NCBI RefSeq assembly: GCF_029504655.1
Contig: NZ_JAQFIL010000001.1
Location: 439,001 to 503,000, forward strand
DNA length: 64,000 bases
DNA from: Catalinimonas alkaloidigena
GTDB taxonomy: Bacteria > Bacteroidota > Bacteroidia > Cytophagales > Cyclobacteriaceae
Reading direction: 5' to 3'
Shown: one piece after another, positions 1 through 64,000 of the stretch
Layout of the letters: every line of letters begins with the position of its first letter
Numbering within the stretch: position 1 is the stretch's first letter
Notes under the pieces: model-generated
Told to the model about the DNA's origin: nothing
Databases searched by the model: none
The model's input: the letters and a program-made list of their open reading frames with translations, nothing else
Position numbers and translations under genes: made by a program

Positions 1-470
1 TTGGGGTCCAGCATAAGGTCGGAGAGGTTGTAAATATTGCCAACCGGACTTCTCAGGTCGTGGGCAGTGATACCGATGTATTTGTTTTTCTCTGCATTAA
101 GCCTCTGTAATTCCAGGTTTGCCAGTTTCAGTTTTTGCTGTTCTCTGCTTAATGCATTCACAAAGATAGCGATAGAAAAAAAGATGCCTGCCCGTACCAA
201 AGCATTCCAGTACAATATCCAGGCACTTGAATAAGGATGACGGGTGATAAGCTCAATGCTAAACCAGGATAAACTACATACTGCGGCAATAATGAGCACC
301 GCACGTTTACTGGTAAGCCTGCTGGAAGCAATATAATAAATGGGTAAAAGATATAGAATAGAAGTAGAGACCTCATAGCCTGTTTGATGGTCTATGACGG
401 TAATAAATGCTACTAGTAAGTAAGTGAGTATATAAACTCCGCGTTTTGTGAAAAAAAAATTCTTAGGCAT
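1..470 (-). CDS. Membrane sensor histidine kinase, N-terminal part (cut by window edge)
   Basis: Reading the minus strand from an ATG at 468-470 gives an open frame of 156 codons that runs off the left edge. About the first 105 residues hold several hydrophobic stretches (likely three to four membrane segments). A short coiled-coil linker follows, with repeated Leu/Asn and the sequence REQQKLKLANLELQRL. Then comes an H-box, ITAHDLRSPVGNIYNLSDL, whose histidine (about residue 137) is the expected phosphoacceptor of a HisKA domain. The catalytic ATPase domain must lie outside the window. The ligand and partner regulator are unknown. Family call is firm; the start is the only in-frame ATG seen before the first membrane segment. 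Confidence 0.85.
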   Translation of the reverse strand, partial: MPKNFFFTKRGVYILTYLLVAFITVIDHQTGYEVSTSILYLLPIYYIASSRLTSKRAVLIIAAVCSLSWFSIELITRHPYSSAWILYWNALVRAGIFFSIAIFVNALSREQQKLKLANLELQRLNAEKNKYIGITAHDLRSPVGNIYNLSDLMLDP

Positions 471-584
471 ACTTAGCTTGCTCTACTAATAGAAACGCAA
501 ATTTATTTCCAATCATATTATTGCAATACGTTTACCAGAGAAAAAAGCCAATTATTTGTCATTAAAACATACTTTGCTTAAGTC

Positions 585-1775
585 TTATTTTTGATGCGCC
601 GCTTTTCTTCTTTTCAGCTCGCTTTTTACGAGCCGGTACTCGCGGCTACTTTGTCCTGCCACTGAGGTATTTTCTTCCGCTCTCCTGAATAAATAGGGCA
701 TTACTGCATCAATTGGACCATAGGGAAGATACTTCGTAACATTAAAGCCGGCATGTGCGAGATTGAAAGATAAGTTATCGCTCATCCCATAGAGCTGAGA
801 AAAATAAACCCGCGAGTCGGAAGGAGACATACTGTGTTTTTGCATCAGGAGTACCAGGTATTGATTACTGTACTCATTATGAGAACCGGATACCAAAGCG
901 ATACGCTGCTTGTTATTGATACAATAAAGTAATGCCTTATTATAGTCATCATCGGTAGCCTGTTTGTTGGGTTGTATAGGGTCAGGGTAGCCCTCCTCTT
1001 CCGCTCTTTCGCGTTCCTTTTCCATATAAGCCCCTCTCACCAGCTTGGCTCCCAGAAAATACTGATGAGTTACTGCTCTCTGGAAAGCCAGTTTTAAATT
1101 ACTGAGCATATCTTTGCGGTACATCTGATAGGTATTGAATACCGTAACACGTTCACGGTTATACCGGGCCATCATTTCTTCGGCCAGGTCGTCAATTACC
1201 TCCTGTATCCAACTCTCTTCTCCATCAATAAAAATACCTATCTGTGCCTCATAAGCGGCTTTACATAGCGTATCTACTCTCTGTCTTACACGCTCAAAGG
1301 CTTCCTGTTCTGCTGAACTAAGCTTGTGCTGAGCCTGCACTTTCTCCAATAGCCTGGTACTGGCTATTCCTGTTAGCTTGAATACACAGAAAGGCAGGTG
1401 TTCTGAGATTTTGGCCTTGGCTATGGCGGCCAGTACTTCCCGGGTCACTTTTTCAAATCCTTTCTCCGTTTTCTCACCTTCAGCAGAATAGTCCAGGATG
1501 GTCTTGACATGATGAGAGGCAAGGCGCTGAATGGTGGGCTCACACTGATGGATAGTCTCTCCTCCACAAAACTGCTGGAAAATAGTTTTACGTAAAATAC
1601 CGTGTATAGGTAGTTTTAATTTTAAGGCAATTTTCACCAACTTTGTGCCTACTTTTGTCAATAGGGGTGAGTTAATCGCAGAAAATATCAGATAAGTCTT
1701 CCTCAATTCTTCATCCGACTTGTAGGAAAAAGCAATCTCTGTATTATCTAAAGAAACCGGTTGTACAGCGAACAT
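585..1775 (-). CDS. Proline dehydrogenase (monofunctional, FAD-dependent)
   Basis: This 396-residue protein oxidises L-proline to pyrroline-5-carboxylate, the first step of proline catabolism. It has the PRODH TIM barrel only, with no aldehyde-dehydrogenase half as in PutA. Diagnostic segments are GAKLVRGAYMEKER (about residue 245), the SGSHN-type strand, and the C-terminal YLPYGPIDAVMPYLFRRAEEN, whose paired arginines bind the proline carboxylate. Length matches the mitochondrial/Bacteroidetes monofunctional type. It stands alone, divergent from the DAHP synthase gene across a 232-bp spacer in which I saw no convincing promoter motif. The ATG at 1775 is supported by the start of the helical N-terminal arm. 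Confidence 0.93.
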   Translation of the reverse strand: MFAVQPVSLDNTEIAFSYKSDEELRKTYLIFSAINSPLLTKVGTKLVKIALKLKLPIHGILRKTIFQQFCGGETIHQCEPTIQRLASHHVKTILDYSAEGEKTEKGFEKVTREVLAAIAKAKISEHLPFCVFKLTGIASTRLLEKVQAQHKLSSAEQEAFERVRQRVDTLCKAAYEAQIGIFIDGEESWIQEVIDDLAEEMMARYNRERVTVFNTYQMYRKDMLSNLKLAFQRAVTHQYFLGAKLVRGAYMEKERERAEEEGYPDPIQPNKQATDDDYNKALLYCINNKQRIALVSGSHNEYSNQYLVLLMQKHSMSPSDSRVYFSQLYGMSDNLSFNLAHAGFNVTKYLPYGPIDAVMPYLFRRAEENTSVAGQSSREYRLVKSELKRRKAAHQK

Positions 1776-2007
1776 TCTGAGCTTGATTTGAAATTAAGAA
1801 CATTGAGCATTGCCCAACTGCTTTTTTTAGTACAGGCAATTATTTTCCAAAGGATACTGTTACCCTAAAACAAAACGCAATGATATTGTTTTAAGCTGAG
1901 ATGCATATTCATTTGTATGTAAAAGTTTTAAGACACTCCGGTTGCAATATAATTGGCTTTTGTTGAGCTGAAATAAACCTCTTAATATCGTTCAAAACGT
2001 TTAAGCA

Positions 2008-3108
2008 ATGAAAATTGAAAGCATTGAGTCTTGGAACACAGGTAGTACCCATCCTCTCATTATCGCCGGTCCCTGTAGTGCCGAAACTGAAGAGCAGTTG
2101 TACGAAACCGCCAAAGCTGTAAAGGAGCAGGGTGTTTCTGTCATCAGGGCAGGTGTATGGAAACCCCGTACCCGTCCCAATACTTTTGAAGGCATAGGGC
2201 AGGAAGCTTTACAGTGGATCAGTGACATCAAAAAAGAACTCAATGTGCAGTTTGCGGTAGAGGTAGCCAATGCCATGCATGTGGAGGAAGCACTTCACTT
2301 TGGTATTGATATCTTATGGATTGGAGCCCGCAGCACGGTAAGTCCTTTCATCGTGCAGGAAATCGCTGACGCGCTGAAAGGTGTGGATATCCCCGTACTG
2401 GTCAAAAACCCTATCAACCCCGACCTTGCCCTCTGGATGGGTGCATTGGAAAGGCTAAACCAGGCGGGTATAAATAAACTGGGAGCTATCCACCGGGGCT
2501 TCTCTACGCATCAGAAAACCCGCTACAGAAATGTGCCCATGTGGCAGATTCCTATAGAGCTTAAGCGCCAGCTTCCTGACCTGCCTATCATTTGTGACCC
2601 CAGTCATGTTGCCGGTAAACGGGAGATGATCGCTGAGATCTCGCAGGTGGCTATGGATGTAAACTTTGACGGGTTGATCATAGAAACACATCGTGATCCT
2701 GAGCATGCCTGGAGCGATGCCCGCCAGCAGGTAACACCGGCCTCTTTGGGAGAGATCATCAAGCACCTTCAGATCCGCAAGTCTTCTTCGGAGGATATTG
2801 AATACATCACCCATCTGGAAGAGCTACGTACCCAGATTGATCATGCCGACCGGGAAGTGGTAGAAACCCTGGCGCAGCGTATGGAAATGGTAGCTAAGAT
2901 AGGAGAGTGGAAAAAGAAAAATAACGTAGCCGCTTTTCAGTTGGATCGCTGGAATGAGGTGTTCCGTAGCCGTAAAGAATGGGCAGAATCACTAGGCCTT
3001 CGTGAGAAGTTTATTACTGAGCTTTTTAACCTGCTACATGTTGAGTCTATCAAGAAGCAAACCGAAGTAATGGATAAACTTGATGAAGAATTGAATATTA
3101 CAGATTGA
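2008..3108 (+). CDS. Bifunctional DAHP synthase / chorismate mutase (type II)
   Basis: This is a fusion of 366 residues. Residues 1 to about 262 form a type I-beta (KDPG-like) 3-deoxy-7-phosphoheptulonate synthase: IIAGPCSAETEEQ, RAGVWKPRTRPNTFEG, the KNPINPDL strand, GAIHRGFS and ICDPSHVAGKR are all present. Residues about 275-360 form an AroQ-type chorismate mutase with the R..ID..D.....L..R pattern (LRTQIDHADREVVETLAQR). It joins the first step of the shikimate pathway to the branch to prephenate, and in such fusions the mutase domain also helps feedback control. It lies 57 bp upstream of aroB and is probably co-transcribed with it. Confidence 0.95.
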   Translation: MKIESIESWNTGSTHPLIIAGPCSAETEEQLYETAKAVKEQGVSVIRAGVWKPRTRPNTFEGIGQEALQWISDIKKELNVQFAVEVANAMHVEEALHFGIDILWIGARSTVSPFIVQEIADALKGVDIPVLVKNPINPDLALWMGALERLNQAGINKLGAIHRGFSTHQKTRYRNVPMWQIPIELKRQLPDLPIICDPSHVAGKREMIAEISQVAMDVNFDGLIIETHRDPEHAWSDARQQVTPASLGEIIKHLQIRKSSSEDIEYITHLEELRTQIDHADREVVETLAQRMEMVAKIGEWKKKNNVAAFQLDRWNEVFRSRKEWAESLGLREKFITELFNLLHVESIKKQTEVMDKLDEELNITD

Positions 3109-3165
3109 AAATTGCAAATTGCAGTTTCTTAATTTGTAATCCGTAATTTTTAGTCTTCAATTTCA

Positions 3166-4209
3166 ATGCCCGCAAAGAACGTTACCCTTACCCAGGACAT
3201 TGCCCTTAGCCTCAAGGCGCATTTTAGCGAATACAAGCCCAGCCAGATAGGCGTAGTGGCAGATGAAAATACGAAGGAGCATTGTTACCCTCTCATCAAA
3301 GACAGTCTGCCTGAGCATAGTGTATGTGAGATCAGGAGTGGGGAACTCAATAAAAACCTCAATACCTGCTCTGACATCTGGGAGTGGATGACCACCGAGC
3401 ATTTTGATCGCAAAGCGCTGCTGATCAACCTGGGGGGGGGCGTGATCGGAGATATGGGTGGCTTTTGTGCGGCTACTTATAAGCGGGGTATCCCTTTTAT
3501 CAATCTGCCTACCAGCCTGCTGGCCCAGGTAGATGCCTCGGTAGGGGGGAAGCTGGGTATAGACTTCCAGGGCTACAAAAATCATATCGGACTGTTTCAG
3601 GAGCCGGAGCATGTATTTGTATATCCGCACTTTGTCAAGACTTTACCTCCGGAAGAAGTACGTTCCGGCTTTGGCGAGGTCATCAAACACAGCCTCATCC
3701 GTGATGCTGCCTACTGGCCCAATGTAAAAGCGCAGGGATTGGAAGTGGAAGACTGGAGCAAGCACATCGCCCATTCCATTGACATCAAATCCTCTGTGGT
3801 GGATGCTGATTTCAGGGAAGGCGGATTGCGGAAGATACTCAACTATGGGCATACCATCGGCCATGCCATTGAGAGCTATTTTTTAGAAACGGAGAAGCGC
3901 TTGCTGCATGGAGAGGCCATTGCCATCGGTATGGTAGCCGAAGGCATGCTTTCCGCCAAGCTTTGCGGCATGCCCCAGGCTGAAGTAGATGAGATGAGCC
4001 GCTTCATGCTTTCCATTTACGGTTATCACGCAATCAATAGCGCAGAAGAAGAGGCGATCATCAAACTCACCTTACAGGATAAGAAGAATGAAAAAGGGGT
4101 GATCAAATGCACCCTGCTGGAAGAGATTGGCAAAGCAGTCTACGACATTGACATCACTGCCGAAGATGTAGCCGAAGGACTGGCCTACTACCGCCAGTAC
4201 CAACAGTAA
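3166..4209 (+). CDS. aroB: 3-dehydroquinate synthase
   Basis: The 347-residue AroB converts DAHP to 3-dehydroquinate, the second shikimate step, using NAD+ and a divalent metal. The glycine-rich NAD segment GGGVIGDMGGFCAATYKRG is at about residues 86-104. Metal ligands are supplied by GFGEVIKH, LNYGHTIGHA and HGEAIAIG. It directly follows the DAHP synthase fusion, so steps one and two are adjacent; aroA lies about 3 kb further on, separated by unrelated genes. The ATG at 3166 is preceded by an AT-rich leader without a Shine-Dalgarno sequence, as is normal in this phylum. Confidence 0.96.
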   Translation: MPAKNVTLTQDIALSLKAHFSEYKPSQIGVVADENTKEHCYPLIKDSLPEHSVCEIRSGELNKNLNTCSDIWEWMTTEHFDRKALLINLGGGVIGDMGGFCAATYKRGIPFINLPTSLLAQVDASVGGKLGIDFQGYKNHIGLFQEPEHVFVYPHFVKTLPPEEVRSGFGEVIKHSLIRDAAYWPNVKAQGLEVEDWSKHIAHSIDIKSSVVDADFREGGLRKILNYGHTIGHAIESYFLETEKRLLHGEAIAIGMVAEGMLSAKLCGMPQAEVDEMSRFMLSIYGYHAINSAEEEAIIKLTLQDKKNEKGVIKCTLLEEIGKAVYDIDITAEDVAEGLAYYRQYQQ

Positions 4210-4244
4210 GCTTCAGTTTGCCCTAGCGTAGTGTGCCGGGAGCT

Positions 4245-4272
4245 ATCAGCGTGCTCTGGGAGTGACGCTGAT
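4245..4272. terminator. Hairpin between convergent genes (possible terminator)
   Basis: ATCAGCGT at 4245-4252 pairs perfectly with ACGCTGAT at 4265-4272, and CTC/GAG inside can extend the stem. It sits 36 bp after aroB and before the convergent gene ending at 4368. There is no T-run on either side, so it may end transcripts by another mechanism or be incidental. Confidence 0.4.
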
Positions 4273-4367
4273 CAGGTAAAGTATCAATCATAAGGTCTTA
4301 GCTGGAAGTTTTTGAGCATCTGGTGCGCGTATATAAGGGGTACATCGTACATCAATCTGCTGTATCC

Positions 4368-5012
4368 CTATACCTTACTCGGTACTAATATACTGAACAT
4401 TTCCAGCATCTGCGGATTGTCTCTAAAAGTCAGGCGGGCGATGGCGCGAAACTCCATTACCCACAGACGCAAAGCTTTGAAAGCAGCTTTCTTTTCCTGC
4501 GTACAACTTTCCGCTATACCCTTCCTGCGTGTACGTTCTTCTTTCATTTGCATGGCCTGATGTATGGATGCAGTAGCCTGTTCCAGTTCTTTCTTGCTGA
4601 CGCCAAAGGGCTGAAAGTTAAGCTCCATCTCTTCAATGCGGGCATAGAAGTAAGCTGCCTGCCGCATACAGGCCCAGCCATGATTGGCAAAGCGTTTGAT
4701 CTTCAGGGCATGCAAAACTTCAGGCTGTTTGCGGAAAGCAGTGCGAGCTACCCAGGCATGCTCCTTAAACTGTGCTTCCAGCGTACCCAACTGCGCATTA
4801 AGCTGCTGCGACAAACTCCATTGGGCATCGTAGAGTACCTTATGTTTTTTCTGGTATTCCAGTGCTTTGTCTACCAGGCTTTGGCCCTGATGTTTCTTTT
4901 TGGGGCTTAGCCCGTAAGCTTCCATCTGTAGCCTTATACTTTCTTCCAGTTCCATAGTAGACAGGGCAAGCTGAGCCGCTTCCAATACTTTGTGTTCAGC
5001 ATTTAACTTCAT
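4368..5012 (-). CDS. Hypothetical helical protein with internal duplication
   Basis: No function recognised. From the ATG at 5012 the protein has 214 residues, almost all predicted helix. Two halves resemble each other: each has a G[LV]S(P)KK turn, a long charged helix pair, and ends in an AR..FR..P..L...I motif (ARTAFRKQPEVLHALKI in the first half, ARLTFRDNPQMLEMF in the second). This suggests a duplicated four-helix unit, a type I have seen in uncharacterised Bacteroidetes proteins. The frame stays open upstream to a TTG at 5096, but the added residues look unlike the repeat, so I prefer MKLNAEHK as the start. It is convergent with aroB and lies beside the 84-bp repeat. Confidence 0.7.
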   Translation of the reverse strand: MKLNAEHKVLEAAQLALSTMELEESIRLQMEAYGLSPKKKHQGQSLVDKALEYQKKHKVLYDAQWSLSQQLNAQLGTLEAQFKEHAWVARTAFRKQPEVLHALKIKRFANHGWACMRQAAYFYARIEEMELNFQPFGVSKKELEQATASIHQAMQMKEERTRRKGIAESCTQEKKAAFKALRLWVMEFRAIARLTFRDNPQMLEMFSILVPSKV

Positions 5013-5096
5013 CCTTTTCAGTTTATGTGGTTTACAAGTAATGATGGACAGCATGTGCAGGACTACGACCATCAGTTCGTAGTACTTTACCGGCAA

Positions 5097-5888
5097 ATAA
5101 GAGACAGTATTGGACTGACTTTCAGTAGTATACTTCTGATATACTACCAGGGTATTATTTATAGAAAAAGGAAATAAAAGAAGTTTTTTAGCCCGGTCGA
5201 GACCTCAGGCGAGCGCATAAGCTGCTGACTGACATACAGTAAAGCATATACTGCTAAGCCTGAGTAACAAGGCAGTCGCTAAATATTACCTGAAGGGTGC
5301 CCCGTCCCTTACTGCATTCCTTAACCGGTAGTGCATGAAAAGCTCGGGCGCCATGCGAAACGCTACACGTTTCTTACACATGCCCACGGTCGCCGCCCTC
5401 AATCGGCTTCGTCTGCACATGAGAACCTGCGGCGTCATGTAAAACCGTACTCGTTTCTTACCCACGACCAGCGCCGCCACCTGTAAACGACATCGTTTGG
5501 ACATGAAATCCCGGGGCGCGGAGCATTAATGACTTCGTTTTTGGCCCACGTCCGCCTTCGCGGCCTTGATACGATTCTGTATAAGCATGAAATTTCCGGT
5601 CGCAAGGCGTAAAGAGCTTCGGTTGCTGTCTGCGTTCGCTGCCGCCCTCTTTAGCTGGGCTAGGTAAGCATCAGAACCAATAGAAGAGATGCTATATCAT
5701 CATGACATGAGGGTATGGCAGAAGAAAAGGAAGCGTAGTGCATAGAAGAAAGTTGTGCAAAACGCTATCCCTAAGTATCTTACTGAGGGCCATAATATAA
5801 GTGTAAGGGGAGGGGGGGTATATGGAAGGTTGGCAGTCATTGAAACTGACGATAGCGCAAAAAGCAAAAACGAATAAAATAGATAGGT
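5097..5888. other. Long gene-poor spacer holding a decayed tandem repeat
   Basis: About 790 bp without a credible gene. Positions 5097-5250 are AT-rich, then unstructured. Positions 5251-5669 hold the 84-bp repeat described separately, clearly richer in G+C than the flanks. Positions 5690-5888 are purine-rich sequence leading to the VOC gene. The short minus-strand reading frame at 5286-5504 is a product of the repeat, not a gene with homologues I recognise. Confidence 0.7.
5335..5669. repeat. Four-unit decayed 84-bp tandem repeat
   Basis: Units start at ATG/ATGA motifs at 5335, 5419, 5503 and 5587, spaced exactly 84 bp; a remnant start follows at 5670 (83 bp) and a weaker half-unit may precede at about 5290. 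Units 1 and 2 agree at about 59 of 84 positions by hand count. The core CGTTTCTT falls at the same offset (+34) in units 1 and 2, and as CGTTTTT and CGGTTGC in units 3 and 4; GCCGCC/CGCC follows near offset 57. On the minus strand units 2 and 1 translate in one frame as two 28-residue blocks sharing KKRV.F.M.P; unit 3 has a stop in that frame. Confidence 0.8.
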
Positions 5889-6263
5889 ATGGATACAAAA
5901 TTTGAAGCAGGAATTAACATCGCGATAAAGATCCCCAAAAGCAAATATGAGAAAACCGTTGCTTTTTACAGGGACATACTGAAGTTGGAAGTTGAAGAAC
6001 AACCCATTGACAACCCTACCGTTTCGAGAACCCACGAAGTAAAGTTCGGAGACAATATCATATGGTTGGACTGCGTGGACAACTATACACATTCAGAAAC
6101 CTGGTTACAGCTTACGGTTCCTGACGTAGAAGCAGCAACAAACTATCTGAAGTTAAACGGTGTGGAAACTTGTGACGAACTTGAAGAGCTTCCGGAAAAC
6201 ATGCATTGGATTCAAGATCCGGCAGGCACAGTATTCAACCTGCAAAAGAGAGAAACCAGATAA
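5889..6263 (+). CDS. VOC / glyoxalase-fold protein
   Basis: The 124-residue protein has the paired beta-alpha-beta-beta-beta layout of the vicinal-oxygen-chelate superfamily. The N-terminal half has AIKIPKSKYEKTVAFYRDIL, the typical start of a glyoxalase/bleomycin-resistance module. The second half has LQLTVPDVEAATNYLKLNGV and ends at WIQDPAGTVFNLQKR, matching the usual DP.G....L end. The substrate cannot be told from the sequence and metal ligands are not obvious, so it may be a binding or non-metal member. It is monocistronic, after a long spacer. The 412-bp spacer that follows holds hairpins but no gene. Confidence 0.85.
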   Translation: MDTKFEAGINIAIKIPKSKYEKTVAFYRDILKLEVEEQPIDNPTVSRTHEVKFGDNIIWLDCVDNYTHSETWLQLTVPDVEAATNYLKLNGVETCDELEELPENMHWIQDPAGTVFNLQKRETR

Positions 6264-6461
6264 CTCCCTGGCGTGTTTTCGTGCAACGAAAACGCGTGCT
6301 TCAAAGCAATGCCTTATATTGCTTTAACCTCATTAAATTAAGAGATAAACCTCTAATTTTAAGGTATGGAAACACCTCGTCCCTGGTCTGTGCCTCACCT
6401 AAAGTATATACACAACTTTATAAAGTTTTTATTATTAAATAGCTATAAAACTCAAAATCCT

Positions 6462-6515
6462 CGCTTCAGTGTGTCACTGAAGCGTAAATATAATGTCAAT
6501 TCTGAGACTTGACAT
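6462..6515. other. Two adjacent hairpins in spacer
   Basis: Within the gene-free stretch 6264-6675, CGCTTCAGTG (6462-6471) pairs perfectly with CACTGAAGCG (6475-6484) across a 3-nt loop, and AATGTCAA/TTGACAT(C)ATT (6492-6499 with 6509-6515) forms a second stem 8 bp later. No T-run follows on the plus strand. The first may still help end the VOC transcript. Nothing else was seen in this spacer apart from the minus-strand terminator near 6640. Confidence 0.55.
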
Positions 6516-6625
6516 CATTGTACATCAGTGGATAATGAGGAATAAGCCTAACGGCCTACTTAAGCGTCAAATAATTTAGGAGTGGGAAGGTCAGGTCACT
6601 GATAGTTCCGGATAACTTTAGAGGC

Positions 6626-6653
6626 TAAAAAAATAGCCTCACAAGGAGGCTAT
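6626..6653 (-). terminator. Rho-independent terminator of the YtxH gene
   Basis: On the minus strand ATAGCCTC (6653-6646) pairs with GAGGCTAT (6640-6633) across a 5-nt loop, followed at once by seven T (6633-6627). It starts 23 bp past the YtxH stop. A third copy of the arm, GAGGCTA at 6621-6627, could pair instead with 6634-6640. Confidence 0.8.
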
Positions 6654-6675
6654 ATTACATGAAGTCTTGCTGACA

Positions 6676-6915
6676 CTAGCTGTTGATCTTCTTGTTATAC
6701 TTTTCAATTTCCTCTACAGCACTGTCCGCCAGGTCTTTGATTTTTTCAGCGCTGTCTTCCCAGGCATCTTCCAGGTCATCCATCAGGTCTTTGGCTGACT
6801 TATTAAGTTTACGTCGGGTTTTATCTCCGCTCTCAGGTGCTAACAAAAGGCCAGTGATGGCACCGGCAGCAGCTCCGATTAAAAGTGCAGAAAGTACTTT
6901 ACCAGAATTATCCAT
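6676..6915 (-). CDS. YtxH domain small membrane protein
   Basis: A 79-residue protein. After a short start (MDNSGKVLSALLIG) comes one glycine/alanine-rich membrane segment GAAAGAITGLLLAPESG, with the LLLAPxSG motif diagnostic of the YtxH family. A charged amphipathic helix follows (residues about 30-75) rich in Asp/Glu/Lys. YtxH proteins are general-stress-associated membrane proteins of unknown mechanism in many bacteria. It is single, divergent from aroA, and ended by a good terminator. Confidence 0.9.
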   Translation of the reverse strand: MDNSGKVLSALLIGAAAGAITGLLLAPESGDKTRRKLNKSAKDLMDDLEDAWEDSAEKIKDLADSAVEEIEKYNKKINS

Positions 6916-7038
6916 GTTTATGATGTATTATTGTGTAAAAAAATAGCTCAATTTGCTCTAAGTTACGAAAAAAAAACGCATTTGTTTTAAAGCGCCCCGA
7001 CAGATACTAAATTAGGGGCATCAAAATTAATTATTACT

Positions 7039-8280
7039 GTGGTAGAGAAAATAATAAGACTGCAAAGGGTGAATAAGCCCATACAGGCCCAAATCCGGCT
7101 GACCTCATCGAAGAGTGAAAGCAATCGTTCGCTGATCATTCAGGCACTGGCCAAAGATAATATTGAGCTGCAAAACCTTGCTGAAGCACGCGACACTCAG
7201 ACTATGATGCGCCTGCTGAAGTCCGAAGAGGAAGAACTTGATGTGCTGGATGCCGGTACGACTATGCGCTTTCTGCTGGCCTATTGTACGGTTGCCAAGC
7301 CGGGCAGAGTGCTAAGGGGTACGCCCCGCATGCATCAGCGTCCGGTCAAACTGTTGGTAGACGCGCTTACCAAGCTAGGCGCTAGTATAGATTATTTACA
7401 GAATGAAGGTTATCCACCGGTGCGTCTCAATGGCCTGCCCGATGGACAAAAGCAGGCAGCCGTAAGCATCAGAGGTGATGTGAGTAGCCAGTATATCTCT
7501 GCCCTCTTGATGATTGCCCCCACCTTGCCGGAGGGACTGAAGTTGACACTTGAAGGTAAGATCGGTAGTCGCCCTTATATTGCCATGACACTGGGCCTGA
7601 TGAAGCGCTTTGGCATTGAGTACCTGTGGGAAGACAATGTCATCACCATTGATCCCCAAGCCTATGGTAAAGGCAGCTATACGATAGAGTCCGACTGGTC
7701 TGGAGCGAGCTATTGGTACAGCCTGGTAGCTTTGGCAGAAGATGCAGAAATAAAATTACTGGGCCTGAGAAAAGACTCATTGCAGGGCGATATTGCTATC
7801 GTTGAGATCATGGATAAGCTGGGGGTAACTTCCACTTTTGATGAGACAGGTGTGCTTTTACAAAAAAAGGAAGCGGTAGAAGAGCTGGCCTATGACTTCA
7901 GTGATTGCCCTGACCTGGCACAAACCGTGGCAGTGACCTGTGCCGCCAAAGGCATTCCCTGCACCATGACAGGTTTGGAGAGCTTATACATCAAGGAGAC
8001 GGATCGGATAGCAGCACTACGTGAAGAACTGAGTAAACTGGGGGCTAGTCTTTTAGAAGACAAAGATACCTGGGAACTTAAGCCCGGAATGAATCCTAAA
8101 GAAATAGCAGGGGTACAGATACACACCTACGAAGATCACCGAATGGCGATGGCCTTCGCTCCTCTGGCTGCCTTAATGGATGTAGTGATAGAAGAACCTG
8201 AGGTAGTCGTGAAATCCTATCCGGGATTCTGGAAAGATTTAGATCAGGCTGGAGTGGTACAGAAAATTACAAGCGTTTAG
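7039..8280 (+). CDS. aroA: 3-phosphoshikimate 1-carboxyvinyltransferase (EPSP synthase)
   Basis: At 413 residues it is close to the usual length. It transfers enolpyruvate from PEP to shikimate-3-phosphate, the sixth shikimate step. Visible motifs: SSKSESNRSLI (substrate-binding Lys/Ser/Arg), DAGTTMRFL, RGDVSSQYISALL, GSRPYI, the catalytic Asp in DCPDLAQT, and KETDRIAALREEL with EDHRMAMAFAPLA near the end. The start is a GTG; MVEKIIRLQRVNKPI aligns with the start of the family and no ATG is near. It overlaps the convergent lipoprotein gene by 14 bp. GCCCC/GGGGC arms around 6990-7020 could form a small leader hairpin. Confidence 0.95.
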   Translation: MVEKIIRLQRVNKPIQAQIRLTSSKSESNRSLIIQALAKDNIELQNLAEARDTQTMMRLLKSEEEELDVLDAGTTMRFLLAYCTVAKPGRVLRGTPRMHQRPVKLLVDALTKLGASIDYLQNEGYPPVRLNGLPDGQKQAAVSIRGDVSSQYISALLMIAPTLPEGLKLTLEGKIGSRPYIAMTLGLMKRFGIEYLWEDNVITIDPQAYGKGSYTIESDWSGASYWYSLVALAEDAEIKLLGLRKDSLQGDIAIVEIMDKLGVTSTFDETGVLLQKKEAVEELAYDFSDCPDLAQTVAVTCAAKGIPCTMTGLESLYIKETDRIAALREELSKLGASLLEDKDTWELKPGMNPKEIAGVQIHTYEDHRMAMAFAPLAALMDVVIEEPEVVVKSYPGFWKDLDQAGVVQKITSV

Positions 8281-8449
8281 ACGCTTGTTTTCCTTTTGCT
8301 TCAGCTGCGTTTAGCACCTGAATCATTTGCTTCTTTTGAATAGAATCTTCCGTTGCATAAGCCGGACAACTTTTGTAAGTGGAACAACTAGCTGCCAAAC
8401 TGATAACACATATTGCTACTAAGCCTGTTTTTAGTAGTTTCATAGTCAT
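8267..8449 (-). CDS. Small lipoprotein
   Basis: Sixty residues: a signal peptide MTMKLLKTGLVAICVISLAA, a lipobox LAASC with Cys22, then STYKSCPAYATEDS and a short helix. Tiny Bacteroidetes lipoproteins with a CPAY/CPTY element just after the lipobox are common and have no known role. It should be an anchored outer- or inner-membrane lipoprotein. Its 3' end overlaps the end of aroA by 14 bp on the other strand. Start may be the ATG at 8449 or the next one at 8443. Confidence 0.8.
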   Translation of the reverse strand: MTMKLLKTGLVAICVISLAASCSTYKSCPAYATEDSIQKKQMIQVLNAAEAKGKQASKRL

Positions 8450-8552
8450 TACTTTGTAGTTTACTTTAGAAAGTAAGAATTTATTTCACTTTAATAAAAG
8501 AATTAACGACAAAAAGTTTGTTAAAGTGCCTCTTTTAGGTGTTTATATTCTA

Positions 8553-9575
8553 TCAGGCCCACACTTTAGTTCCTTCTGTGCAGTTTTTGCACATTTCAAT
8601 CTCACTTCGTGAGTGCAGTAGGTTTTGCCGAAATTGCTGATATGCTTCACTTTGCCATATGGATTTGAAGTTGGTAGTCCGCATATCACCCAGCTGATAG
8701 TGTGCGTCTTTGTCAAAGCAGCAGGGTACTATTTTGCCATCCCAGCTCATTACACAGGAGTGCCACATCTTCCAGCAGTGATTCAGAATCTTGTTTTTGA
8801 TCGCGTAGGTACCGTTGGGCAGTCTTCGGTAGCGAGAATATTTTTCTTGCCTGGGGATCAGAGGAGAGCCATGCTGATAATCATAAATCTGAGCGGTCTT
8901 AAAGGCTACCGTTTCTACACCCAAAGTCTTAGCCAGATGCTTTACCTCTTCCACCTGATGCTCATTGGGGCCTACTACCAGAAACTGAAAGATCACATGA
9001 GGGGTGGATGACTTTAGTTTTTTCTTCCAGCGAATGATGTTTTGGGTGCCTTCAATTACTTTTTGCAGCTTTCCCCCTTTGCGATATGCCTCGTAGGTTT
9101 CCTGCGTCGTACCGTCAATAGAGATGATCAGGCGGTCCAGACCGGACTCAACTGTGTTGCGGGCGTTTTGGTCATTGAGGTAATGAGCATTGGTAGAGGT
9201 GGCAGTATAAATCCCTTGCCCGGACGCATAGCTTACCCATTTCAGAAACTGGGGATGCAGATAAGGCTCTCCCTGGAAGTAGAATAGTAGATATAGGAGC
9301 GTGTCTTTTAGTTCATCAATTGTTTTTTGGAAGACCTTCTCCTGAAGCATTCCGGTAGGGCGGGTAAAAGAGCGTAGCCCGCTAGGGCACTCCGGGCAAC
9401 GCAGATTGCAGGCAGTAGTAGGTTCTATAGAAAGGCTGATAGGCAAACCTGATTGTCTGGCATTACCACTAAGCCTTGAGATATAGTAGCTGCCCAGTAC
9501 TTTGAGGGCATTGGTAGTTCGTTTTAAGGTGAGTTTGGAAATAAAATTAAAACTGTCCCGCAGATTGATCTCCAT
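8553..9575 (-). CDS. Radical SAM / SPASM domain protein
   Basis: The 340-residue protein has the radical SAM cluster motif CNLRCPEC (Cys56, Cys60, Cys63) after PTTA, a core TIM barrel with LIISIDGTTQETYEAYR, and a C-terminal SPASM-type region with further cysteines (HCWKMWHSC, IVPCCFDK, MCKNC) expected to bind extra 4Fe-4S clusters. SPASM proteins include peptide-maturing enzymes, anaerobic sulfatase maturases and many of unknown role. No precursor peptide gene or sulfatase is next to it, so the substrate is open. It is divergent from the amino-sugar kinase gene with only about 77 bp between starts. Confidence 0.85.
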   Translation of the reverse strand: MEINLRDSFNFISKLTLKRTTNALKVLGSYYISRLSGNARQSGLPISLSIEPTTACNLRCPECPSGLRSFTRPTGMLQEKVFQKTIDELKDTLLYLLFYFQGEPYLHPQFLKWVSYASGQGIYTATSTNAHYLNDQNARNTVESGLDRLIISIDGTTQETYEAYRKGGKLQKVIEGTQNIIRWKKKLKSSTPHVIFQFLVVGPNEHQVEEVKHLAKTLGVETVAFKTAQIYDYQHGSPLIPRQEKYSRYRRLPNGTYAIKNKILNHCWKMWHSCVMSWDGKIVPCCFDKDAHYQLGDMRTTNFKSIWQSEAYQQFRQNLLHSRSEIEMCKNCTEGTKVWA

Positions 9576-9602
9576 AGTAGCACTAATTTAAGGCGAAAGT
9601 TA

Positions 9603-9610
9603 TAATTTTG
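9603..9610 (+). promoter_or_regulatory. Candidate -7 promoter element (TAnnTTTG)
   Basis: TAATTTTG matches the Bacteroidetes -7 consensus exactly. No good TTTG lies 19-21 bp upstream. If used, transcription would begin near 9617, giving a leader of about 35 nt to the ATG at 9653 and supporting that start over the TTG at 9608. Confidence 0.4.
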
Positions 9611-9652
9611 CTTTCTGAACATGAAGAGTCTTTGAACATTACTCAAGCAGGG

Positions 9653-10501
9653 ATGATATTAATCGCAGATAGTGGCTCCACCAAAACCGACTGGCGGGTA
9701 ATAGATGAAGCCGGAAAGATAAGCCAGGCCAAGACTGTAGGACTTAATCCTTATCTGGAAACTCTGGATAAGATGGTAAAAGTTTTGCGGGAGGAGCTAC
9801 ATCCTCAGCTTCCCTCAACCATCCGGAACATTTATTTCTATGGCGCAGGTTGCGCTACGGATTCTGCCTGTAAAAAGGTGAGCAACGCACTCGGTGAGGT
9901 GTTTCATGATGCCGACATAGTGGTAAATAATGATCAGTTTGGCGCGGCAAGGGCACTCTGCGGCAAAGAAGCCGGTATCGCCTGCATTCTGGGCACAGGC
10001 TCCAACACCTGCCTTTATGATGGGGAGAAAATCATTGACAACATACCTCCTATGGGTTATATCCTCGGAGATGAAGGGAGTGGTTCCAATATAGGTAAAG
10101 AACTGCTAAACCGTTACTTCAGGCGTGAGTTGCCTACCGAAATCAAGGAAAGGCTGGAAAAACGTTTTGACATGAGCAAGGAAGCAGTGCTGGACAGCGT
10201 ATACGGAAAGTCTTATCCTAATCGTTATATGGCTGCTTTTGCCAAATTTGTGTTTCAGAACCTGAAGGATCCCTATCTGACCCGTATGGTCTACGAAATA
10301 TTTGCTAACTTCTTTGACAAAACTATCGCCCGTTACGATAACTATGGGCAATACAAAATACATTTTACCGGCTCTATCGCCTTTTACTTTGGTAACTTGC
10401 TTCGTCAGGTAGCCAATGACAAAGGGCTGCGGGTATTCAATATACTGGAAACCCCTATTGCCGGACTAACATTATATCACCAAGAAGCCTTAAAAACATG
10501 A
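9653..10501 (+). CDS. BadF/BadG-type ATPase, probable N-acetylglucosamine kinase
   Basis: The protein belongs to the ASKHA fold. The phosphate-1 motif is ADSGSTKTDW at the N-terminus, GTGSNTCLYDG is the adenosine/phosphate-2 region, and GYILGDEGSGSNIGKELL matches eukaryotic-type GlcNAc kinases. It should phosphorylate GlcNAc or a related amino sugar in the cytoplasm. The reading frame can begin at a TTG at 9608, but the ATG at 9653 gives MILIADSGSTKTDW, the normal family start. Its TGA overlaps the murQ ATG (ATGA), so the two are translationally coupled; this fits recycling of cell-wall GlcNAc and MurNAc. Confidence 0.88.
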   Translation: MILIADSGSTKTDWRVIDEAGKISQAKTVGLNPYLETLDKMVKVLREELHPQLPSTIRNIYFYGAGCATDSACKKVSNALGEVFHDADIVVNNDQFGAARALCGKEAGIACILGTGSNTCLYDGEKIIDNIPPMGYILGDEGSGSNIGKELLNRYFRRELPTEIKERLEKRFDMSKEAVLDSVYGKSYPNRYMAAFAKFVFQNLKDPYLTRMVYEIFANFFDKTIARYDNYGQYKIHFTGSIAFYFGNLLRQVANDKGLRVFNILETPIAGLTLYHQEALKT

Positions 10502-11307
10502 GTACAACGGAATCCTCATCCCTCTATAATGACTTAGAAAAAATGCCTACCCGTGAGCTACTGCAGGGTATCAATAATGAAGACAAGAAGGTAGCCTATG
10601 CGGTAGAGAAAGTAATCCCCCAGGTAGAAAAACTGGTGGATGGTATTGTAGCCAGAATGAAAAAGGGCGGTCGTATCTTCTATATCGGTGCCGGTACCAG
10701 TGGCCGGCTGGGGATTGTAGATGCATCCGAATGCCCTCCAACATATGGTGTCCCTCACGACTGGGTGATTGGTATTATGGCCGGAGGAGATGACGCCATC
10801 CGTAAGGCGGTAGAGTTTGCTGAAGATGATCCCGACCAGGCATGGAAGGACCTAGCTGTGTATGACATCAACGAAAAGGATACGCTGATTGGTATTGCCG
10901 CTTCAGGGCGCACTCCTTATGTCATCGGAGGTATCAAAGATGCCAGGTCCAGAGGAATTCTTACCGGCTGCATCACCTGTAATCTGGATTCTGCCCTGGC
11001 TGAGGCTGCTGAGATTCCGATAGAAGTAGTAGTAGGCCCTGAGTTTGTGACTGGAAGTACCCGTATGAAGGCCGGAACAGCACAAAAGCTGGTACTTAAC
11101 ATGATTTCTACCACCACTATGATCGGCCTGGGAAGAGTGAAAGGCAACCGTATGATAGATATGCAACTGAGCAATAATAAACTGGTAGATAGGGGAACGA
11201 GAATGCTTATGGAAGAGTTAAATGTGGATAGGGAAAACGCTGAGGCATTACTCAGGAAGCATGGCTCTGTACGTCAGGCGTTGGCTGCTGAAAAGCACGA
11301 CTTTTAA
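10498..11307 (+). CDS. murQ: N-acetylmuramic acid 6-phosphate etherase
   Basis: This 269-residue SIS-domain enzyme cleaves the lactyl ether of MurNAc-6-phosphate to GlcNAc-6-phosphate and D-lactate in peptidoglycan recycling. The signatures GAGTSGRLGIVDASECPPTYG and ASGRTPYVIGG are split here by 80 residues as usual, and GSTRMKAGTAQK is present. It is about 30 residues shorter than the E. coli enzyme at the C-terminus, as in other Bacteroidetes. It overlaps the upstream kinase by 4 bp and is probably the second gene of that operon. Confidence 0.95.
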   Translation: MSTTESSSLYNDLEKMPTRELLQGINNEDKKVAYAVEKVIPQVEKLVDGIVARMKKGGRIFYIGAGTSGRLGIVDASECPPTYGVPHDWVIGIMAGGDDAIRKAVEFAEDDPDQAWKDLAVYDINEKDTLIGIAASGRTPYVIGGIKDARSRGILTGCITCNLDSALAEAAEIPIEVVVGPEFVTGSTRMKAGTAQKLVLNMISTTTMIGLGRVKGNRMIDMQLSNNKLVDRGTRMLMEELNVDRENAEALLRKHGSVRQALAAEKHDF

Positions 11308-11369
11308 GCGCACTTCCGCACGCCTTCTTTCCCAGAACTGAGGATATAAATGGCTTTACCATCAGGCGT

Positions 11370-11942
11370 ATGCACGATATTGAACCTTTTTACAACTGGC
11401 ACAAATACTACAATCCGGCCGAGGATGAGCAGTCGCCCTATTTTGGGAAAGAATACAACTATGAGCTGTATACCAATACGATCTATGGGTACTATATAGA
11501 TCCTGGCTGGGATTATATGGGTTCTGAAACCCTTTACATTAAAATTCTTTATGCTGACTATCAGCGGGGGTTTTGTGTGATCGAGCTGATTGGTGAGTGG
11601 AATGATGCGCTATACAACGATATTATGCATCTGAAGAGGAATATCATTGACCATCTTACCAATAGAGGAATCAATAAATTTATTTTGGTAGGGGAAAATA
11701 TACTGAACTTTCACGGCTCAGACGACTGCTACTATGAAGAGTGGTTTGAAGATGTGGAAGATGGCTGGATAGCCGGGGTTGGGTTTCGTGATTTTGTGCT
11801 TGCCGAAATGACGGTCTTTAATATTGATTCTTTCATAAATTACGGTGGAAGCCTGCAAATAGAAAACTGGCGGACACTAAAACCCTTGCAGTTTTATGAA
11901 GTGGTCAGTTCTCTGATCACTCGTCGCTTATCTCTTCCCTGA
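11370..11942 (+). CDS. Hypothetical acidic protein
   Basis: A 190-residue soluble protein rich in Tyr, Trp, Asp and Glu, with no signal peptide. The first 45 residues (FYNWHKYYNPAEDEQSPYF, YGYYIDPGWDYMGS) are aromatic-rich; a predicted alpha/beta core follows (IKILYADYQRGFCVIELIGEW, INKFILVGENILNF). I recognise no domain with certainty; similar unnamed proteins occur in Bacteroidetes. It follows murQ by 62 bp on the same strand and may be co-transcribed. Its 3' end overlaps the convergent SprT-like gene by 26 bp. Confidence 0.75.
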   Translation: MHDIEPFYNWHKYYNPAEDEQSPYFGKEYNYELYTNTIYGYYIDPGWDYMGSETLYIKILYADYQRGFCVIELIGEWNDALYNDIMHLKRNIIDHLTNRGINKFILVGENILNFHGSDDCYYEEWFEDVEDGWIAGVGFRDFVLAEMTVFNIDSFINYGGSLQIENWRTLKPLQFYEVVSSLITRRLSLP

Positions 11943-12555
11943 TCAATTGTACTCTCGCTATCTCAGATACCAGGTATCGCTTGCCACTATCAAGGTCGCG
12001 GCATAGAGCACGAGTACGGCGTACCGTCTCTTTCACAAAAACCATATCCCTGAACTGAAATGTCTGCTCCGGCTGAATTTTGGACAGAGGAACACTCCCA
12101 TCCTGCTGGTCATAATTTTGTAAGGCCAAAGATAGCCTGTGGTCGGAACCACTGGCAGCTTTGGGGTTAAGCATATACTTCTTGAGCGGCCGGAGTACAT
12201 CCTGAGGAAACACATGGGCATGAAGCATAGGCTCCATCAGTTGTTGAAAGCTTTTTTTCCATGCTGCACCGTGTGGCGCAATCTTAAAGCCGTATTTTTG
12301 GAAAGCGATAAGATGGGCAATCTCATGCAGATAAGTAATCAGAAATGAGTAAGGGTTAAGCGTAGCATTTAGCGTAATGATATGCGTATTCTTTTTTTTG
12401 TGGTAACGATAGTCTCCTAACTTACTGATACGCTTAGGCGTGATATGCAGGCTAAAAGGATGTTGTAACCAGAGGTCGATGCAATACGCCTGAGCTGCCT
12501 CGGGCACATGCCTGCTCATGATCTGGGTAATCTGATGGTTATGATTAGAGTTCAT
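11917..12555 (-). CDS. SprT-like zinc metalloprotease-type protein
   Basis: About 212 residues. The HEIAHLIAFQKYGFKIAPHGAAW segment gives the HExxH zinc site with a downstream His, as in SprT/Spartan-like proteins. The C-terminal 60 residues (beta-rich, FQFRDMVFVKETVRRTRALC) lack the usual cysteine zinc ribbon. The role in bacteria is unclear. I chose the ATG at 12555 (MNSNHNHQITQ) over the frame opening at 12570; it lies inside the end of the upstream gene (stop at 12545), an 11-bp overlap typical of coupled genes. Confidence 0.82.
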   Translation of the reverse strand: MNSNHNHQITQIMSRHVPEAAQAYCIDLWLQHPFSLHITPKRISKLGDYRYHKKKNTHIITLNATLNPYSFLITYLHEIAHLIAFQKYGFKIAPHGAAWKKSFQQLMEPMLHAHVFPQDVLRPLKKYMLNPKAASGSDHRLSLALQNYDQQDGSVPLSKIQPEQTFQFRDMVFVKETVRRTRALCRDLDSGKRYLVSEIARVQLIREEISDE

Positions 12556-13051
12556 CAAAATTTTTGTCACTTCTTAACCACTGATTTTCCTCTTCACTAA
12601 GTTTCATGTCTTTGCTGATCCTCTGGTGGGTAGGTCGGTTGAGAGAAAAGACTACCAAAGCGATAGCATACAGGCCGGCAAACACCTGCTCACCGGTATA
12701 GTACATACTGATGACTGGCAGGAAATTGGCCAGGCTAAGTAGCCCGTACTTGTATAAAGATACTTCGTGAAATGCTTTAAGCTTTTCCTGAAAGCGAACA
12801 GCTTGGTGCTGACGTAACTTCAGCTTGTACACGCTGTAGGCGAAATATATGCTGGCGACTGTTGCCAGCGGAATGATAATGTGGGTGAGTATTTGCAGAT
12901 TTTCCGTTGCTCTCAAACCTCCCTGCTCCTCATAAGAGAGATAGACCAGCACAAAAAAAACGAGCGGAATGCCTACCATCAGATAAAACACTAGGGTGAG
13001 GGTGTTGAAATATTCATAAGCATTGCTCAAAAAATGTCTTTTCCTGGACAT
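12545..13051 (-). CDS. Hypothetical four-helix membrane protein
   Basis: From the ATG at 13051 (MSRKRHFLSNAYEYFNTL) the protein has 168 residues with four likely membrane segments: YLMVGIPLVFFVLVYLSY, THIIIPLATVASIYFAYSVY, GLLSLANFLPVISMYY and FAGLYAIALVVFSL. It ends in a charged cytoplasmic tail. No family name can be given with confidence. It precedes the SprT-like gene with an 11-bp overlap, so the two form an operon. The frame extends to a TTG at 13078, judged less likely. Confidence 0.75.
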   Translation of the reverse strand: MSRKRHFLSNAYEYFNTLTLVFYLMVGIPLVFFVLVYLSYEEQGGLRATENLQILTHIIIPLATVASIYFAYSVYKLKLRQHQAVRFQEKLKAFHEVSLYKYGLLSLANFLPVISMYYTGEQVFAGLYAIALVVFSLNRPTHQRISKDMKLSEEENQWLRSDKNFDEL

Positions 13052-13205
13052 AAAATTAGATAAAAACGCTGCTTTCAAGGATTAATGGCTCTCCAAACAA
13101 TATTATGCAAGAGATTGTATTATATTTATACCGTTCAACTGCTTATCAAAAACTTAAGCATCGCCGTAAAACTAATCTTTCTGTATAAAACCGCATAGTT
13201 TTTTG

Positions 13206-13829
13206 ATGAAGAATACACTCTGGCTTTTGTTGCTATTCCTTACTGTTGCTGCCTGTAGCTCACGCATCAATCGGCAGACTGAGGAGCAATTGACTGATGA
13301 ACAGTTTGATTCATTACGTAGCGTGTATTATGGTCTTAACGATAGCCTCAAACATGCCTGGAACATAATGATGGAAGATGATAGCGAAAAAATCAACAAC
13401 CTGCACCTTCTGTTGGATGAGATACAAAAGTTAGAGACCCGCGGAACAGATACGCTGGATTCACTCAATCAGATGGTAAGCATGCTGGAAGAAATGCGTT
13501 ATGATTCTGTCAGCGTGCGTAGCTCGGCGCTGATTGATAAGTACGACAGTGCTAATACAGCAGTGAGCAATGCAGTGCTTGACTATGTAGAAAATATTCC
13601 TGAGGCCGAGTACAATCCGGTAGTTAATGTGCTGGTAGACCAGGTAATGAGTGCCAATAACAGTATATTGCTCTATCGTATTCGTTACGACCGCTTTAGC
13701 GAAGACTTCAATATCTTTTTAGAGAAATACAAAAATGTGATGTCCAATATAGACAGCAGTGGCGGACCGGTATACAAAAGGCCGATGTTTCGTCTGGTTA
13801 ATGATTTTAGAGAAGAAGAAGAAAAATAA
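13206..13829 (+). CDS. Lipoprotein, helical
   Basis: From the ATG at 13206 the protein begins with a lipoprotein signal MKNTLWLLLLFLTVAACSS. The mature part is about 190 residues of predicted helix with heptad-like spacing (NNLHLLLDEIQKLE, LDSLNQMVSMLEEM) and an acidic C-terminus ending EEEEK. It resembles uncharacterised Bacteroidetes lipoproteins; LemA-like folding is possible but not shown. It ends 3 bp before engB and is likely co-transcribed with it. Confidence 0.78.
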   Translation: MKNTLWLLLLFLTVAACSSRINRQTEEQLTDEQFDSLRSVYYGLNDSLKHAWNIMMEDDSEKINNLHLLLDEIQKLETRGTDTLDSLNQMVSMLEEMRYDSVSVRSSALIDKYDSANTAVSNAVLDYVENIPEAEYNPVVNVLVDQVMSANNSILLYRIRYDRFSEDFNIFLEKYKNVMSNIDSSGGPVYKRPMFRLVNDFREEEEK

Positions 13830-13832
13830 TTT

Positions 13833-14429
13833 ATGCTGGTCAAAGAGGCGGAATTTATTAAAAGTGCATCAAAGTTAACGCAATGTCCGGAGAGCAAGCT
13901 GCCGGAGTATGCTTTTATCGGGCGTTCTAATGTAGGTAAGTCATCGCTGATCAATATGCTGACTGGGCGGAAAAAGCTGGCAAAAACCTCAGCAAAGCCT
14001 GGAAAAACCCAGCTTATTAACCATTTTTTGATCAACCAGCAATGGCACCTGGTGGATTTACCCGGCTATGGCTGGGCGAAGGTAAGCAAAAGCAAAAGGG
14101 CGGACTGGGGTGATATGATAGAGGATTATCTGCTTAAGCGACCTCAACTGCTTTGTCTCTTTATCCTGATTGATTCGCGAATACCACCCCAGGAGATTGA
14201 CTTAAGCTTTATGGAGTGGGCAGGCGTAAACCAGATTCCTTTTGCCATGGTATTTACCAAAGTGGATAAGCAATCTATCAACAAGACAGAAAAAGCTATT
14301 GCTGCCTATCATAAGACCATGAAGAAGAGCTGGGTAGAGCTGCCTCCTATGTTTGTCACCTCTGCTATAGACAATACCGGGAAAGAAGAAATACTGGACT
14401 ATATTCACGAAACCATGAATGTAGGGTAA
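13833..14429 (+). CDS. engB: Ribosome biogenesis GTPase YsxC/EngB
   Basis: This 198-residue TrmE-Era-type GTPase is needed for late 50S subunit assembly. G1 is GRSNVGKSSLINMLTG, switch I has TSAKPGKTQLIN, G3 is DLPGYGWAKVS and G4 is FTKVDK; the G5-like segment is TSAIDNTG. Length and motif spacing are normal. It begins 3 bp after the lipoprotein gene. Confidence 0.95.
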   Translation: MLVKEAEFIKSASKLTQCPESKLPEYAFIGRSNVGKSSLINMLTGRKKLAKTSAKPGKTQLINHFLINQQWHLVDLPGYGWAKVSKSKRADWGDMIEDYLLKRPQLLCLFILIDSRIPPQEIDLSFMEWAGVNQIPFAMVFTKVDKQSINKTEKAIAAYHKTMKKSWVELPPMFVTSAIDNTGKEEILDYIHETMNVG

Positions 14430-14571
14430 TAGTGCAGCAGCTAAAAAATTGCCGGCTAAAAAAACAGAATTCTCAACAATTCACCTTTACTTTGCTGCGT
14501 ATTAGTATAGCAAACCAATAAAAGGTTTACACTTTTCACTCTTAATTGAATAACCCAAAAAGATAAGATTC

Positions 14572-15024
14572 ATGGATTTGAATGAGATTGCGTCTATTTC
14601 AGGAAAAGGAGGATTATTTCATATCGTAAAGCCTACGCGTAGTGGTGTGATTGTAGAATCATTGGATGAACAGAAAAAGAAGCTGGTCATCGGGGCTAAT
14701 CATCGTGTATCCGTGCTTAAAGAAGTCTCCATCTACACTACCGATACTGAAGGCTCCGTACCGCTGGAAGAGGTGTTTAAAAAAATACATGAAGAGTTTG
14801 GCGATGATCCCGGCGTAGACACTTCGGATGCGGAAGAACTTAAAGCTTTTACCAAACACATCATCCCTGACTATGATGAAGAGAGAGTATACCCTTCGGA
14901 CATGAAGAAGCTAGTCAACTGGTACGGGGTTTTGTTACAGTACGCTCCTGAGGTGTTTGAGCAAAAAGAAGAAGAAAATAAAGAAGCAAAGGCCGAAGAG
15001 AGTAGTAAAGAAGAGAAAGAATAA
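14572..15024 (+). CDS. DUF5606 protein
   Basis: The 150-residue protein matches the Bacteroidetes DUF5606 family. The N-terminal SH3-like part has IASISGKGGLFHIVKPTRSG and VIVESLDEQKKKLVIG. A conserved middle segment follows (VLKEVSIYTTDTEGSVPLEEV, VYPSDMKKLVNWYGVL), with an acidic low-complexity tail (KEEENKEAKAEESSKEEKE). Function is unknown; the fold suggests a nucleic-acid or ribosome-associated role. It ends at a bidirectional terminator. Confidence 0.9.
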   Translation: MDLNEIASISGKGGLFHIVKPTRSGVIVESLDEQKKKLVIGANHRVSVLKEVSIYTTDTEGSVPLEEVFKKIHEEFGDDPGVDTSDAEELKAFTKHIIPDYDEERVYPSDMKKLVNWYGVLLQYAPEVFEQKEEENKEAKAEESSKEEKE

Positions 15025-15050
15025 AAAAAGCAGGCCAAAAGCCTGCTTTC
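15023..15050. terminator. Bidirectional Rho-independent terminator
   Basis: AGCAGGC (15029-15035) pairs with GCCTGCT (15041-15047) over a CAAAA loop. TTTCTC follows on the plus strand and a seven-T run on the minus strand. It lies exactly between the convergent DUF5606 and isocitrate dehydrogenase genes. Confidence 0.85.
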
Positions 15051-15065
15051 TCATTATATGCCAGC

Positions 15066-16529
15066 TCAATCTCCTCTGGCGGAGGAAAAAGCCCTTTTAC
15101 CATTAAAGGTGTAGAGGTTTTCTGTTTTGATAAAGTCAAACTTAGCATCTTCGTGCAGGCGACGAAGCAGATCCAGAATTTGTGCATGGCTCACCAGTCC
15201 ATCTTCTGCTTCAGATGATACGAAGCGACAGCGCCAGTGATCAGTAGCAAAAGTTTCTGGTTTACCTTCAGGATACACTTTAACACCACGGTTGGTGATC
15301 ATATCCAGTTTTAGGCTGTTACCACTTACTGCTTCCAGTTTTTTACCCAATACCTGGGGATCTCTGTTGTCTTCTTTCCAGTCTAGAAATACATCCACAC
15401 CGATTAATTCCTTCTTCAGGCTGGGATCAGAAGGGGTAGTCTGATGCAATTTGCTTCCCTTTACCGGCTTAAACTCAGCAGGTTTTAACTGCTTTGGTAT
15501 TTTGCCCAGGTTGCCAATTACAGCTTTGGCAAAGCCTTGTGTACCAACAATTTCAGTACTGGAACCGGGGCGGTAGATATCCGCGGTATGTATGCCGTCT
15601 TCCATCGTCTTGAGCCAGGCATTATTGATATCAGTTGCGATATCCGGTTGTCCGATATGCACCAGCATCATGATGGCAGCATTAATCAGACCGGAGGGGT
15701 TGGCAATATCTTTACCGGCAATGGGAGGGGCCGAACCATGAATAGCTTCAAACATCGCACAGATTTCTCCTACATTGGCAGAGCCACCTAAACCTACCGA
15801 GCCGGCAATCTGGGCAGCGATATCAGAAATAATATCGCCATAGAGGTTCAGTGTAACCACAACATCCAGTGTCTCCGGCTTATCAGCAAGAATAGCAGAC
15901 CCGATATCAATGATCATGTGATCTTTCTCAATCTCAGGGTACTCCTCACCAATTTCGTTAAAAATTCGGTGAAAAAGACCGTCAGCGAGCTTCATGATAT
16001 TATCTTTTGTGAAACAAGTGACCTTTTTGCGGTTATAAGCCTTCGCATACTCAAAAGCGTAGCGAATGATTTTCTCACAACCCGGACGACTGATCAGTTT
16101 AAGGCTTTGTACAACTTCCTCGGTCTGCTGGTGTTCAATCCCTGCGTACAAATCTTCCTCATTTTCCCGTATGATCACCATATCCAGCGCATTATGGCGG
16201 GTGGCTACATAAGGGCTGTAGGAACGACAGGGACGTACATTGGCATATAAGCCCAGGGTAGTACGGGTAGTTACATTCAGGGATTTAAAACCTCCTCCCT
16301 GAGGAGTGGTGATGGGAGCCTTGAGGAAAACCTGTGTTTCTCGCAGAGAGTCCCAGGATGAGGGTTCAATACCCGCGGGATTGCCTTGCTTAAAAACCTT
16401 TTCTCCTATATCTATAACTTGTGGATCTATCTGTGCTCCAGCAGCATCCAGTATATTAAGTGTAGCTTTCATGATTTCAGGCCCGATGCCATCGCCATAT
16501 GCTACAGTAATTTTTTTCTTCTCAGGCAT
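15066..16529 (-). CDS. icd: Isocitrate dehydrogenase, long Thermus-type
   Basis: At 487 residues it oxidises isocitrate to 2-oxoglutarate in the TCA cycle. The catalytic core (residues 1 to about 340) has GDGIGPEIM, KSLNVTTRTTLGLYANVRP, RENEEDLYAGIEH, NLYGDIISDIAAQ and FEAIHGSAPPIAGK. The extra C-terminal domain of about 140 residues (from KKELIGVDVFLDW) is the mark of the Thermus thermophilus-like type rather than the 416-residue E. coli type. Cofactor is usually NADP in this group, not proven here. It is monocistronic. Confidence 0.94.
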   Translation of the reverse strand: MPEKKKITVAYGDGIGPEIMKATLNILDAAGAQIDPQVIDIGEKVFKQGNPAGIEPSSWDSLRETQVFLKAPITTPQGGGFKSLNVTTRTTLGLYANVRPCRSYSPYVATRHNALDMVIIRENEEDLYAGIEHQQTEEVVQSLKLISRPGCEKIIRYAFEYAKAYNRKKVTCFTKDNIMKLADGLFHRIFNEIGEEYPEIEKDHMIIDIGSAILADKPETLDVVVTLNLYGDIISDIAAQIAGSVGLGGSANVGEICAMFEAIHGSAPPIAGKDIANPSGLINAAIMMLVHIGQPDIATDINNAWLKTMEDGIHTADIYRPGSSTEIVGTQGFAKAVIGNLGKIPKQLKPAEFKPVKGSKLHQTTPSDPSLKKELIGVDVFLDWKEDNRDPQVLGKKLEAVSGNSLKLDMITNRGVKVYPEGKPETFATDHWRCRFVSSEAEDGLVSHAQILDLLRRLHEDAKFDFIKTENLYTFNGKRAFSSARGD

Positions 16530-16570
16530 AAAAAAGTAATTTTGGTTAGCGTGATGAAATAAGTAAAGTG

Positions 16571-16625
16571 GCTCTATATGTTAGCCTAAAGTAAAACTAT
16601 ATAGCTTAAAAAAACAGTATAGAGC
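16571..16625. other. Inverted repeat in the icd / enoyl-CoA hydratase spacer
   Basis: GCTCTATA at 16571-16578 and TATAGAGC at 16618-16625 are perfect inverted arms around 39 AT-rich bases, about 42 bp upstream of icd. It could be an operator or leader structure for icd. Confidence 0.35.
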
Positions 16626-16734
16626 AGGCTAAATGCAATAAATATGTGTAAATCGTAATACTTTAACATATTTACTCCATGTGAGTTTGAGCAGGCAATA
16701 AATAAGATATATCTGGATAATTGAGAAGGTAGCT

Positions 16735-16765
16735 TTTGAGTTTACTATACCACCTGTTATATTTG
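16735..16765 (+). promoter_or_regulatory. Bacteroidetes-type promoter
   Basis: TTTG at 16735-16738 and TATATTTG at 16758-16765 match both halves of the Bacteroidetes vegetative promoter with a 19-bp gap. Transcription would start near 16772, giving a leader of about 15 nt for the enoyl-CoA hydratase gene. Confidence 0.65.
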
Positions 16766-16786
16766 GGCAAAACATAAGGTATTGAG

Positions 16787-17572
16787 ATGACGAACTTTAA
16801 GTTTCTCACGACTACCCTGAATGAGGGTATATTAACCATCACTATCAGTCGGGCAGATAAGATGAACGCGCTGAACAAAGCTACCCTTGAGGAATTAGGC
16901 GAGGCTTTTCAGGAAGTGTATGACGAGAAAGATATCAAAGGAATTATTGTTACAGGGGAAGGCGAGAAAGCATTTGCCGCTGGCGCAGACATAGCCGAAA
17001 TCGCGGAACTTAATGAGCTTAACGGTAGAAAATTTTCTGAAATTGGCCAGGAAGTATTTGCTCTGATAGAAAAATGTGATAAGCCGGTGATTGCAGCAGT
17101 ACATGGTTTTGCTTTGGGAGGAGGTTGTGAATTGGCTATGGCTTGCCATCTTAGGGTTGTGTCCAGCAATGCCGTATTTGGGCAGCCGGAGGTGAACTTA
17201 GGCTTGATTCCTGGTTTCGGAGGTACACAGAGATTGACTCAACTGGTAGGCAAAGGCAGAGCTTTGGAAATGATGATGACTGCTGATACTATTTCTGCTG
17301 AAAAGGCAAAAGAGTATGGTTTGGCAAATTTTCTTGTCAGTGATAAGAAAGAGTTAATGGAGTTTTCTCTTCGTTTAATGAAGAAAATACTGTCAAAAGC
17401 ACCACTTGCCATCGGCATGGTAATAGACTGCGTAAATGCGGCATTTGCCGGAGATGAAAATGGCTATCAGACAGAAGCCAATAGTTTTGCTGCCTGTTGT
17501 AAATCAAGCGATTTTGAAGAAGGAACGCAGGCATTTCTTACCAAGCGTGAAGCACACTTTACCGGAGAGTAA
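16787..17572 (+). CDS. Enoyl-CoA hydratase/isomerase
   Basis: The 261-residue crotonase-fold protein hydrates trans-2-enoyl-CoA (beta-oxidation or short-chain acid metabolism). The oxyanion-hole segments are AAGADIAEIAELN and GFALGGGCELAMACH. The catalytic glutamates expected of hydratases are seen in GGGCELA and QPEVNLGLIPGFGGTQRL. The C-terminal helix ends with EGTQAFLTKREAHF. Substrate length is not predictable. It has its own promoter and is followed by a long palindrome. Confidence 0.93.
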   Translation: MTNFKFLTTTLNEGILTITISRADKMNALNKATLEELGEAFQEVYDEKDIKGIIVTGEGEKAFAAGADIAEIAELNELNGRKFSEIGQEVFALIEKCDKPVIAAVHGFALGGGCELAMACHLRVVSSNAVFGQPEVNLGLIPGFGGTQRLTQLVGKGRALEMMMTADTISAEKAKEYGLANFLVSDKKELMEFSLRLMKKILSKAPLAIGMVIDCVNAAFAGDENGYQTEANSFAACCKSSDFEEGTQAFLTKREAHFTGE

Positions 17573-17598
17573 TTTAGCAGGGTACGTTGTTTGCAGGG

Positions 17599-17626
17599 CA
17601 GTAGTAAAAATTAATTTTTACTACTG
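17599..17626. other. Perfect 28-bp palindrome
   Basis: The half-site CAGTAGTAAAAATT at 17599-17612 is followed without a spacer by its exact reverse complement (17613-17626). It lies 27 bp after the enoyl-CoA hydratase stop and 18 bp before the flippase start. As RNA it would form a hairpin; no T-run follows. As DNA it could be a dimer-binding site. Confidence 0.7.
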
Positions 17627-17643
17627 ATGCGCTTTTCCACTCT

Positions 17644-19143
17644 ATGAATCCACTTAAAAAACTGGCTGGACAAACTGCCCTCTATGGTGGAAGCACCATA
17701 TTAGGGAGGCTACTCAGCTATGCTCTTGTGCCACTGCATACCGCAGTCTTTGAAGATACTGCACAGTATGGTGCAGTTACTGAGTTTTATGCCTATGTGG
17801 CTTTTCTCAATATCTTTTATACCTATGGTATGGAGACCGCATTCTTTCGCTTTATTACTCGGCATAAAGGTGATATGGTAAGTATGCAGAAGGTATACAG
17901 CTCAGCCGTAACGGCGATCTTATCCACCAGTATTTTATTTTCCGGTATCATTATTGGTTTTTCCGGCGGAATCGCGGACTTGATCGGCTATCCGGAAAGC
18001 AGTCAGATCATTATCTGGTTGGCACTGATTATGTTTACCGATGCAGTAGTAGCTGTCCCCTACGCAAAACTAAGACAGGAAAACAGGCCCCTGATGTTTG
18101 CGGTTACCAAGGTATCCAGTATCGTGCTAACGGTTTTGCTTAACTTGTTTTTCCTGCTGCTTTTACCCAAAATACATACTCACTCACCTATTCTGGAAGC
18201 CATGTATTTTCCTGAGATGGGAGTGGCCTATGTTTTTTTAGCTAATTTGATTGGTAATGCGGTGATTCCGCTTTTCTTATGGCGTACTCTTTCAGAAGTA
18301 AGACTGAGCATTGATTGGCCAGTATTTAGGCAGATGCTTATTTATGGATATCCTATACTTATTATGGGGCTGGGAGGAATGATCAATGAAAATATCGATA
18401 AGCTCTTGCTCAGTGATTTGCTACCGGAAGACTTTTATCCTGATATGACCCCTAAAGAGGCTTTGGGAGCTTACGGTGCCTGTTTTAAGATTAGTGTTTT
18501 GATGACATTAGCAGTGCAGGCATTTCGCTACGCTGGTGAACCTTTCTTCTTTTCTCAGGCAGAGAATAAAGAAGCGCCGGAGCTCTTTGCCAAGGTGATG
18601 CACTACTTCACTCTATTGAGCATATTGATTTTGTTGGGTGTCAGTGTTAATCTGGAACTTATAGGTTCAATTTTTCTTCGCAGCCCAGGTTATCTGGATG
18701 CGCTTGTCGTCGTACCTTTTCTCTTGTTTGCAAAGTTACTCTTCGGCATTTATAATAACCTCACAGTCTGGTTTAAGCTGACTGACAGAACCAAGTACGG
18801 GACTTATTTTAGTGTATTAGGTGCTGCGATCACATTGGCTGGCAATTTTGTGCTAATACCTTATATAGGTTATTTGGGGTGCGCAGTAGCGAGTATTGCA
18901 TGCTATCTCGTCATGTGTATTGTCTGCTACACATACGGACAAAAATATTACCCTATTCCTTACGACTTTAAGCCAAGCCTTATATATGCTATCGTGGCTT
19001 TGGTTATGGTTTATGTCTCTTTTCAGGTTAACCTCAATAACCCTTTACTTGAAAATACTTTAAATATAAGTGCAGTGCTTCTGTTTATGGCTGTGACCTT
19101 TTTGGTGGAAAGAAAAAGGCTTACTCACCGAAGTATTTCTTAA
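17644..19143 (+). CDS. Polysaccharide flippase (Wzx/MATE-type exporter)
   Basis: A 499-residue integral membrane protein with about 14 predicted helices and the polysaccharide-biosynthesis/MVF fold. Its start (KKLAGQTALYGGSTILGRLLSYALVPLHT) is the classic N-terminus of Wzx-like proteins, including the conserved arginine of helix 1. It should flip lipid-linked saccharide repeat units across the inner membrane. No polysaccharide cluster surrounds it; only the downstream nucleotidyltransferase is related by theme. It lies 62 bp upstream of dut on the same strand. Confidence 0.9.
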   Translation: MNPLKKLAGQTALYGGSTILGRLLSYALVPLHTAVFEDTAQYGAVTEFYAYVAFLNIFYTYGMETAFFRFITRHKGDMVSMQKVYSSAVTAILSTSILFSGIIIGFSGGIADLIGYPESSQIIIWLALIMFTDAVVAVPYAKLRQENRPLMFAVTKVSSIVLTVLLNLFFLLLLPKIHTHSPILEAMYFPEMGVAYVFLANLIGNAVIPLFLWRTLSEVRLSIDWPVFRQMLIYGYPILIMGLGGMINENIDKLLLSDLLPEDFYPDMTPKEALGAYGACFKISVLMTLAVQAFRYAGEPFFFSQAENKEAPELFAKVMHYFTLLSILILLGVSVNLELIGSIFLRSPGYLDALVVVPFLLFAKLLFGIYNNLTVWFKLTDRTKYGTYFSVLGAAITLAGNFVLIPYIGYLGCAVASIACYLVMCIVCYTYGQKYYPIPYDFKPSLIYAIVALVMVYVSFQVNLNNPLLENTLNISAVLLFMAVTFLVERKRLTHRSIS

Positions 19144-19205
19144 CTTGTTCCGAAAAATTAAAAATATAAACCTTACAATAATTTATCTAATCGTTACAAA
19201 AATTG

Positions 19206-19646
19206 ATGAAAGTAAGAATTATCAACCAATCTGACCAACCTCTTCCTGCTTATCAGACTGCGCATGCAGCCGGTATGGACTTACATGCTGATATTAAGGA
19301 AAAAGTAACTTTGAAACCTTTAGAAAGAGCATTGGTAGGAACAGGGCTATATATTGAGTTGCCGGTTGGCTTTGAGGCACAAATTCGTCCACGAAGCGGC
19401 ATGGCTTACAAGCATGGGATCACCGTGCTGAATAGCCCTGGCACAATTGATGCTGACTACAGAGGAGAAATCAAGGTGCTGCTGGTTAATATTTCTAATG
19501 ATACCTTTACCATTGATCACGGTGATAGAATTGCCCAAATGGTAGTCGCTCCTCATGCGCAGGTAGAGTGGGAAGAGACCAACAAGCTTAGCGACACTGA
19601 CAGAGGTGTAGGTGGCTATGGCAGTACCGGGATTAATATTAAGTAA
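19206..19646 (+). CDS. dut: dUTP diphosphatase
   Basis: This trimeric dUTPase hydrolyses dUTP to dUMP and PPi. All five motifs are visible: AGMDLHAD (1), [11 protein letters not shown] (2), [13 protein letters not shown] (3, catalytic Asp), RIAQMVVAP (4) and [10 protein letters not shown] (5, the flexible C-terminal arm). The ATG at 19206 (MKVRIINQS) is preferred to the overlapping TTG at 19203. It lies between the flippase and a nucleotidyltransferase, an arrangement that may be one transcript. Confidence 0.96.
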
Positions 19647-19677
19647 AGCAGTGAAGAAACACTAAAATCCACAAAGC

Positions 19678-20694
19678 GTGAAAATTATTGTACCTATGGC
19701 CGGTATGGGCAAGCGTATGCGCCCCCATACACTTACCATTCCCAAACCATTGATTCCAATTGCCGGAAAGCCTATCGTTCACCGTTTGGTAGAGGATATC
19801 GCAAAAGTGGTGAATGAGCCTGTTGCTGAAGTAGGTTTTGTCATCAACCGGAGTTTTGGGGAAGAAGTAGAAAACAGTCTTAAAGAAGTTGCCGGCACGA
19901 TAGGGGCGTCAGGCAAAATATACTATCAGGATGAGCCACTGGGTACAGCCCATGCCTTGTACTGTGCTAAGGATATGCTGGAAGGCAATGTAATCGTTGC
20001 CTATGCAGATACCTTATTCAAAGCGGAATTTACGCTGGATAAAGAACAGGATGGAATTGTCTGGGTACATAAAGTCAAAGACCCAGCTGCTTTTGGCGTA
20101 GTAAAGCTGGATGATGACCAGGTCATTACCGGCTTTGTAGAGAAACCTGCCACCTATGTATCTGATCTGGCTATCATTGGAATTTACTACTTCAAAGACG
20201 GGGCTTTTCTGAAGCGGGAGCTTCAGTATTTAATTGATAATAATATCATGAACTCCGGTGAGTACCAGATTACCAACGCATTGGATAATATGAAAAATAA
20301 GGGGGTTCGCTTTGTGCCTGGTCAGGTAGATGAATGGCTGGACTGTGGAAATAAAGATGCGACCGTATATACCAACCAAAGATACCTGGAGTATATCAAG
20401 GATTCTCTTGCTAATCCAGATACTGCCGGTATGGAGAACTCTGCGATCATTCCTCCTGTTTATATCGGTAAAAATGTAAAGATTACTAATTCTGTTATTG
20501 GTCCTTATGTGTCTATAGGAGATGGAACAAGAATTAAAAACTCAAGGATTCGTAACTCTATATTGCAAACCAATACGATGGTGGATAATGCCAATCTTGA
20601 AAATTCTATGCTGGGTAATCATGTTACACTTAAGCTCAGCTCGTCTGACCTGAGCATAGGAGATTATAACTCAGTGGTTGAAAATATGCACTAG
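19678..20694 (+). CDS. Sugar-1-phosphate nucleotidyltransferase with left-handed beta-helix
   Basis: The 338-residue protein has an N-terminal NTP-transferase domain (VPMAGMGKRMRPHTLTIPKP with the signature GxGxR and PKP lysine; YADTLF metal Asp). A C-terminal hexapeptide-repeat domain runs from about residue 255 (IIPPVYIGKNVKITNSVIG, VSIGDGTRIKNS). It likely makes a dTDP- or UDP-sugar for surface glycans; RmlA-like glucose-1-phosphate thymidylyltransferase is the nearest description, but the acceptor is not certain. It starts with GTG; MKIIVPMAGMG is the family start. A terminator follows at about 20772. Confidence 0.9.
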   Translation: MKIIVPMAGMGKRMRPHTLTIPKPLIPIAGKPIVHRLVEDIAKVVNEPVAEVGFVINRSFGEEVENSLKEVAGTIGASGKIYYQDEPLGTAHALYCAKDMLEGNVIVAYADTLFKAEFTLDKEQDGIVWVHKVKDPAAFGVVKLDDDQVITGFVEKPATYVSDLAIIGIYYFKDGAFLKRELQYLIDNNIMNSGEYQITNALDNMKNKGVRFVPGQVDEWLDCGNKDATVYTNQRYLEYIKDSLANPDTAGMENSAIIPPVYIGKNVKITNSVIGPYVSIGDGTRIKNSRIRNSILQTNTMVDNANLENSMLGNHVTLKLSSSDLSIGDYNSVVENMH

Positions 20695-20771
20695 CAACAG
20701 AATAATCTTTAGGTTTTTGAAAAACTTGAAATAGAAAGTATATTAAATTCGTTTATAATCTTATATGAAAG

Positions 20772-20799
20772 CCAGATTTGTTATAGTCTGGTTTTATTT
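20772..20799 (+). terminator. Likely Rho-independent terminator
   Basis: CCAGA (20772-20776) pairs with TCTGG (20787-20791) across a 10-nt loop, with a possible wobble pair beyond, followed by TTTTATTT. It lies after the nucleotidyltransferase and before the TPR gene. Confidence 0.55.
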
Positions 20800-20844
20800 C
20801 ATCGTCATGCCGGGCGATCTTAAAAACGCTTAATTACATTGAAT

Positions 20845-22596
20845 ATGCCAATTGGAAGTCATCTTTCGCGAGTCCTGTTTTTGCTGATAGCAGTAGTTCT
20901 TTCCTTTAGCGCTGAAGAGGTGGTTGCGCAAAAGAAAAAGAAATCCAGCCGTGAAGAAAGAAAAGTTAGAGAGGCAACTTTTTATTTTACTGAAGGAGTA
21001 AAATATTACATCCTTAGTGAGCCTGACTTTGATTCCGAAAATATGGACCGGGCGTTGATGCTTTTTAAGAAATCACTTGAAAGTGATGCTGACAATGCTA
21101 CCGCATATTTCAAAATAGCAACCATCCTGGCAGGTAGAGGTGATCTGGATAATGCATTATCCAACGCTAACAAAGCGATGGAACTGGATCCTGAAAACCC
21201 TTATTTCTACACCCTTACGGCAGACATCCTTACCCGCAAGTCTAATTTTGCCGAGGCTGCTCAGATATACGAGCGTTTAATCGCAAATCTTGATGATACG
21301 GACGAATACCTTTTTGACCTGGCAGCTATTTATCTTTATCAGGGGGACTATGAGCAGGGACTGGAAGTTTATAACCAGGCAGAAAAGGTATTCGGAGTTA
21401 ATCCTGAAGTCACGCGGGCAAAACAACAAATTTACCTGAAACTCAACAAGCTAGATAAAGCCATAGAAGAGGGGGAAAAGCTGGTGCAAACCTATCCTGG
21501 AGAAGTAAGCTATGTCATGGCCTTAGCAGAGATATTTGTTTCAAATGATAGAGAGAAAGATGCTATTCCATATCTGGAGGGACTTTTAGAAGTGTCTCCT
21601 AACAATCCGGAAGCTCGGTTGATGCTTTCTAAAATCTATCAGCAGACAGGCAGTGGAGAACAGGCTACCGAAAGTATGGAAGTGGCTTTTGCAAATCCGG
21701 ACCTGAGCCTTAAGCTCAAATTGGATTTGATTGCTAAACACATCAGAGAGTTGCCAAATGCAGATACCGAAATAATGCTCCATGCACTTACTGATTTACT
21801 GATTGAAACCCACCCGGAAGAGGCGGATGCTTATGTAATCAAAGGAGATTTTCTGAATGCCATCAAAGATAGTGAAGGTGCAAGAGATAACTACCTGAAA
21901 TCTCTGGAGTATGAAGATACTAACTTTAACGTCTGGCAAAACCTGCTGACCATTGAGTTTCAGGATCTGCAAGATACTGAAAGCGTGATTGAGCATTCAG
22001 AGTCCGCATTAGAGCTTTTCCCTAACCAGGCAGTAATTTACTTCTACAATGGTGCAGCAAATTCTGTAGCTAAAAACTATGATGAGGCTGCCTATGCGTT
22101 AGAACAGAGTAAGCGATTGGCTAATAACGATGAATTGGCTAAGTATAGTAATATGTACCTGGGAGATGTCTACAATGAAATGAAAGACTATAAAAAGTCC
22201 GAACAAGCTTATGAGACAGTACTAAAACTGGATCCTACCAATGACTATGTGTTAAATAATTATAGCTACTTCCTGGCCTTGCGTCAGGAAAAACTGGATT
22301 ATGCCGATAAGCTTTCTACAAGACTATTGGAACTTAATCCGGAGAATGCCAATTACCTTGACACCCGTGCTTGGGTACTCTATAAGCGAGGAGAATTTAA
22401 GCAGGCTCGTAAACTTTTAGAAAAAGCCATAGAGAACAATGATGAAAGTGGCGTAATTGTAGAGCACTACGGGGATGTGTTATTCAAGCTGGGAGAAGTA
22501 GACCAGGCGGTGAAGCAGTGGATGAAAGCCAAAGGCATGGATGATACTTCAGAATTAATTGACAAAAAAATTGCGGACAGAAAGCTGTATGAATAA
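20845..22596 (+). CDS. Exported TPR-repeat protein
   Basis: From the ATG at 20845 the protein has a signal peptide (SRVLFLLIAVVLSFSAEEVVAQ), a basic patch KKKKSSREERK, then about 15 tetratricopeptide-like helical pairs over nearly all of its 580 residues (for example ATAYFKIATILAGRGDLDNA, VLNNYSYFLALRQEKLDYA). TPR scaffolds of this kind in Bacteroidetes sit in the periplasm or at the outer membrane and hold complexes together. The gene overlaps the next by 8 bp, and the trio TPR / DUF4292 lipoprotein / EnvC-like is a conserved Bacteroidetes arrangement, suggesting a shared envelope role. Confidence 0.88.
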   Translation: MPIGSHLSRVLFLLIAVVLSFSAEEVVAQKKKKSSREERKVREATFYFTEGVKYYILSEPDFDSENMDRALMLFKKSLESDADNATAYFKIATILAGRGDLDNALSNANKAMELDPENPYFYTLTADILTRKSNFAEAAQIYERLIANLDDTDEYLFDLAAIYLYQGDYEQGLEVYNQAEKVFGVNPEVTRAKQQIYLKLNKLDKAIEEGEKLVQTYPGEVSYVMALAEIFVSNDREKDAIPYLEGLLEVSPNNPEARLMLSKIYQQTGSGEQATESMEVAFANPDLSLKLKLDLIAKHIRELPNADTEIMLHALTDLLIETHPEEADAYVIKGDFLNAIKDSEGARDNYLKSLEYEDTNFNVWQNLLTIEFQDLQDTESVIEHSESALELFPNQAVIYFYNGAANSVAKNYDEAAYALEQSKRLANNDELAKYSNMYLGDVYNEMKDYKKSEQAYETVLKLDPTNDYVLNNYSYFLALRQEKLDYADKLSTRLLELNPENANYLDTRAWVLYKRGEFKQARKLLEKAIENNDESGVIVEHYGDVLFKLGEVDQAVKQWMKAKGMDDTSELIDKKIADRKLYE

Positions 22597-23374
22597 AAAC
22601 ACACTCATTTTATTTTTTTGCCTTAGTTTCATTTTCGCGGCTTGCAGCAAAAAAACACTAAGCTTCAAAGATGCTGAAATTGCTGAAGAATTTGCAGTCA
22701 ATGATCTCGTGTTTGAGTATCTGACTACCAATAGTAAAATTAAGTTTAGCAATGACGGTAAGAACCTGAGTGCTACCGCAAACATTCGTTTGAAAAAGGA
22801 TAGCATCATTTGGGTTTCCATCACTCCAGGCTTTGGTATTGAAGCAGCCCGGGGGTTAATTACCAAAGATTCTTTGATCTTTATCAACCGCATGAATAAA
22901 GAGTACTCAGCCTATAATTTTAAGGAGCTGAGCGAAAAATTTAATTTTAATATCAATTTTGAGCTTCTGCAATCCGTATTGCTGGGTGATATGCCGGTAG
23001 CACCGGATGATGAGGATCTGGTGAAAAAAGAAAGTAACTATTATATAGTAAAACAGGAAAAAGGACCGATCACTATTAATAACTTCGTTGATGCCAGAAG
23101 TCTGAAGCTTGAGCGTGTAGCGATGCAGGATAGAAGCAAAGAGGAAGCTTTTGGTAAAACCCGCACGCGAAATAACACGCTCACCTTGAAATACAATGAT
23201 TTTAAGATGCTTAGTGAACAAGTTTTCCCCTATGAAAACCTTGTATCGCTAAACTATCAGCGTGATGGAAAAAAACGTAAAACAGAGATTGAAATTCAGC
23301 ATAAAAAAGCAAACATTACCGATGAAGCGCTCCGTTTCCCTTTCTCTGTACCGGAAAAGTATGTTCAAAAGTAA
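22589..23374 (+). CDS. DUF4292 lipoprotein
   Basis: From the ATG at 22589 (MNKNTLILFFCLSFIFAACSKK) this is a lipoprotein with Cys at position 19 and a mature part of about 240 residues. The beta-rich body (KIKFSNDGKNLSATANIRLKK, SIIWVSITPGFGIEAARGLI) fits DUF4292, which resembles LolA/LolB-like half-barrels that handle lipids or lipoproteins. That relation is from family knowledge, not proven here. Its ATG overlaps the stop of the TPR gene and its end overlaps the start of the EnvC-like gene by 14 bp: tight coupling. Confidence 0.85.
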   Translation: MNKNTLILFFCLSFIFAACSKKTLSFKDAEIAEEFAVNDLVFEYLTTNSKIKFSNDGKNLSATANIRLKKDSIIWVSITPGFGIEAARGLITKDSLIFINRMNKEYSAYNFKELSEKFNFNINFELLQSVLLGDMPVAPDDEDLVKKESNYYIVKQEKGPITINNFVDARSLKLERVAMQDRSKEEAFGKTRTRNNTLTLKYNDFKMLSEQVFPYENLVSLNYQRDGKKRKTEIEIQHKKANITDEALRFPFSVPEKYVQK

Positions 23375-24590
23375 GCGCTATCAAGTCAGCATGCTTATCA
23401 TGCTACTGTGTACTTTGTTCGGGCAATCTGCTCTCCTGGCTCAGACTACCCCCAAGCGTTCTCAGCTTGAACAGGAAAAAAAAGTAACTTTACAGAAAAT
23501 AAAAGAGGCGCAGCAGATCCTCACTGAAACATCTTCTCGTAAAAAAACCAGCCTGGGTCAGTTGAACGCAATCAATCGTCAAATTGAAGCCCGGGAGGCC
23601 TTAATAACGTCTATCAACGAAGAACTGGCCCTTCTGAAAAGTCAGATCCGTGAGATTACCGGAGTAATAGAAGCCCTGGAAGATGATTTGGTGAGGTTGA
23701 AAAAGGAATATGCCTATATGGTATACGCAACCAGTAAAACAAGCAACAGCTACGATCGGCTGATGTTCATTTTCTCAGCCTCTACCTTCAATCAGATGTT
23801 TATGCGAATCAAGTATATGCAGCAGTACGCTGAGGCCCGTAAAAATCAGGTAGAACAAATCCAGAAGGTAAAACAAACGCTGACCAACCAGCGAAGTACC
23901 CTGGAAGGTAAAGAGATGGAACAGCAGGTGCTTCTGGATCAGCAGGTAATGGCCAACAAAGACCTCCTGGCTTTGAAAACAAAGCAGCGTTCGGTAGTAA
24001 GGGATCTTAATCAGCAGGAGGCCGAATTGAGGAAAGAACTTGCGCAGCGCCAAAAAGATGTGGAAGAGCTTGATAAACTGATTGCTAACCTGATACGCAA
24101 AGAAATAGAAAAGAGCAATAAAGACAAAACCTCCGACAGAGTAGCACTAACTTCATCTAATGAAAAGGTATCAGTTTCTTTCGCTCAAAGCAAAAACAGT
24201 CTTACCTGGCCGGTCAATTCGGGTTTTATCTCTCAAAAATTTGGTCGTAATCCCCATCCCATCATGAAAAATATCATGGTGCCTAATGATGGCGTAGATA
24301 TACAAACTATCCAAAATGCCGAGGTAAAAGCTGTATTTGATGGAATTGTCAAAGCAATTACGCCTATACCCGAACCAGGAGATCTGAAAGCAGTCATTAT
24401 GCAACATGGAGAGTATTTTACCGTCTATTCACGCCTTAAAGAAGTCAATGTGAAGACCGGACAAGCACTTAAAGCTTCGGATTCAGTAGGCATGGTATAT
24501 ACTGATGGAAATGGCGTATCGATGTTACAATTTCAGATATGGAGAAATAGCCAGAAACTTAACCCTGAAGCCTGGCTTCAGAAAAAATAA
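23361..24590 (+). CDS. EnvC-like murein hydrolase activator (degenerate LytM)
   Basis: Start at ATG 23361, preceded by GGAAAAG, gives MFKSKRYQVSMLIMLLCTLFG and a signal peptide ending SALLAQ. Residues about 25-235 are a long coiled coil, with a linker to about 285 and then a LytM/M23 domain (SLTWPVNSGFISQKFGRNPHP). The zinc ligands are missing: the usual HxGxD is NDGVD, the usual HxH is QFQ (MLQFQIW), and the YAHL position is YSRL. It should therefore not cut peptidoglycan itself but activate amidases, as EnvC does in E. coli. It is the last gene of the TPR/DUF4292 operon. Confidence 0.88.
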   Translation: MFKSKRYQVSMLIMLLCTLFGQSALLAQTTPKRSQLEQEKKVTLQKIKEAQQILTETSSRKKTSLGQLNAINRQIEAREALITSINEELALLKSQIREITGVIEALEDDLVRLKKEYAYMVYATSKTSNSYDRLMFIFSASTFNQMFMRIKYMQQYAEARKNQVEQIQKVKQTLTNQRSTLEGKEMEQQVLLDQQVMANKDLLALKTKQRSVVRDLNQQEAELRKELAQRQKDVEELDKLIANLIRKEIEKSNKDKTSDRVALTSSNEKVSVSFAQSKNSLTWPVNSGFISQKFGRNPHPIMKNIMVPNDGVDIQTIQNAEVKAVFDGIVKAITPIPEPGDLKAVIMQHGEYFTVYSRLKEVNVKTGQALKASDSVGMVYTDGNGVSMLQFQIWRNSQKLNPEAWLQKK

Positions 24591-24629
24591 ATTGTTATTT
24601 CATTTGTTAGAAGAGTTTTACCGTATTTC

Positions 24630-24650
24630 TGCAACAATTATTGTGTTGCA
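24630..24650. terminator. Hairpin after the EnvC-like gene
   Basis: TGCAACA (24630-24636) and TGTTGCA (24644-24650) form a perfect 7-bp stem with a 7-nt loop, 40 bp beyond the stop. No T-run follows, so terminator function is uncertain. Confidence 0.35.
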
Positions 24651-24780
24651 TTAGCATCTTTGAGCGAACTTTTTTTACATTGCCAACCTTTGATTATTGA
24701 CAGATAACTTTTTCGCGGCGGATATATTGGGTATATTTACGTGATCGTGAAAGTTTTTTCACATTTAAAAAATTGACTTT

Positions 24781-24987
24781 ATGCACACTACATTAGCATT
24801 TGTTGGCGGACTTGGAGGATGGGAGATTCTTCTGATAGTACTGGTTTTAGTAATCTTCTTTGGTGCCAAGAAAATTCCTGAACTAGCTCGTGGCATGGGA
24901 CGCGGTATTCGCGAGTTCAAAGACGCCACTAAAGAAATTAAAGACGAGATCGAAGATAATTCTCATAATACCACTGCCAGCAAATAA
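24781..24987 (+). CDS. tatA: Twin-arginine translocase subunit TatA
   Basis: Sixty-eight residues: a short periplasmic N-terminus with GGWEIL, one membrane helix (ILLIVLVLVIFFGAKKIPEL), the FGxxKIPEL hinge, an amphipathic helix (RGMGRGIREFKDATKEIKDEI) and a polar tail. It is the pore-forming TatA/E component that exports folded proteins. No tatC is seen in the window. Tat substrates are present elsewhere in the window: the sugar isomerase-like protein at 36989 and the Gfo/Idh protein at 40795 both have twin-arginine starts. Confidence 0.95.
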   Translation: MHTTLAFVGGLGGWEILLIVLVLVIFFGAKKIPELARGMGRGIREFKDATKEIKDEIEDNSHNTTASK

Positions 24988-25036
24988 CTTATCACCTTGA
25001 AAAGATTTACGGTCTTTCAGCCGCATACAAACGTAT

Positions 25037-26422
25037 TTGGTTGAGGAGGTACTTACCTGTCAGGACATCGTAAGGGAGTACCTGAAAAATATTCAGGAGC
25101 AAGATCATCTGAACGTTTTCCTGGAGGTTTATGCTGAGGAAGCTTTACAGCGTGCCGGGGAAATAGACCTGAAAATCAAAAATGGTACCGCTGGCCGTCT
25201 TGCTGGGATGGTTATCGGTCTGAAAGATATCTTATGCTACCAAGATCATAAACTTCAGGCAAGCAGTAAAATCCTCGAAGGCTTTCATTCTCAGTTTACA
25301 GGCACAGCCATTCAGCGTTTGCTAGATGAAGATGCAATTATCATCGGCAGACAAAACTGTGATGAATTTGCCATGGGATCTTCTAATGAAAACTCTGCTT
25401 ATGGTGTAACGCGCAATGCGGCAGATCATGCTGCTGTGCCCGGAGGATCTTCAGGAGCTTCAGCAGTATCTGTTCAGGCTAACTTATGTACCGCTGCATT
25501 AGGCTCAGACACTGGAGGTTCGGTAAGGCAGCCTGCTGCCTTTTGTGGGGTAGTCGGGTTAAAGCCTACATATTCACGTATCTCCCGTTATGGCCTTCTC
25601 GCATACGCCTCTTCTTTTGATACTATCGGCATTTTTACCAACAACATTGAAGATAATGCGCTGCTGTTGGAAATAATTGCCGGGAAAGACGATTATGACA
25701 GTACAGTTTATCAGGGTGAAGTGCCTGCATACACTCAACGGCTAGCCTTTGATAAAAAAGTGAAAGTGGCTTATATAGAAGAGACACTGAACAATGAAGG
25801 GCTTAATGAAGAAGTACGTGAACGTACCGAGAAAGCGATTAAGTTTCTTCAGAATGACGGACATCAAGTAGAGGTAGTTCATTTTTCAATGCTAGACTAC
25901 CTGCTTCCCACCTATTACATTCTGACCATGGCAGAGGCCTCATCTAATCTTTCACGCTTTGATGGAATAAAGTACGGACATAGAAATAAAGAAGCGCGTA
26001 ATCTGGAGGCGATGTATAAGAAAAGTCGTTCCGAAGCTTTTGGCGAAGAGGTGAAACGGCGCATTATGCTTGGTACTTTTGTGCTGAGTGCTAGCTATTA
26101 TGATGCTTATTATACAAAAGCCCAAAAAGTAAGGCGCTTGATACAGGAAGCCACACTCAAAATTCTGGAGGATTACGATTTCATTGTATTACCGACAACT
26201 CCTACTACTGCGTTTAAAATAGGCGATACAAATACTCCTCTTGAAATGTATCTCGCAGACCTTTTTACGGTGCAGGCTTCAATTGCCGGGGTACCGGCTG
26301 TTTCAATTCCTAATGGGGAAGACCAGGCAGGCTTGCCAATCGGATTACAAATCATGACAGGTAATTTCCAGGAAGACAAGCTTTTTGCATTTTCTAAATA
26401 TATTTTAGATAATTTGGCCTAA
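25037..26422 (+). CDS. gatA: Asp/Glu-tRNA amidotransferase subunit A, 5' end uncertain
   Basis: GatA releases ammonia from glutamine to amidate mischarged Glu-tRNA(Gln)/Asp-tRNA(Asn). The Ser-cisSer-Lys triad is visible: GLKDI (Lys), PGGSSGASAV (cis-Ser) and GSDTGGSVRQPAAFCG (nucleophile). The frame has no ATG at its start; the first usable codon is TTG 25037, which leaves the protein (461 aa) about 13 residues short. The same frame is open back to 25001 and reads SRIQTYLVEEVLTC, which looks like native GatA. A second frame from TTG 24997 reads LKRFTVF, also like a GatA start. Removing one base near 25018 would join them. Possible frameshift, sequencing error, or true TTG start. Confidence 0.85.
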   Translation: MVEEVLTCQDIVREYLKNIQEQDHLNVFLEVYAEEALQRAGEIDLKIKNGTAGRLAGMVIGLKDILCYQDHKLQASSKILEGFHSQFTGTAIQRLLDEDAIIIGRQNCDEFAMGSSNENSAYGVTRNAADHAAVPGGSSGASAVSVQANLCTAALGSDTGGSVRQPAAFCGVVGLKPTYSRISRYGLLAYASSFDTIGIFTNNIEDNALLLEIIAGKDDYDSTVYQGEVPAYTQRLAFDKKVKVAYIEETLNNEGLNEEVRERTEKAIKFLQNDGHQVEVVHFSMLDYLLPTYYILTMAEASSNLSRFDGIKYGHRNKEARNLEAMYKKSRSEAFGEEVKRRIMLGTFVLSASYYDAYYTKAQKVRRLIQEATLKILEDYDFIVLPTTPTTAFKIGDTNTPLEMYLADLFTVQASIAGVPAVSIPNGEDQAGLPIGLQIMTGNFQEDKLFAFSKYILDNLA

Positions 26423-26539
26423 ATGCAATGTTTGATTGCTAAAAACGTTTTAAATATCCCAACTTTTTTCGTATTTTGTATAGATTTTGCATGTAGCAAA
26501 TCTAGGTTTTGGATAAAGTAAAGCTAAATCAGTAAGGCA

Positions 26540-27928
26540 ATGTCAAAAAATATGGGAATTTTGTTTGTCACCCTTTTTTCGGTGTCAATTTTAACGGTTA
26601 GTGAGAAAGCAAATGCGAGTACAAACGATCCTGTAGATTCTGTAGGTACTGATTTGTACGAACCAGCCTACGATTATGAGTATATTCCCGATGCTTCTTA
26701 TGAGTTGGTTGAAGACCGTATTGCCTGCCTGGAAACTGATATGCCACTGGTTTTTAATGAAAGAGTAAAGGCTTTTGTTGACTATTTTACGATAAAGAAC
26801 AGGGAGTATACCCGTATGGTAGTTAGGCGTCAGGAAGTATTTTTTCCTCTGTTTGAGAAGTATCTGAAAAAATATGGTATTCCTGAAGATCTAAAGTATC
26901 TCTCCATTGTTGAGTCAGGGTTGAACCCCGAAGCCCGCTCAAGAGTAGGAGCAGTGGGCTTGTGGCAGTTTATGCCAAGTACAGGTCGTATGTACGGGCT
27001 AGGTCAGGACTGGTATGTAGATGAGCGAATGAACCCTGAAAAATCTACTGAAGCTGCCTGTAAGTATCTGAAGCAGCTTTACAATATGTTTGATGACTGG
27101 GAACTGGCACTGGCTGCATACAATACTGGTCCTGGTAATGTACGAAAAGCCATACGCCGTTCGGGTTATAAAAGAGATTTCTGGTCTATCTATAACTACC
27201 TCCCTCGCGAAACAAGAAGTTATGTTCCTCAATTCGTTGCGGTATTGTATACCCTTAATTATCTGGATGAGCATAATCTCAGAGAAGAAATTCCTGAATA
27301 CACGATAGCTTCAGACACGCTTTGGGTAAGTCAGTTCATAAGTTTGAAAGCCCTTGCTGAGCAAATCAATGTATGTGAAGAAGACCTTACCCGCCTCAAT
27401 CCTGAGCTGAAAAGAGGAGCGGTTCCCGAAACGGCCAAAAACTACCCGCTATTAATCCCTTCTGATACGTACGATTTCATTGCAGCAAATACATCTGCTA
27501 TTCTGGACTCAGCAGGCAAGAAGGAGTTACAGGAGCAAATGGACTATGTGGTACGCAATACGCCTGGCAACACTCATAATAAGGAGAAAATTTATTATCG
27601 TGTGCGCAGTGGTGATGTTTTAGGGGTGATCGCTGAGCGTCATGGCGTTCGTCTCTCGGATTTGCGGACGTGGAACAATATCAGTGGTAGCCGCATCTAT
27701 GCCGGGCAAAAGTTAGCAATATGGGTACATCCCTCTTCCAATCAGATTGCCTCCTCAGGGACTACTAAAGCCATTCCCGACAGTAAAGTGCATTTGGTTC
27801 AACCGGGAGATTCTCTCTGGGAAATCTCCAGGCGCTACCAGGGCCTGAGTGTAAATAAGATCAAGCAGCTTAATAACCTGACAAGCAATAAGATAACTCC
27901 TGGGCAAAAACTGATCATAGGACGCTGA
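26540..27928 (+). CDS. mltD: Membrane-bound lytic murein transglycosylase D-like, two LysM
   Basis: A 462-residue exported protein with a signal peptide ending near KANAS. The SLT domain covers about residues 100-235: SIVESGLNPEARSRVGAVGLWQFMPS has the catalytic Glu (about E125), and ALAAYNTGPGNVRKA is the conserved second motif. Two LysM domains follow (YYRVRSGDVLGVIAERHGV and HLVQPGDSLWEISRRYQGL) that bind peptidoglycan. It cleaves glycan strands with 1,6-anhydro product formation. Unlike E. coli MltD no lipobox is seen. It is monocistronic; upstream (26460-26540) is AT-rich. Confidence 0.92.
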   Translation: MSKNMGILFVTLFSVSILTVSEKANASTNDPVDSVGTDLYEPAYDYEYIPDASYELVEDRIACLETDMPLVFNERVKAFVDYFTIKNREYTRMVVRRQEVFFPLFEKYLKKYGIPEDLKYLSIVESGLNPEARSRVGAVGLWQFMPSTGRMYGLGQDWYVDERMNPEKSTEAACKYLKQLYNMFDDWELALAAYNTGPGNVRKAIRRSGYKRDFWSIYNYLPRETRSYVPQFVAVLYTLNYLDEHNLREEIPEYTIASDTLWVSQFISLKALAEQINVCEEDLTRLNPELKRGAVPETAKNYPLLIPSDTYDFIAANTSAILDSAGKKELQEQMDYVVRNTPGNTHNKEKIYYRVRSGDVLGVIAERHGVRLSDLRTWNNISGSRIYAGQKLAIWVHPSSNQIASSGTTKAIPDSKVHLVQPGDSLWEISRRYQGLSVNKIKQLNNLTSNKITPGQKLIIGR

Positions 27929-28032
27929 GAAAATTTCTGTACAGACAACTCTAAAAAGAAATTTGGTGTTATACAAGGTGAAAAAAACTGATTATCGTAT
28001 TTTAAGCTTGTAAACATCAAAATAGCGTTACT

Positions 28033-29148
28033 GTGGATAAAAAGAAATTATCATCATACATTACACCTTTTTTACTTTCGTGTCTAATAGTTACTGTCAC
28101 AGCATGTAGTGAAAGTGGAGGTAGTTCTTCATTAGATACCTTACCAATAGCAAGAGGAGCTTCAGGTGAGTTGCTATTAGTTATGGATTCCGCACTATGG
28201 CAAAGTGAACTGGGCGACGAATTGAGACAGACTTTCCTAAAAGCTATGCCGGGCTTACCCCAGGCAGAACCTTACTTTTCTGTAAGGTATATAGATCCTT
28301 TTAAACTGAATAAAGTATTACGAAGTGCAAAAAATATGCTTTTTGTAGCGACTTTGGATAACCAAAGCATCGCGGGCAAGAAAATGAAGAGTTTCTTCAC
28401 CCAATCTTCAGTTGACAGAATAGAGAGTGATCCTAACCTTTATCAGTTTAGTAAGAAGAATCAGTTTGCCAGAGGGCAGGAAGTACTTTTTTTATTTGGT
28501 CAGTCGGATGAAGCTTTGATAGAGAACCTGAAAGATAACCGTAAAGAAATCAGGAATCACTTTCACGAAATTGAAATTGATAGATTACAATCAAATCTTT
28601 ATAAAGCGAACGAAAGAAGAACAATTAACCGTACGCTTTTAGAAAAAGAAGGCTTTTACATTAGGGTACCATATGGATATGAGCAGGTTCCTAAAAAAAA
28701 CACTGAAGATTTTGTCTGGATACGTAGTCTGGGGGATGAGGTAGATAAGAGTGTATTTGTTGCTTATAAGGAATATACCTCCGAAGAAGCATTTAAGCCA
28801 GAAAATATACTAGACTTCAGAGAAGAAATGTCCAAAAAGTATCTTGCCGATGATAGTACTGTTCATATGACGATTCAGTCTGAAATCCCAATAGAGTTTG
28901 ATACTGTAAATTTTAATGGTAAATATGCTATTGAAGCCAGAGGGCTCTGGAAGTTAAATAACAATTCTATGGGAGGTCCTTTCCTTAGCTATACTTTTGT
29001 TGATGAAGAAAGTGGAAGACTATATTATATAGAAGGATTTATATATAGCCCAGGAAAGCAAAAAAGGCCCTTTATAAGAGAGATAGAAGCTATTTTGCAT
29101 ACCTTCAGGACTGCCAGCGAAATGGAAAAAAAGCAAGCCACGAGTTAA
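28033..29148 (+). CDS. DUF4837 lipoprotein
   Basis: The 371-residue protein starts at GTG 28033 and has a lipoprotein signal (SYITPFLLSCLIVTVTACSES, Cys at about 25). The mature part matches the Bacteroidetes DUF4837 family: LPIARGASGELLLVMDSALW near the start and FYIRVPYGYEQVPKKNTEDFVW in the middle. Function is unknown. The gene is followed at once by a strong terminator (29136-29162), so it is probably monocistronic or the end of the mltD unit. Confidence 0.87.
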   Translation: MDKKKLSSYITPFLLSCLIVTVTACSESGGSSSLDTLPIARGASGELLLVMDSALWQSELGDELRQTFLKAMPGLPQAEPYFSVRYIDPFKLNKVLRSAKNMLFVATLDNQSIAGKKMKSFFTQSSVDRIESDPNLYQFSKKNQFARGQEVLFLFGQSDEALIENLKDNRKEIRNHFHEIEIDRLQSNLYKANERRTINRTLLEKEGFYIRVPYGYEQVPKKNTEDFVWIRSLGDEVDKSVFVAYKEYTSEEAFKPENILDFREEMSKKYLADDSTVHMTIQSEIPIEFDTVNFNGKYAIEARGLWKLNNNSMGGPFLSYTFVDEESGRLYYIEGFIYSPGKQKRPFIREIEAILHTFRTASEMEKKQATS

Positions 29149-29162
29149 ACGTGGCTTTTTTT
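29136..29162 (+). terminator. Rho-independent terminator
   Basis: AGCCACG (29136-29142) pairs with CGTGGCT (29150-29156), then T7. The left arm overlaps the last codons of the DUF4837 gene. Confidence 0.88.
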
Positions 29163-29330
29163 ATACATTTTTCTTTCCTTAGCGTTATGCACATTCATGC
29201 ATGTTCCAGTTTTACTATGATGTAAGTGCCTATTAACCAGTGCTTTAGTGCTATTAAAAAATAGCTCTGGTGCTCAAAAGGTGGATGTAGGAATATTTAC
29301 TACTTTTACAACACCAAAAAATGAAGAACA

Positions 29331-31634
29331 TTGGAAGGAAAAGTACAACAATTCAGATCTATTAAGATCAGGAGGGAAGATGCCCTCAACTACCACACCC
29401 AGGGTCAGCCTGGTAAGATTGAAGTGGTCCCAACTAAGTTATTAAGCTCACAGATTGACCTGGCACTTGCCTATTCTCCTGGGGTGGCAGAGCCTTGTAA
29501 AGAGATTGCTGCTGACAAGGAAAATGTCTATAAGTATACCGCCAAAGGCAATCTGGTAGGCGTTATCTCCAACGGTACCGCGGTGCTCGGTTTGGGCAAC
29601 ATTGGTCCGGAAGCGTCTAAGCCGGTAATGGAAGGGAAAGGCGTATTATTTAAAAAATTTGCTGGTATAGATGTGTTTGATCTTGAGGTAGCTGTGACTG
29701 ACCCTGACGTTTTTGTACAGACAGTCAAAGCACTGGAACCTACCTTTGGAGGAATTAACCTGGAAGATATTAAGGCCCCTGAGTGTTTTGAAATAGAAGA
29801 GCGACTGAAGAAGGAAATGAACATTCCTGTGATTCATGACGATCAGCATGGTACAGCGATCATCACAGGCGCAGCGCTACTAAATGCGCTAGAGGTAGTT
29901 GAGAAAGATATTTCTGAAATAAAACTTGTGGTGAGTGGAGCAGGCGCATCGGCTATTGCATGTACCAGGTTATTTCTGCTGTTAGGTGTGCGCAGGGAGA
30001 ATGTGGTGATGTGCGATATTGATGGAGTGCTAAAGCAGGGAAGAGAAGACCTGGATGAAATCAGGGAGCACTTTGCTACGGAAAGAAATGTAAATTCAAT
30101 GGCTGAGGCTATGCAGGAGGCAGATGTATTTTTAGGGCTTTCCGCCGCTAATATTGTATCACAGGATATGATACGCTCTATGGCTGATAATCCTGTCGTT
30201 TTTGCATTGGCAAATCCAGATCCGGAGATTAGTTATGATCTGGCAATGGCAAGTCGTGATGATATCGTGATGGCAACCGGCCGCTCAGATCATCCCAATC
30301 AGGTAAATAATGTGCTCGGTTTTCCTTATATATTCAGAGGGGCACTGGATGTGAGAGCTACAGCAATCAATGAGGAAATGAAGCTAGCCGCTGTGAAAGC
30401 TTTAGCCAATCTTGCCAAAGCACCCACTCCTGAAATTGTCAATAAAGCTTATAGCAGCGACAAAATTATTTTCGGTAAAGATTATCTTATTCCCAAACCC
30501 CTTGACCCACGCCTGATTACTACTATCTCTCCGGCAGTAGCTAAGGCAGCAATGAAATCTGGTGTAGCGAGAACACATATTACAGATTGGGAGCATTATC
30601 ATGTAGAATTACAGCAGCGAATTGGCATTGACCAGAAGTTGATGTCACAGGTAATAAGCAAAGCTAAAAAGCAGCCTAAACGTGTGGTTTTTGCTGAAGC
30701 AGAAGACCAGAAAATTCTGAAAGCTGCTCAGATACTGCAGGATGAGCAGATCGCTATACCCATACTCCTTGGAAACAAAGAGAAAATTCAGACGCTGATA
30801 GAAGATCATAAGTTGGATCTGCCCTCATGTACGATCATTGACCCCTACTATGCGGAAGGTGATAAGATTGATGAATATGGAGATCTCCTTTATGAGAAAC
30901 GTAAGCGTAAGGGAATGACGCGTTATGAGGCTCGTCGCTTGATGCGTTCGCGCAATTACTATGGTACAACTATGGTAGAGGTAGGTGAAGCAGATGCCTT
31001 TATTTCTGGTCTTACCAGTGATTATCCCAAAACGATATTACCGGCACTAAGAGTGATCGGGGTAAGTAATGAGGTGAAACGAGTGGCTGGGATGTACATA
31101 ATCACCAATAAAAAAGGACCGTTCTTTTTTGCCGATACCACAGTGAACGTAAACCCTACAGCCGAAGAGCTTTTGGATGTTATCGGGTTGACCGCTTCAT
31201 CAGTGAGCTCCTTTGGGATTGAGCCGCGTATGGCGGTTTTATCCTATTCAAATTTTGGCTCCAGCAAAGGTGAAGTACCTGACAAAGCAGCCAGAGCAGT
31301 AGAGATGGCAAGAGAACGTTGGCCCGAACTCATCATTGAGGGTGACATACAAGCCAATACAGCGCTTAATACTGAGATGCAAAGAGAAATTTATCCTTTC
31401 AGCCGTTTGGTAGAAGAGGGCGCTAATACTTTTATCTTCCCAAATCTGGCGTCTGGAAACATTGCCTATAAGCTGTTGATGGAAGTAGGAGGCGCGGAGG
31501 CCATAGGCCCTATTCTGCTGGGGATGAATCGTCCGGTACACATCCTACAGCAGGGAAGTACAATTCGTGAAATCGTAAATATGGTAGCCATCGCTGTACT
31601 GGACGCTCAGGCTTTTGAACGGATAAGAGTTTAA
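29331..31634 (+). CDS. maeB: NADP-type malic enzyme fused to phosphotransacetylase-like domain
   Basis: The 767-residue MaeB decarboxylates malate to pyruvate with NAD(P). The malic domain (about 1-430) shows [41 protein letters not shown] and the Rossmann [12 protein letters not shown]. The C-terminal part (about 440-767, from [19 protein letters not shown]) is a phosphotransacetylase-like domain that in MaeB proteins binds acetyl-CoA as a regulator. No ATG fits: an ATG at 29321 leads to a stop in the wrong frame, and an in-frame stop lies at 29322-29324, so TTG 29331 is the likely start. It is convergent with the ABC exporter gene. Confidence 0.92.
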
Positions 31635-31657
31635 TATATAGTGAAAGGAGGGGATAA

Positions 31658-33421
31658 TTATACCACCTCCTTATACTGCATGCGGTGGAGCTGGGCATAA
31701 TAACCTTTAAGCTCCAGTAGCTCCTGATGCGTACCACTTTCTTTGATTTCTCCATGATCCAACACAATGATCTGACTGGCACTTTGAATAGTTGAAAGTC
31801 GGTGAGCGATAACAATGGACGTTCTGCCCTTCATCAGCTTGGCCACAGCTTCCTGAATTAGTTCTTCGGTTTCAGTATCTACCGAGGAGGTGGCTTCATC
31901 TAGTACGATGATTTTTGGGTCATAAACCATTGCCCTCACAAAAGATATCAATTGTCTCTGGCCTACAGAAAGCGTGGCTCCTCTTTCCATCACATTATAA
32001 TCAAGTCCTCCTGGTAAGCGTTCAATAAATTTTCTGGCACCAACCAGGTCCGCCGCTTCCATTACTTTTTCTCTGCTGATCTCCGGATTCCCAAGCGTGA
32101 TATTATTTTTAATAGTATCTGAGAAAAGAAAGACATCCTGAAGCACCACACCGATGTGATGACGCAGGAAGTTGAGTTCATAATCTTTAATCTCAACTCC
32201 GTCAACTAGTATCTCTCCGCGTTTTATATCATAGAAACGGTTGAGCAGATTGATAATGGATGATTTTCCTGCTCCGGTAGCCCCTACCAGCGCCAACGTA
32301 TCACCTGAAGCTACCTCAAAGTTTATGTCTTTCAGCACATAGTCTCTGTCATTATAAGCGAACCATACGTTACGAAAAACCACATTGCCATCAATACGAT
32401 CAGGGGCGTAGCTGCCATTATTGGGAATATGATCATTACTATCCAGAATTTTAAGAATACGGGAAGAGCTGACGATGCCGAGTTGGAGTGTATTGAAACG
32501 GTCAGCAATCTGACGAATGGGACGGAAAAACATATTAATATACATGATAAAAGCAACCAGTATACCGATAGTAACATCGTCGTATAACACTCCCCGAGCG
32601 CCATACCAGACAAGCAGTCCGATACCAGTGGCCTGTATCACTTCAGCTACCGGGTAGTATACCGAGTAATACATCACTGACTTGAGGTGTGCCTGCTTAT
32701 GTTCTTCGTTAATTTCTTTAAAACGGTCATACTCAACTTTTTCACTACCAAAAATCTGTACAATGCTCATTCCGGTAATATGTTCCTGCACAAAAGAGTT
32801 GAGGTTAGAAACAGCATTACGGACTTCGTTGAAGGCTACTTTGATTTTTTCCTTAAAGACATACGTGCTAAGAATGAGTAAAGGCAGCGTTGATAAACTT
32901 ACCAGCGTAAGCTTCCAGTCAATGTATAGCATTACACTGAGGATTACTACAATCTGTAGCAGATCTCCAATAATAGCAGCCACACCCTGACTGAAGATAT
33001 CTGATAGTGTTTCAATATCAGATACATTACGGGTTACCAGACGGCCTATAGGAGTGTTGTCAAAATATTTCAGTCTTAGATTCAACAAGTGACGGTAGAG
33101 CTTGATACGGATATCCTTGATTATGTGCTGACCCAGCCAGCCTGAAAGAAAAGTATGAGAATACTGCGTTACTCCCTGAACTACCAGAAGGGCTACCAAC
33201 GCAAGGCTCATATATACCAGTCCCTGATAGTCTCCCACCAGTATGTAGCTGTCTATTGTTTTTTGGACAAGAAAGGGTAGTGCCGGGGAGAGAAAAGCTA
33301 CAAATATGGTAAGCGCTACAAGTGCATAGAATCGACCTTTATAAGGTTTGACAAATTTGAATATCCTGCGAAGAACATCTAAATCAATGATATCACCACT
33401 GCTGGTTTTTTCTTTATCCAT
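31658..33421 (-). CDS. ABC exporter, fused permease-ATPase (MsbA/Sav1866-like)
   Basis: The 587-residue half-transporter works as a homodimer. Six membrane helices fill residues about 25-320, including the TRNVSDIETLSDIF coupling region. The ATPase has Walker A GATGAGKSS (about 380), a Q-loop in VVLQDVFLFSD, signature LSVGQRQLI, Walker B IIVLDEATSSVD and the H-loop IAHRLST. Lipid or drug export is typical; the substrate is unknown. It follows truA by 50 bp on the same strand and may be co-transcribed with it. It ends 23 bp from the malic enzyme stop. Confidence 0.93.
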   Translation of the reverse strand: MDKEKTSSGDIIDLDVLRRIFKFVKPYKGRFYALVALTIFVAFLSPALPFLVQKTIDSYILVGDYQGLVYMSLALVALLVVQGVTQYSHTFLSGWLGQHIIKDIRIKLYRHLLNLRLKYFDNTPIGRLVTRNVSDIETLSDIFSQGVAAIIGDLLQIVVILSVMLYIDWKLTLVSLSTLPLLILSTYVFKEKIKVAFNEVRNAVSNLNSFVQEHITGMSIVQIFGSEKVEYDRFKEINEEHKQAHLKSVMYYSVYYPVAEVIQATGIGLLVWYGARGVLYDDVTIGILVAFIMYINMFFRPIRQIADRFNTLQLGIVSSSRILKILDSNDHIPNNGSYAPDRIDGNVVFRNVWFAYNDRDYVLKDINFEVASGDTLALVGATGAGKSSIINLLNRFYDIKRGEILVDGVEIKDYELNFLRHHIGVVLQDVFLFSDTIKNNITLGNPEISREKVMEAADLVGARKFIERLPGGLDYNVMERGATLSVGQRQLISFVRAMVYDPKIIVLDEATSSVDTETEELIQEAVAKLMKGRTSIVIAHRLSTIQSASQIIVLDHGEIKESGTHQELLELKGYYAQLHRMQYKEVV

Positions 33422-33471
33422 AATTACTAATACTCAAAAGCTGTTGGTAGGTTATACATTTTTCTTTTGCA

Positions 33472-34224
33472 TTAAGAAAAAATTTCAGGAGGATAGCTGA
33501 CCTGGCTAAGGTACAGGCCTTCGGCTGGTACTGACCTTCCTGCTCTTTTCCGATCCTTGCTCTGTAAAATTTTTTCAAAATCGTTAAGGGAAATTTTGTG
33601 GGTACCAATATCTAACATAGTACCTACAATGGCCCGAACCATATTTCTGAGAAAACGATTGGCCGAGATATAAAACACAATTCGTGAGTGATCTTTTTTT
33701 TGCCATTCAGCTTGCTCTATCTTACAAAGGTAATTTTGCTGGCTACTTCTTGATTTACTAAAACATTCATAATCCTGCTCTTCACCAGTAGCCAGTTGGG
33801 CAGCAGCGATATTCATCTTTTCAAGATCCAGCCTAGGACGAAAATAATAACTGAATCCATACAGAAAAGGACTCTTTACCTGATGAATATGGTACTGATA
33901 ATTACGTTGATGGGCATCAAAGCGGCTGTGCGCATTATCTGTAACAGGAAGAACTGCCTGAATTGAAATATCATGCGGTAATAAAGCATTGAACCTATAT
34001 TGGGATTCCTCAGGAATTAGTTTTTTTGAGGTGTCAAAATGAGCATACTGCTGTACCGCATGCACTCCTGTATCAGTACGGCCGCTACCAGTAATGCTGA
34101 TCTCTTCACCCAGTATTTTGCTAAGTGTATCATTGATGATGGCCTGTATGCTTTTTGCATTTTTCTGAATCTGCCAACCATGATACCGGCTGCCTTTATA
34201 GCTAATTTGTAAAAAGTATCGCAC
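33472..34224 (-). CDS. truA: tRNA pseudouridine(38-40) synthase
   Basis: A 250-residue TruA. The catalytic aspartate is in GSGRTDTGVHA (about residue 50), with the N-terminal YKGSRYHGWQIQ and the later RFLRNMVRAIVGTMLDIG substrate-binding helix. It isomerises uridines 38-40 in the anticodon arm of many tRNAs. It is divergent from the Na/Pi symporter gene across a 242-bp spacer that contains a 16-bp perfect palindrome. Confidence 0.95.
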   Translation of the reverse strand: MRYFLQISYKGSRYHGWQIQKNAKSIQAIINDTLSKILGEEISITGSGRTDTGVHAVQQYAHFDTSKKLIPEESQYRFNALLPHDISIQAVLPVTDNAHSRFDAHQRNYQYHIHQVKSPFLYGFSYYFRPRLDLEKMNIAAAQLATGEEQDYECFSKSRSSQQNYLCKIEQAEWQKKDHSRIVFYISANRFLRNMVRAIVGTMLDIGTHKISLNDFEKILQSKDRKRAGRSVPAEGLYLSQVSYPPEIFS

Positions 34225-34295
34225 AGTAGTTAGTTTCTAAGCATTTACGGTCTGGGTATACGAATTAATCTGAACAAGACGTTTGTATGACTAAA

Positions 34296-34311
34296 CATGT
34301 GATATCACATG
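34296..34311. promoter_or_regulatory. Perfect 16-bp palindrome between divergent genes
   Basis: CATGTGATATCACATG is fully self-complementary and lies in the truA / Na-Pi symporter spacer, about 72 bp from the truA start. The form TGTGA-n2-TCACA resembles a CRP/FNR-family operator. A smaller repeat, GCGAAC-GTA-GTTCGC, lies at 34430-34444, closer to the symporter. Confidence 0.5.
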
Positions 34312-34466
34312 CATAATTCCGAGCTTTGCATATGTTATTTGTCTATAAAACAAAAACTTAACAATTGCTTCACAACAAAACTAAGTTTTATTGCTGTCTT
34401 ATTCATAATTTTACTGCTTGAACTTAAATGCGAACGTAGTTCGCTGATTTTTATTCAGTCACCTGC

Positions 34467-35645
34467 TTGATCACAAATACTGGAAATAAGATTGTGTCGG
34501 CTGTCAAATACATTGAGACAGGAGTGAAAGTAATTGAACAAAGCAAAAAGAGAGAGAGCCTGATGGTTGTCGGAAAAGTGTTACTCGTCTTATTGACGGT
34601 TCTACTGTTTCTGATATCATTGGATATCATGGGAAATTCATTCCTGTCGTTGCGACAGACGGCAGCAGAGACTATCCTTTCGGTTACCGCAAATCCTTTC
34701 ATCGGGCTTTTCATTGGTTTACTACTTACCGCCATCATTCAGAGCAGTTCTACCAGCACTGCTATGATTGTAGCCCTGGTGGGTTCTGGCGCCTTGAGCC
34801 TCTCTTCAGCGGTCCCTATCATCATGGGTGCAAATATCGGCACTACACTTACCAGTACCATTATATCGTTAGGCTTTATCACCAGTAAACGTGAATTCAG
34901 AAAGGCTATCAGTGCAGGATCTGTTCATGATATTTATAATCTTATCCTGACAGTCATTCTGTTTCCTCTTGAATATTACTACCAGTTTCTGTCCAGCATG
35001 AGCAATACGATTGCTGCCTTGTTAGTTAGGTTTACTACTGACACCAGAGTGGCAGCGCAGACCGAAAATGTACAAAGCTGGAGTCCGGGGGCTTATCTTA
35101 CTGAGGCAGTAGACAACAGCTGGCTGCTGGTACTGCTTTCCTTCATCATGTTATTCGCGGCGATTAAGATCATGTCTCAGATTATTTACACTTCGCTGAT
35201 AGGTAAGTCAAAAGATCATATGCAGGATTATATTTTTAATAACCCTTACAAATCCTTTGCCTGGGGAAGCGTGATCACTGCCGCTGTACAATCCAGCTCT
35301 ATCACGACTTCGTTGATGGTTCCCCTGGTGGCGACCAGCAAAGTGTCATTGCAAAAATCTTTTCCGTTTATCATTGGAGCTAACATCGGCACTACGGTAA
35401 CGGCTTTGATCGCGGCAATTTACAAGTCTGAGGCAGCAATTAGTATTGCCTTGGTTCACTTTCTGTTCAATTCTTTTGGCGTGCTGGTCTTTTTGCCTTA
35501 TAAGCCCCTTCGCCGGATACCAGGTTTGCTTGCCGGGAGGTTCGGAAAGCTCACTCAGCGTAATCGTCTGATCGGTTTCATTTACATCGTATTAATGTTC
35601 TTCCTGATCCCTTTCCTGCTTATTTATTTAAACAATCGCTTCTAA
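34467..35645 (+). CDS. Na+/phosphate cotransporter family protein
   Basis: Up to 392 residues with about nine membrane segments. The two inverted Na/Pi repeats each carry the QSSS motif: IIQSSSTSTAMIVALVGSG (about 90) and VQSSSITTSLMVPLV (about 275), each followed by a GANIGTT motif. It should import phosphate with sodium. There is no PhoU-like tail. The start is uncertain: TTG 34467, GTG 34494 and ATG 34563 are all in frame before the first membrane helix. Confidence 0.9.
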   Translation: MITNTGNKIVSAVKYIETGVKVIEQSKKRESLMVVGKVLLVLLTVLLFLISLDIMGNSFLSLRQTAAETILSVTANPFIGLFIGLLLTAIIQSSSTSTAMIVALVGSGALSLSSAVPIIMGANIGTTLTSTIISLGFITSKREFRKAISAGSVHDIYNLILTVILFPLEYYYQFLSSMSNTIAALLVRFTTDTRVAAQTENVQSWSPGAYLTEAVDNSWLLVLLSFIMLFAAIKIMSQIIYTSLIGKSKDHMQDYIFNNPYKSFAWGSVITAAVQSSSITTSLMVPLVATSKVSLQKSFPFIIGANIGTTVTALIAAIYKSEAAISIALVHFLFNSFGVLVFLPYKPLRRIPGLLAGRFGKLTQRNRLIGFIYIVLMFFLIPFLLIYLNNRF

Positions 35646-35768
35646 AGCTGAATTCTATTCTAAAGGCTTATCTATAATTATTGATTATCTGATGGAACAT
35701 GTATAAATTGCTCATCAGGATATTTTTAATCTGAATAAGTAACTTACTTAATTTTTTATTTTGATACT

Positions 35769-36128
35769 ATGAGTAAAGAAACCGAATCACTGGAAGAACA
35801 AAAAGAAAAATTCTTTGAAGCAATTGCCAGCTTACAGGAATCCCTTGACCTGAACGATGAGGATGTGCAAAAGATTAAAGACTGGGGGCTCGGGCTATTG
35901 GTAGCGGGCATTTCTGTATACGTGATATACAAACTGCTGAATAGCGCTTTTAAAGGTACCAGCGTTGATGTAGAAACTAAAAAAGGCCACATGCCTAAGG
36001 TTAAGATGAAGCGTAACACATCTATATCGCGTATGGTGAAAGAGCAGATTGTAGTCATATTAATCGCGGTTTTCAGGAAGAAGATTATGGAGTTCCTGCG
36101 CGAGAATGAACTTATTGATGAAGACTAA
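35769..36128 (+). CDS. Hypothetical small membrane protein
   Basis: The 119-residue protein has an acidic N-terminal helix (SKETESLEEQKEKFFEAIAS), one likely membrane segment (GLGLLVAGISVYVIYKLL, about residues 40-57), a basic stretch and a second amphipathic or membrane-associated helix (EQIVVILIAVFRKKIMEFL). No family recognised. Its end overlaps the start of the GGGP synthase gene by 11 bp, so they are coupled, which may hint at a membrane-lipid role. Confidence 0.75.
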   Translation: MSKETESLEEQKEKFFEAIASLQESLDLNDEDVQKIKDWGLGLLVAGISVYVIYKLLNSAFKGTSVDVETKKGHMPKVKMKRNTSISRMVKEQIVVILIAVFRKKIMEFLRENELIDED

Positions 36129-36882
36129 GCTATACCATAGTTTTTTACATAGTCAGGCAGAAGGAAAAAAAAGCTTTGCCGTACTCATTGATCCTGACAA
36201 GACTGAGGGACAGGCGGCTTGTATGCGTATTATCAATATGGCCCTGGAGAACAGGGTAGACTATTTTTTTGTAGGCGGTAGCCTGATTACCGGAAACAAC
36301 TTTGGGCAAATCATAAGATTGCTCAAAGAGCATACAAATATTCCTGTCATTATCTTTCCGGGAAGCAGCATGCATATTGAACCGGAAGCCGATGCCATCC
36401 TTTTCCTTTCGCTGATTTCCGGAAGAAACCCCGACCTTCTGATCGGACAGCATGTAGTAGCTGCCCCGGTACTTAAGCGCAGTAATCTGGAAGTCCTTTC
36501 TACCGGCTATATGTTAGTGAGCTCAGGTAATTCAACTACAGTTTCTTATATGAGCAATACCATGCCGATTCCGGCAGATAAGTCTTCAGTGGCTGCGTGT
36601 ACGGCAGTAGCCGGAGAAATGCTGGGGCTAAAGCTCATCTATCTGGATGCTGGTAGTGGTGCAGAACAACCCATAAGCAGCAAAATGATCAATATGGTGA
36701 GAAAATCTGTGGACGTGCCCTTAATTGTAGGAGGAGGCATCAACAATGCCCACAAAGCCGCACGTGCCTTTGAAGCCGGTGCGGACACCATAGTAATTGG
36801 AAATGGCATAGAAAAGAACCCTGAACTCCTGGTTGAAATAGCAGAACTCACTGAACGATACAATCAGCAATTAAAAATATAA
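36118..36882 (+). CDS. Geranylgeranylglyceryl phosphate synthase family protein (bacterial group II)
   Basis: From the ATG at 36118 the protein has 254 residues and a (beta-alpha)8 barrel. It couples a polyprenyl diphosphate to sn-glycerol-1-phosphate, the ether-lipid reaction first known from archaea. Signatures: LIDPDKTEG (metal Asp), FVGGSLITGNN, LFLSLISGRNP, STGYMLV, IYLDAGSGA, IVGGGINNAHKA and GADTIVIGNGIE. Bacteroidetes members are known active enzymes, though what lipid they serve in the cell is unclear. No glycerol-1-phosphate dehydrogenase is nearby. It overlaps the small membrane protein gene and ends at a strong terminator. Confidence 0.92.
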   Translation: MKTKLYHSFLHSQAEGKKSFAVLIDPDKTEGQAACMRIINMALENRVDYFFVGGSLITGNNFGQIIRLLKEHTNIPVIIFPGSSMHIEPEADAILFLSLISGRNPDLLIGQHVVAAPVLKRSNLEVLSTGYMLVSSGNSTTVSYMSNTMPIPADKSSVAACTAVAGEMLGLKLIYLDAGSGAEQPISSKMINMVRKSVDVPLIVGGGINNAHKAARAFEAGADTIVIGNGIEKNPELLVEIAELTERYNQQLKI

Positions 36883-36921
36883 CTGTAAAATTATAAGTAT
36901 TGAACCAATATTTGGTCTTAT

Positions 36922-36958
36922 GCCGGTAGGAAGTCGTTTCTTATCGGCTATTTTTTTA
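36922..36958 (+). terminator. Rho-independent terminator
   Basis: GCCGGTA (36922-36928) pairs with TATCGGC (36942-36948, one G-U), with extra pairs in the loop, followed by TATTTTTTTAT. It ends the GGGP synthase transcript. Just upstream ACCAA-TAT-TTGGT (36904-36916) is a second small inverted repeat. Confidence 0.8.
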
Positions 36959-36988
36959 TATTTTAAGCTATAACAACCTAACAAAGCT

Positions 36989-37861
36989 ATGTCAGTGATT
37001 TCACGCCGACGCATGCTCAAAGAGAGTGCGGCAGTGGCAGCTACACTTTCCTGTCTGCCAACCTATTCCTTATTTGCTTCTGAAAAACAAACTTACCGTA
37101 TTGGGGCCTGCGACTGGTCTATTGGTCACCATAGTGAGGTGGAAGCGATGGCTACCGCCCAAAAAATTGGCCTTGATGGTGTACAGATCAGCCTGGGCAA
37201 AGTGGAAAATAATATGCACCTGCGCCAAAAAGAAGTGCAGCAGGCTTACAAGGCAGCAGCTAAAAAATATGGCGTGAAAGTTTCCAGCCTCGCCATCGGT
37301 GAACTGAACCAGGTGCCTTACAAATCTGCTCCTGAAACCATCGGATGGGTGAGCGATAGCATAGACGTAGCCCAAGCGATGGGCGTACCGCTAGTCCTGC
37401 TGGCTTTTTTTGGTAATGGCGATCTGAAGAACGATGTCCAAGGGATAAAGGAAGTGATCAAGCGTTTAAAGGATGTAGCCCCAAAAGCAGAAAAGCAAGG
37501 TATCATTCTGGGTATAGAATCCTGGCTGAGTGCCGATGAACATCTGGAAATTATTGAAGTCGTAGGCTCCCCCAATGTACGCGTCTATTATGATGTAGCC
37601 AATTCCCACAAAATGGGCTATGATATTTATGAAGAAATACAGCGGCTGGGCAGCGAATACATCTGCGAAGTACATGCCAAAGAAAATGGTTACCTGCTGG
37701 GAAAAGGAAGTATTGATTTTGAGCGGGTCAAAGCGATTCTGGATGATGTGAGCTATCAGGGCTGGGTGATCATAGAAGGAGCTATACCCGAAGGTATGGA
37801 AATGTTGGAAGCCTACCAGGCCAATTGTCAATTTGTGCAATCCGTATTCAATCAATCCTGA
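36989..37861 (+). CDS. Tat-exported sugar phosphate isomerase/epimerase-like TIM barrel
   Basis: A 290-residue protein. The start SRRRMLKESAAVAATLSCLP is a twin-arginine signal followed by a hydrophobic segment. The barrel belongs to the xylose-isomerase-like/AP-endonuclease-2 superfamily: ACDWSIG, LDGVQISLG, LGIESWLSADEH (metal Glu), VYYDVANSHKMGYD and EVHAKENGYLLGKG give likely metal-binding Glu, Asp, His and Glu. Relatives act on keto-sugars, for example as 3-keto-sugar epimerases or lyases. Its stop overlaps the next ATG (TGATG), so it is coupled to the cytochrome gene; the setting points to glycoside oxidation. Confidence 0.88.
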   Translation: MSVISRRRMLKESAAVAATLSCLPTYSLFASEKQTYRIGACDWSIGHHSEVEAMATAQKIGLDGVQISLGKVENNMHLRQKEVQQAYKAAAKKYGVKVSSLAIGELNQVPYKSAPETIGWVSDSIDVAQAMGVPLVLLAFFGNGDLKNDVQGIKEVIKRLKDVAPKAEKQGIILGIESWLSADEHLEIIEVVGSPNVRVYYDVANSHKMGYDIYEEIQRLGSEYICEVHAKENGYLLGKGSIDFERVKAILDDVSYQGWVIIEGAIPEGMEMLEAYQANCQFVQSVFNQS

Positions 37862-40731
37862 TGCAAAAGCTTCTCTTATTTCTCCTGCTGTTATTGGCCG
37901 CCTGTGCTTCCGAATCCGAAGAGCTTGTTCGGGAAGTGCCTGAGCTTTACCTGCCCGATGATCTTCAGGCAAGCGTCTGGGCTGAATCTCCTCAGTTTTT
38001 CAATCCTACCAACATAGACGTAGACATCAAAGGGCGGGTATGGGTGGCCGAAGCCGTCAATTACCGGGATTTTAATAATCACGAAGGACATAGGACCCAT
38101 GAGCAAGGCGACCGTATCATGATTCTGGAAGACCTGGATGGAGATGGTAAAAGCGATACTTCCAAAGTTTTTGTACAAGACCCCGACCTGCGTTCCCCTT
38201 TGGGTATAGCCGTACTGGGCAAACAGGTGGTAGTCTCCTGCTCTCCGAATGTGATTGTCTACACCGATGAAGATGGAGACGATCAGCCCGACCATAAAGA
38301 AATCCTGCTTACTGGCTTTGGCGGCAAGGATCATGATCACGGACTGCACTCCGTCACTGCCGGTCCGGATGGACGATGGTACTTCAATACTGGAAATGCC
38401 GGACCGCATGTCGTCACCGACCGTAGTGGCTGGACGCTCAGGGCTGGTAGCGTATACACCGGAGGTACGCCCTACAACAATGAAAATACGCCTGCCCTGC
38501 GTAGCGATGACGGTCGTATCTGGACAGGAGGCATGGCCCTTAGCATGAATCCTGATGGAACAGACCTGGAAGTACTGGCGCATAATTTTCGCAATTCTTA
38601 TGAAGTGGCGGTGGATTCCTATGGCGATCTATGGCAAAATGACAATGACGATCAGAAGGACGCCAACCGTACCACCTGGCTCATGCGGGGTGCGAATGCG
38701 GGTTTTTTCTCTGCCGACGGTTCCCGTAGCTGGCAGGCAGATCGTCGTCCCGAGCAGAGCATACAGCAAGCCCATTGGCATCAGGGCGATCCCGGAGTAC
38801 TACCTGTGGGAGATATTTTTGGCTCCGGCTCACCTACCGGTGTAGTCATGTACGAAGGAGACGCACTGGGAGAAAAGTACCGGGGTATGTTTCTCAGTGC
38901 CGATGCCGGACGTAATGTGGTCTTTGGTTATCATACTGAAGCTGAGGGCGCAGGCTTTGCCTTGCACCGAAGCAACCTCATCAGTTCGGTCAATGCGTCT
39001 ACCGAAGGCTATCGCTGGTATGAAGTAGATGAAAACAAGCGCAAATGGTTTCGTCCCAGCGATGTGGCCGTAGGGCCGGATGGTGCTATCTATGTAGCTG
39101 ACTGGTACGACCCCATTGTAGGCGGACACCAGATGCACGATAAGCAGGGCTACGGAAGAATCTACCGGATCACCCCTAAAAATAAATTACTGGACATTCC
39201 TGAGATTGACCTCAATACCACCGAAGGTCAGCTTCTGGCCCTGCAAAGTCCGGCAATCAATGTGCGTAACCAGGGCTTTGTAAAGCTACGGGAACAGGGA
39301 GAAGCGGTGATGGAAGAGGTGAAGACTTTGCTCACTGCCGAAAATCCTTACCATCAGGCAAGGGCCGTCTGGTTGCTGAGTCAGTTGGGGGAAAAGGGAA
39401 TTCAGGAAGTGGAGCAGGTGCTTCGGCATGAAGATGCGCAACATGATAATCCGAGACTTAGGATTACTGCTTTACGAGCATTACAACAAGTGAAGCCTCA
39501 GGATTGGCTGGCTTATGCTGATCAACTCGCCAAAGATCCATCCATTGCTGTAAGACGGGAGGTGGCGCTATCGCTCAGAGACGTGCCGCTCACTCAGAGT
39601 AAAGCATTGATCTTGAATCTTATCAACAGCTATAAGGGTGAAGATCCCTGGTACCTGGAAGCTTTAGGTTCGGCCATGGATGGCAAAGAAGCTACCCTTT
39701 ATCCTGAACTGCTTGAAACATTTGGTGATGAAAACCCAGAGTCGTGGAGTGAAGTTTTTGCAAGTTTAATCTGGCGTATACATCCTCCCCAGGCTGTTCA
39801 GGCCTTAAGAACAAGAGTGTTGTCCTCTAAGCTTACGCCCGAACAACAACAGCAGGCGATGGTGGCTCTGGCCTTTGTGCCTACTCAGGAAGCTGCCCAG
39901 GCCATGCTGGAGGTTGACAGCAAAGCTTCTGGCGACTTAAAGAAGCAATCCCTGTGGTGGCTGCAGTTCAGGAAGACCAACGATTGGAAAACCTATCTGC
40001 AGGACTGGAAAGCTCCCATTGACTATCTCCCTGAGGCTCATCCCGAACAACTGGCTTTGAAGAAACAGCTTCTGGACACCACAATCAGCTTGGAAAAAAG
40101 ACTGGCATCAGCAAAAGAGATGCGTTTAACAGCAGCAGGAAGCTGGCATCTGCTGCAGGTTCTTGACTGGCTGGAAGAAGGCATGAAAGATACTGTACGT
40201 TCGGTAGCGATACCTAAAATGCTGCAAAGTGAAGACCTTTACCTGAAAGCGGTAGCCCGCCATTATCTACCAGATAAACAGAGGGCGTCGGTCTACGATA
40301 GTGAGCAACTTTTATCCTTAGCTGTCAGTGCAGAAAGTGGCAAAACCTTATTCTACCAAAACTGCACTACCTGTCATAAAATGGGTGATGCAGGGCAGGA
40401 GATTGGTCCGGAGCTCACGAACATTCATCGTAAATACGATCAGTTGGGCATGTTGGAAGGAGTAACCAACCCCGATGCAGCCATTGCTTTTGGCTACGAA
40501 CCCTGGCTGGTCAGTACCCGGGATGGCGGTATTGTCTATGGATTAATGCTGTCGGATGGTCCTGTGATTACCATAATGGATATGTATGGCCGGCAGTATA
40601 TAATGGAACAGGGCTTTGTGCAACACAAAAAGCAGTTTAACTTTAGTCCCATGCCCTCACCGGCGGATTTTTCGCTGAGTGAGCAGCAAGTCGCTGATAT
40701 CACCGCTTTTTTACTCCAGGCAAACATTTGA
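37861..40731 (+). CDS. PVC-type heme-binding lipoprotein: propeller, HEAT-like repeats, cytochrome c
   Basis: Start at ATG 37861 gives a lipoprotein signal (MQKLLLFLLLLLAACAS). Residues about 30-440 form a membrane-bound-dehydrogenase-type beta-propeller (PTNIDVDIKGRVWVAEAVNY, DLDGDGKSDTSKVF, GPDGAIYVADWYDP). Residues about 450-800 are helical HEAT-like repeats. A cytochrome c domain ends the protein with CTTCH at about 835-839. The protein is 956 residues. Such proteins sit next to Gfo/Idh dehydrogenases and probably take electrons from sugar oxidation to the respiratory chain. It is coupled to the isomerase gene upstream and 63 bp from the oxidoreductase downstream. Confidence 0.9.
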   Translation: MQKLLLFLLLLLAACASESEELVREVPELYLPDDLQASVWAESPQFFNPTNIDVDIKGRVWVAEAVNYRDFNNHEGHRTHEQGDRIMILEDLDGDGKSDTSKVFVQDPDLRSPLGIAVLGKQVVVSCSPNVIVYTDEDGDDQPDHKEILLTGFGGKDHDHGLHSVTAGPDGRWYFNTGNAGPHVVTDRSGWTLRAGSVYTGGTPYNNENTPALRSDDGRIWTGGMALSMNPDGTDLEVLAHNFRNSYEVAVDSYGDLWQNDNDDQKDANRTTWLMRGANAGFFSADGSRSWQADRRPEQSIQQAHWHQGDPGVLPVGDIFGSGSPTGVVMYEGDALGEKYRGMFLSADAGRNVVFGYHTEAEGAGFALHRSNLISSVNASTEGYRWYEVDENKRKWFRPSDVAVGPDGAIYVADWYDPIVGGHQMHDKQGYGRIYRITPKNKLLDIPEIDLNTTEGQLLALQSPAINVRNQGFVKLREQGEAVMEEVKTLLTAENPYHQARAVWLLSQLGEKGIQEVEQVLRHEDAQHDNPRLRITALRALQQVKPQDWLAYADQLAKDPSIAVRREVALSLRDVPLTQSKALILNLINSYKGEDPWYLEALGSAMDGKEATLYPELLETFGDENPESWSEVFASLIWRIHPPQAVQALRTRVLSSKLTPEQQQQAMVALAFVPTQEAAQAMLEVDSKASGDLKKQSLWWLQFRKTNDWKTYLQDWKAPIDYLPEAHPEQLALKKQLLDTTISLEKRLASAKEMRLTAAGSWHLLQVLDWLEEGMKDTVRSVAIPKMLQSEDLYLKAVARHYLPDKQRASVYDSEQLLSLAVSAESGKTLFYQNCTTCHKMGDAGQEIGPELTNIHRKYDQLGMLEGVTNPDAAIAFGYEPWLVSTRDGGIVYGLMLSDGPVITIMDMYGRQYIMEQGFVQHKKQFNFSPMPSPADFSLSEQQVADITAFLLQANI

Positions 40732-40794
40732 AGTCAGAACCTTAGTTTGTAATCAAGTAATCATTTATTAATTGAATCATTAAGTCATTTAGCT

Positions 40795-42085
40795 ATGCAA
40801 CCGTCAATCAAGCGTAGAGAGTTTATCAAAAAAAGTGGGCTGGGTGCCTTAGGGCTCAGCACTTTTCCTTATCTCTCCAGAAGCGTAGCGCCCAGTGATA
40901 CTTTACGGGTCGCTCATATTGGTATCAATGGCATGGGTACAGCTCACCTCAACTGGTTTGCGAATTTGCCTGAAGTAGATGTGGTAGGCATTTGCGATGT
41001 AGATGAGTTGCACCTGAGCAAAGGACTGGCGAAAGCCCGTGAGCTTCAGCCGGATGTAAAAGTAAAAGGCTACAACGATTTCCGACGGGTGCTGGAGCAG
41101 CAGGATATTGATGTGATTACCTGTGCCACACCCGATCACTGGCATGCACAGGTAGCCATGCTGGCGTTTGAAGCGGGTAAGGATGTGTACGGTGAAAAGC
41201 CGCTGGCCTATAGTGTTAAGGAAGGACAGCAGATGCTCAAGAGTATGGAAAAGCACAATAAGGTTTTTCAGTTGGGTACGCAGATTCATGCGACGGATAA
41301 CTACCATCGGGTGGTGGAACTCATACAATCGGGTGTGATCGGTGACATAAAAGCAGTAAGGTTATGGAAAACAGGCGATACACCTGATCTGGGCAATCCT
41401 CCCAAGCAACCTGTGCCTAATCATCTGAACTGGGATATGTGGCTCGGGCCGGCTCCGTATGCAGACTATGTGCCCGAGCGATGTCATTTCAACTTTCGTT
41501 ACTTTTCTGGACTATTCAGGAGGCATGTTTCAGGATTTCTGGTGCCACATAGCCGATATCGTATGGTGGGCTGCTAAGCCACAGGGCCTGAAAAGTGTAA
41601 AGGCGGAAGGAGAAGCGCCTAAAAACAGTATAGCTGATGTGCCCGAGTGGATCAATGTTGCCTATGAATTTGACAATATGGACATTCACTGGACGTCCAC
41701 TCCTCCCGATGTGCCAGGGGCCAAAGACCGTAGCATAGGTGCGTATTTTGAAGGCAGCAAAGGTACATTGGTGTGCGACTACAATACCCGTGAGATTCGT
41801 ATTGATGGAGAAGTGATGGAAGATGTGACAACAGTAGATCAGTTCATTCCCCGCTCTCCCGGACATCAGCAGAACTTTGTAGATGCTGTGAAGAACAGAA
41901 CGCAACCAGAGAGTAATCTGGCTTACGCCCGTGAGATGACCCTGCCCATGCACCTGGCACTGATCTCTTTCCGCCTGGGAGGCAGAGCCCTGGAATGGAA
42001 TGCCAAAAGAGAGAAGTTCAAAGGAGATAGGGATGCCAATGAGCTGCTGGAAAGAAAACCCAGGAAGGAATGGGATTTGGTGTAA
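40795..42085 (+). pseudogene. Gfo/Idh/MocA oxidoreductase broken by a +1 frameshift
   Basis: Frame 1 (40795-41577) has a Tat signal (KRREFIKKSGLGALGLS), the NAD-binding Rossmann fold (RVAHIGINGMGTAHLNWF) and the EKPLA motif. Frame 2 (from 41507 to the stop at 42085) has the rest: DYSGGMFQDFWCHIADIVWW and the C-terminal sheet to RKEWDLV. The halves join at residue 237 if one T is removed from the TTTT run at 41503-41506, giving RYFLDYSGGMF and a normal protein of about 429 residues. All other motifs are intact, so this is either a very recent mutation, a phase-variable run, or a sequencing error. Expected role: NAD(P)-dependent or cofactor-tethered glycoside/sugar oxidation. Confidence 0.88.
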
Positions 42086-42099
42086 AAGATTTGAGATGA

Positions 42100-42225
42100 G
42101 GCCGTCTCATAAGTCTTTAAAGTGTCATTTTGAGCGTTAGCGAAAAATCTTTTCTATTTGATAGGCAGATAATTACAGAAGAGAAAAGATGTTTCATTTC
42201 ATTCAACATGACTTATGAGACAGCC
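42100..42225. repeat. MITE-like element with 16-bp terminal inverted repeats
   Basis: Arms 42100-42115 and 42210-42225 are inverted copies with one mismatch; the inner 12 bp (GTCTCATAAGTC) are perfect. Nested arms ATCTTTTCT (42147-42155) and AGAAAAGAT (42182-42190) mean the whole 126 bp can fold into one long hairpin. It lies between the convergent oxidoreductase and DUF1080 genes. The left half resembles a dispersed spacer motif I recall from other Bacteroidetes (TGTCATTyTGAGCGTAGCG). There is no coding capacity. Confidence 0.65.
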
Positions 42226-42242
42226 CCATCTTTGTGCTTCTC

Positions 42243-43010
42243 TTACAACTCCCTGATCTTAATGTTCTTATAACGTACTTCCTGACCGATCTGCTCTTCC
42301 CGTCCAGCACCATGCAATTGCAAACCAATATGTCCGCTACTGGCCATGTCATCGGTATGATCCGCCACAGCTACGCCATTGATATAAGATTTGAACTGGT
42401 TGCCTTGGGCCTCTATGCGCATATGGTTCCACTCTCCGGGCCTGAAAGCCTGCTGAGCCTCCTCATTATCGGTGAGAGGTTGCAGCCAGCCGCGGCCACC
42501 TTCCTCATAAAAACCGCCTGTCCAGGCTCGCTCCGAAGGGTCTATCTCAATCTGGTAACCATGAAACCTTCCTGCTTCCCAGTCGCGGGTACTTTCTTCC
42601 AACTGTCCCGAAATGTAAGCCGTAGTGGTATCATTTTCATAGGTGCTGCTCCTGATCTGCACGCCTGAGTTAATGGCATCATCAATTTTAAAATCTAACT
42701 CCAGCACAAAGTCATCGTAAGTGTCGTCAGTGACCAGAAAGGTATTGGGCAGACCTTCTTCTGTCAGGCCTACCAACACGCTGTCTTCAATGTAAAAATT
42801 AGGATCACCGCCTACTTCATGCCAGCCGCCAAGGTCTTTCCCATTGAAAAGTACCTGCCAGTCGGCATTCGCATTGGGGCTGCTGCTGGTATCAGTCTCT
42901 TGTGTCTTCTCCTGACCAGCATCTTCATTATTGCCGGGCTGGCAACCGAAGCATAGAGTTGCAAAAAAGATAAATAGCTTGCCATGCAAAAAAATAGTGT
43001 TCATGTTCAT
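42243..43010 (-). CDS. DUF1080 (3-keto-disaccharide hydrolase-like) lipoprotein
   Basis: A 255-residue lipoprotein (IFLHGKLFIFFATLCFGCQ, Cys about 23) with an acidic Asn/Thr/Ser linker, then a concanavalin-like beta-sandwich of the DUF1080 family: WQVLFNGKDLGGWHEVGG at the start, DFVLELDFKIDDAINSGVQIR with the conserved NSG, and GHIGLQLHG near the end. Members hydrolyse 3-keto-glycosides. It is convergent with the broken Gfo/Idh gene, and with the isomerase and cytochrome it completes a 3-ketoglycoside set. Two ATGs (43010, 43004) could start it. Confidence 0.9.
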   Translation of the reverse strand: MNMNTIFLHGKLFIFFATLCFGCQPGNNEDAGQEKTQETDTSSSPNANADWQVLFNGKDLGGWHEVGGDPNFYIEDSVLVGLTEEGLPNTFLVTDDTYDDFVLELDFKIDDAINSGVQIRSSTYENDTTTAYISGQLEESTRDWEAGRFHGYQIEIDPSERAWTGGFYEEGGRGWLQPLTDNEEAQQAFRPGEWNHMRIEAQGNQFKSYINGVAVADHTDDMASSGHIGLQLHGAGREEQIGQEVRYKNIKIREL

Positions 43011-43091
43011 TGCGATTAGATGTTAGGCTATAAATGTGAGAAAGGTAAAATAATAAAAAACAGGAAAATATGAATTTGATTAGCACAGACA

Positions 43092-43129
43092 TCAGAATGC
43101 TGAAGGCGATAATTCCTCCTGCATTCTGA
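43092..43129. other. Long-armed inverted repeat upstream of the SDR gene
   Basis: TCAGAATGC (43092-43100) and GCATTCTGA (43121-43129) are perfect 9-bp arms; AGG/CCT inside could extend pairing. It lies in the 205-bp divergent spacer between DUF1080 and the SDR gene. Role unknown: operator or leader hairpin. Confidence 0.4.
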
Positions 43130-43215
43130 ACAATAGTACATATTTATCAGATTATCATTAAGGTACTTCCTACAAATTATTTGGGGTAGAATAAATCTAA
43201 TAAAATAAACATCAG

Positions 43216-44091
43216 ATGAAAGATAAAATCTGTTTGATCACCGGGGCTAATTCGGGAATAGGAAAAATTACAGCGCGTGAACTGGCCAAAAAGGGCGCGC
43301 ATGTGATCATGCTGTGCCGTAATGAAGAGAAAGCAGAGCGGGCCAAAGAAGATATTCTCAAAGTTTGCGGACACGATAGGGTAGATATCGTGCTGGCTGA
43401 CCTAGCTTCCACGAAGCAGATTCGTGAAGCTGCCGCCCACATCAATGCTACTTACCCTCACATAGACGTGCTGAATAACAATGCCGGACTGCTGATGGGC
43501 AGCAAGCGTGAGACGACAGAAGATGGTTTTGAAATGACTTTTGGCGTTAACCACCTGGCACCCTTCCTGCTCACCCATCTGCTCATAGATAAAGTGTTTG
43601 CCAGCAAAAGAGGGAATATCATCAACGTTTCCTCGGAAGCCCATCGTATTGCCAATCTGGACTTCAATAACCTGCAATACGAAAAAAAATACGGTGGTCT
43701 GAAAGCCTATGCGCTATCCAAGCTCTGTAATCTGCTATTTACCTACGAACTGGCGAAGCGGCTGCAAGGTACCCATGTCGTGACCAACGCTTTGCATCCT
43801 GGAGGTATCGCTACCGGCTTGTATGAAGGTGTACCCGGCATTTTCGGAACGATCGCGAAATTGACTAAACCTTTTTTGCCAGGGGAGAAGAAAGGCGCCG
43901 AAACCAGCATCTATCTGGCTAGCAGTGAAGAAGGGTATACCGCTAATGGCCAATATTTCAAAAGCAAGAAGCCAAGCTCACCTACCAAAGTGGCAACCAA
44001 TGACTACAATGCCCGTAGACTATGGGAGGTCAGTGAAGCTTTGCTGGATATCCGCTTTCAGCCGGAAAAGAAAAGCTTTAGTAAGAGCTGA
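43216..44091 (+). CDS. Short-chain dehydrogenase (retinol-dehydrogenase-like SDR)
   Basis: A 291-residue classical SDR. ITGANSGIGKITAREL is the TGxxxGxG cofactor motif, CRNEEKAERA suggests NADP preference (Arg after the second strand), and LNNNAGLL is the NNAG motif. The catalytic set is Ser (INVSSEAHR) and YALSK; it is YxxSK rather than the usual YxxxK spacing, but the Tyr and Lys are in the right place. Substrate unknown. It is divergent from DUF1080 and 130 bp upstream of the YpdA-type gene. Confidence 0.9.
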   Translation: MKDKICLITGANSGIGKITARELAKKGAHVIMLCRNEEKAERAKEDILKVCGHDRVDIVLADLASTKQIREAAAHINATYPHIDVLNNNAGLLMGSKRETTEDGFEMTFGVNHLAPFLLTHLLIDKVFASKRGNIINVSSEAHRIANLDFNNLQYEKKYGGLKAYALSKLCNLLFTYELAKRLQGTHVVTNALHPGGIATGLYEGVPGIFGTIAKLTKPFLPGEKKGAETSIYLASSEEGYTANGQYFKSKKPSSPTKVATNDYNARRLWEVSEALLDIRFQPEKKSFSKS

Positions 44092-44125
44092 TCCTAAGCG
44101 AACACCATCTTTATTATGATTGTTG

Positions 44126-44133
44126 TATATTTG
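44126..44133 (+). promoter_or_regulatory. Candidate -7 promoter element (TAnnTTTG)
   Basis: TATATTTG matches the Bacteroidetes -7 consensus, 89 bp upstream of the YpdA-type start; no clear TTTG lies 19-21 bp before it. The transcript leader would include a G+C-rich, hairpin-prone stretch (44135-44170). Confidence 0.4.
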
Positions 44134-44221
44134 CAGCCGCGAGGTGCCCATAGCATGGCGCCCACCGCCTAGCGTAATACAAATCACAAAAAGAAGTACA
44201 ATACACAAAATTTAGCAAAGC

Positions 44222-45226
44222 ATGAACATTTATGATGTACTCATTGTCGGAGCAGGACCTTGTGGCTTAGCCTGCGGCATTGAGGCACAGCAAAACGGCT
44301 TAAATTATGCTGTTTTAGATAAAGGAAGCATTACCGAATCCATTCGTCGCTATCCTGTAGACATGACGTTCTTCTCCAGTGCGGATAACATTTCTATAGG
44401 AAATGTACCTTTTACTTCTCTAAACCTCAGGCCCAGCAGGGCAGAAGCCTTGAAATACTATCGTAAAGTGGTAGAGCATTTTGGGCTGAACATACACCCT
44501 TTTACCGAGGTGCAGAACATTGAAAAGGAAGACGAGCTTTTCATACTGAATACCGACAAAAGCCAGTACAAAGCTCGCAAAGTTATTCTGGCTATCGGTT
44601 ATTATGATATTCCCCGCGAGCTTAACATACCCGGTGAGAACCTGCCGCACGTAACGCATTACTATGATGAACCATATAAGTATACCGGAACCAAAGCTGT
44701 AGTGGTAGGAGGAGCTAATTCAGCCATAGAAACTGCCCTGGATCTGTACCGCAATGGTGTAGACGTAACGGTGGTGCATCAGTTTGAAGGCTTTGACAAA
44801 ACGGCCAAGTACTGGATCGTGCCTGATATGGAAAACCGGGTAAAGAAGGAAGAAGTACAAACCTATTTCAGAAGCGCGGTCACCGAGATTACGGAGAAAG
44901 AGGTACACCTTCAGAACCTGGATACCGGCGAAAAGAGTACCATCTCTGCCGATTTCGTATTCCTGATGGTAGGCTATCATCCCGACGCTAAGTTTCTGCG
45001 CAGGGTAGGCGTACAGCTCAATGGAGAAATGCTCATCCCGGAAATTAATTCGGAAACCTATGAGAGTAATATTCCCGGTATTTACATGGGAGGTTCAGTG
45101 ATAGGAGGGGAAGAGACAGCTAAGGTCTTTATTGAAAACGGTAAGCTGCATGCCATACCTATCATCGCTGATATCAAAGCTAAGCTGAGCCAGGAAGCAA
45201 TGCCTTCCGCCAAAGCTTCATCTTAG
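44222..45226 (+). CDS. ypdA: YpdA-family FAD-dependent reductase (putative bacillithiol disulfide reductase)
   Basis: The 334-residue flavoprotein has an N-terminal FAD motif LIVGAGPCGLACGIEAQ, the YpdA-specific YPVDMTFFSSADNISIGNVPF segment, and a second dinucleotide site AVVVGGANSAIETALDL. The C-terminal FAD-contact strand is IPGIYMGGSVIGG. There is no CxxC redox pair as in thioredoxin reductase; YpdA uses a single cysteine near the FAD motif (here PCG). In Firmicutes YpdA reduces bacillithiol disulfide; some Bacteroidetes also make bacillithiol. It stands alone with its own promoter-like site. Confidence 0.9.
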   Translation: MNIYDVLIVGAGPCGLACGIEAQQNGLNYAVLDKGSITESIRRYPVDMTFFSSADNISIGNVPFTSLNLRPSRAEALKYYRKVVEHFGLNIHPFTEVQNIEKEDELFILNTDKSQYKARKVILAIGYYDIPRELNIPGENLPHVTHYYDEPYKYTGTKAVVVGGANSAIETALDLYRNGVDVTVVHQFEGFDKTAKYWIVPDMENRVKKEEVQTYFRSAVTEITEKEVHLQNLDTGEKSTISADFVFLMVGYHPDAKFLRRVGVQLNGEMLIPEINSETYESNIPGIYMGGSVIGGEETAKVFIENGKLHAIPIIADIKAKLSQEAMPSAKASS

Positions 45227-45293
45227 GAAATGTAGAAGCCAAGGGCTGTGTCTCACAGCACTTTAACTTTATATTAACATCTGCTTTGTAGGT

Positions 45294-46139
45294 TCAGGGC
45301 AGATGTTCTTTTTTAAAGGCAAGCGGGTTTTTGCCTGTCACTTTTTTGAAGGTGCGGTTAAAGTAAGAAAGGCTTTCAAACCCACATTCAAAACAGCTTT
45401 CTGTGACGTTCTTATCCATGAGCAGCAGCTTTTTCGCTTTGTCAATACGGTAATGATTCACAAATTCGGTAAAGGTAAGGCGTGTCATCTTTTTAAAATA
45501 TCGGCAAAAAGCTGCCTTTGTCAGATTGCTCATTTGGGCTACCTCTTCAATCTTAATCTTCTGCTGATAATGTAGATCAATGAAGGCGTAAATGGCTTTG
45601 AGCCTATCCTGATCTTTGCGGGTATACTGATTTTTTACGGGTTCGACATGTAAAAGCTCTTTATCTTCAGCATGCATGAGCAGATGGAAGATACTTAACA
45701 GTTCCAGAAACTGCTCAAAAGATGAGTATTCCGGCAGCTTCTTCAGGCGTGGCCCTACTAGGTCCTTCGTTTTTTCTCCAAAAGCAATGCCATGCTGGGC
45801 AAGTTCCAGCAGTTGTTGTACTACTTTCAGCTCAGGAGCAACCGCTGTATGGTGCTTCAAAAAATCATGACGGATATGTACCACCACTTCTTCGTAAGAT
45901 GTTTGGATACCGTAATCAAAATTCAGATGGGGTATGTAAGAACCAATCAGTACGAGGTCACTACCATTATAACGGGAAAAATGCTGGCCTACATGGCGGT
46001 TCCCGTCTGCTCCTTCTATAAAGACCAACTCATACTCAGGATGAAAATGCCAGAAGAAGAAGTCGCTCAGCTTAGGATTGACCATCAGGCTGAGAGAGCT
46101 GTCTTTGTCAGGAATGATCTTTTCCAGTTCAGTCTTCAT
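45294..46139 (-). CDS. AraC-family regulator with cupin-like sensor domain
   Basis: A 281-residue protein. The N-terminal cupin-like part (FFFWHFHPEYELVFIEGADG) probably binds a sugar or related ligand. The C-terminal 100 residues hold two helix-turn-helix motifs (IKIEEVAQMSNLTKAAFCRYFKK and VTESCFECGFESLSYFNRTFKK, the latter with the family signature) ending KVTGKNPLAF. It is divergent from the phytanoyl-CoA-dioxygenase-like gene and may control it, and perhaps the nearby sugar genes. Confidence 0.92.
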   Translation of the reverse strand: MKTELEKIIPDKDSSLSLMVNPKLSDFFFWHFHPEYELVFIEGADGNRHVGQHFSRYNGSDLVLIGSYIPHLNFDYGIQTSYEEVVVHIRHDFLKHHTAVAPELKVVQQLLELAQHGIAFGEKTKDLVGPRLKKLPEYSSFEQFLELLSIFHLLMHAEDKELLHVEPVKNQYTRKDQDRLKAIYAFIDLHYQQKIKIEEVAQMSNLTKAAFCRYFKKMTRLTFTEFVNHYRIDKAKKLLLMDKNVTESCFECGFESLSYFNRTFKKVTGKNPLAFKKEHLP

Positions 46140-46238
46140 AACCTTAATTTACATAAATGAGTACTGATTATGAATCATTATATCAATATTGTTCAAATAC
46201 TGGTAATTATAGGAGCAGAAATCTGGCTTGAGAATAGG

Positions 46239-46246
46239 TAGCTTTG
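46239..46246 (+). promoter_or_regulatory. Candidate -7 promoter element (TAnnTTTG)
   Basis: TAGCTTTG fits the consensus 100 bp upstream of the dioxygenase-like gene, within the AraC divergent spacer. No TTTG at the proper distance upstream, as would suit an activator-dependent promoter. Confidence 0.3.
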
Positions 46247-46264
46247 GTATATCATAAAGCACGA

Positions 46265-46296
46265 AGTCTGAAGACAGGAGTCCGAAGACAGAAGTC
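46265..46296. repeat. Short 14-bp tandem repeat
   Basis: Two full units and part of a third start at 46265, 46279 and 46293 (AGTCTGAAGACAGG / AGTCCGAAGACAGA / AGTC). They lie in the AraC-dioxygenase spacer and may be AraC-type direct-repeat binding sites or simple slippage. Confidence 0.5.
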
Positions 46297-46345
46297 ATAA
46301 GTTTACTTCGGGCTCCCGGCTTCTAACAATCAAAATGTATACGAC

Positions 46346-47332
46346 ATGAAAAATATGAAAGCACAGACTCTTGATCAGAACAGCCCAAACAAAAACCATA
46401 AGGAAATTCCGGGAAATCCTTCTACCGCTACCAGCAGCAAGCAGAAACTCAATGATCGTTCCAATGGAAAACCGCTTCGGGTTTTGACTGAGGATGACTG
46501 GAAGTTTTGGGTAGAGAATGGGTATGTAGTCATCAAAAACGCGCTACCCCCTGAGCAGGCTCAGAAGACCGCCGACTTTCTGTGGGAGTTTGAAGAGAAA
46601 GATAAAAATGATCCCTCCACCTGGTATACAGCTCCCCGTGCGGAAATGCAGATGAAAGAACTGGCCGGCACCGGCATGGTGGAAGTCTACAATACGCAGG
46701 CTTTATGGAACAACCGGCAGACACAGAGAATATATGATGCTTTTGTGGATATCTGGGGCACCGAGAAGCTTTGGGTCACCATTGATCGGGCCAACCTTAA
46801 TTTTCCGATCCGCCCAGGTTTTGAATACAAAGGCTTCATCCACTGGGATTATGACCCTGAGACCAAACCACAAAATGTGCAGGGTGTACTGGCTCTGGCT
46901 GATCAAAATGATGAGAACATGGGCGGCTTTCAGTGCATCCCCTGGCTCTACAGAAATTACGATAGCTGGAAACTCACTCAGCCGGATGACAGGGACCATT
47001 TCAAGCCTGATGTAAGTGGTTTGGAAGACAAGCTTGTGAAGGTAAAACTGAATGCCGGTGATTTACTCATTTTCAACAGCTTACAACCGCATGGCATTCG
47101 GCCCAACAGATCAGAAGACAAAGTGCGGATTGCCCAGTATATCTCCATGATGCCTGCTGAGGAAGATAATGAAGAACTGAGACAGTGGCGTATTAACTCC
47201 TGGAAAAACCGTATCGCGCCCAGCGGCTATGCATTCCCTGGCGACCCACGCAATTATGAGCAGCAGAACTACGAAACAGCGAAGCTTAATGATTTGGGCA
47301 AAAAGCTGTTGGGGTTAGAGAAATGGGAATAG
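46346..47332 (+). CDS. Phytanoyl-CoA dioxygenase family protein
   Basis: A 328-residue Fe(II)/2-oxoglutarate-dependent oxygenase. After a polar, disordered N-terminus of about 45 residues, the double-stranded beta-helix begins (WVENGYVVIKNALPPEQA). The iron ligands are His and Asp of FIHWDYDP and the distal His of LQPHGIRPNRSEDKVRIAQY, where the Arg binds 2-oxoglutarate. Substrate unknown; bacterial relatives hydroxylate lipids, amino acids or osmolytes. It is divergent from an AraC regulator and ends at a strong terminator. Confidence 0.9.
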   Translation: MKNMKAQTLDQNSPNKNHKEIPGNPSTATSSKQKLNDRSNGKPLRVLTEDDWKFWVENGYVVIKNALPPEQAQKTADFLWEFEEKDKNDPSTWYTAPRAEMQMKELAGTGMVEVYNTQALWNNRQTQRIYDAFVDIWGTEKLWVTIDRANLNFPIRPGFEYKGFIHWDYDPETKPQNVQGVLALADQNDENMGGFQCIPWLYRNYDSWKLTQPDDRDHFKPDVSGLEDKLVKVKLNAGDLLIFNSLQPHGIRPNRSEDKVRIAQYISMMPAEEDNEELRQWRINSWKNRIAPSGYAFPGDPRNYEQQNYETAKLNDLGKKLLGLEKWE

Positions 47333-47358
47333 CAGCAGCCTAAAGGTTAAAAGTGAAA

Positions 47359-47385
47359 AGAGCACTTGAAGTAATCAAGTGCTCT
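47359..47385. terminator. Strong hairpin terminator between convergent genes
   Basis: AGAGCACTTGA (47359-47369) pairs perfectly with TCAAGTGCTCT (47375-47385), an 11-bp stem with a 5-nt loop. It lies 27 bp after the dioxygenase stop and 7 bp before the SGNH hydrolase stop, so it serves both strands. The T-run is short on the plus side (TTGATATT). Confidence 0.75.
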
Positions 47386-47391
47386 TTGATA

Positions 47392-48996
47392 TTAAAGTGC
47401 CACGACTACCGTCCGGAAAGGTGTAATGTCTATCGGAGGGATGTCTGCCTCAAAGGCTTCATTCATGACTTCAATGATCGCATTGGCTACCAGCGCATGA
47501 CCTTTGGGGTTGGGGTGAACTCCATCGGTAGAGATGATCCCATTAGGTGAAAAGTCAGGTTGTAGGCTTACTCCGTCAACGACAATACCCTGAACCCCAT
47601 CCGCTGAGGCAATTGCTTCAGATGACAAACCTAATTGAGTGGCTTGCTCGGCCGTCAGTCCTGCCACATCAGCGAAGATTGTATTGACATCTACCAAAGC
47701 TACTCTACCTCCGGTGCTGGCTACTATCTGAGCGATGATACCGTTGAAAAATGCGATACGTGTGTTCAGCACAATTTGTTCGTTAAGTGTGAGTACATAC
47801 TGGTTTTCCACCGGGGCCTCTAATCCGTAAATGCCTGCTTCGGTACTGGTCCCCAGCAAAGTCGCTACATTAAATGTCAGCAGATCAGAGGCATTGGCCT
47901 GACGAAGTTTAGGTAGTACAATGGGGTCTCCTCCCTGTGGGTCAGGTAAGGTAATATCAGAAAGGTCTTCATCCAGAATTACCACCGCATTAGTTTCATT
48001 TGCATTCGTAGTTAGCTGAAAACTGATATTGCGCAATGCAGCTTCTTCTTCCGTAATCATTCCAAACTGCGCTGCTGCCTGTACGCCCTGATTGTAATCG
48101 GCATAACCGGCATTCAGTGCATCCGCATTGGCCTGATCCAGCGCGATAGGATCATAAGTGACGGCTCGGAAAAAGGGTAAGAGAGTGATGGAAGGAATCG
48201 TAATGGCTACACCTCTTGCATCTGTATGGGCAGCCAGCATGCTATTGATCACATTTGAGTATGCCTGGGTAAAACTGTTGATGCTGCTCAGTGTATTGGC
48301 CTCAGTTTGTTCTGCATCAGGATTTTCTTCTCCATCCGGGGCTGCACCACCTACTCTTGCCCAGGAGAGAACATCATTCCCCCCCAGCCAGACAGTGAAG
48401 AAGCTTCCCTGAGCGGCAGAGGCATCGCCCAGCATGGAGGCATTGGCAGATGAGGCGAAGCGAGCGAAAAAAGGATTGACTTGCCCATAACCCGAAGCAG
48501 CTACATCCAGGACCCTGGCGCCGGGCACGCCGAAATTATTCAACTGCGAGCGGTCGCCTCCGTATGGAGTGGGTAGCTCTCCTACGGTAGGTATTGGCCC
48601 TGGAATACTTGTATCCAGTATAAACCTTCCTGCTACTTGTCCGCCAACATTGTTGATAGAGATATTATAGCCGTTGGTTGAGCTGATATCCGGTTGGTTA
48701 AAAGTACCGGCATCTAAGCCTTCTACAGCCTGGAAATGATTAGCCAAAATATTGGGAAATGAATTCTGCTGACCGCTGCTATAGAGGGCAGCGTCCATCA
48801 GCCCGGCGGTAAGAGAATTACCGATAGCGACGAATTTGCCAAGGTTCACTGTCCCAGGATCACCGCTAATCGCGCCCACCGGAGGCAAAGGATTATTCTC
48901 TAACCGTTCTTCAATCAGTTCATCCTCCGTTTCACAAGCTGAAAAGAACAATGACAGGCTAAGTAAAGAAACATAAACTCTATATAACTTTTTCAT
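47392..48996 (-). CDS. SGNH/GDSL hydrolase-type lipoprotein
   Basis: A 534-residue lipoprotein (MKKLYRVYVSLLSLSLFFSAC, Cys21). Block I is FVAIGNSLTAGLMDAA, with GNSL instead of GDSL but the catalytic Ser kept. Block III is VWLGGND. Block V is STDGVHPNPKGHALVANAI with the Asp and His of the triad. A large insertion between blocks makes it much longer than a basic SGNH enzyme. It likely removes acyl or acetyl groups at the cell surface. It starts one base after the TonB receptor stop, so the two are one operon and probably act on the same substrate. Confidence 0.88.
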   Translation of the reverse strand: MKKLYRVYVSLLSLSLFFSACETEDELIEERLENNPLPPVGAISGDPGTVNLGKFVAIGNSLTAGLMDAALYSSGQQNSFPNILANHFQAVEGLDAGTFNQPDISSTNGYNISINNVGGQVAGRFILDTSIPGPIPTVGELPTPYGGDRSQLNNFGVPGARVLDVAASGYGQVNPFFARFASSANASMLGDASAAQGSFFTVWLGGNDVLSWARVGGAAPDGEENPDAEQTEANTLSSINSFTQAYSNVINSMLAAHTDARGVAITIPSITLLPFFRAVTYDPIALDQANADALNAGYADYNQGVQAAAQFGMITEEEAALRNISFQLTTNANETNAVVILDEDLSDITLPDPQGGDPIVLPKLRQANASDLLTFNVATLLGTSTEAGIYGLEAPVENQYVLTLNEQIVLNTRIAFFNGIIAQIVASTGGRVALVDVNTIFADVAGLTAEQATQLGLSSEAIASADGVQGIVVDGVSLQPDFSPNGIISTDGVHPNPKGHALVANAIIEVMNEAFEADIPPIDITPFRTVVVAL

Positions 48997-48997
48997 A

Positions 48998-51796
48998 TCA
49001 GTTCAGGAATTCATCAAAGGTGAGTGATACATAATACAGGGCACCCATACGGGGGTTGGCAAAGGAGGTGGTAAAGCGTTCGTTCAGAATGTTAGAGCCC
49101 CCAACCTTCAGCACGGTCTTCAGTTCAGGAATTTTGTAGCTCACCTGAGCATCCAGTGTCTGATAGGCCGGAATAACTCCTTCTCCTATTGAAGATTCCC
49201 ACAAGAAAGCATCCTGCCATCTCCATACGATATTAAAGCCCAGCTCTTCTGTGACCTTGCGATTGGCAAAGCGGATATTATATCTCCACTCAGGAGTGTT
49301 GTAGGCCGCGCGGAAGCCCTGAGCAATCAGATCATCCTGATCTATGAGCTTGTTGTAAGCTACGTTTCCTCCCAGGGTATATCCTTTGCTTAGAGAATAA
49401 TCTACCGCTGCTGCAAATCCGTGAGCATTCACCGTACCATCCGCATTGACATCAAAGCCAAAACGCTGAAGAGGAACAGACTGGGTTACGATTCCATCAG
49501 GATTGGCTGGCCCTTCATAAGGAGGGTTCCCGTTGTTACCTCCCAGCGCAGTTTGGGCGAAATCAATTTCAGCGACAAAATCCTGATAAGCACTGTAATA
49601 GTAATAGGCATCTATCAGCAGTTTATTATTGATCAGGCCTTTATAGCCTACTTCAAATGTGTTGACTTTCTCTGTATCAAACGCTTCAAACTCCACCGGG
49701 TCAAGTATTGCACGGGCAGCAGCCAAATCTCCATCGGCCTGGTAAGCCTGCTGGGCAGCAATAACACTTTGGGTAGTGTATACTGTGTTACTTTCAAAAT
49801 TATAACGGTCTACTAATACGGAATTGCTTCCAATCAGTCGGCGGGTAACTACATCCAGGTCAATGAACTGATCCTGCGTAGTAGGAATGCGGAAGCCACG
49901 CTGAAAGGATGCCCTGAAATTATGATTTCCCTGCGCAGTATATACCCCTGAAATTCGGGGAGAGAACTGGCCGTCAAAATATTCATTCTTATCATAGCGC
50001 ACTGAGCCGGTGAGGTCCAGCTTATCATCCAGCAGCTTTTTGGTGAGCTGTATGTAGGCTCCCCATTCATCAATGTCAAATTCATCTCCATTGTCTTGCA
50101 GGGCAAAGAGGGTACCATCAGATTTTAAGTTATAGCGACGGTAATTGGCTCCCACGATTACCTCAGCAAAATCTACCTGTTCACTCAGGTTGTACATACC
50201 TTCAAAATGAGTCAGGCTGGTTTCATCCAGAAATTTGGCCCCTCCTTCTGAAATTGGTACCTGCCGTAGAGAATCATATAGCTCCTGAAAGCGACCATTG
50301 TTAAGATTTTGCTCTCTCAGGTTGTCACTCACAGTCCTGGCCAGTGCATGAGCGTCATCTATAGATCCGCCTACAAGCCGTACAGCGGCGAAGCCTTGTA
50401 CATAAGTAGGAATAGTCGTTTGTACGTTGATTAAGGTAGCTAATGTGTTAGCGGCATAGCTATCTCCTGAGTTTTCCTGGGTGCGATAGCCTCTCAGGAA
50501 GAAGTTGGTTCCTCTCAGCTCTGCTTTGGCTGTCCAGATAGAGAAATCGTCCAGTACAAAACGGTCGTTGGCAGTATATACCGTGCTTCCAAAACCCTGA
50601 TTGAATTGGGCTAGCGCTTCCAGCTTATCATTGATACGATAGTGTATTGCTCCTCCAAGTTTTAAACTTTCCGTGGTGTTGTCTACAAATTCCTTTTCTG
50701 TGTAGCCGGTAGGGGTAAAGTTTCCTCTTTCATCCAGGGGCAACAATGCTTCAGCGCCCGAGCCAATGCCCAAAATACCTACGTTTAACAAAGGGTCACC
50801 ATACACATTGACTCCATCATAAGTGCGGGAGTTGCGCTCATTTGGATCAATGCCTTCAGGACTGCGCTCTACCAGGTCCTGAGCATCCCGGTAATCCACA
50901 CCGATAAAATCTACTGCCTTCAGGTATTCAGCATTAAGCTTGAAAGCAATTCTGTTGTTAAAAGCTTTAGCATAGCGTAAACCATAAGATTGATATAATC
51001 CCGGATCATCGTCCTCACCGTCAATATGGGTTATCCCTAGCTTGGCTGCTACGCTCAATCCCTGGTACTCAAAGGGGTTTTTGCTGTTCATTAGGATGAT
51101 GCCGTTGATCGCGTTCGGGCCATAAAGGGCAGAGGCTGAGCCAGGCAGTAATTCTACACTTTCCAGATCAAGCTCAGGAATACCGACAATATTACCCACA
51201 GGAAAGTTAAGGCCGGGCGCCTGATTGTCTATGCCATCTATCAGTTGCACTACACGGGTATTGCCGTTAGCGCCAAAACCTCGGGGGTTAATAGATTTAA
51301 AGGTTAGGCTCTGAGCACTGACATCAATCCCTTTAAGATTGGCGATCTGATCATAAAAACTGGGTGCCGCGGCAGATTGAATATCGCGAATGTCCATTTT
51401 TTCAATGGAAACCGGAGACTGTAAGATAGATTCTTCTACTCTGGATGCTGAAACAACTATTTCCTGTCCCAATATAGCCTGCTCACTAAGCATGATAGTG
51501 AGGTCAGTCGATTGTGCTTCGGAAACGACAACTTCCTTCGGTTGATAACCTACACTGGAAACAACCAGGGTAAGAGGAGGAGAGTCATTGATAGTAAGTT
51601 CAAAATTACCATCGGTGTCAGTGATCGTTCCAATTACCTTACCTTTTACTAGAATATTTACTCCAATTAAAGGGGCATTACTTGCTTCATCTAGCACCTT
51701 TCCTGAAACACTGGTACTGGATTGGGCTTTAAGAGGGCTTATCGATATGCAGAGTAAATTTACTCCTAATATCAAAAGGCGTAAATATGTTCTCAT
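48998..51796 (-). CDS. TonB-dependent outer-membrane receptor
   Basis: The 932-residue receptor has a signal peptide (ending LKAQ), a CarboxypepD_reg-like domain (about 30-110: VSGKVLDEASNAPLIGVNILVKG), a plug domain (about 125-245: VEESILQSPVSIEKMDI, LPGSASALYGPNAINGIILM) and a 22-strand barrel ending in YYVSLTFDEFLN with the aromatic C-terminus. There is no SusD partner, so it is not a SusCD pair; the partner is the SGNH lipoprotein downstream. The ligand may be a lipid, siderophore or acylated glycan. A promoter-like site lies upstream at about 51861-51893. Confidence 0.93.
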   Translation of the reverse strand: MRTYLRLLILGVNLLCISISPLKAQSSTSVSGKVLDEASNAPLIGVNILVKGKVIGTITDTDGNFELTINDSPPLTLVVSSVGYQPKEVVVSEAQSTDLTIMLSEQAILGQEIVVSASRVEESILQSPVSIEKMDIRDIQSAAAPSFYDQIANLKGIDVSAQSLTFKSINPRGFGANGNTRVVQLIDGIDNQAPGLNFPVGNIVGIPELDLESVELLPGSASALYGPNAINGIILMNSKNPFEYQGLSVAAKLGITHIDGEDDDPGLYQSYGLRYAKAFNNRIAFKLNAEYLKAVDFIGVDYRDAQDLVERSPEGIDPNERNSRTYDGVNVYGDPLLNVGILGIGSGAEALLPLDERGNFTPTGYTEKEFVDNTTESLKLGGAIHYRINDKLEALAQFNQGFGSTVYTANDRFVLDDFSIWTAKAELRGTNFFLRGYRTQENSGDSYAANTLATLINVQTTIPTYVQGFAAVRLVGGSIDDAHALARTVSDNLREQNLNNGRFQELYDSLRQVPISEGGAKFLDETSLTHFEGMYNLSEQVDFAEVIVGANYRRYNLKSDGTLFALQDNGDEFDIDEWGAYIQLTKKLLDDKLDLTGSVRYDKNEYFDGQFSPRISGVYTAQGNHNFRASFQRGFRIPTTQDQFIDLDVVTRRLIGSNSVLVDRYNFESNTVYTTQSVIAAQQAYQADGDLAAARAILDPVEFEAFDTEKVNTFEVGYKGLINNKLLIDAYYYYSAYQDFVAEIDFAQTALGGNNGNPPYEGPANPDGIVTQSVPLQRFGFDVNADGTVNAHGFAAAVDYSLSKGYTLGGNVAYNKLIDQDDLIAQGFRAAYNTPEWRYNIRFANRKVTEELGFNIVWRWQDAFLWESSIGEGVIPAYQTLDAQVSYKIPELKTVLKVGGSNILNERFTTSFANPRMGALYYVSLTFDEFLN

Positions 51797-51860
51797 AAAT
51801 CCGTATTATATGATATTCATAATAATAACGGTAAATATGAGAATTAAATTGAAAAATTTG

Positions 51861-51893
51861 CAAAAATAAAAAAATGGTATTAATAGGTGTAAA
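51861..51893 (-). promoter_or_regulatory. Bacteroidetes-type promoter for the TonB receptor operon
   Basis: On the minus strand TATTTTTG (51868-51861) fits the -7 consensus, and TTTA (51893-51890) sits about 21 bp upstream in place of TTTG. Transcription would start near 51854, about 58 nt from the ATG. Confidence 0.5.
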
Positions 51894-51973
51894 TTAAGGC
51901 CAGAATAAAAGGAGCAAAGTTAAGCGGTATCAGAAAATCAAATAAATGCTTGCAAAAGGTAAGGGGTGGGGAT

Positions 51974-52009
51974 GGAAAAAATAAAAGGTAGAGATCTTTT
52001 CTCTACCTT
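51974..52009 (-). terminator. Rho-independent terminator of the M3 peptidase gene
   Basis: AAGGTAGAGA (52009-52000 on the minus strand) pairs with TCTCTACCTT (51994-51985), followed by TTATTTTTTCC. It starts 7 bp past the peptidase stop. Confidence 0.85.
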
Positions 52010-52015
52010 AGTGTT

Positions 52016-53737
52016 TTATATTTTATTTAACTCATCTCGGACAAAATGCATGAGAGAGTGTATGTACGTTGTGCTAAAGTCAAACTTGATTCCTGCTGCC
52101 TCATAGACTTCAGGAATGGTACGCGTGTAGCCTAGTTTGAGGGCGTTTTTGTAACCTTTTAATCCCTTTTCAGGATCGTCCTTATAGTTTTTCCATACAG
52201 CGACTGCCCCAAGCTGTGCAAAACCATATTCTATATAATAAAACGGTACTTCAAATAAATGAAGCTGCTTTTGCCAAAGGTTGCTACGTTCTTCTTCCAG
52301 ATCGCTCCAATCTGTAATACTATCGGAGAAAGTGCCAAAGATCTCATTCCACGCTTGCTTGCGCTCTTCTGTACTATGTTCAGGGTGCTCATATATCCAA
52401 TGTTGAAACTTATCTATAGTGGCTACCCAGGGCAGGGTCTCTATGATCTGTTCCAGATGCTGGCGCTTGGCGCGCTTAAGATCATCTTCATCGGTGAAAA
52501 AAAGGTCCCAATGATCCATTGCGATGAGTTCCATAGACATGGAAGCCAGCTCAGCTATTTCCGAAGGCGCATGCTTGAAGTTATTAAGCTCCAGATCACG
52601 GGTTAAGAAAGAATGTACCGCATGTCCTCCTTCGTGCATGATGGTCACCATATCACGCAGATTAGAGGTTGCGTTCATAAAAATAAAAGGTACACCTGTT
52701 TCAGCCAGCGGATAGTTATAGCCGCCCGGAGCTTTTCCTTTGCGTGATTCCAGATCAAGATGCCCCATCGCCTGCATAATGGCAATACGTTCGCCCAGAT
52801 AATCATCAAGCTTACTAAAGCATTCTATTGTTTTTACAGTTAACTCATTACCGTGCTGGAACGGTTTTAAGGGAGGCTCTCCGCTAGGATCTACGGCTTT
52901 ATCCCAGGGACGTAGCTTCTCCAGACCCAGGCTTGATTTACGGTCTTTTGCCAAATCATTAAGCATAGGCACTACTTCTTTAGCTACTGCTTCATGAAAA
53001 TCAAAGCAGTCCTCTTTGCTATAGTCAAAGCGACCCATAGCAGCAAACATATAGTCGCGGTAGTTTTCAAAACCGGCGTTCTTTCCGATTTTATCGCGTA
53101 CGCTTATCAGTTTGCCAAAGAGGGCGTCCAGCTTTTCTTTGTCTTGCAAGCGGCGTTTGGTGATTTTACGGTAAGCATCTTCCCGTTCTACACGGTCAAC
53201 GGATTGGAGCAGGTTTGCAGCTTGTTGTAGTGTCATTTCCTGCCCGTCAATTTCTACGCTCATGTCACCGGATATAGCACCAAAATTCTGAGCTTCCTGC
53301 TGCTCTTCAGTTTTGAGCGGAATGTTTTCTTCGCGGTAGATCTTAGCATCCTTTTCCAATTCACGGATCATAATAGGGTAGCCTTCCTCCTGCTTTAATT
53401 CTTCTAAGTACGGAGATTTAAGGGCTTTCTGATTAAGTTCATTGCTCACCGGCTCAATTTTAGGCTGAATCTGGGTGATGAACTCATTATAGCTTTCCCG
53501 TATCTTTTCGTTGGTAGTGTCACAGGTCATTTTGATGTAGCGCCAGGCCAGATTTTCTGAAAGTACGGCTTCCAGTTCGCTACGGTCCTGAAACCATTTG
53601 CGAAGGTCTGCTGCTGAACCTATATCACGCTGCAGCAAATCGTCAAAATAAGGCTTTACAGCTTCCCAACTGCTTACTTGAAAATCTTCGGGTAAGAAAG
53701 CTCTGTCTTTCTTTTCGGGTATCTTGATGTCTTCCAT
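52016..53737 (-). CDS. M3 family oligoendopeptidase
   Basis: A 573-residue zinc metallopeptidase of the PepF/oligoendopeptidase type. The catalytic motif is MHEGGHAVHSF (HExxH as HEGGH, about residue 370), with the third ligand Glu in APSEIAELASMSMELIA. The C-terminal helical dome is preserved (YYIEYGFAQLGAVAVWKNY). There is no signal peptide, so it acts on short peptides in the cytoplasm. It is monocistronic, with a terminator on one side and a 61-bp spacer from the reductase gene upstream on the same strand. Confidence 0.93.
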   Translation of the reverse strand: MEDIKIPEKKDRAFLPEDFQVSSWEAVKPYFDDLLQRDIGSAADLRKWFQDRSELEAVLSENLAWRYIKMTCDTTNEKIRESYNEFITQIQPKIEPVSNELNQKALKSPYLEELKQEEGYPIMIRELEKDAKIYREENIPLKTEEQQEAQNFGAISGDMSVEIDGQEMTLQQAANLLQSVDRVEREDAYRKITKRRLQDKEKLDALFGKLISVRDKIGKNAGFENYRDYMFAAMGRFDYSKEDCFDFHEAVAKEVVPMLNDLAKDRKSSLGLEKLRPWDKAVDPSGEPPLKPFQHGNELTVKTIECFSKLDDYLGERIAIMQAMGHLDLESRKGKAPGGYNYPLAETGVPFIFMNATSNLRDMVTIMHEGGHAVHSFLTRDLELNNFKHAPSEIAELASMSMELIAMDHWDLFFTDEDDLKRAKRQHLEQIIETLPWVATIDKFQHWIYEHPEHSTEERKQAWNEIFGTFSDSITDWSDLEEERSNLWQKQLHLFEVPFYYIEYGFAQLGAVAVWKNYKDDPEKGLKGYKNALKLGYTRTIPEVYEAAGIKFDFSTTYIHSLMHFVRDELNKI

Positions 53738-53798
53738 ATTTAATAATGATTAATGATCAGTGAATAATGATCAATACGTAATTTTCAGTTTTGATCCT

Positions 53799-54953
53799 TT
53801 AGTCAATTTCAATTCTTACATTAGGAGTTAAAGGGTGGCCGACACAGGTCAATACGAATCCCTGCTGAAGTTCACCATCCGTAAGCGTATCTTCCTCGTC
53901 CAGCTTTACTCTTCCTGAAGTACACTTACCCATACAAGCGGTGCAGATACCACTCTGGCATGAGTAAGGCAAGTCAATGTCCAGCGCCAGTGCGGTATGA
54001 AGAATGGAGTTACCAGGTTCAACAGGAAAAGTATACTCTTCTCCATCATATACTACGGTAACTTCCTGTACCTCTTTAACAGTTTCGTTTTCAGTTTTAA
54101 AAGCTCCAATGAGGCCGTCCTCTACCGGTTTATCGGCTGATTCCTCAGAAACCTCACTATTCTCCGGCGAAGGAATAAACTCTTGCTCTTTTCCTTCTGA
54201 GGGAGAAGTAATACCTGCCACAAAGCTTTCTTTATGAATACGATTGTGATCCACAGCCAGCATCTTCAATCCCTCTATAGCATTATGCATCATTCCACTA
54301 GGGCCACAGATAAAGTATTCGGTATCTACCGCGGGAAGTTGTGGTAAGTCAGCTAAAAGCGCTCTTACCTGCTCCGGTTCTATCCGCCCATGCAAAGAAG
54401 GAAAGTCTGGTGAGGGTTCTTCCAGAATATGAATAACCTTAAAGGTGCGATCATATTTCCTGCTTAAGGCGTCCAGTTGATTCTTGAATATAATGGACTC
54501 TTCATCGCGATTAGCGTAGATCAGCGAGACTTTGGTTTTAGGTTCGGCATACAATACCGATTTCATGATGGACATAAGGGGTGTGATGCCGCTTCCCCCG
54601 CCAAACATGATAAGGTGCCTTTGCTCTGTGCCGATCAAAGTCGTGGTAAACTTACCCATAGGCTGCATTACCTCTAAAGTATCTCCCGCTTTGAGCTGAT
54701 CGTTCAGATAGTTAGACACTTTACCGGATGCTACTCGCTTTACTGTCACTGCCGGATACTTATCCAGAAAAGGGCAGGTTGATAATGAATAAGAGCGTCT
54801 GACTCTTTCTCCATCTATAGGTAAAATAAGGGTAAGAAACTGTCCGGCCTCATATTGCAGTCTTTCTTCAGTCTGATCAAAAACGATCGTAATGGCATCT
54901 GATGTTTCTCTTATAATTTCTCGTACTGTAAGTTGATGGTATTTGTTACTCAT
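53799..54953 (-). CDS. FAD/NAD(P) oxidoreductase with C-terminal 2Fe-2S ferredoxin (PaaE-like)
   Basis: A 384-residue protein in three parts. FAD domain: residues 1-105, with RRSYSLST. NAD domain: about 110-235, with FGGGSGITPLMSI and YFICGPSGMM. A linker of about 60 acidic residues follows, then a plant-type ferredoxin (about 298-384) with Cys332, Cys337, Cys340 and Cys370 (CQSGICTAC ... LTC). It passes electrons from NAD(P)H to an oxygenase or hydroxylase. No paaABCD genes are near, so in this organism it is probably a general reductase; the long linker is unusual. Confidence 0.92.
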   Translation of the reverse strand: MSNKYHQLTVREIIRETSDAITIVFDQTEERLQYEAGQFLTLILPIDGERVRRSYSLSTCPFLDKYPAVTVKRVASGKVSNYLNDQLKAGDTLEVMQPMGKFTTTLIGTEQRHLIMFGGGSGITPLMSIMKSVLYAEPKTKVSLIYANRDEESIIFKNQLDALSRKYDRTFKVIHILEEPSPDFPSLHGRIEPEQVRALLADLPQLPAVDTEYFICGPSGMMHNAIEGLKMLAVDHNRIHKESFVAGITSPSEGKEQEFIPSPENSEVSEESADKPVEDGLIGAFKTENETVKEVQEVTVVYDGEEYTFPVEPGNSILHTALALDIDLPYSCQSGICTACMGKCTSGRVKLDEEDTLTDGELQQGFVLTCVGHPLTPNVRIEID

Positions 54954-55193
54954 CCTTTCTTTCTATTGCTTTAAAATTTATAAAATGATTGCTAAACTTC
55001 ACTTATATATTCGCTTGGTAAGGCAAAATTGTTTGAATTTTAGGATTTGATACGCAAATATTCAATGTTTGACTGAATTGGAAGGTGAAATTCCTAAATT
55101 GCGCCCGAATTATATCGCTATATAACAAGCCTTAGGTAGAATAAAAAAGCAGGCATCTATAGCGTTAACATTTCCCAAAACATTGTTATCACT

Positions 55194-56552
55194 ATGAACT
55201 TAAGCACTTTGACGGCCATCTCACCTATAGATGGCAGATATAGAAGTAAAACGGACGCTTTAGCACAGTATTTCTCAGAATACGCGTTAATCCGATACCG
55301 TGTACAGGTAGAAGTAGAGTATTTTATTGCGCTATGTGAACTGCGTCTTCCTCAGCTTTCGGGGGTAGATACGGCTGTTTTTCCTGAATTGAGGAAAGTT
55401 TATGAAGATTTTAGTGAGAAAGACGCAGCCTCTATTAAAGAAATAGAGAAAGTTACCAATCATGATGTCAAAGCGGTTGAATATTTTCTGAAAGAAAAGT
55501 GGGATGCGCTGGGGCTTACCGAATCCAAAGAGTTTATTCACTTTGGACTCACCTCGCAGGACATTAACAATACCGCTATTCCTGCCTCCATGAAAGATGC
55601 AATACAGCAGGAGGTACTGCCTCTGCTAAAAGAGGTAATGGATAAGATTCTTCAAAAAGCGGAGGAATGGAAAGATATTCCTATGCTGGCACGTACTCAC
55701 GGTCAACCCGCTTCGCCTACCAGGGTAGGTAAAGAGTGGATGGTGTTTTACGAAAGACTTCAGCAGCAACGGGCCTTACTGGAAACACTTCCTCATGCTG
55801 CTAAATTTGGTGGTGCAACCGGCAACTTCAACGCTCATGCTGTGGCTTACCCTGACACAGACTGGCTGGCCTTCGGAAATCAGTTTACAGAAAAATATTT
55901 AGGCTTACGCCGCAGTCATCCGACTACCCAGATCGAGCATTATGATATGCTGGCTGCCCTTTTTGATAACCTGAAGCGGATTAACGTAATTCTGCTGGAT
56001 TTCAGCCGCGATGTATGGCAGTATGTTGCTATGAACTACCTGAAGCAGAAAGTGGTAGCCAATGAAGTAGGCTCATCAGCCATGCCGCATAAAGTGAACC
56101 CCATAGATTTTGAAAATGCTGAAGGTAACCTGGGCATTGCCAATGCCTTGTTTGAGCATATGGCGGCCAAGCTACCGATCTCTCGCCTGCAGCGGGACCT
56201 GACTGACTCTACGGTATTGCGTAACATTGGCGTTCCTTTAGGACATACTTTAATCGCTTTTCATTCACTGCTTAAAGGTTTGGGTAAGATTGAAATCAAT
56301 GAAGAAGCGATACATGATGATTTGGAAGAAAACTGGGCGGTAGTGGCCGAAGGCATACAGACCATATTGAGGCGCGAAGGTTTCCCCAATCCATATGAAG
56401 CGCTGAAAACCCTGACTCGCAAGCAGGAAAGAATTACTGAGGCAGCGATTAAGCAATTCGTACACTCGCTGGAAGTGAGTGAAGAGGTGAAACAAGAGCT
56501 ATTGACAGTAACTCCTTTTAATTATACGGGGATAAGCAGTGACAAGAAATAA
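55194..56552 (+). CDS. purB: Adenylosuccinate lyase
   Basis: A 452-residue fumarase/aspartase-superfamily enzyme with two purine-pathway reactions: SAICAR to AICAR and adenylosuccinate to AMP. The start TAISPIDGRYRSKT, HFGLTSQDINNTAIP, the general-acid/base His in RTHGQPASPT, and the signature SSAMPHKVNPIDFENAEGN with the mobile catalytic Ser are all present. Length matches the E. coli-type enzyme (456). It has its own 240-bp upstream spacer. Confidence 0.96.
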   Translation: MNLSTLTAISPIDGRYRSKTDALAQYFSEYALIRYRVQVEVEYFIALCELRLPQLSGVDTAVFPELRKVYEDFSEKDAASIKEIEKVTNHDVKAVEYFLKEKWDALGLTESKEFIHFGLTSQDINNTAIPASMKDAIQQEVLPLLKEVMDKILQKAEEWKDIPMLARTHGQPASPTRVGKEWMVFYERLQQQRALLETLPHAAKFGGATGNFNAHAVAYPDTDWLAFGNQFTEKYLGLRRSHPTTQIEHYDMLAALFDNLKRINVILLDFSRDVWQYVAMNYLKQKVVANEVGSSAMPHKVNPIDFENAEGNLGIANALFEHMAAKLPISRLQRDLTDSTVLRNIGVPLGHTLIAFHSLLKGLGKIEINEEAIHDDLEENWAVVAEGIQTILRREGFPNPYEALKTLTRKQERITEAAIKQFVHSLEVSEEVKQELLTVTPFNYTGISSDKK

Positions 56553-56738
56553 TAAAACATTTTTTATAAAATCTTAGTATATTAACCTAGTTAATTAGAT
56601 GTAGAGAAGCAATTGTATGCCAAATATTGAAATGCATGTATTAATTCTCTAATTTTACATGCTTAATTAACGTTCTGCGAGAGGCTTCAGACAGAAGCAT
56701 TTAAAGGAAAAATTTCATATTATAGCTATATCTTAAGA

Positions 56739-56772
56739 AACGGCTGCTTTTGTATGCCGTTCTTTTGTTTTT
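56739..56772 (+). terminator. Hairpin with T-run upstream of greA
   Basis: AACGGC (56739-56744) and GCCGTT (56756-56761) form a 6-bp stem with an 11-nt loop, followed by CTTTTGTTTTTTA. It could end purB read-through or act as an attenuator in the greA leader. Confidence 0.55.
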
Positions 56773-56806
56773 TATAGTAGTACACAAAGTTTTAACATAA
56801 ATAAGT

Positions 56807-57280
56807 ATGGCACAGGTATCTTATTACACACAAGAAGGATTACAGAAGCTCAAGGATGAGCTGAATGAACTCAAAACTAAGGGCAGAACAGATATTGCCA
56901 AGCAGATAGCAGAAGCACGCGATAAGGGTGATTTGAGTGAAAATGCTGAATATGATGCTGCCAAAGATGCCCAGGGGATGCTGGAAATGAAAATCGCCAA
57001 ACTGGAAGAGGTAGTGGGGAATGCCCGTGTGTTGGATGAGTCAAAGCTTGACACTTCCAAGGTTTCAATACTTTCTAAGGTGAAGATCAAGAATCAGCAG
57101 AATGGAGCTGAGATGACTTATACACTGGTTTCTGAAGAAGAAGCAGATCTCAAAAACGGAAAAATTTCCGTTAAGTCACCCATTGGCAAAGGCTTGTTGG
57201 GAAAGAAAGTAGGGGATACTGCCGAAATCCAGGCTCCCGCCGGTACCATGAAATTTGAGATCAAAGACATATCCATTTAG
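56807..57280 (+). CDS. greA: Transcription elongation factor GreA
   Basis: At 157 residues it is the standard GreA length. The N-terminal coiled coil carries the acidic tip loop GDLSENAEYDAAKDAQ, whose Asp/Glu enters the RNA polymerase secondary channel and triggers transcript cleavage. The C-terminal FKBP-like domain has TYTLVSEEEADLKNGKIS and SPIGKGLLGKKVGD. It lies 3 bp upstream of the HIT gene; these two form an operon ended by a strong terminator. Confidence 0.95.
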   Translation: MAQVSYYTQEGLQKLKDELNELKTKGRTDIAKQIAEARDKGDLSENAEYDAAKDAQGMLEMKIAKLEEVVGNARVLDESKLDTSKVSILSKVKIKNQQNGAEMTYTLVSEEEADLKNGKISVKSPIGKGLLGKKVGDTAEIQAPAGTMKFEIKDISI

Positions 57281-57283
57281 ATC

Positions 57284-57676
57284 ATGGCTAGCATATTCAC
57301 CAAAATCATCAATCGCGAAATACCTGCATATATTGTTGCTGAGAATGACCATGCGCTGGCGTTTCTGGACATTCGCCCTTTGACCAAAGGACATACCCTG
57401 GTCATCCCTAAGCAAGAAGTAGATTATCTTTTTGATCTGGACGATGACTCCTATACGCAACTGCAACTATTTGCTAAAGAGGTAGCGCTTAAAATAGACA
57501 AAGTTATTCCCTGTGAGCGAATTAGCACTGCGGTGATTGGACTGGAAGTGCCTCATGCCCACATTCACCTCATTCCTATTAATAGCATGAGTGATGCTAA
57601 CTTTGGTAATCCTAAACTGCAGCTTGCTGATGAAGAAATGGAGCAGATTGCTGAAAAAATACGCTCCGCTACATAA
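57284..57676 (+). CDS. HIT family nucleotide-binding protein
   Basis: A 130-residue Hint/HIT protein with the start ASIFTKIINREIPAYIVAEND and FLDIRPLTKGHTLVIPK, and the histidine triad PHAHIHLIP (HxHxHxx), whose middle His is the nucleophile for nucleoside phosphoramidate or dinucleotide cleavage. It follows greA by 3 bp. Confidence 0.94.
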   Translation: MASIFTKIINREIPAYIVAENDHALAFLDIRPLTKGHTLVIPKQEVDYLFDLDDDSYTQLQLFAKEVALKIDKVIPCERISTAVIGLEVPHAHIHLIPINSMSDANFGNPKLQLADEEMEQIAEKIRSAT

Positions 57677-57702
57677 GTGTAGATTTTAATTCCCCTTTTT
57701 GA

Positions 57703-57747
57703 AACCAGCGTTAGGTGTGCTTCCGGCTCACCTGGCGCTGGTTTTTT
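57703..57747 (+). terminator. Strong Rho-independent terminator
   Basis: AACCAGCG (57703-57710) pairs with CGCTGGTT (57736-57743); AGGTG/CACCT extends the stem inside, and T6 follows. It ends the greA-HIT operon. Confidence 0.9.
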
Positions 57748-58152
57748 ATTTCCCGCCCTTTCTTATTCATGCCTGAATTTGACTAAAAGATTCATTCTTT
57801 CTGCAGATTCTCCATCACTACCCCACTTTACTACATCCCTCTCATAGTACACTTCGTGCCTTACCCTTTTTTATATCCCAATTACTCTAAATTTAATAAA
57901 TATGTAGAGTATACATTGAATAATTGCAAATAGATATGGTTGTAAATACAATAAAAAATTAGATAAATCATATTTATTAAATAATGTAAAATGAGAGAAA
58001 ACAGAATATAATATCGGCGTAGTGCAAAAAAGACTAAAAAAATTGCCGTGTACCTTTTTGTCAATTTTGAAGTCTGGAATGAGCGATCAGTTGATATTAT
58101 TTACTAAAGAATAGACCACAAAGTAAGCTACGATTATCAAAAAGATGCTTTT
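57748..58152. other. AT-rich gene-free spacer upstream of the secreted-protein unit
   Basis: About 400 bp with no credible reading frame. Positions 57880-58030 are especially A+T-rich. I found no full promoter match (a TTTG at about 58063 has no good -7 partner) and no repeats. Base composition changes here from the housekeeping genes to the giant surface-protein gene. Confidence 0.6.
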
Positions 58153-58551
58153 ATGAGCAAGTTTTACACATTTATCATCAGCCTGTGCATTTGTTTTTTG
58201 AGCCTGGAAGAGAGTTGGGCGCAATGTCCACAGCTTGATCAAATAAGTATACATACCAGCAATGCACAATCATTTGAGAAAGATGAGGGAACACTCCTCT
58301 TTACCATCTCAGCAGATATTGCTTTCAATAAAGATCAGTACAGAATCAGACTCTGGGATCATGATAAGCAACGCTACATCTATGATGATAACAACCCTGA
58401 TTTTTTGAACATCACTGAGGTCAAAGTTGACCAAAATCAAATCAGTTTTGCCTCACTTCCCAAAGGCAAATATGCGCTTGAACTACATGGTGGAAACTGC
58501 CAGTACACTCGCTTTGAGGTAAGTGGTCATTCTGAAACTAAATCTAACTAG
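58153..58551 (+). CDS. Small secreted protein, paralogue of the giant protein's N-terminal domain
   Basis: A 132-residue protein with a signal peptide (MSKFYTFIISLCICFLSLEESWAQ, cut before CPQ). The mature domain of about 105 residues has no family I recognise, but it lines up with mature residues about 32-150 of the next gene: both start QCP, then have YR[IV]RLW, a YDDNNPxFLNI core, and end with G.Y.L.L.GG.C. It is probably a beta-sandwich, secreted to the periplasm or surface, perhaps by the type IX system. It ends 2 bp before the giant gene, so the two are one transcript. Confidence 0.85.
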   Translation: MSKFYTFIISLCICFLSLEESWAQCPQLDQISIHTSNAQSFEKDEGTLLFTISADIAFNKDQYRIRLWDHDKQRYIYDDNNPDFLNITEVKVDQNQISFASLPKGKYALELHGGNCQYTRFEVSGHSETKSN

Positions 58552-58553
58552 GC

Positions 58554-61500
58554 ATGACAGTGGTAAATTTGAAAAATAGATTATTGGTAAGTGGGATAAT
58601 CAGTTTCATCTGTCTGCTGATGAATGGTTCACCAGCATTAGCCCAATGCCCTACAACAGGCGGAACAACCATTACAAAGACAGACGAGCTTTGCTTTAGT
58701 GCAAATGATGGTACAATTACTTTTACTTTTAGTGATGGTTCATACCCTTCAGTGACCGATTATAGAGTAAGGCTGTGGAATTTTGAAGAAGGCGCAACGG
58801 GTGCTTACGTATATGACGATAATAACCCTCCTTTTCTCAATATAGTCCCTGCTCCATCTATTGTAGCAGATATGTTGGTTTTTTCTAATGTTCCTCCGGG
58901 AGATTATCTGCTGGTATTGGACGGAGGAAGTTGTTCTAACGAAGATTATGGGTTCCTTTTTTCAGGAGCTCCAAATAGCGGTATCAGAATCAATGCCGCA
59001 ACAGAAATCGTTATTGATGAGCCAACCATAGCTACGGTCGGTAACGATCAGTGTAATGCGCCATTTAATGGGTCAATAGATGCTAGCGGAGCCGTTAGCG
59101 GTGGCACTGGAGGATATGAATATTCTATTGATGGAGGAACAAACTATCAGCCAAGCCCGGTATTCAGTAATTTAGAAAACAATACCTACACACTGACTGT
59201 CAGAGACACTAATGGTTGTATCAAAGAAGAAGCGAATATTGTCATTAATGATAATCGTGTGACACCCACAGCAGGCATTACGCCTTCACCTGCTTCTGTT
59301 TGTGCTGGAGAAGATTTAGTATTGGATGGAAACCCTGCGGGAGGAGCCGGAGGTTTTACTCATAGCTGGACCGGAGATACGGGTTTTCTTTCGGCTACCA
59401 ATGTAAGTAATCCAACCTTTAATGCAGCTACGGATGGCAATTACTCATTGACATATACAGTAACGGATGCAAGTGGATGTACGGCTACCAGCAATATTTC
59501 TGTAACAGTTAATGCCCTACCAGTAGTAGCAGATCAGATGCCTACGGTTTGTGCAGATATACCCGGAGGTACCCAGGCGACTGCTGTTGATTTGACCACA
59601 TTAAATGTGTCAATAGATGGAGGAAATGGCTACACTATCAATTGGTACGCTGATGCAGGTCCTGCTTCCCCAATAGCTGACCCAAGCAATGTGACAGTAA
59701 ATGGCGGAGACGATTTCTTTGCCGAAGTAATTGATGGAAATGGCTGTTCTTCTGTGGCAACGATCAGCTATAGTGTTGTTTCTGCTCCTATTGCTCCTGC
59801 AAATGTAACAACATCCAATATTATTTGTGATGGTTTTGATTTAAGCTGGGATGTATCAGCGACAGCTACTTCCTATAGAATAGAAATTGACGAAGACCCT
59901 GCTTATGGAAGTCCGGAAGTAAATGCAACGCAAGCTGGAAATACTTTAAATGTAAGTGGGTTAACACAGGGTACAGTATATAACATTCGTATTACACCTA
60001 TTAATAGTTGTGGAGACGGAACCTCAGCCACAGATACAGAAACGACTACAGATGTACCGCTAGCATTGGCGAATTTAGCCTCAGCCAACCCGGTCTGTGA
60101 TGGTTTTGATGTAAGCTGGGATGCTTCAGCAGGTGCGGTAGATTACCTGATAGAAATAGATGATGACCCTGGCTTTGGGAGCATAGAGGTGACTACCACG
60201 CAGGCAGGTATTACTTACAATGCCAGTGGCTTGTCACAGGGCATAACATACAACATCAGGGTAACGCCCAGAAATACCTGTGGAAATGGTGCTTCAGCCA
60301 CCGATACCGAGACGACTACCGATGTACCGGTGGCGCTAGCGAATTTAGCTTTGGCCAACCCGGTCTGTGATGGCTTTGAAGTAAGCTGGGATGCCTCGGC
60401 AGGTGCGGTAGATTACCTGATAGAAATAGATGATGACCCTGGCTTTGGGAGCATAGAGGTGACTACCACGCAGGCAGGCACGACATACAATGCCACAGGC
60501 TTGTCACAGGGCATAACATACAACATCAGGGTAACGCCTAGAAATACCTGTGGAAATGGTGCTTCAGCCACAGACACCGAGACGACTACCGATGTACCAG
60601 TGGCACTTGCGAATTTAGCTTTGGCTAATCCGGTCTGTGATGGCTTTGAAGTAAGCTGGGATGCTTCAGCAGGTGCGGTAGATTACCTGATAGAAATAGA
60701 TGATGACCCTGGCTTTGGGAGCATAGAGGTGACTACCACGCAGGCAGGCACGACATACATTGCCACAGGCTTGACACAGGGCATAACATACAACATCAGG
60801 GTAACGCCCAGAAATACCTGTGGAAATGGTGCTTCAGCCACAGACACCGAGACGACTACGGATGTACCGGTGGCGCTAGCGAATTTAGCTTTGGCTAATC
60901 CGATCTGTGATGGCTTTGAAGTAAGCTGGGATGCATCGGCAGGAGCGGTGGATTATTTGATAGAGATAGATGATGATCCTGCCTTTGGCAGCATAGATTT
61001 GACCACGACTCAGGCAGGTATTACTTACAATGCCACAGGCTTGTTACAGGGCACTACTTATAACATCAGAGTAACGCCCAGAAATACCTGCGGCGATGGA
61101 GCCTCAGCCACAGACACCGAGACGACTACGGATGTACCGCTGGCCCTGGCGAATTTAGCTACAGCCAACCCGGTCTGCGATGGCTTTGAAGTAAGCTGGG
61201 ATGCTTCAGCAGGAGCGGTGGATTATTTGATAGAGATAGATGATGACCCTGCCTTTGGCAGCATAGATCTGAGTACTACTCAGGCAGGTATTACTTACAA
61301 TGCCACAGGCTTGTTACAGGGCATAACATACAACATCAGGGTAACGCCCAGAAATACCTGTGGAGACGGAACCTCAGCCACAGATACAGAAACGACTACA
61401 GATGTACCGGAGCAGCCTATCAATCTGCTCAGCAGTGGAGAAGTCTGTGATGGATTTGATGCAGCCTGGGACCCGGCTTTGGGAGCAGCAAGTTATCGGG

Positions 61501-64000
61501 TAGAAGTGAGTGATGATAATTTTGCCACAACAGTAGCGACAGCCACTCCCTCAGCAGGTACCGAGATTGTAAGCTTTTCTGGTTTGAGTCAGGGGGTAAC
61601 TTATGCGTGGAGAGTGACAGCGATCAACAGCTGTGGCAATAGTATAGTATCCGCAGAACAGACCGCTACTACGACTACTGCTCCAGTTGTAATCGACCCT
61701 GCACCAGCACTTTGTTCAGATGACATCGGAGGCAATACTGCCTCAAATATAGACTTGAGAGCACAGGAAGCAGTCATGGATGGAGGAGCAGGATATCCTT
61801 TTGTATGGTACAGTGATGCTGCAGCAACAATATCAGTTCCTGATCCAACCGATGTTACAGCCACCGATGGACAAAGCTTTTATGCCAGAGTAGGTACAGG
61901 TTCCTGTGAAGTAATTGCCAGTCTTACCTTCGCTGTCAACTCGACAGATGACTCAGGCTTTGACTATGTACAGGCAGCCTACTGTGAGAATGAGTTGAAT
62001 CCTGTAGCCCAGAATGTGATGACTGCCGGTGGTACTTTTTCTTCCACGGCAGGCCTAAACTTTCTGGATACTACCACCGGAGAGATAGACCTGGCAAGTA
62101 GTACAGCAGGTACTTATGTAATTACTTATACTACTGCTGGTGCTTGTCCTTCTTCATCAACGTATGGAATAGAAATTTATGAGGTTCCTACAGCGAATCA
62201 CCTTTCAGAGGTAGTTTGCGAAGATGCTGAAGGAAGTAGCTCTGCCACAGTAGACCTGACTGTACTTGAAAGTGCTATCAACAATGAGGGAGGCTTAACT
62301 TTTACCTGGTATGATGATCCCGGCCTGGCTCCGGCTAATGAAGTAGCTACTCCCAACAATATTAGTGTGGGTAATGGCGATACCTATTATGCTGTAGTGA
62401 GCAATGGCAATTGTCAGGCAGTAGGTGAGGTGAGCTATACCATAAATAGTCTTCCAGCGGTAGTTGACTTAACGCCTGAGGCTTGTGAAACGACTGCCGG
62501 TGGTGGTAGCGCTTCAGCAAGCCTGAGAGATTTGGAAATGGCTATGGATGGTGGCGCGGGACTTACCTTCACCTGGTTTGAAGATAATCTATTTGCTACA
62601 CCAGTAGCTGACCCTACCAATGTAACGGTGAGCAATGGTGATGATTTTTACGCCTTGGCTAGTGATGGCACTTGTGAGAGCTCTGCTTCAGTAACTTATA
62701 CGGTTAATGCGCTGCCAGTGATAAGTTTCAGCGGATTGAGTTCTCCCTACTGTGAAACAGATGGTGCTGTATTGTTAACTGGGGATCAGGCCCCGAATGG
62801 TACATTCTCCGGACCTGGTATCACGGATAATGGGGACGGAACGGCTAGCTTTGATCCGGCAACTGCCTTGGCAGGTACACATACTATTACTTATTTTTTT
62901 ACAGATGGCAATGGATGCGCTGCCGAAAGTGCGCAAACAGTTGTGGTCAATGACTGTACCCTGCCGGTAAGCGCTAATTTTACCGCTGATGTCACCAGCA
63001 TATGTGATGGTGAGACAGTAACATTTACCAATCAGTCATCGGGAACCATTACGACTTACAATTGGGACTTCGGAGTAGGAGCTACCCCGGCTACAGCTAC
63101 CGGTGCAGGACCACACGTAGTTACTTATAATGGCGTAGCCAGTTATACAGTTTCTCTGGAGGTAAGTGATGGCGTAGATACAGATACAGAAAGTAAGACT
63201 GATTTCATCACCGTTAACCCGGCAGATGACTCAGGCTTTGACTATGCACAGGCAGCCTACTGTGAGAATGAGTTGAATCCTGTAGCCCAGAATGTGATGA
63301 CTGCCGGTGGTACTTTTTCTTCCACGGCAGGCCTAAACTTTCTGGATACTACCACCGGAGAGATAGACCTGGCAAGTAGTACAGCAGGTACTTATGTAAT
63401 TACTTATACTACTGCTGGTGCTTGTCCTTCTTCATCAACGTATGGAATAGAAATTTATGAGGTTCCTACAGCGAATCACCTTTCAGAGGTAGTTTGCGAA
63501 GATGCTGAAGGAAGTAGCTCTGCCACAGTAGACCTGACTGTACTTGAAAGTGCTATCAACAATGAGGGAGGCTTAACTTTTACCTGGTATGATGATCCCG
63601 GCCTGGCTCCGGCTAATGAAGTAGCTACTCCCAACAATATTAGTGTGGGTAATGGCGATACCTATTATGCTGTAGTGAGCAATGGCAATTGTCAGGCAGT
63701 AGGTGAGGTGAGCTATACCATAAATAGTCTTCCAGCGGTAGTTGACTTAACGCCTGAGGCTTGTGAAACGACTGCCGGTGGTGGTAGCGCTTCAGCAAGC
63801 CTGAGAGATTTGGAAATGGCTATGGATGGTGGCGCGGGACTTACCTTCACCTGGTTTGAAGATAATCTATTTGCTACACCAGTAGCTGACCCTACCAATG
63901 TAACGGTGAGCAATGGTGATGATTTTTACGCCTTGGCTAGTGATGGCACTTGTGAGAGCTCTGCTTCAGTAACTTATACGGTTAATGCGCTGCCAGTGAT
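58554..64000 (+). CDS. Giant secreted multi-domain adhesin-like protein (3' end outside window)
   Basis: The frame is open from ATG 58554 to the window edge, 1815 codons, with no stop. Layout: signal peptide (residues 1-31, ending SPALA); unnamed YDDNNP domain (about 32-150); SprB-type repeat (about 157-230, CNAPFNGSIDASGAVSGGTG ... YSIDGGTNY); two Ig-like modules (about 235-412); seven FN3-like repeats of exactly 90 residues (about 420-1030, core CDGF.[VL]SWD); further cysteine-bearing Ig/adhesin modules; a PKD domain (about 1470-1555, FTADVTSICDGETVTFTNQS ... YNWDFG). From residue about 1557 it repeats residues about 1131 onward. It resembles gliding-motility/type IX-secreted adhesins; the sorting domain would lie beyond the window. 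Confidence 0.9.
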   Translation, partial: MTVVNLKNRLLVSGIISFICLLMNGSPALAQCPTTGGTTITKTDELCFSANDGTITFTFSDGSYPSVTDYRVRLWNFEEGATGAYVYDDNNPPFLNIVPAPSIVADMLVFSNVPPGDYLLVLDGGSCSNEDYGFLFSGAPNSGIRINAATEIVIDEPTIATVGNDQCNAPFNGSIDASGAVSGGTGGYEYSIDGGTNYQPSPVFSNLENNTYTLTVRDTNGCIKEEANIVINDNRVTPTAGITPSPASVCAGEDLVLDGNPAGGAGGFTHSWTGDTGFLSATNVSNPTFNAATDGNYSLTYTVTDASGCTATSNISVTVNALPVVADQMPTVCADIPGGTQATAVDLTTLNVSIDGGNGYTINWYADAGPASPIADPSNVTVNGGDDFFAEVIDGNGCSSVATISYSVVSAPIAPANVTTSNIICDGFDLSWDVSATATSYRIEIDEDPAYGSPEVNATQAGNTLNVSGLTQGTVYNIRITPINSCGDGTSATDTETTTDVPLALANLASANPVCDGFDVSWDASAGAVDYLIEIDDDPGFGSIEVTTTQAGITYNASGLSQGITYNIRVTPRNTCGNGASATDTETTTDVPVALANLALANPVCDGFEVSWDASAGAVDYLIEIDDDPGFGSIEVTTTQAGTTYNATGLSQGITYNIRVTPRNTCGNGASATDTETTTDVPVALANLALANPVCDGFEVSWDASAGAVDYLIEIDDDPGFGSIEVTTTQAGTTYIATGLTQGITYNIRVTPRNTCGNGASATDTETTTDVPVALANLALANPICDGFEVSWDASAGAVDYLIEIDDDPAFGSIDLTTTQAGITYNATGLLQGTTYNIRVTPRNTCGDGASATDTETTTDVPLALANLATANPVCDGFEVSWDASAGAVDYLIEIDDDPAFGSIDLSTTQAGITYNATGLLQGITYNIRVTPRNTCGDGTSATDTETTTDVPEQPINLLSSGEVCDGFDAAWDPALGAASYRVEVSDDNFATTVATATPSAGTEIVSFSGLSQGVTYAWRVTAINSCGNSIVSAEQTATTTTAPVVIDPAPALCSDDIGGNTASNIDLRAQEAVMDGGAGYPFVWYSDAAATISVPDPTDVTATDGQSFYARVGTGSCEVIASLTFAVNSTDDSGFDYVQAAYCENELNPVAQNVMTAGGTFSSTAGLNFLDTTTGEIDLASSTAGTYVITYTTAGACPSSSTYGIEIYEVPTANHLSEVVCEDAEGSSSATVDLTVLESAINNEGGLTFTWYDDPGLAPANEVATPNNISVGNGDTYYAVVSNGNCQAVGEVSYTINSLPAVVDLTPEACETTAGGGSASASLRDLEMAMDGGAGLTFTWFEDNLFATPVADPTNVTVSNGDDFYALASDGTCESSASVTYTVNALPVISFSGLSSPYCETDGAVLLTGDQAPNGTFSGPGITDNGDGTASFDPATALAGTHTITYFFTDGNGCAAESAQTVVVNDCTLPVSANFTADVTSICDGETVTFTNQSSGTITTYNWDFGVGATPATATGAGPHVVTYNGVASYTVSLEVSDGVDTDTESKTDFITVNPADDSGFDYAQAAYCENELNPVAQNVMTAGGTFSSTAGLNFLDTTTGEIDLASSTAGTYVITYTTAGACPSSSTYGIEIYEVPTANHLSEVVCEDAEGSSSATVDLTVLESAINNEGGLTFTWYDDPGLAPANEVATPNNISVGNGDTYYAVVSNGNCQAVGEVSYTINSLPAVVDLTPEACETTAGGGSASASLRDLEMAMDGGAGLTFTWFEDNLFATPVADPTNVTVSNGDDFYALASDGTCESSASVTYTVNALPV
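59821..61710 (+). repeat. Seven FN3-encoding units in exact 270-bp register
   Basis: The CTGTGATGG core recurs at 59821, 60091, 60361, 60631, 60901, 61171 and 61441, each 270 bp apart (90 codons). Units 2-4 are over 90% identical by eye at DNA level, whereas units 1 and 7 are more diverged. Short blocks (for example GCAGGTATTACTTAC versus GCAGGCACGACATAC) are shuffled among units, a sign of gene conversion. Confidence 0.92.
61945..62722 (+). repeat. First copy of a 1278-bp-spaced direct duplication
   Basis: Matches 63223-64000 at all but one position (T in GACTATGTAC versus C in GACTATGCAC, Val to Ala) by reading both side by side. The offset is 1278 bp (426 codons), so the frame is kept. 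The first copy goes on past 62722 into a module, PKD domain and the junction at 63222. Confidence 0.93.
63223..64000 (+). repeat. Second copy of the 1278-bp duplication (cut by window edge)
   Basis: Begins right after the PKD domain (FITVNP then ADDSGFDYAQAAYC) and copies 61945-62722 almost exactly. Whether the full 1278-bp unit, with its PKD domain, is repeated once or many times cannot be seen. Confidence 0.93.

Follow-up and report, generated by a model that had tools for sequence, protein, structure and literature searches.

A doubled five-domain block in a giant gene

The host DNA (G000) comprises 7,923,645 bases in three contigs, and the window, by which we mean the whole 64,000-nucleotide stretch that was analysed (G000:C1:439001-503000), ends inside a giant open frame whose layout is given in Table 1. 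Modules were assigned with profiles built from four genes (the giant gene and those of G001, G002 and L027), so that the assignments lean towards these genes.

Table 1. Layout of the giant gene, in window numbering; values above 64000 lie outside the window
Feature	Position	Strand	Remarks
Giant gene	58554-70691 (end outside window)	+	4045 aa, open frame
Giant gene, in-window portion	58554..64000	+	first 1815 codons
N-terminal region, residues 1-236	58554..59261	+	signal-peptide-like start (by eye) and SprB repeat
Seven FN3 modules, residues 412-1042	59787..61679	+	
Ig_7 module directly before the duplication, residues 1043-1130	61680..61943	+	module profiles
Copy 1 of the 1278-bp unit	61945..63222	+	
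Copy 1, module B	61944-62183	+	profiles
Copy 1, first Ig_7	62184-62450	+	profiles
Copy 1, second Ig_7	62451-62711	+	profiles
Copy 1, cadherin-like	62712-62954	+	profiles
Copy 1, PKD	62955-63221	+	profiles
Seam	63223..63229	+	7 identical bases where copy 2 goes from end-type to start-type
Copy 2 of the unit	63223-64500 (in window 63223..64000)	+	

The protein ends in a type B sorting domain of the type IX secretion system (T9SS), CHU_C, recognised by PF13585 with 64.2 bits (cut-off 27) and by TIGR04131 with 41.5 bits (cut-off 35); the type A profile TIGR04183 barely passes too (24.2 bits versus a cut-off of 23). The T9SS gene GldN is present in the genome. No adhesive domain was recognised in the giant protein by the domain profile search, and its domain content points to an adhesin-like protein with a putative role in adhesion. 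Like SprB and other proteins with a T9SS type B C-terminal domain, which PMC9143113 describes as anchored via PorP-like proteins such as SprF, it carries both the type B sorting domain and SprB repeats. Across the genome, no PorP/SprF-type gene lies closer to it than 167,123 bp. Such a gene was found within 2 kb of 10 of the 21 chromosomal CHU_C genes of G000, a count based on 13 of 15 matches with two weak ones omitted, and not every type B member need have such a neighbour.

Two tandem copies of a 1278-bp unit follow the FN3 and Ig_7 modules. Inside the window 778 position pairs (61945-62722 against the letters 1278 further on) differ once, at 61969; read beyond the window, the self-match at this offset covers 61945-63229, that is 1285 positions with one mismatch, and the longest exact run between the copies is 1260 bp. 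The near-perfect in-frame duplication described in the earlier note from the visible pairs is thus present at full length: the unit amounts to 426 codons, a multiple of three bases, the frame stays open through to 70691, and the protein contains two tandem 426-residue units that differ in one residue (61969 T versus 63247 C, GTA/GCA, Val/Ala). Silent sites are part of the match, as the same note had stated, none of the ~309 synonymous sites being changed (dS < ~1%).

The several Ig-like modules and the PKD domain attributed to the unit were recovered by the profiles as five domains: an ~80-aa Ig-like module, here called B, two Ig_7, one cadherin-like and one PKD. Pfam placed Ig_7 (in one place) and PKD above cut-off, and the cadherin-like module just below it (25.3 versus 26.5 bits). 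An AlphaFold model of the unit, based on a two-sequence alignment, reached a mean pLDDT of 48 and was discarded as too poor.

The suggestion that the match continues as a long array beyond the window did not hold up, because exactly two copies exist: after copy 2 the match ends, only 83 of 240 positions agreeing with the unit start (20 of the first 25), with no third copy there. A genome-wide search with a 1201-base query from the unit returned two full places, which are the two copies in the giant gene, and further partial matches downstream in the same gene (69 bases at 88% and 91 bases at 76%). The repeat far exceeds chance level, given that the longest exact direct repeat did not exceed 17 bp in 50 codon-shuffled versions of the giant gene; in window positions 1-58500 it was 16 bp, and a repeat finder detected no repeat families there. 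The neighbouring FN3 units, said in the earlier note to be far more diverged, are indeed more diverged than the two copies, but to a smaller extent than claimed: nucleotide identity among the five central ones is 84-96%, with shared exact stretches reaching 98 bp, and that of the two outer ones to the others is 46-69%.

The same gene in relatives

Besides the giant gene, the orthologue set included 17 sequences from other species or metagenome-assembled genomes, obtained from the protein searches and from locus L027. Two of the 13 proteins from the first search (P0012 and P0013) were dropped as weak matches without modules, and five sequences covering 99% of the block at 52-61% identity were taken in from the 120 matches listed of 200; several orthologues are cut by contig ends. 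Writing I for Ig_7, C for cadherin-like and P for PKD, the order IICP occurs twice only in the giant gene, once in 13 of the 17 orthologue sequences, and is unrecognised in the remaining four (P0001, P0008, P0009 and P0010), a category that may reflect divergence, since P0008, P0009, P0010 and P0085 contain stretches of more than 1000 aa matching none of the five module profiles. In P0002 (Catalinimonas sp. 4WD22) the block is 87% identical and present once, preceded by five B modules, versus a single B ahead of the block in the giant gene. Four to six B modules precede the block in 11 of the 13 single-block orthologues, and two in P0078, which is cut. The single B here, set against the four to six in most single-block orthologues, suggests that B modules were likely lost from the giant gene before the doubling. 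We also considered whether this single B is a fusion between two B modules of the orthologues, and its mixed affinities gave no support either way. Elsewhere, the block of P0085 (Tunicatimonas pelagia) sits behind the C-terminal FN3 modules, and P0001 (Porifericola rhodea, the species of G001) has 33 B modules.

The genomic surroundings are shared as well. The genes osmC and GNAT/hydrolase adjoin the giant gene in G001, G002 and L027 as they do in G000, and purB and greA are also neighbours in G001 and G002, the L027 contig being cut upstream; the neighbour proteins compared are 68-96% identical. At the nucleotide level the IICP block is 65% (G002) and 60% (L027) identical to that of the giant gene. 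The N-terminal region, where present, spans 223-256 aa, or 172 in P0010, and the C-terminal region 638-689 aa; the part between them varies. Near-identical tracts of at least 120 bp number three in the giant gene, 97 in G001, four in G002 and one in L027, and their offsets are without exception multiples of three; this count is biased because open frames were scanned, and tracts within one array are not independent. Judged from these sequences, this is the same gene at the same genomic place, rearranged differently in relatives. A separate kind of repeat was seen in P0004 and P0006, where blocks of 285 and 357 identical residues recur ~1940 residues apart as a non-tandem intragenic copy, from the N-terminal half to the C-terminal FN3 region.

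Exact repeats across CHU_C genes

To place the duplication within its class, we surveyed 82 genes at CHU_C (T9SS type B) places in five genomes (G000, G001, G002, G029 and G031), with G012, G014, G036, G040 and G045 lying outside the survey. For G000 all 21 chromosomal CHU_C places were taken and the two plasmid ones excluded; for the others, frames of ~820 aa or more were used (12 of 17 in G001, 15 of 21 in G002, 15 of 21 in G029 and 19 of 26 in G031). Exact internal repeats of at least 60 bp were found in 15 of the 82, of at least 200 bp in 11 and of at least 1 kb in 7, where the part scored was the longest open frame of each stretch, not always the one bearing CHU_C (for locus L060, the part without it). 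All 429 exact repeats of at least 60 bp were in frame, subject to the same open-frame bias. Among 110 other proteins from the protein searches, 10 contained exact repeats of at least 70 residues. A duplication of this sort is not rare within its class.

Several other loci stood out in the same material. A giant CHU_C gene region of the host chromosome (L060:3565-17980, G000:C1:4402565-4416980) contains many near-identical 555- and 576-bp repeats, with exact repeats up to 1133 bp, and can be read as two open frames, of 2989 and 1832 aa, that overlap, one repeat pair lying 577 rather than 576 bases apart at the frame change. An 8445-codon gene in G029 (L089+L090, G029:C1:2169850-2195600) contains 3531 bp that recur exactly at an offset of 1290. 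In addition, an inverted stretch of 1280 bp is 100% identical between contigs C2 (L058:18721-20000) and C3 (L059:8732-10011) of G000, running to the end of the C2 portion examined, and each version has an equal-score CHU_C match in a 154-aa frame.

Origin and meaning of the doubling

The origin of the second copy can be read at its borders. When the three junctions (copy 1 start, between-copy seam and copy 2 end) were aligned, the outer ones agreed at 25 of the 31 bases around the seam (counted by eye), and of the four informative sites the first two carry the end-type base in the seam and the last two the start-type base. The copy 2 seam is thus a chimera, its left side as at the unit end and its right side as at the unit start, and the switch point falls at the starts of two B modules, that is, at a module boundary. 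Such a seam is the mark that an unequal crossover would leave and is hard for an assembler to invent; the switch within seven shared bases at B-module starts points to an unequal crossover or a template slip. That the doubling is recent is indicated by the orthologues, which show the block at most once, including the 87% identical relative with one. On this evidence, the locus very probably contains two in-frame copies of a five-domain stalk block that was doubled recently. For the fuller reading, in which the block was doubled in tandem within the stalk of a surface protein that is giant, adhesin-like and of T9SS type B, we put the probability at about 0.72, and it is the best overall explanation of the data.

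Perfect repeats of 1.3 kb are a classic trouble spot for assembly, and the earlier note had warned that a copy could have been invented or that copies could have collapsed. One true copy, or more than two reduced to two, is nonetheless very improbable here. The seam sequence occurs nowhere in a one-copy version, and the reads must contain the chimera; seven shared bases would probably not suffice for an assembler to join sequences by overlap; a single base distinguishes the copies; and the chromosome forms a single contig of 7,735,187 bp, which suggests long reads. The same note had offered recent duplication or gene conversion as alternatives, and it is the former that is favoured. An older duplication held identical by conversion between the copies would accord with the position of the lone difference, 25 bases from the unit edge, where a conversion tract could have ended, and with the short exact runs shared by the central FN3 units, as conversion or older crossovers would leave. 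This account is unlikely, because the copies are identical from base 26 to the unit end and two blocks occur in none of the 17 orthologue sequences, and conversion is unneeded given a seam of simple-crossover type and a single block in the orthologues having it.

A weightier alternative accepts the duplication as real and regards it as neutral, repeats coming and going with no use for changing length. We consider this a strong contender, at somewhat less than even odds: exact repeats of at least 200 bp are frequent in the survey, and the constant ends, variable middle and open frames that argue against neutrality would look alike under tolerance combined with the loss of broken versions. That the recent tandem duplication serves to change the length of the stalk is about an even bet. 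It is of a kind able to do so, as the earlier note had proposed, being a perfect in-frame repeat worth 426 aa per unit. As a first step, short stretches of matching sequence at the starts of two B modules would have allowed an unequal crossover or a slip of the template; the resulting perfect 1278-bp repeat could then gain or lose copies through ordinary homologous recombination, and the outcome would be a protein with constant ends and a stalk of variable length at the cell surface, here longer by 426 aa and five domains.

By analogy, the kind of event is already known from length-variable fibrillar surface proteins of the 'Periscope' type. As PMC8201768 and PMC9704523 present that class, length variation between strains is central, the folded repeats form a rod that carries a functional domain outwards, and recombination between repeats is the proposed route of length change. 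The giant protein shares with it a surface-type protein whose stalk is encoded by long repeats of high DNA identity, each the size of a folded domain; it differs in that the unit is a mixed five-domain block, in two copies, with T9SS type B anchoring by family. A term search for 'Bacteroid-' had no hits in either main text, so Bacteroidota go unnamed there. CHU_C fibrillar adhesin-like proteins, with an Ig/FN3/PKD-type stalk and CHU_C in 134 proteins, all from Bacteroidetes according to PMC8286594, resemble the giant protein in both features, and no known adhesive domain is recognised in it. In titles and abstract openings among the matches listed, copy-number change of repeats in T9SS proteins was not met; the nearest title concerned Bartonella adhesin A analysed by long reads (PMC8859334).

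The locus is of interest because its seam is readable, because the unit mixes five domains and because relatives show other rearrangements at this genomic place. The doubling would be a stalk-lengthening event caught early, with a seam readable to seven bases and one substitution since, and, together with the differing relatives, it would allow tests in Bacteroidota of how fast surface proteins change length and what is gained by it. More tentatively, giant proteins of the T9SS type B kind in this bacterial family might be encoded by accordion genes of movable multi-domain cassettes, with B and FN3 modules as crossover points and mixed blocks rather than single repeats as the moving parts; such a scheme would cover duplication (the giant gene), loss (B modules before the block), amplification (the 33 B modules of Porifericola rhodea) and relocation within the gene (Tunicatimonas pelagia). 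If true, these genes would quickly reshape the cell surface in free-living bacteria.

Another giant chain, grappling hook protein A (GhpA) of Aureispira sp. CCB-QB1 (PDB 9flp and others), matched the unit (window 61944-63221) over residues 4469-4706 with an E value of 2.8e-24. Nothing aligned to GhpA residues 3373-3943, a weak absence, as the 673-aa C-terminal query missed even the sorting domain. The C-terminal sorting domains of the two proteins align with 41 bits, and the aligned GhpA stretches listed lie within Ig/FN3/PKD-type modules and the sorting domain, the likeness seen being at that level.
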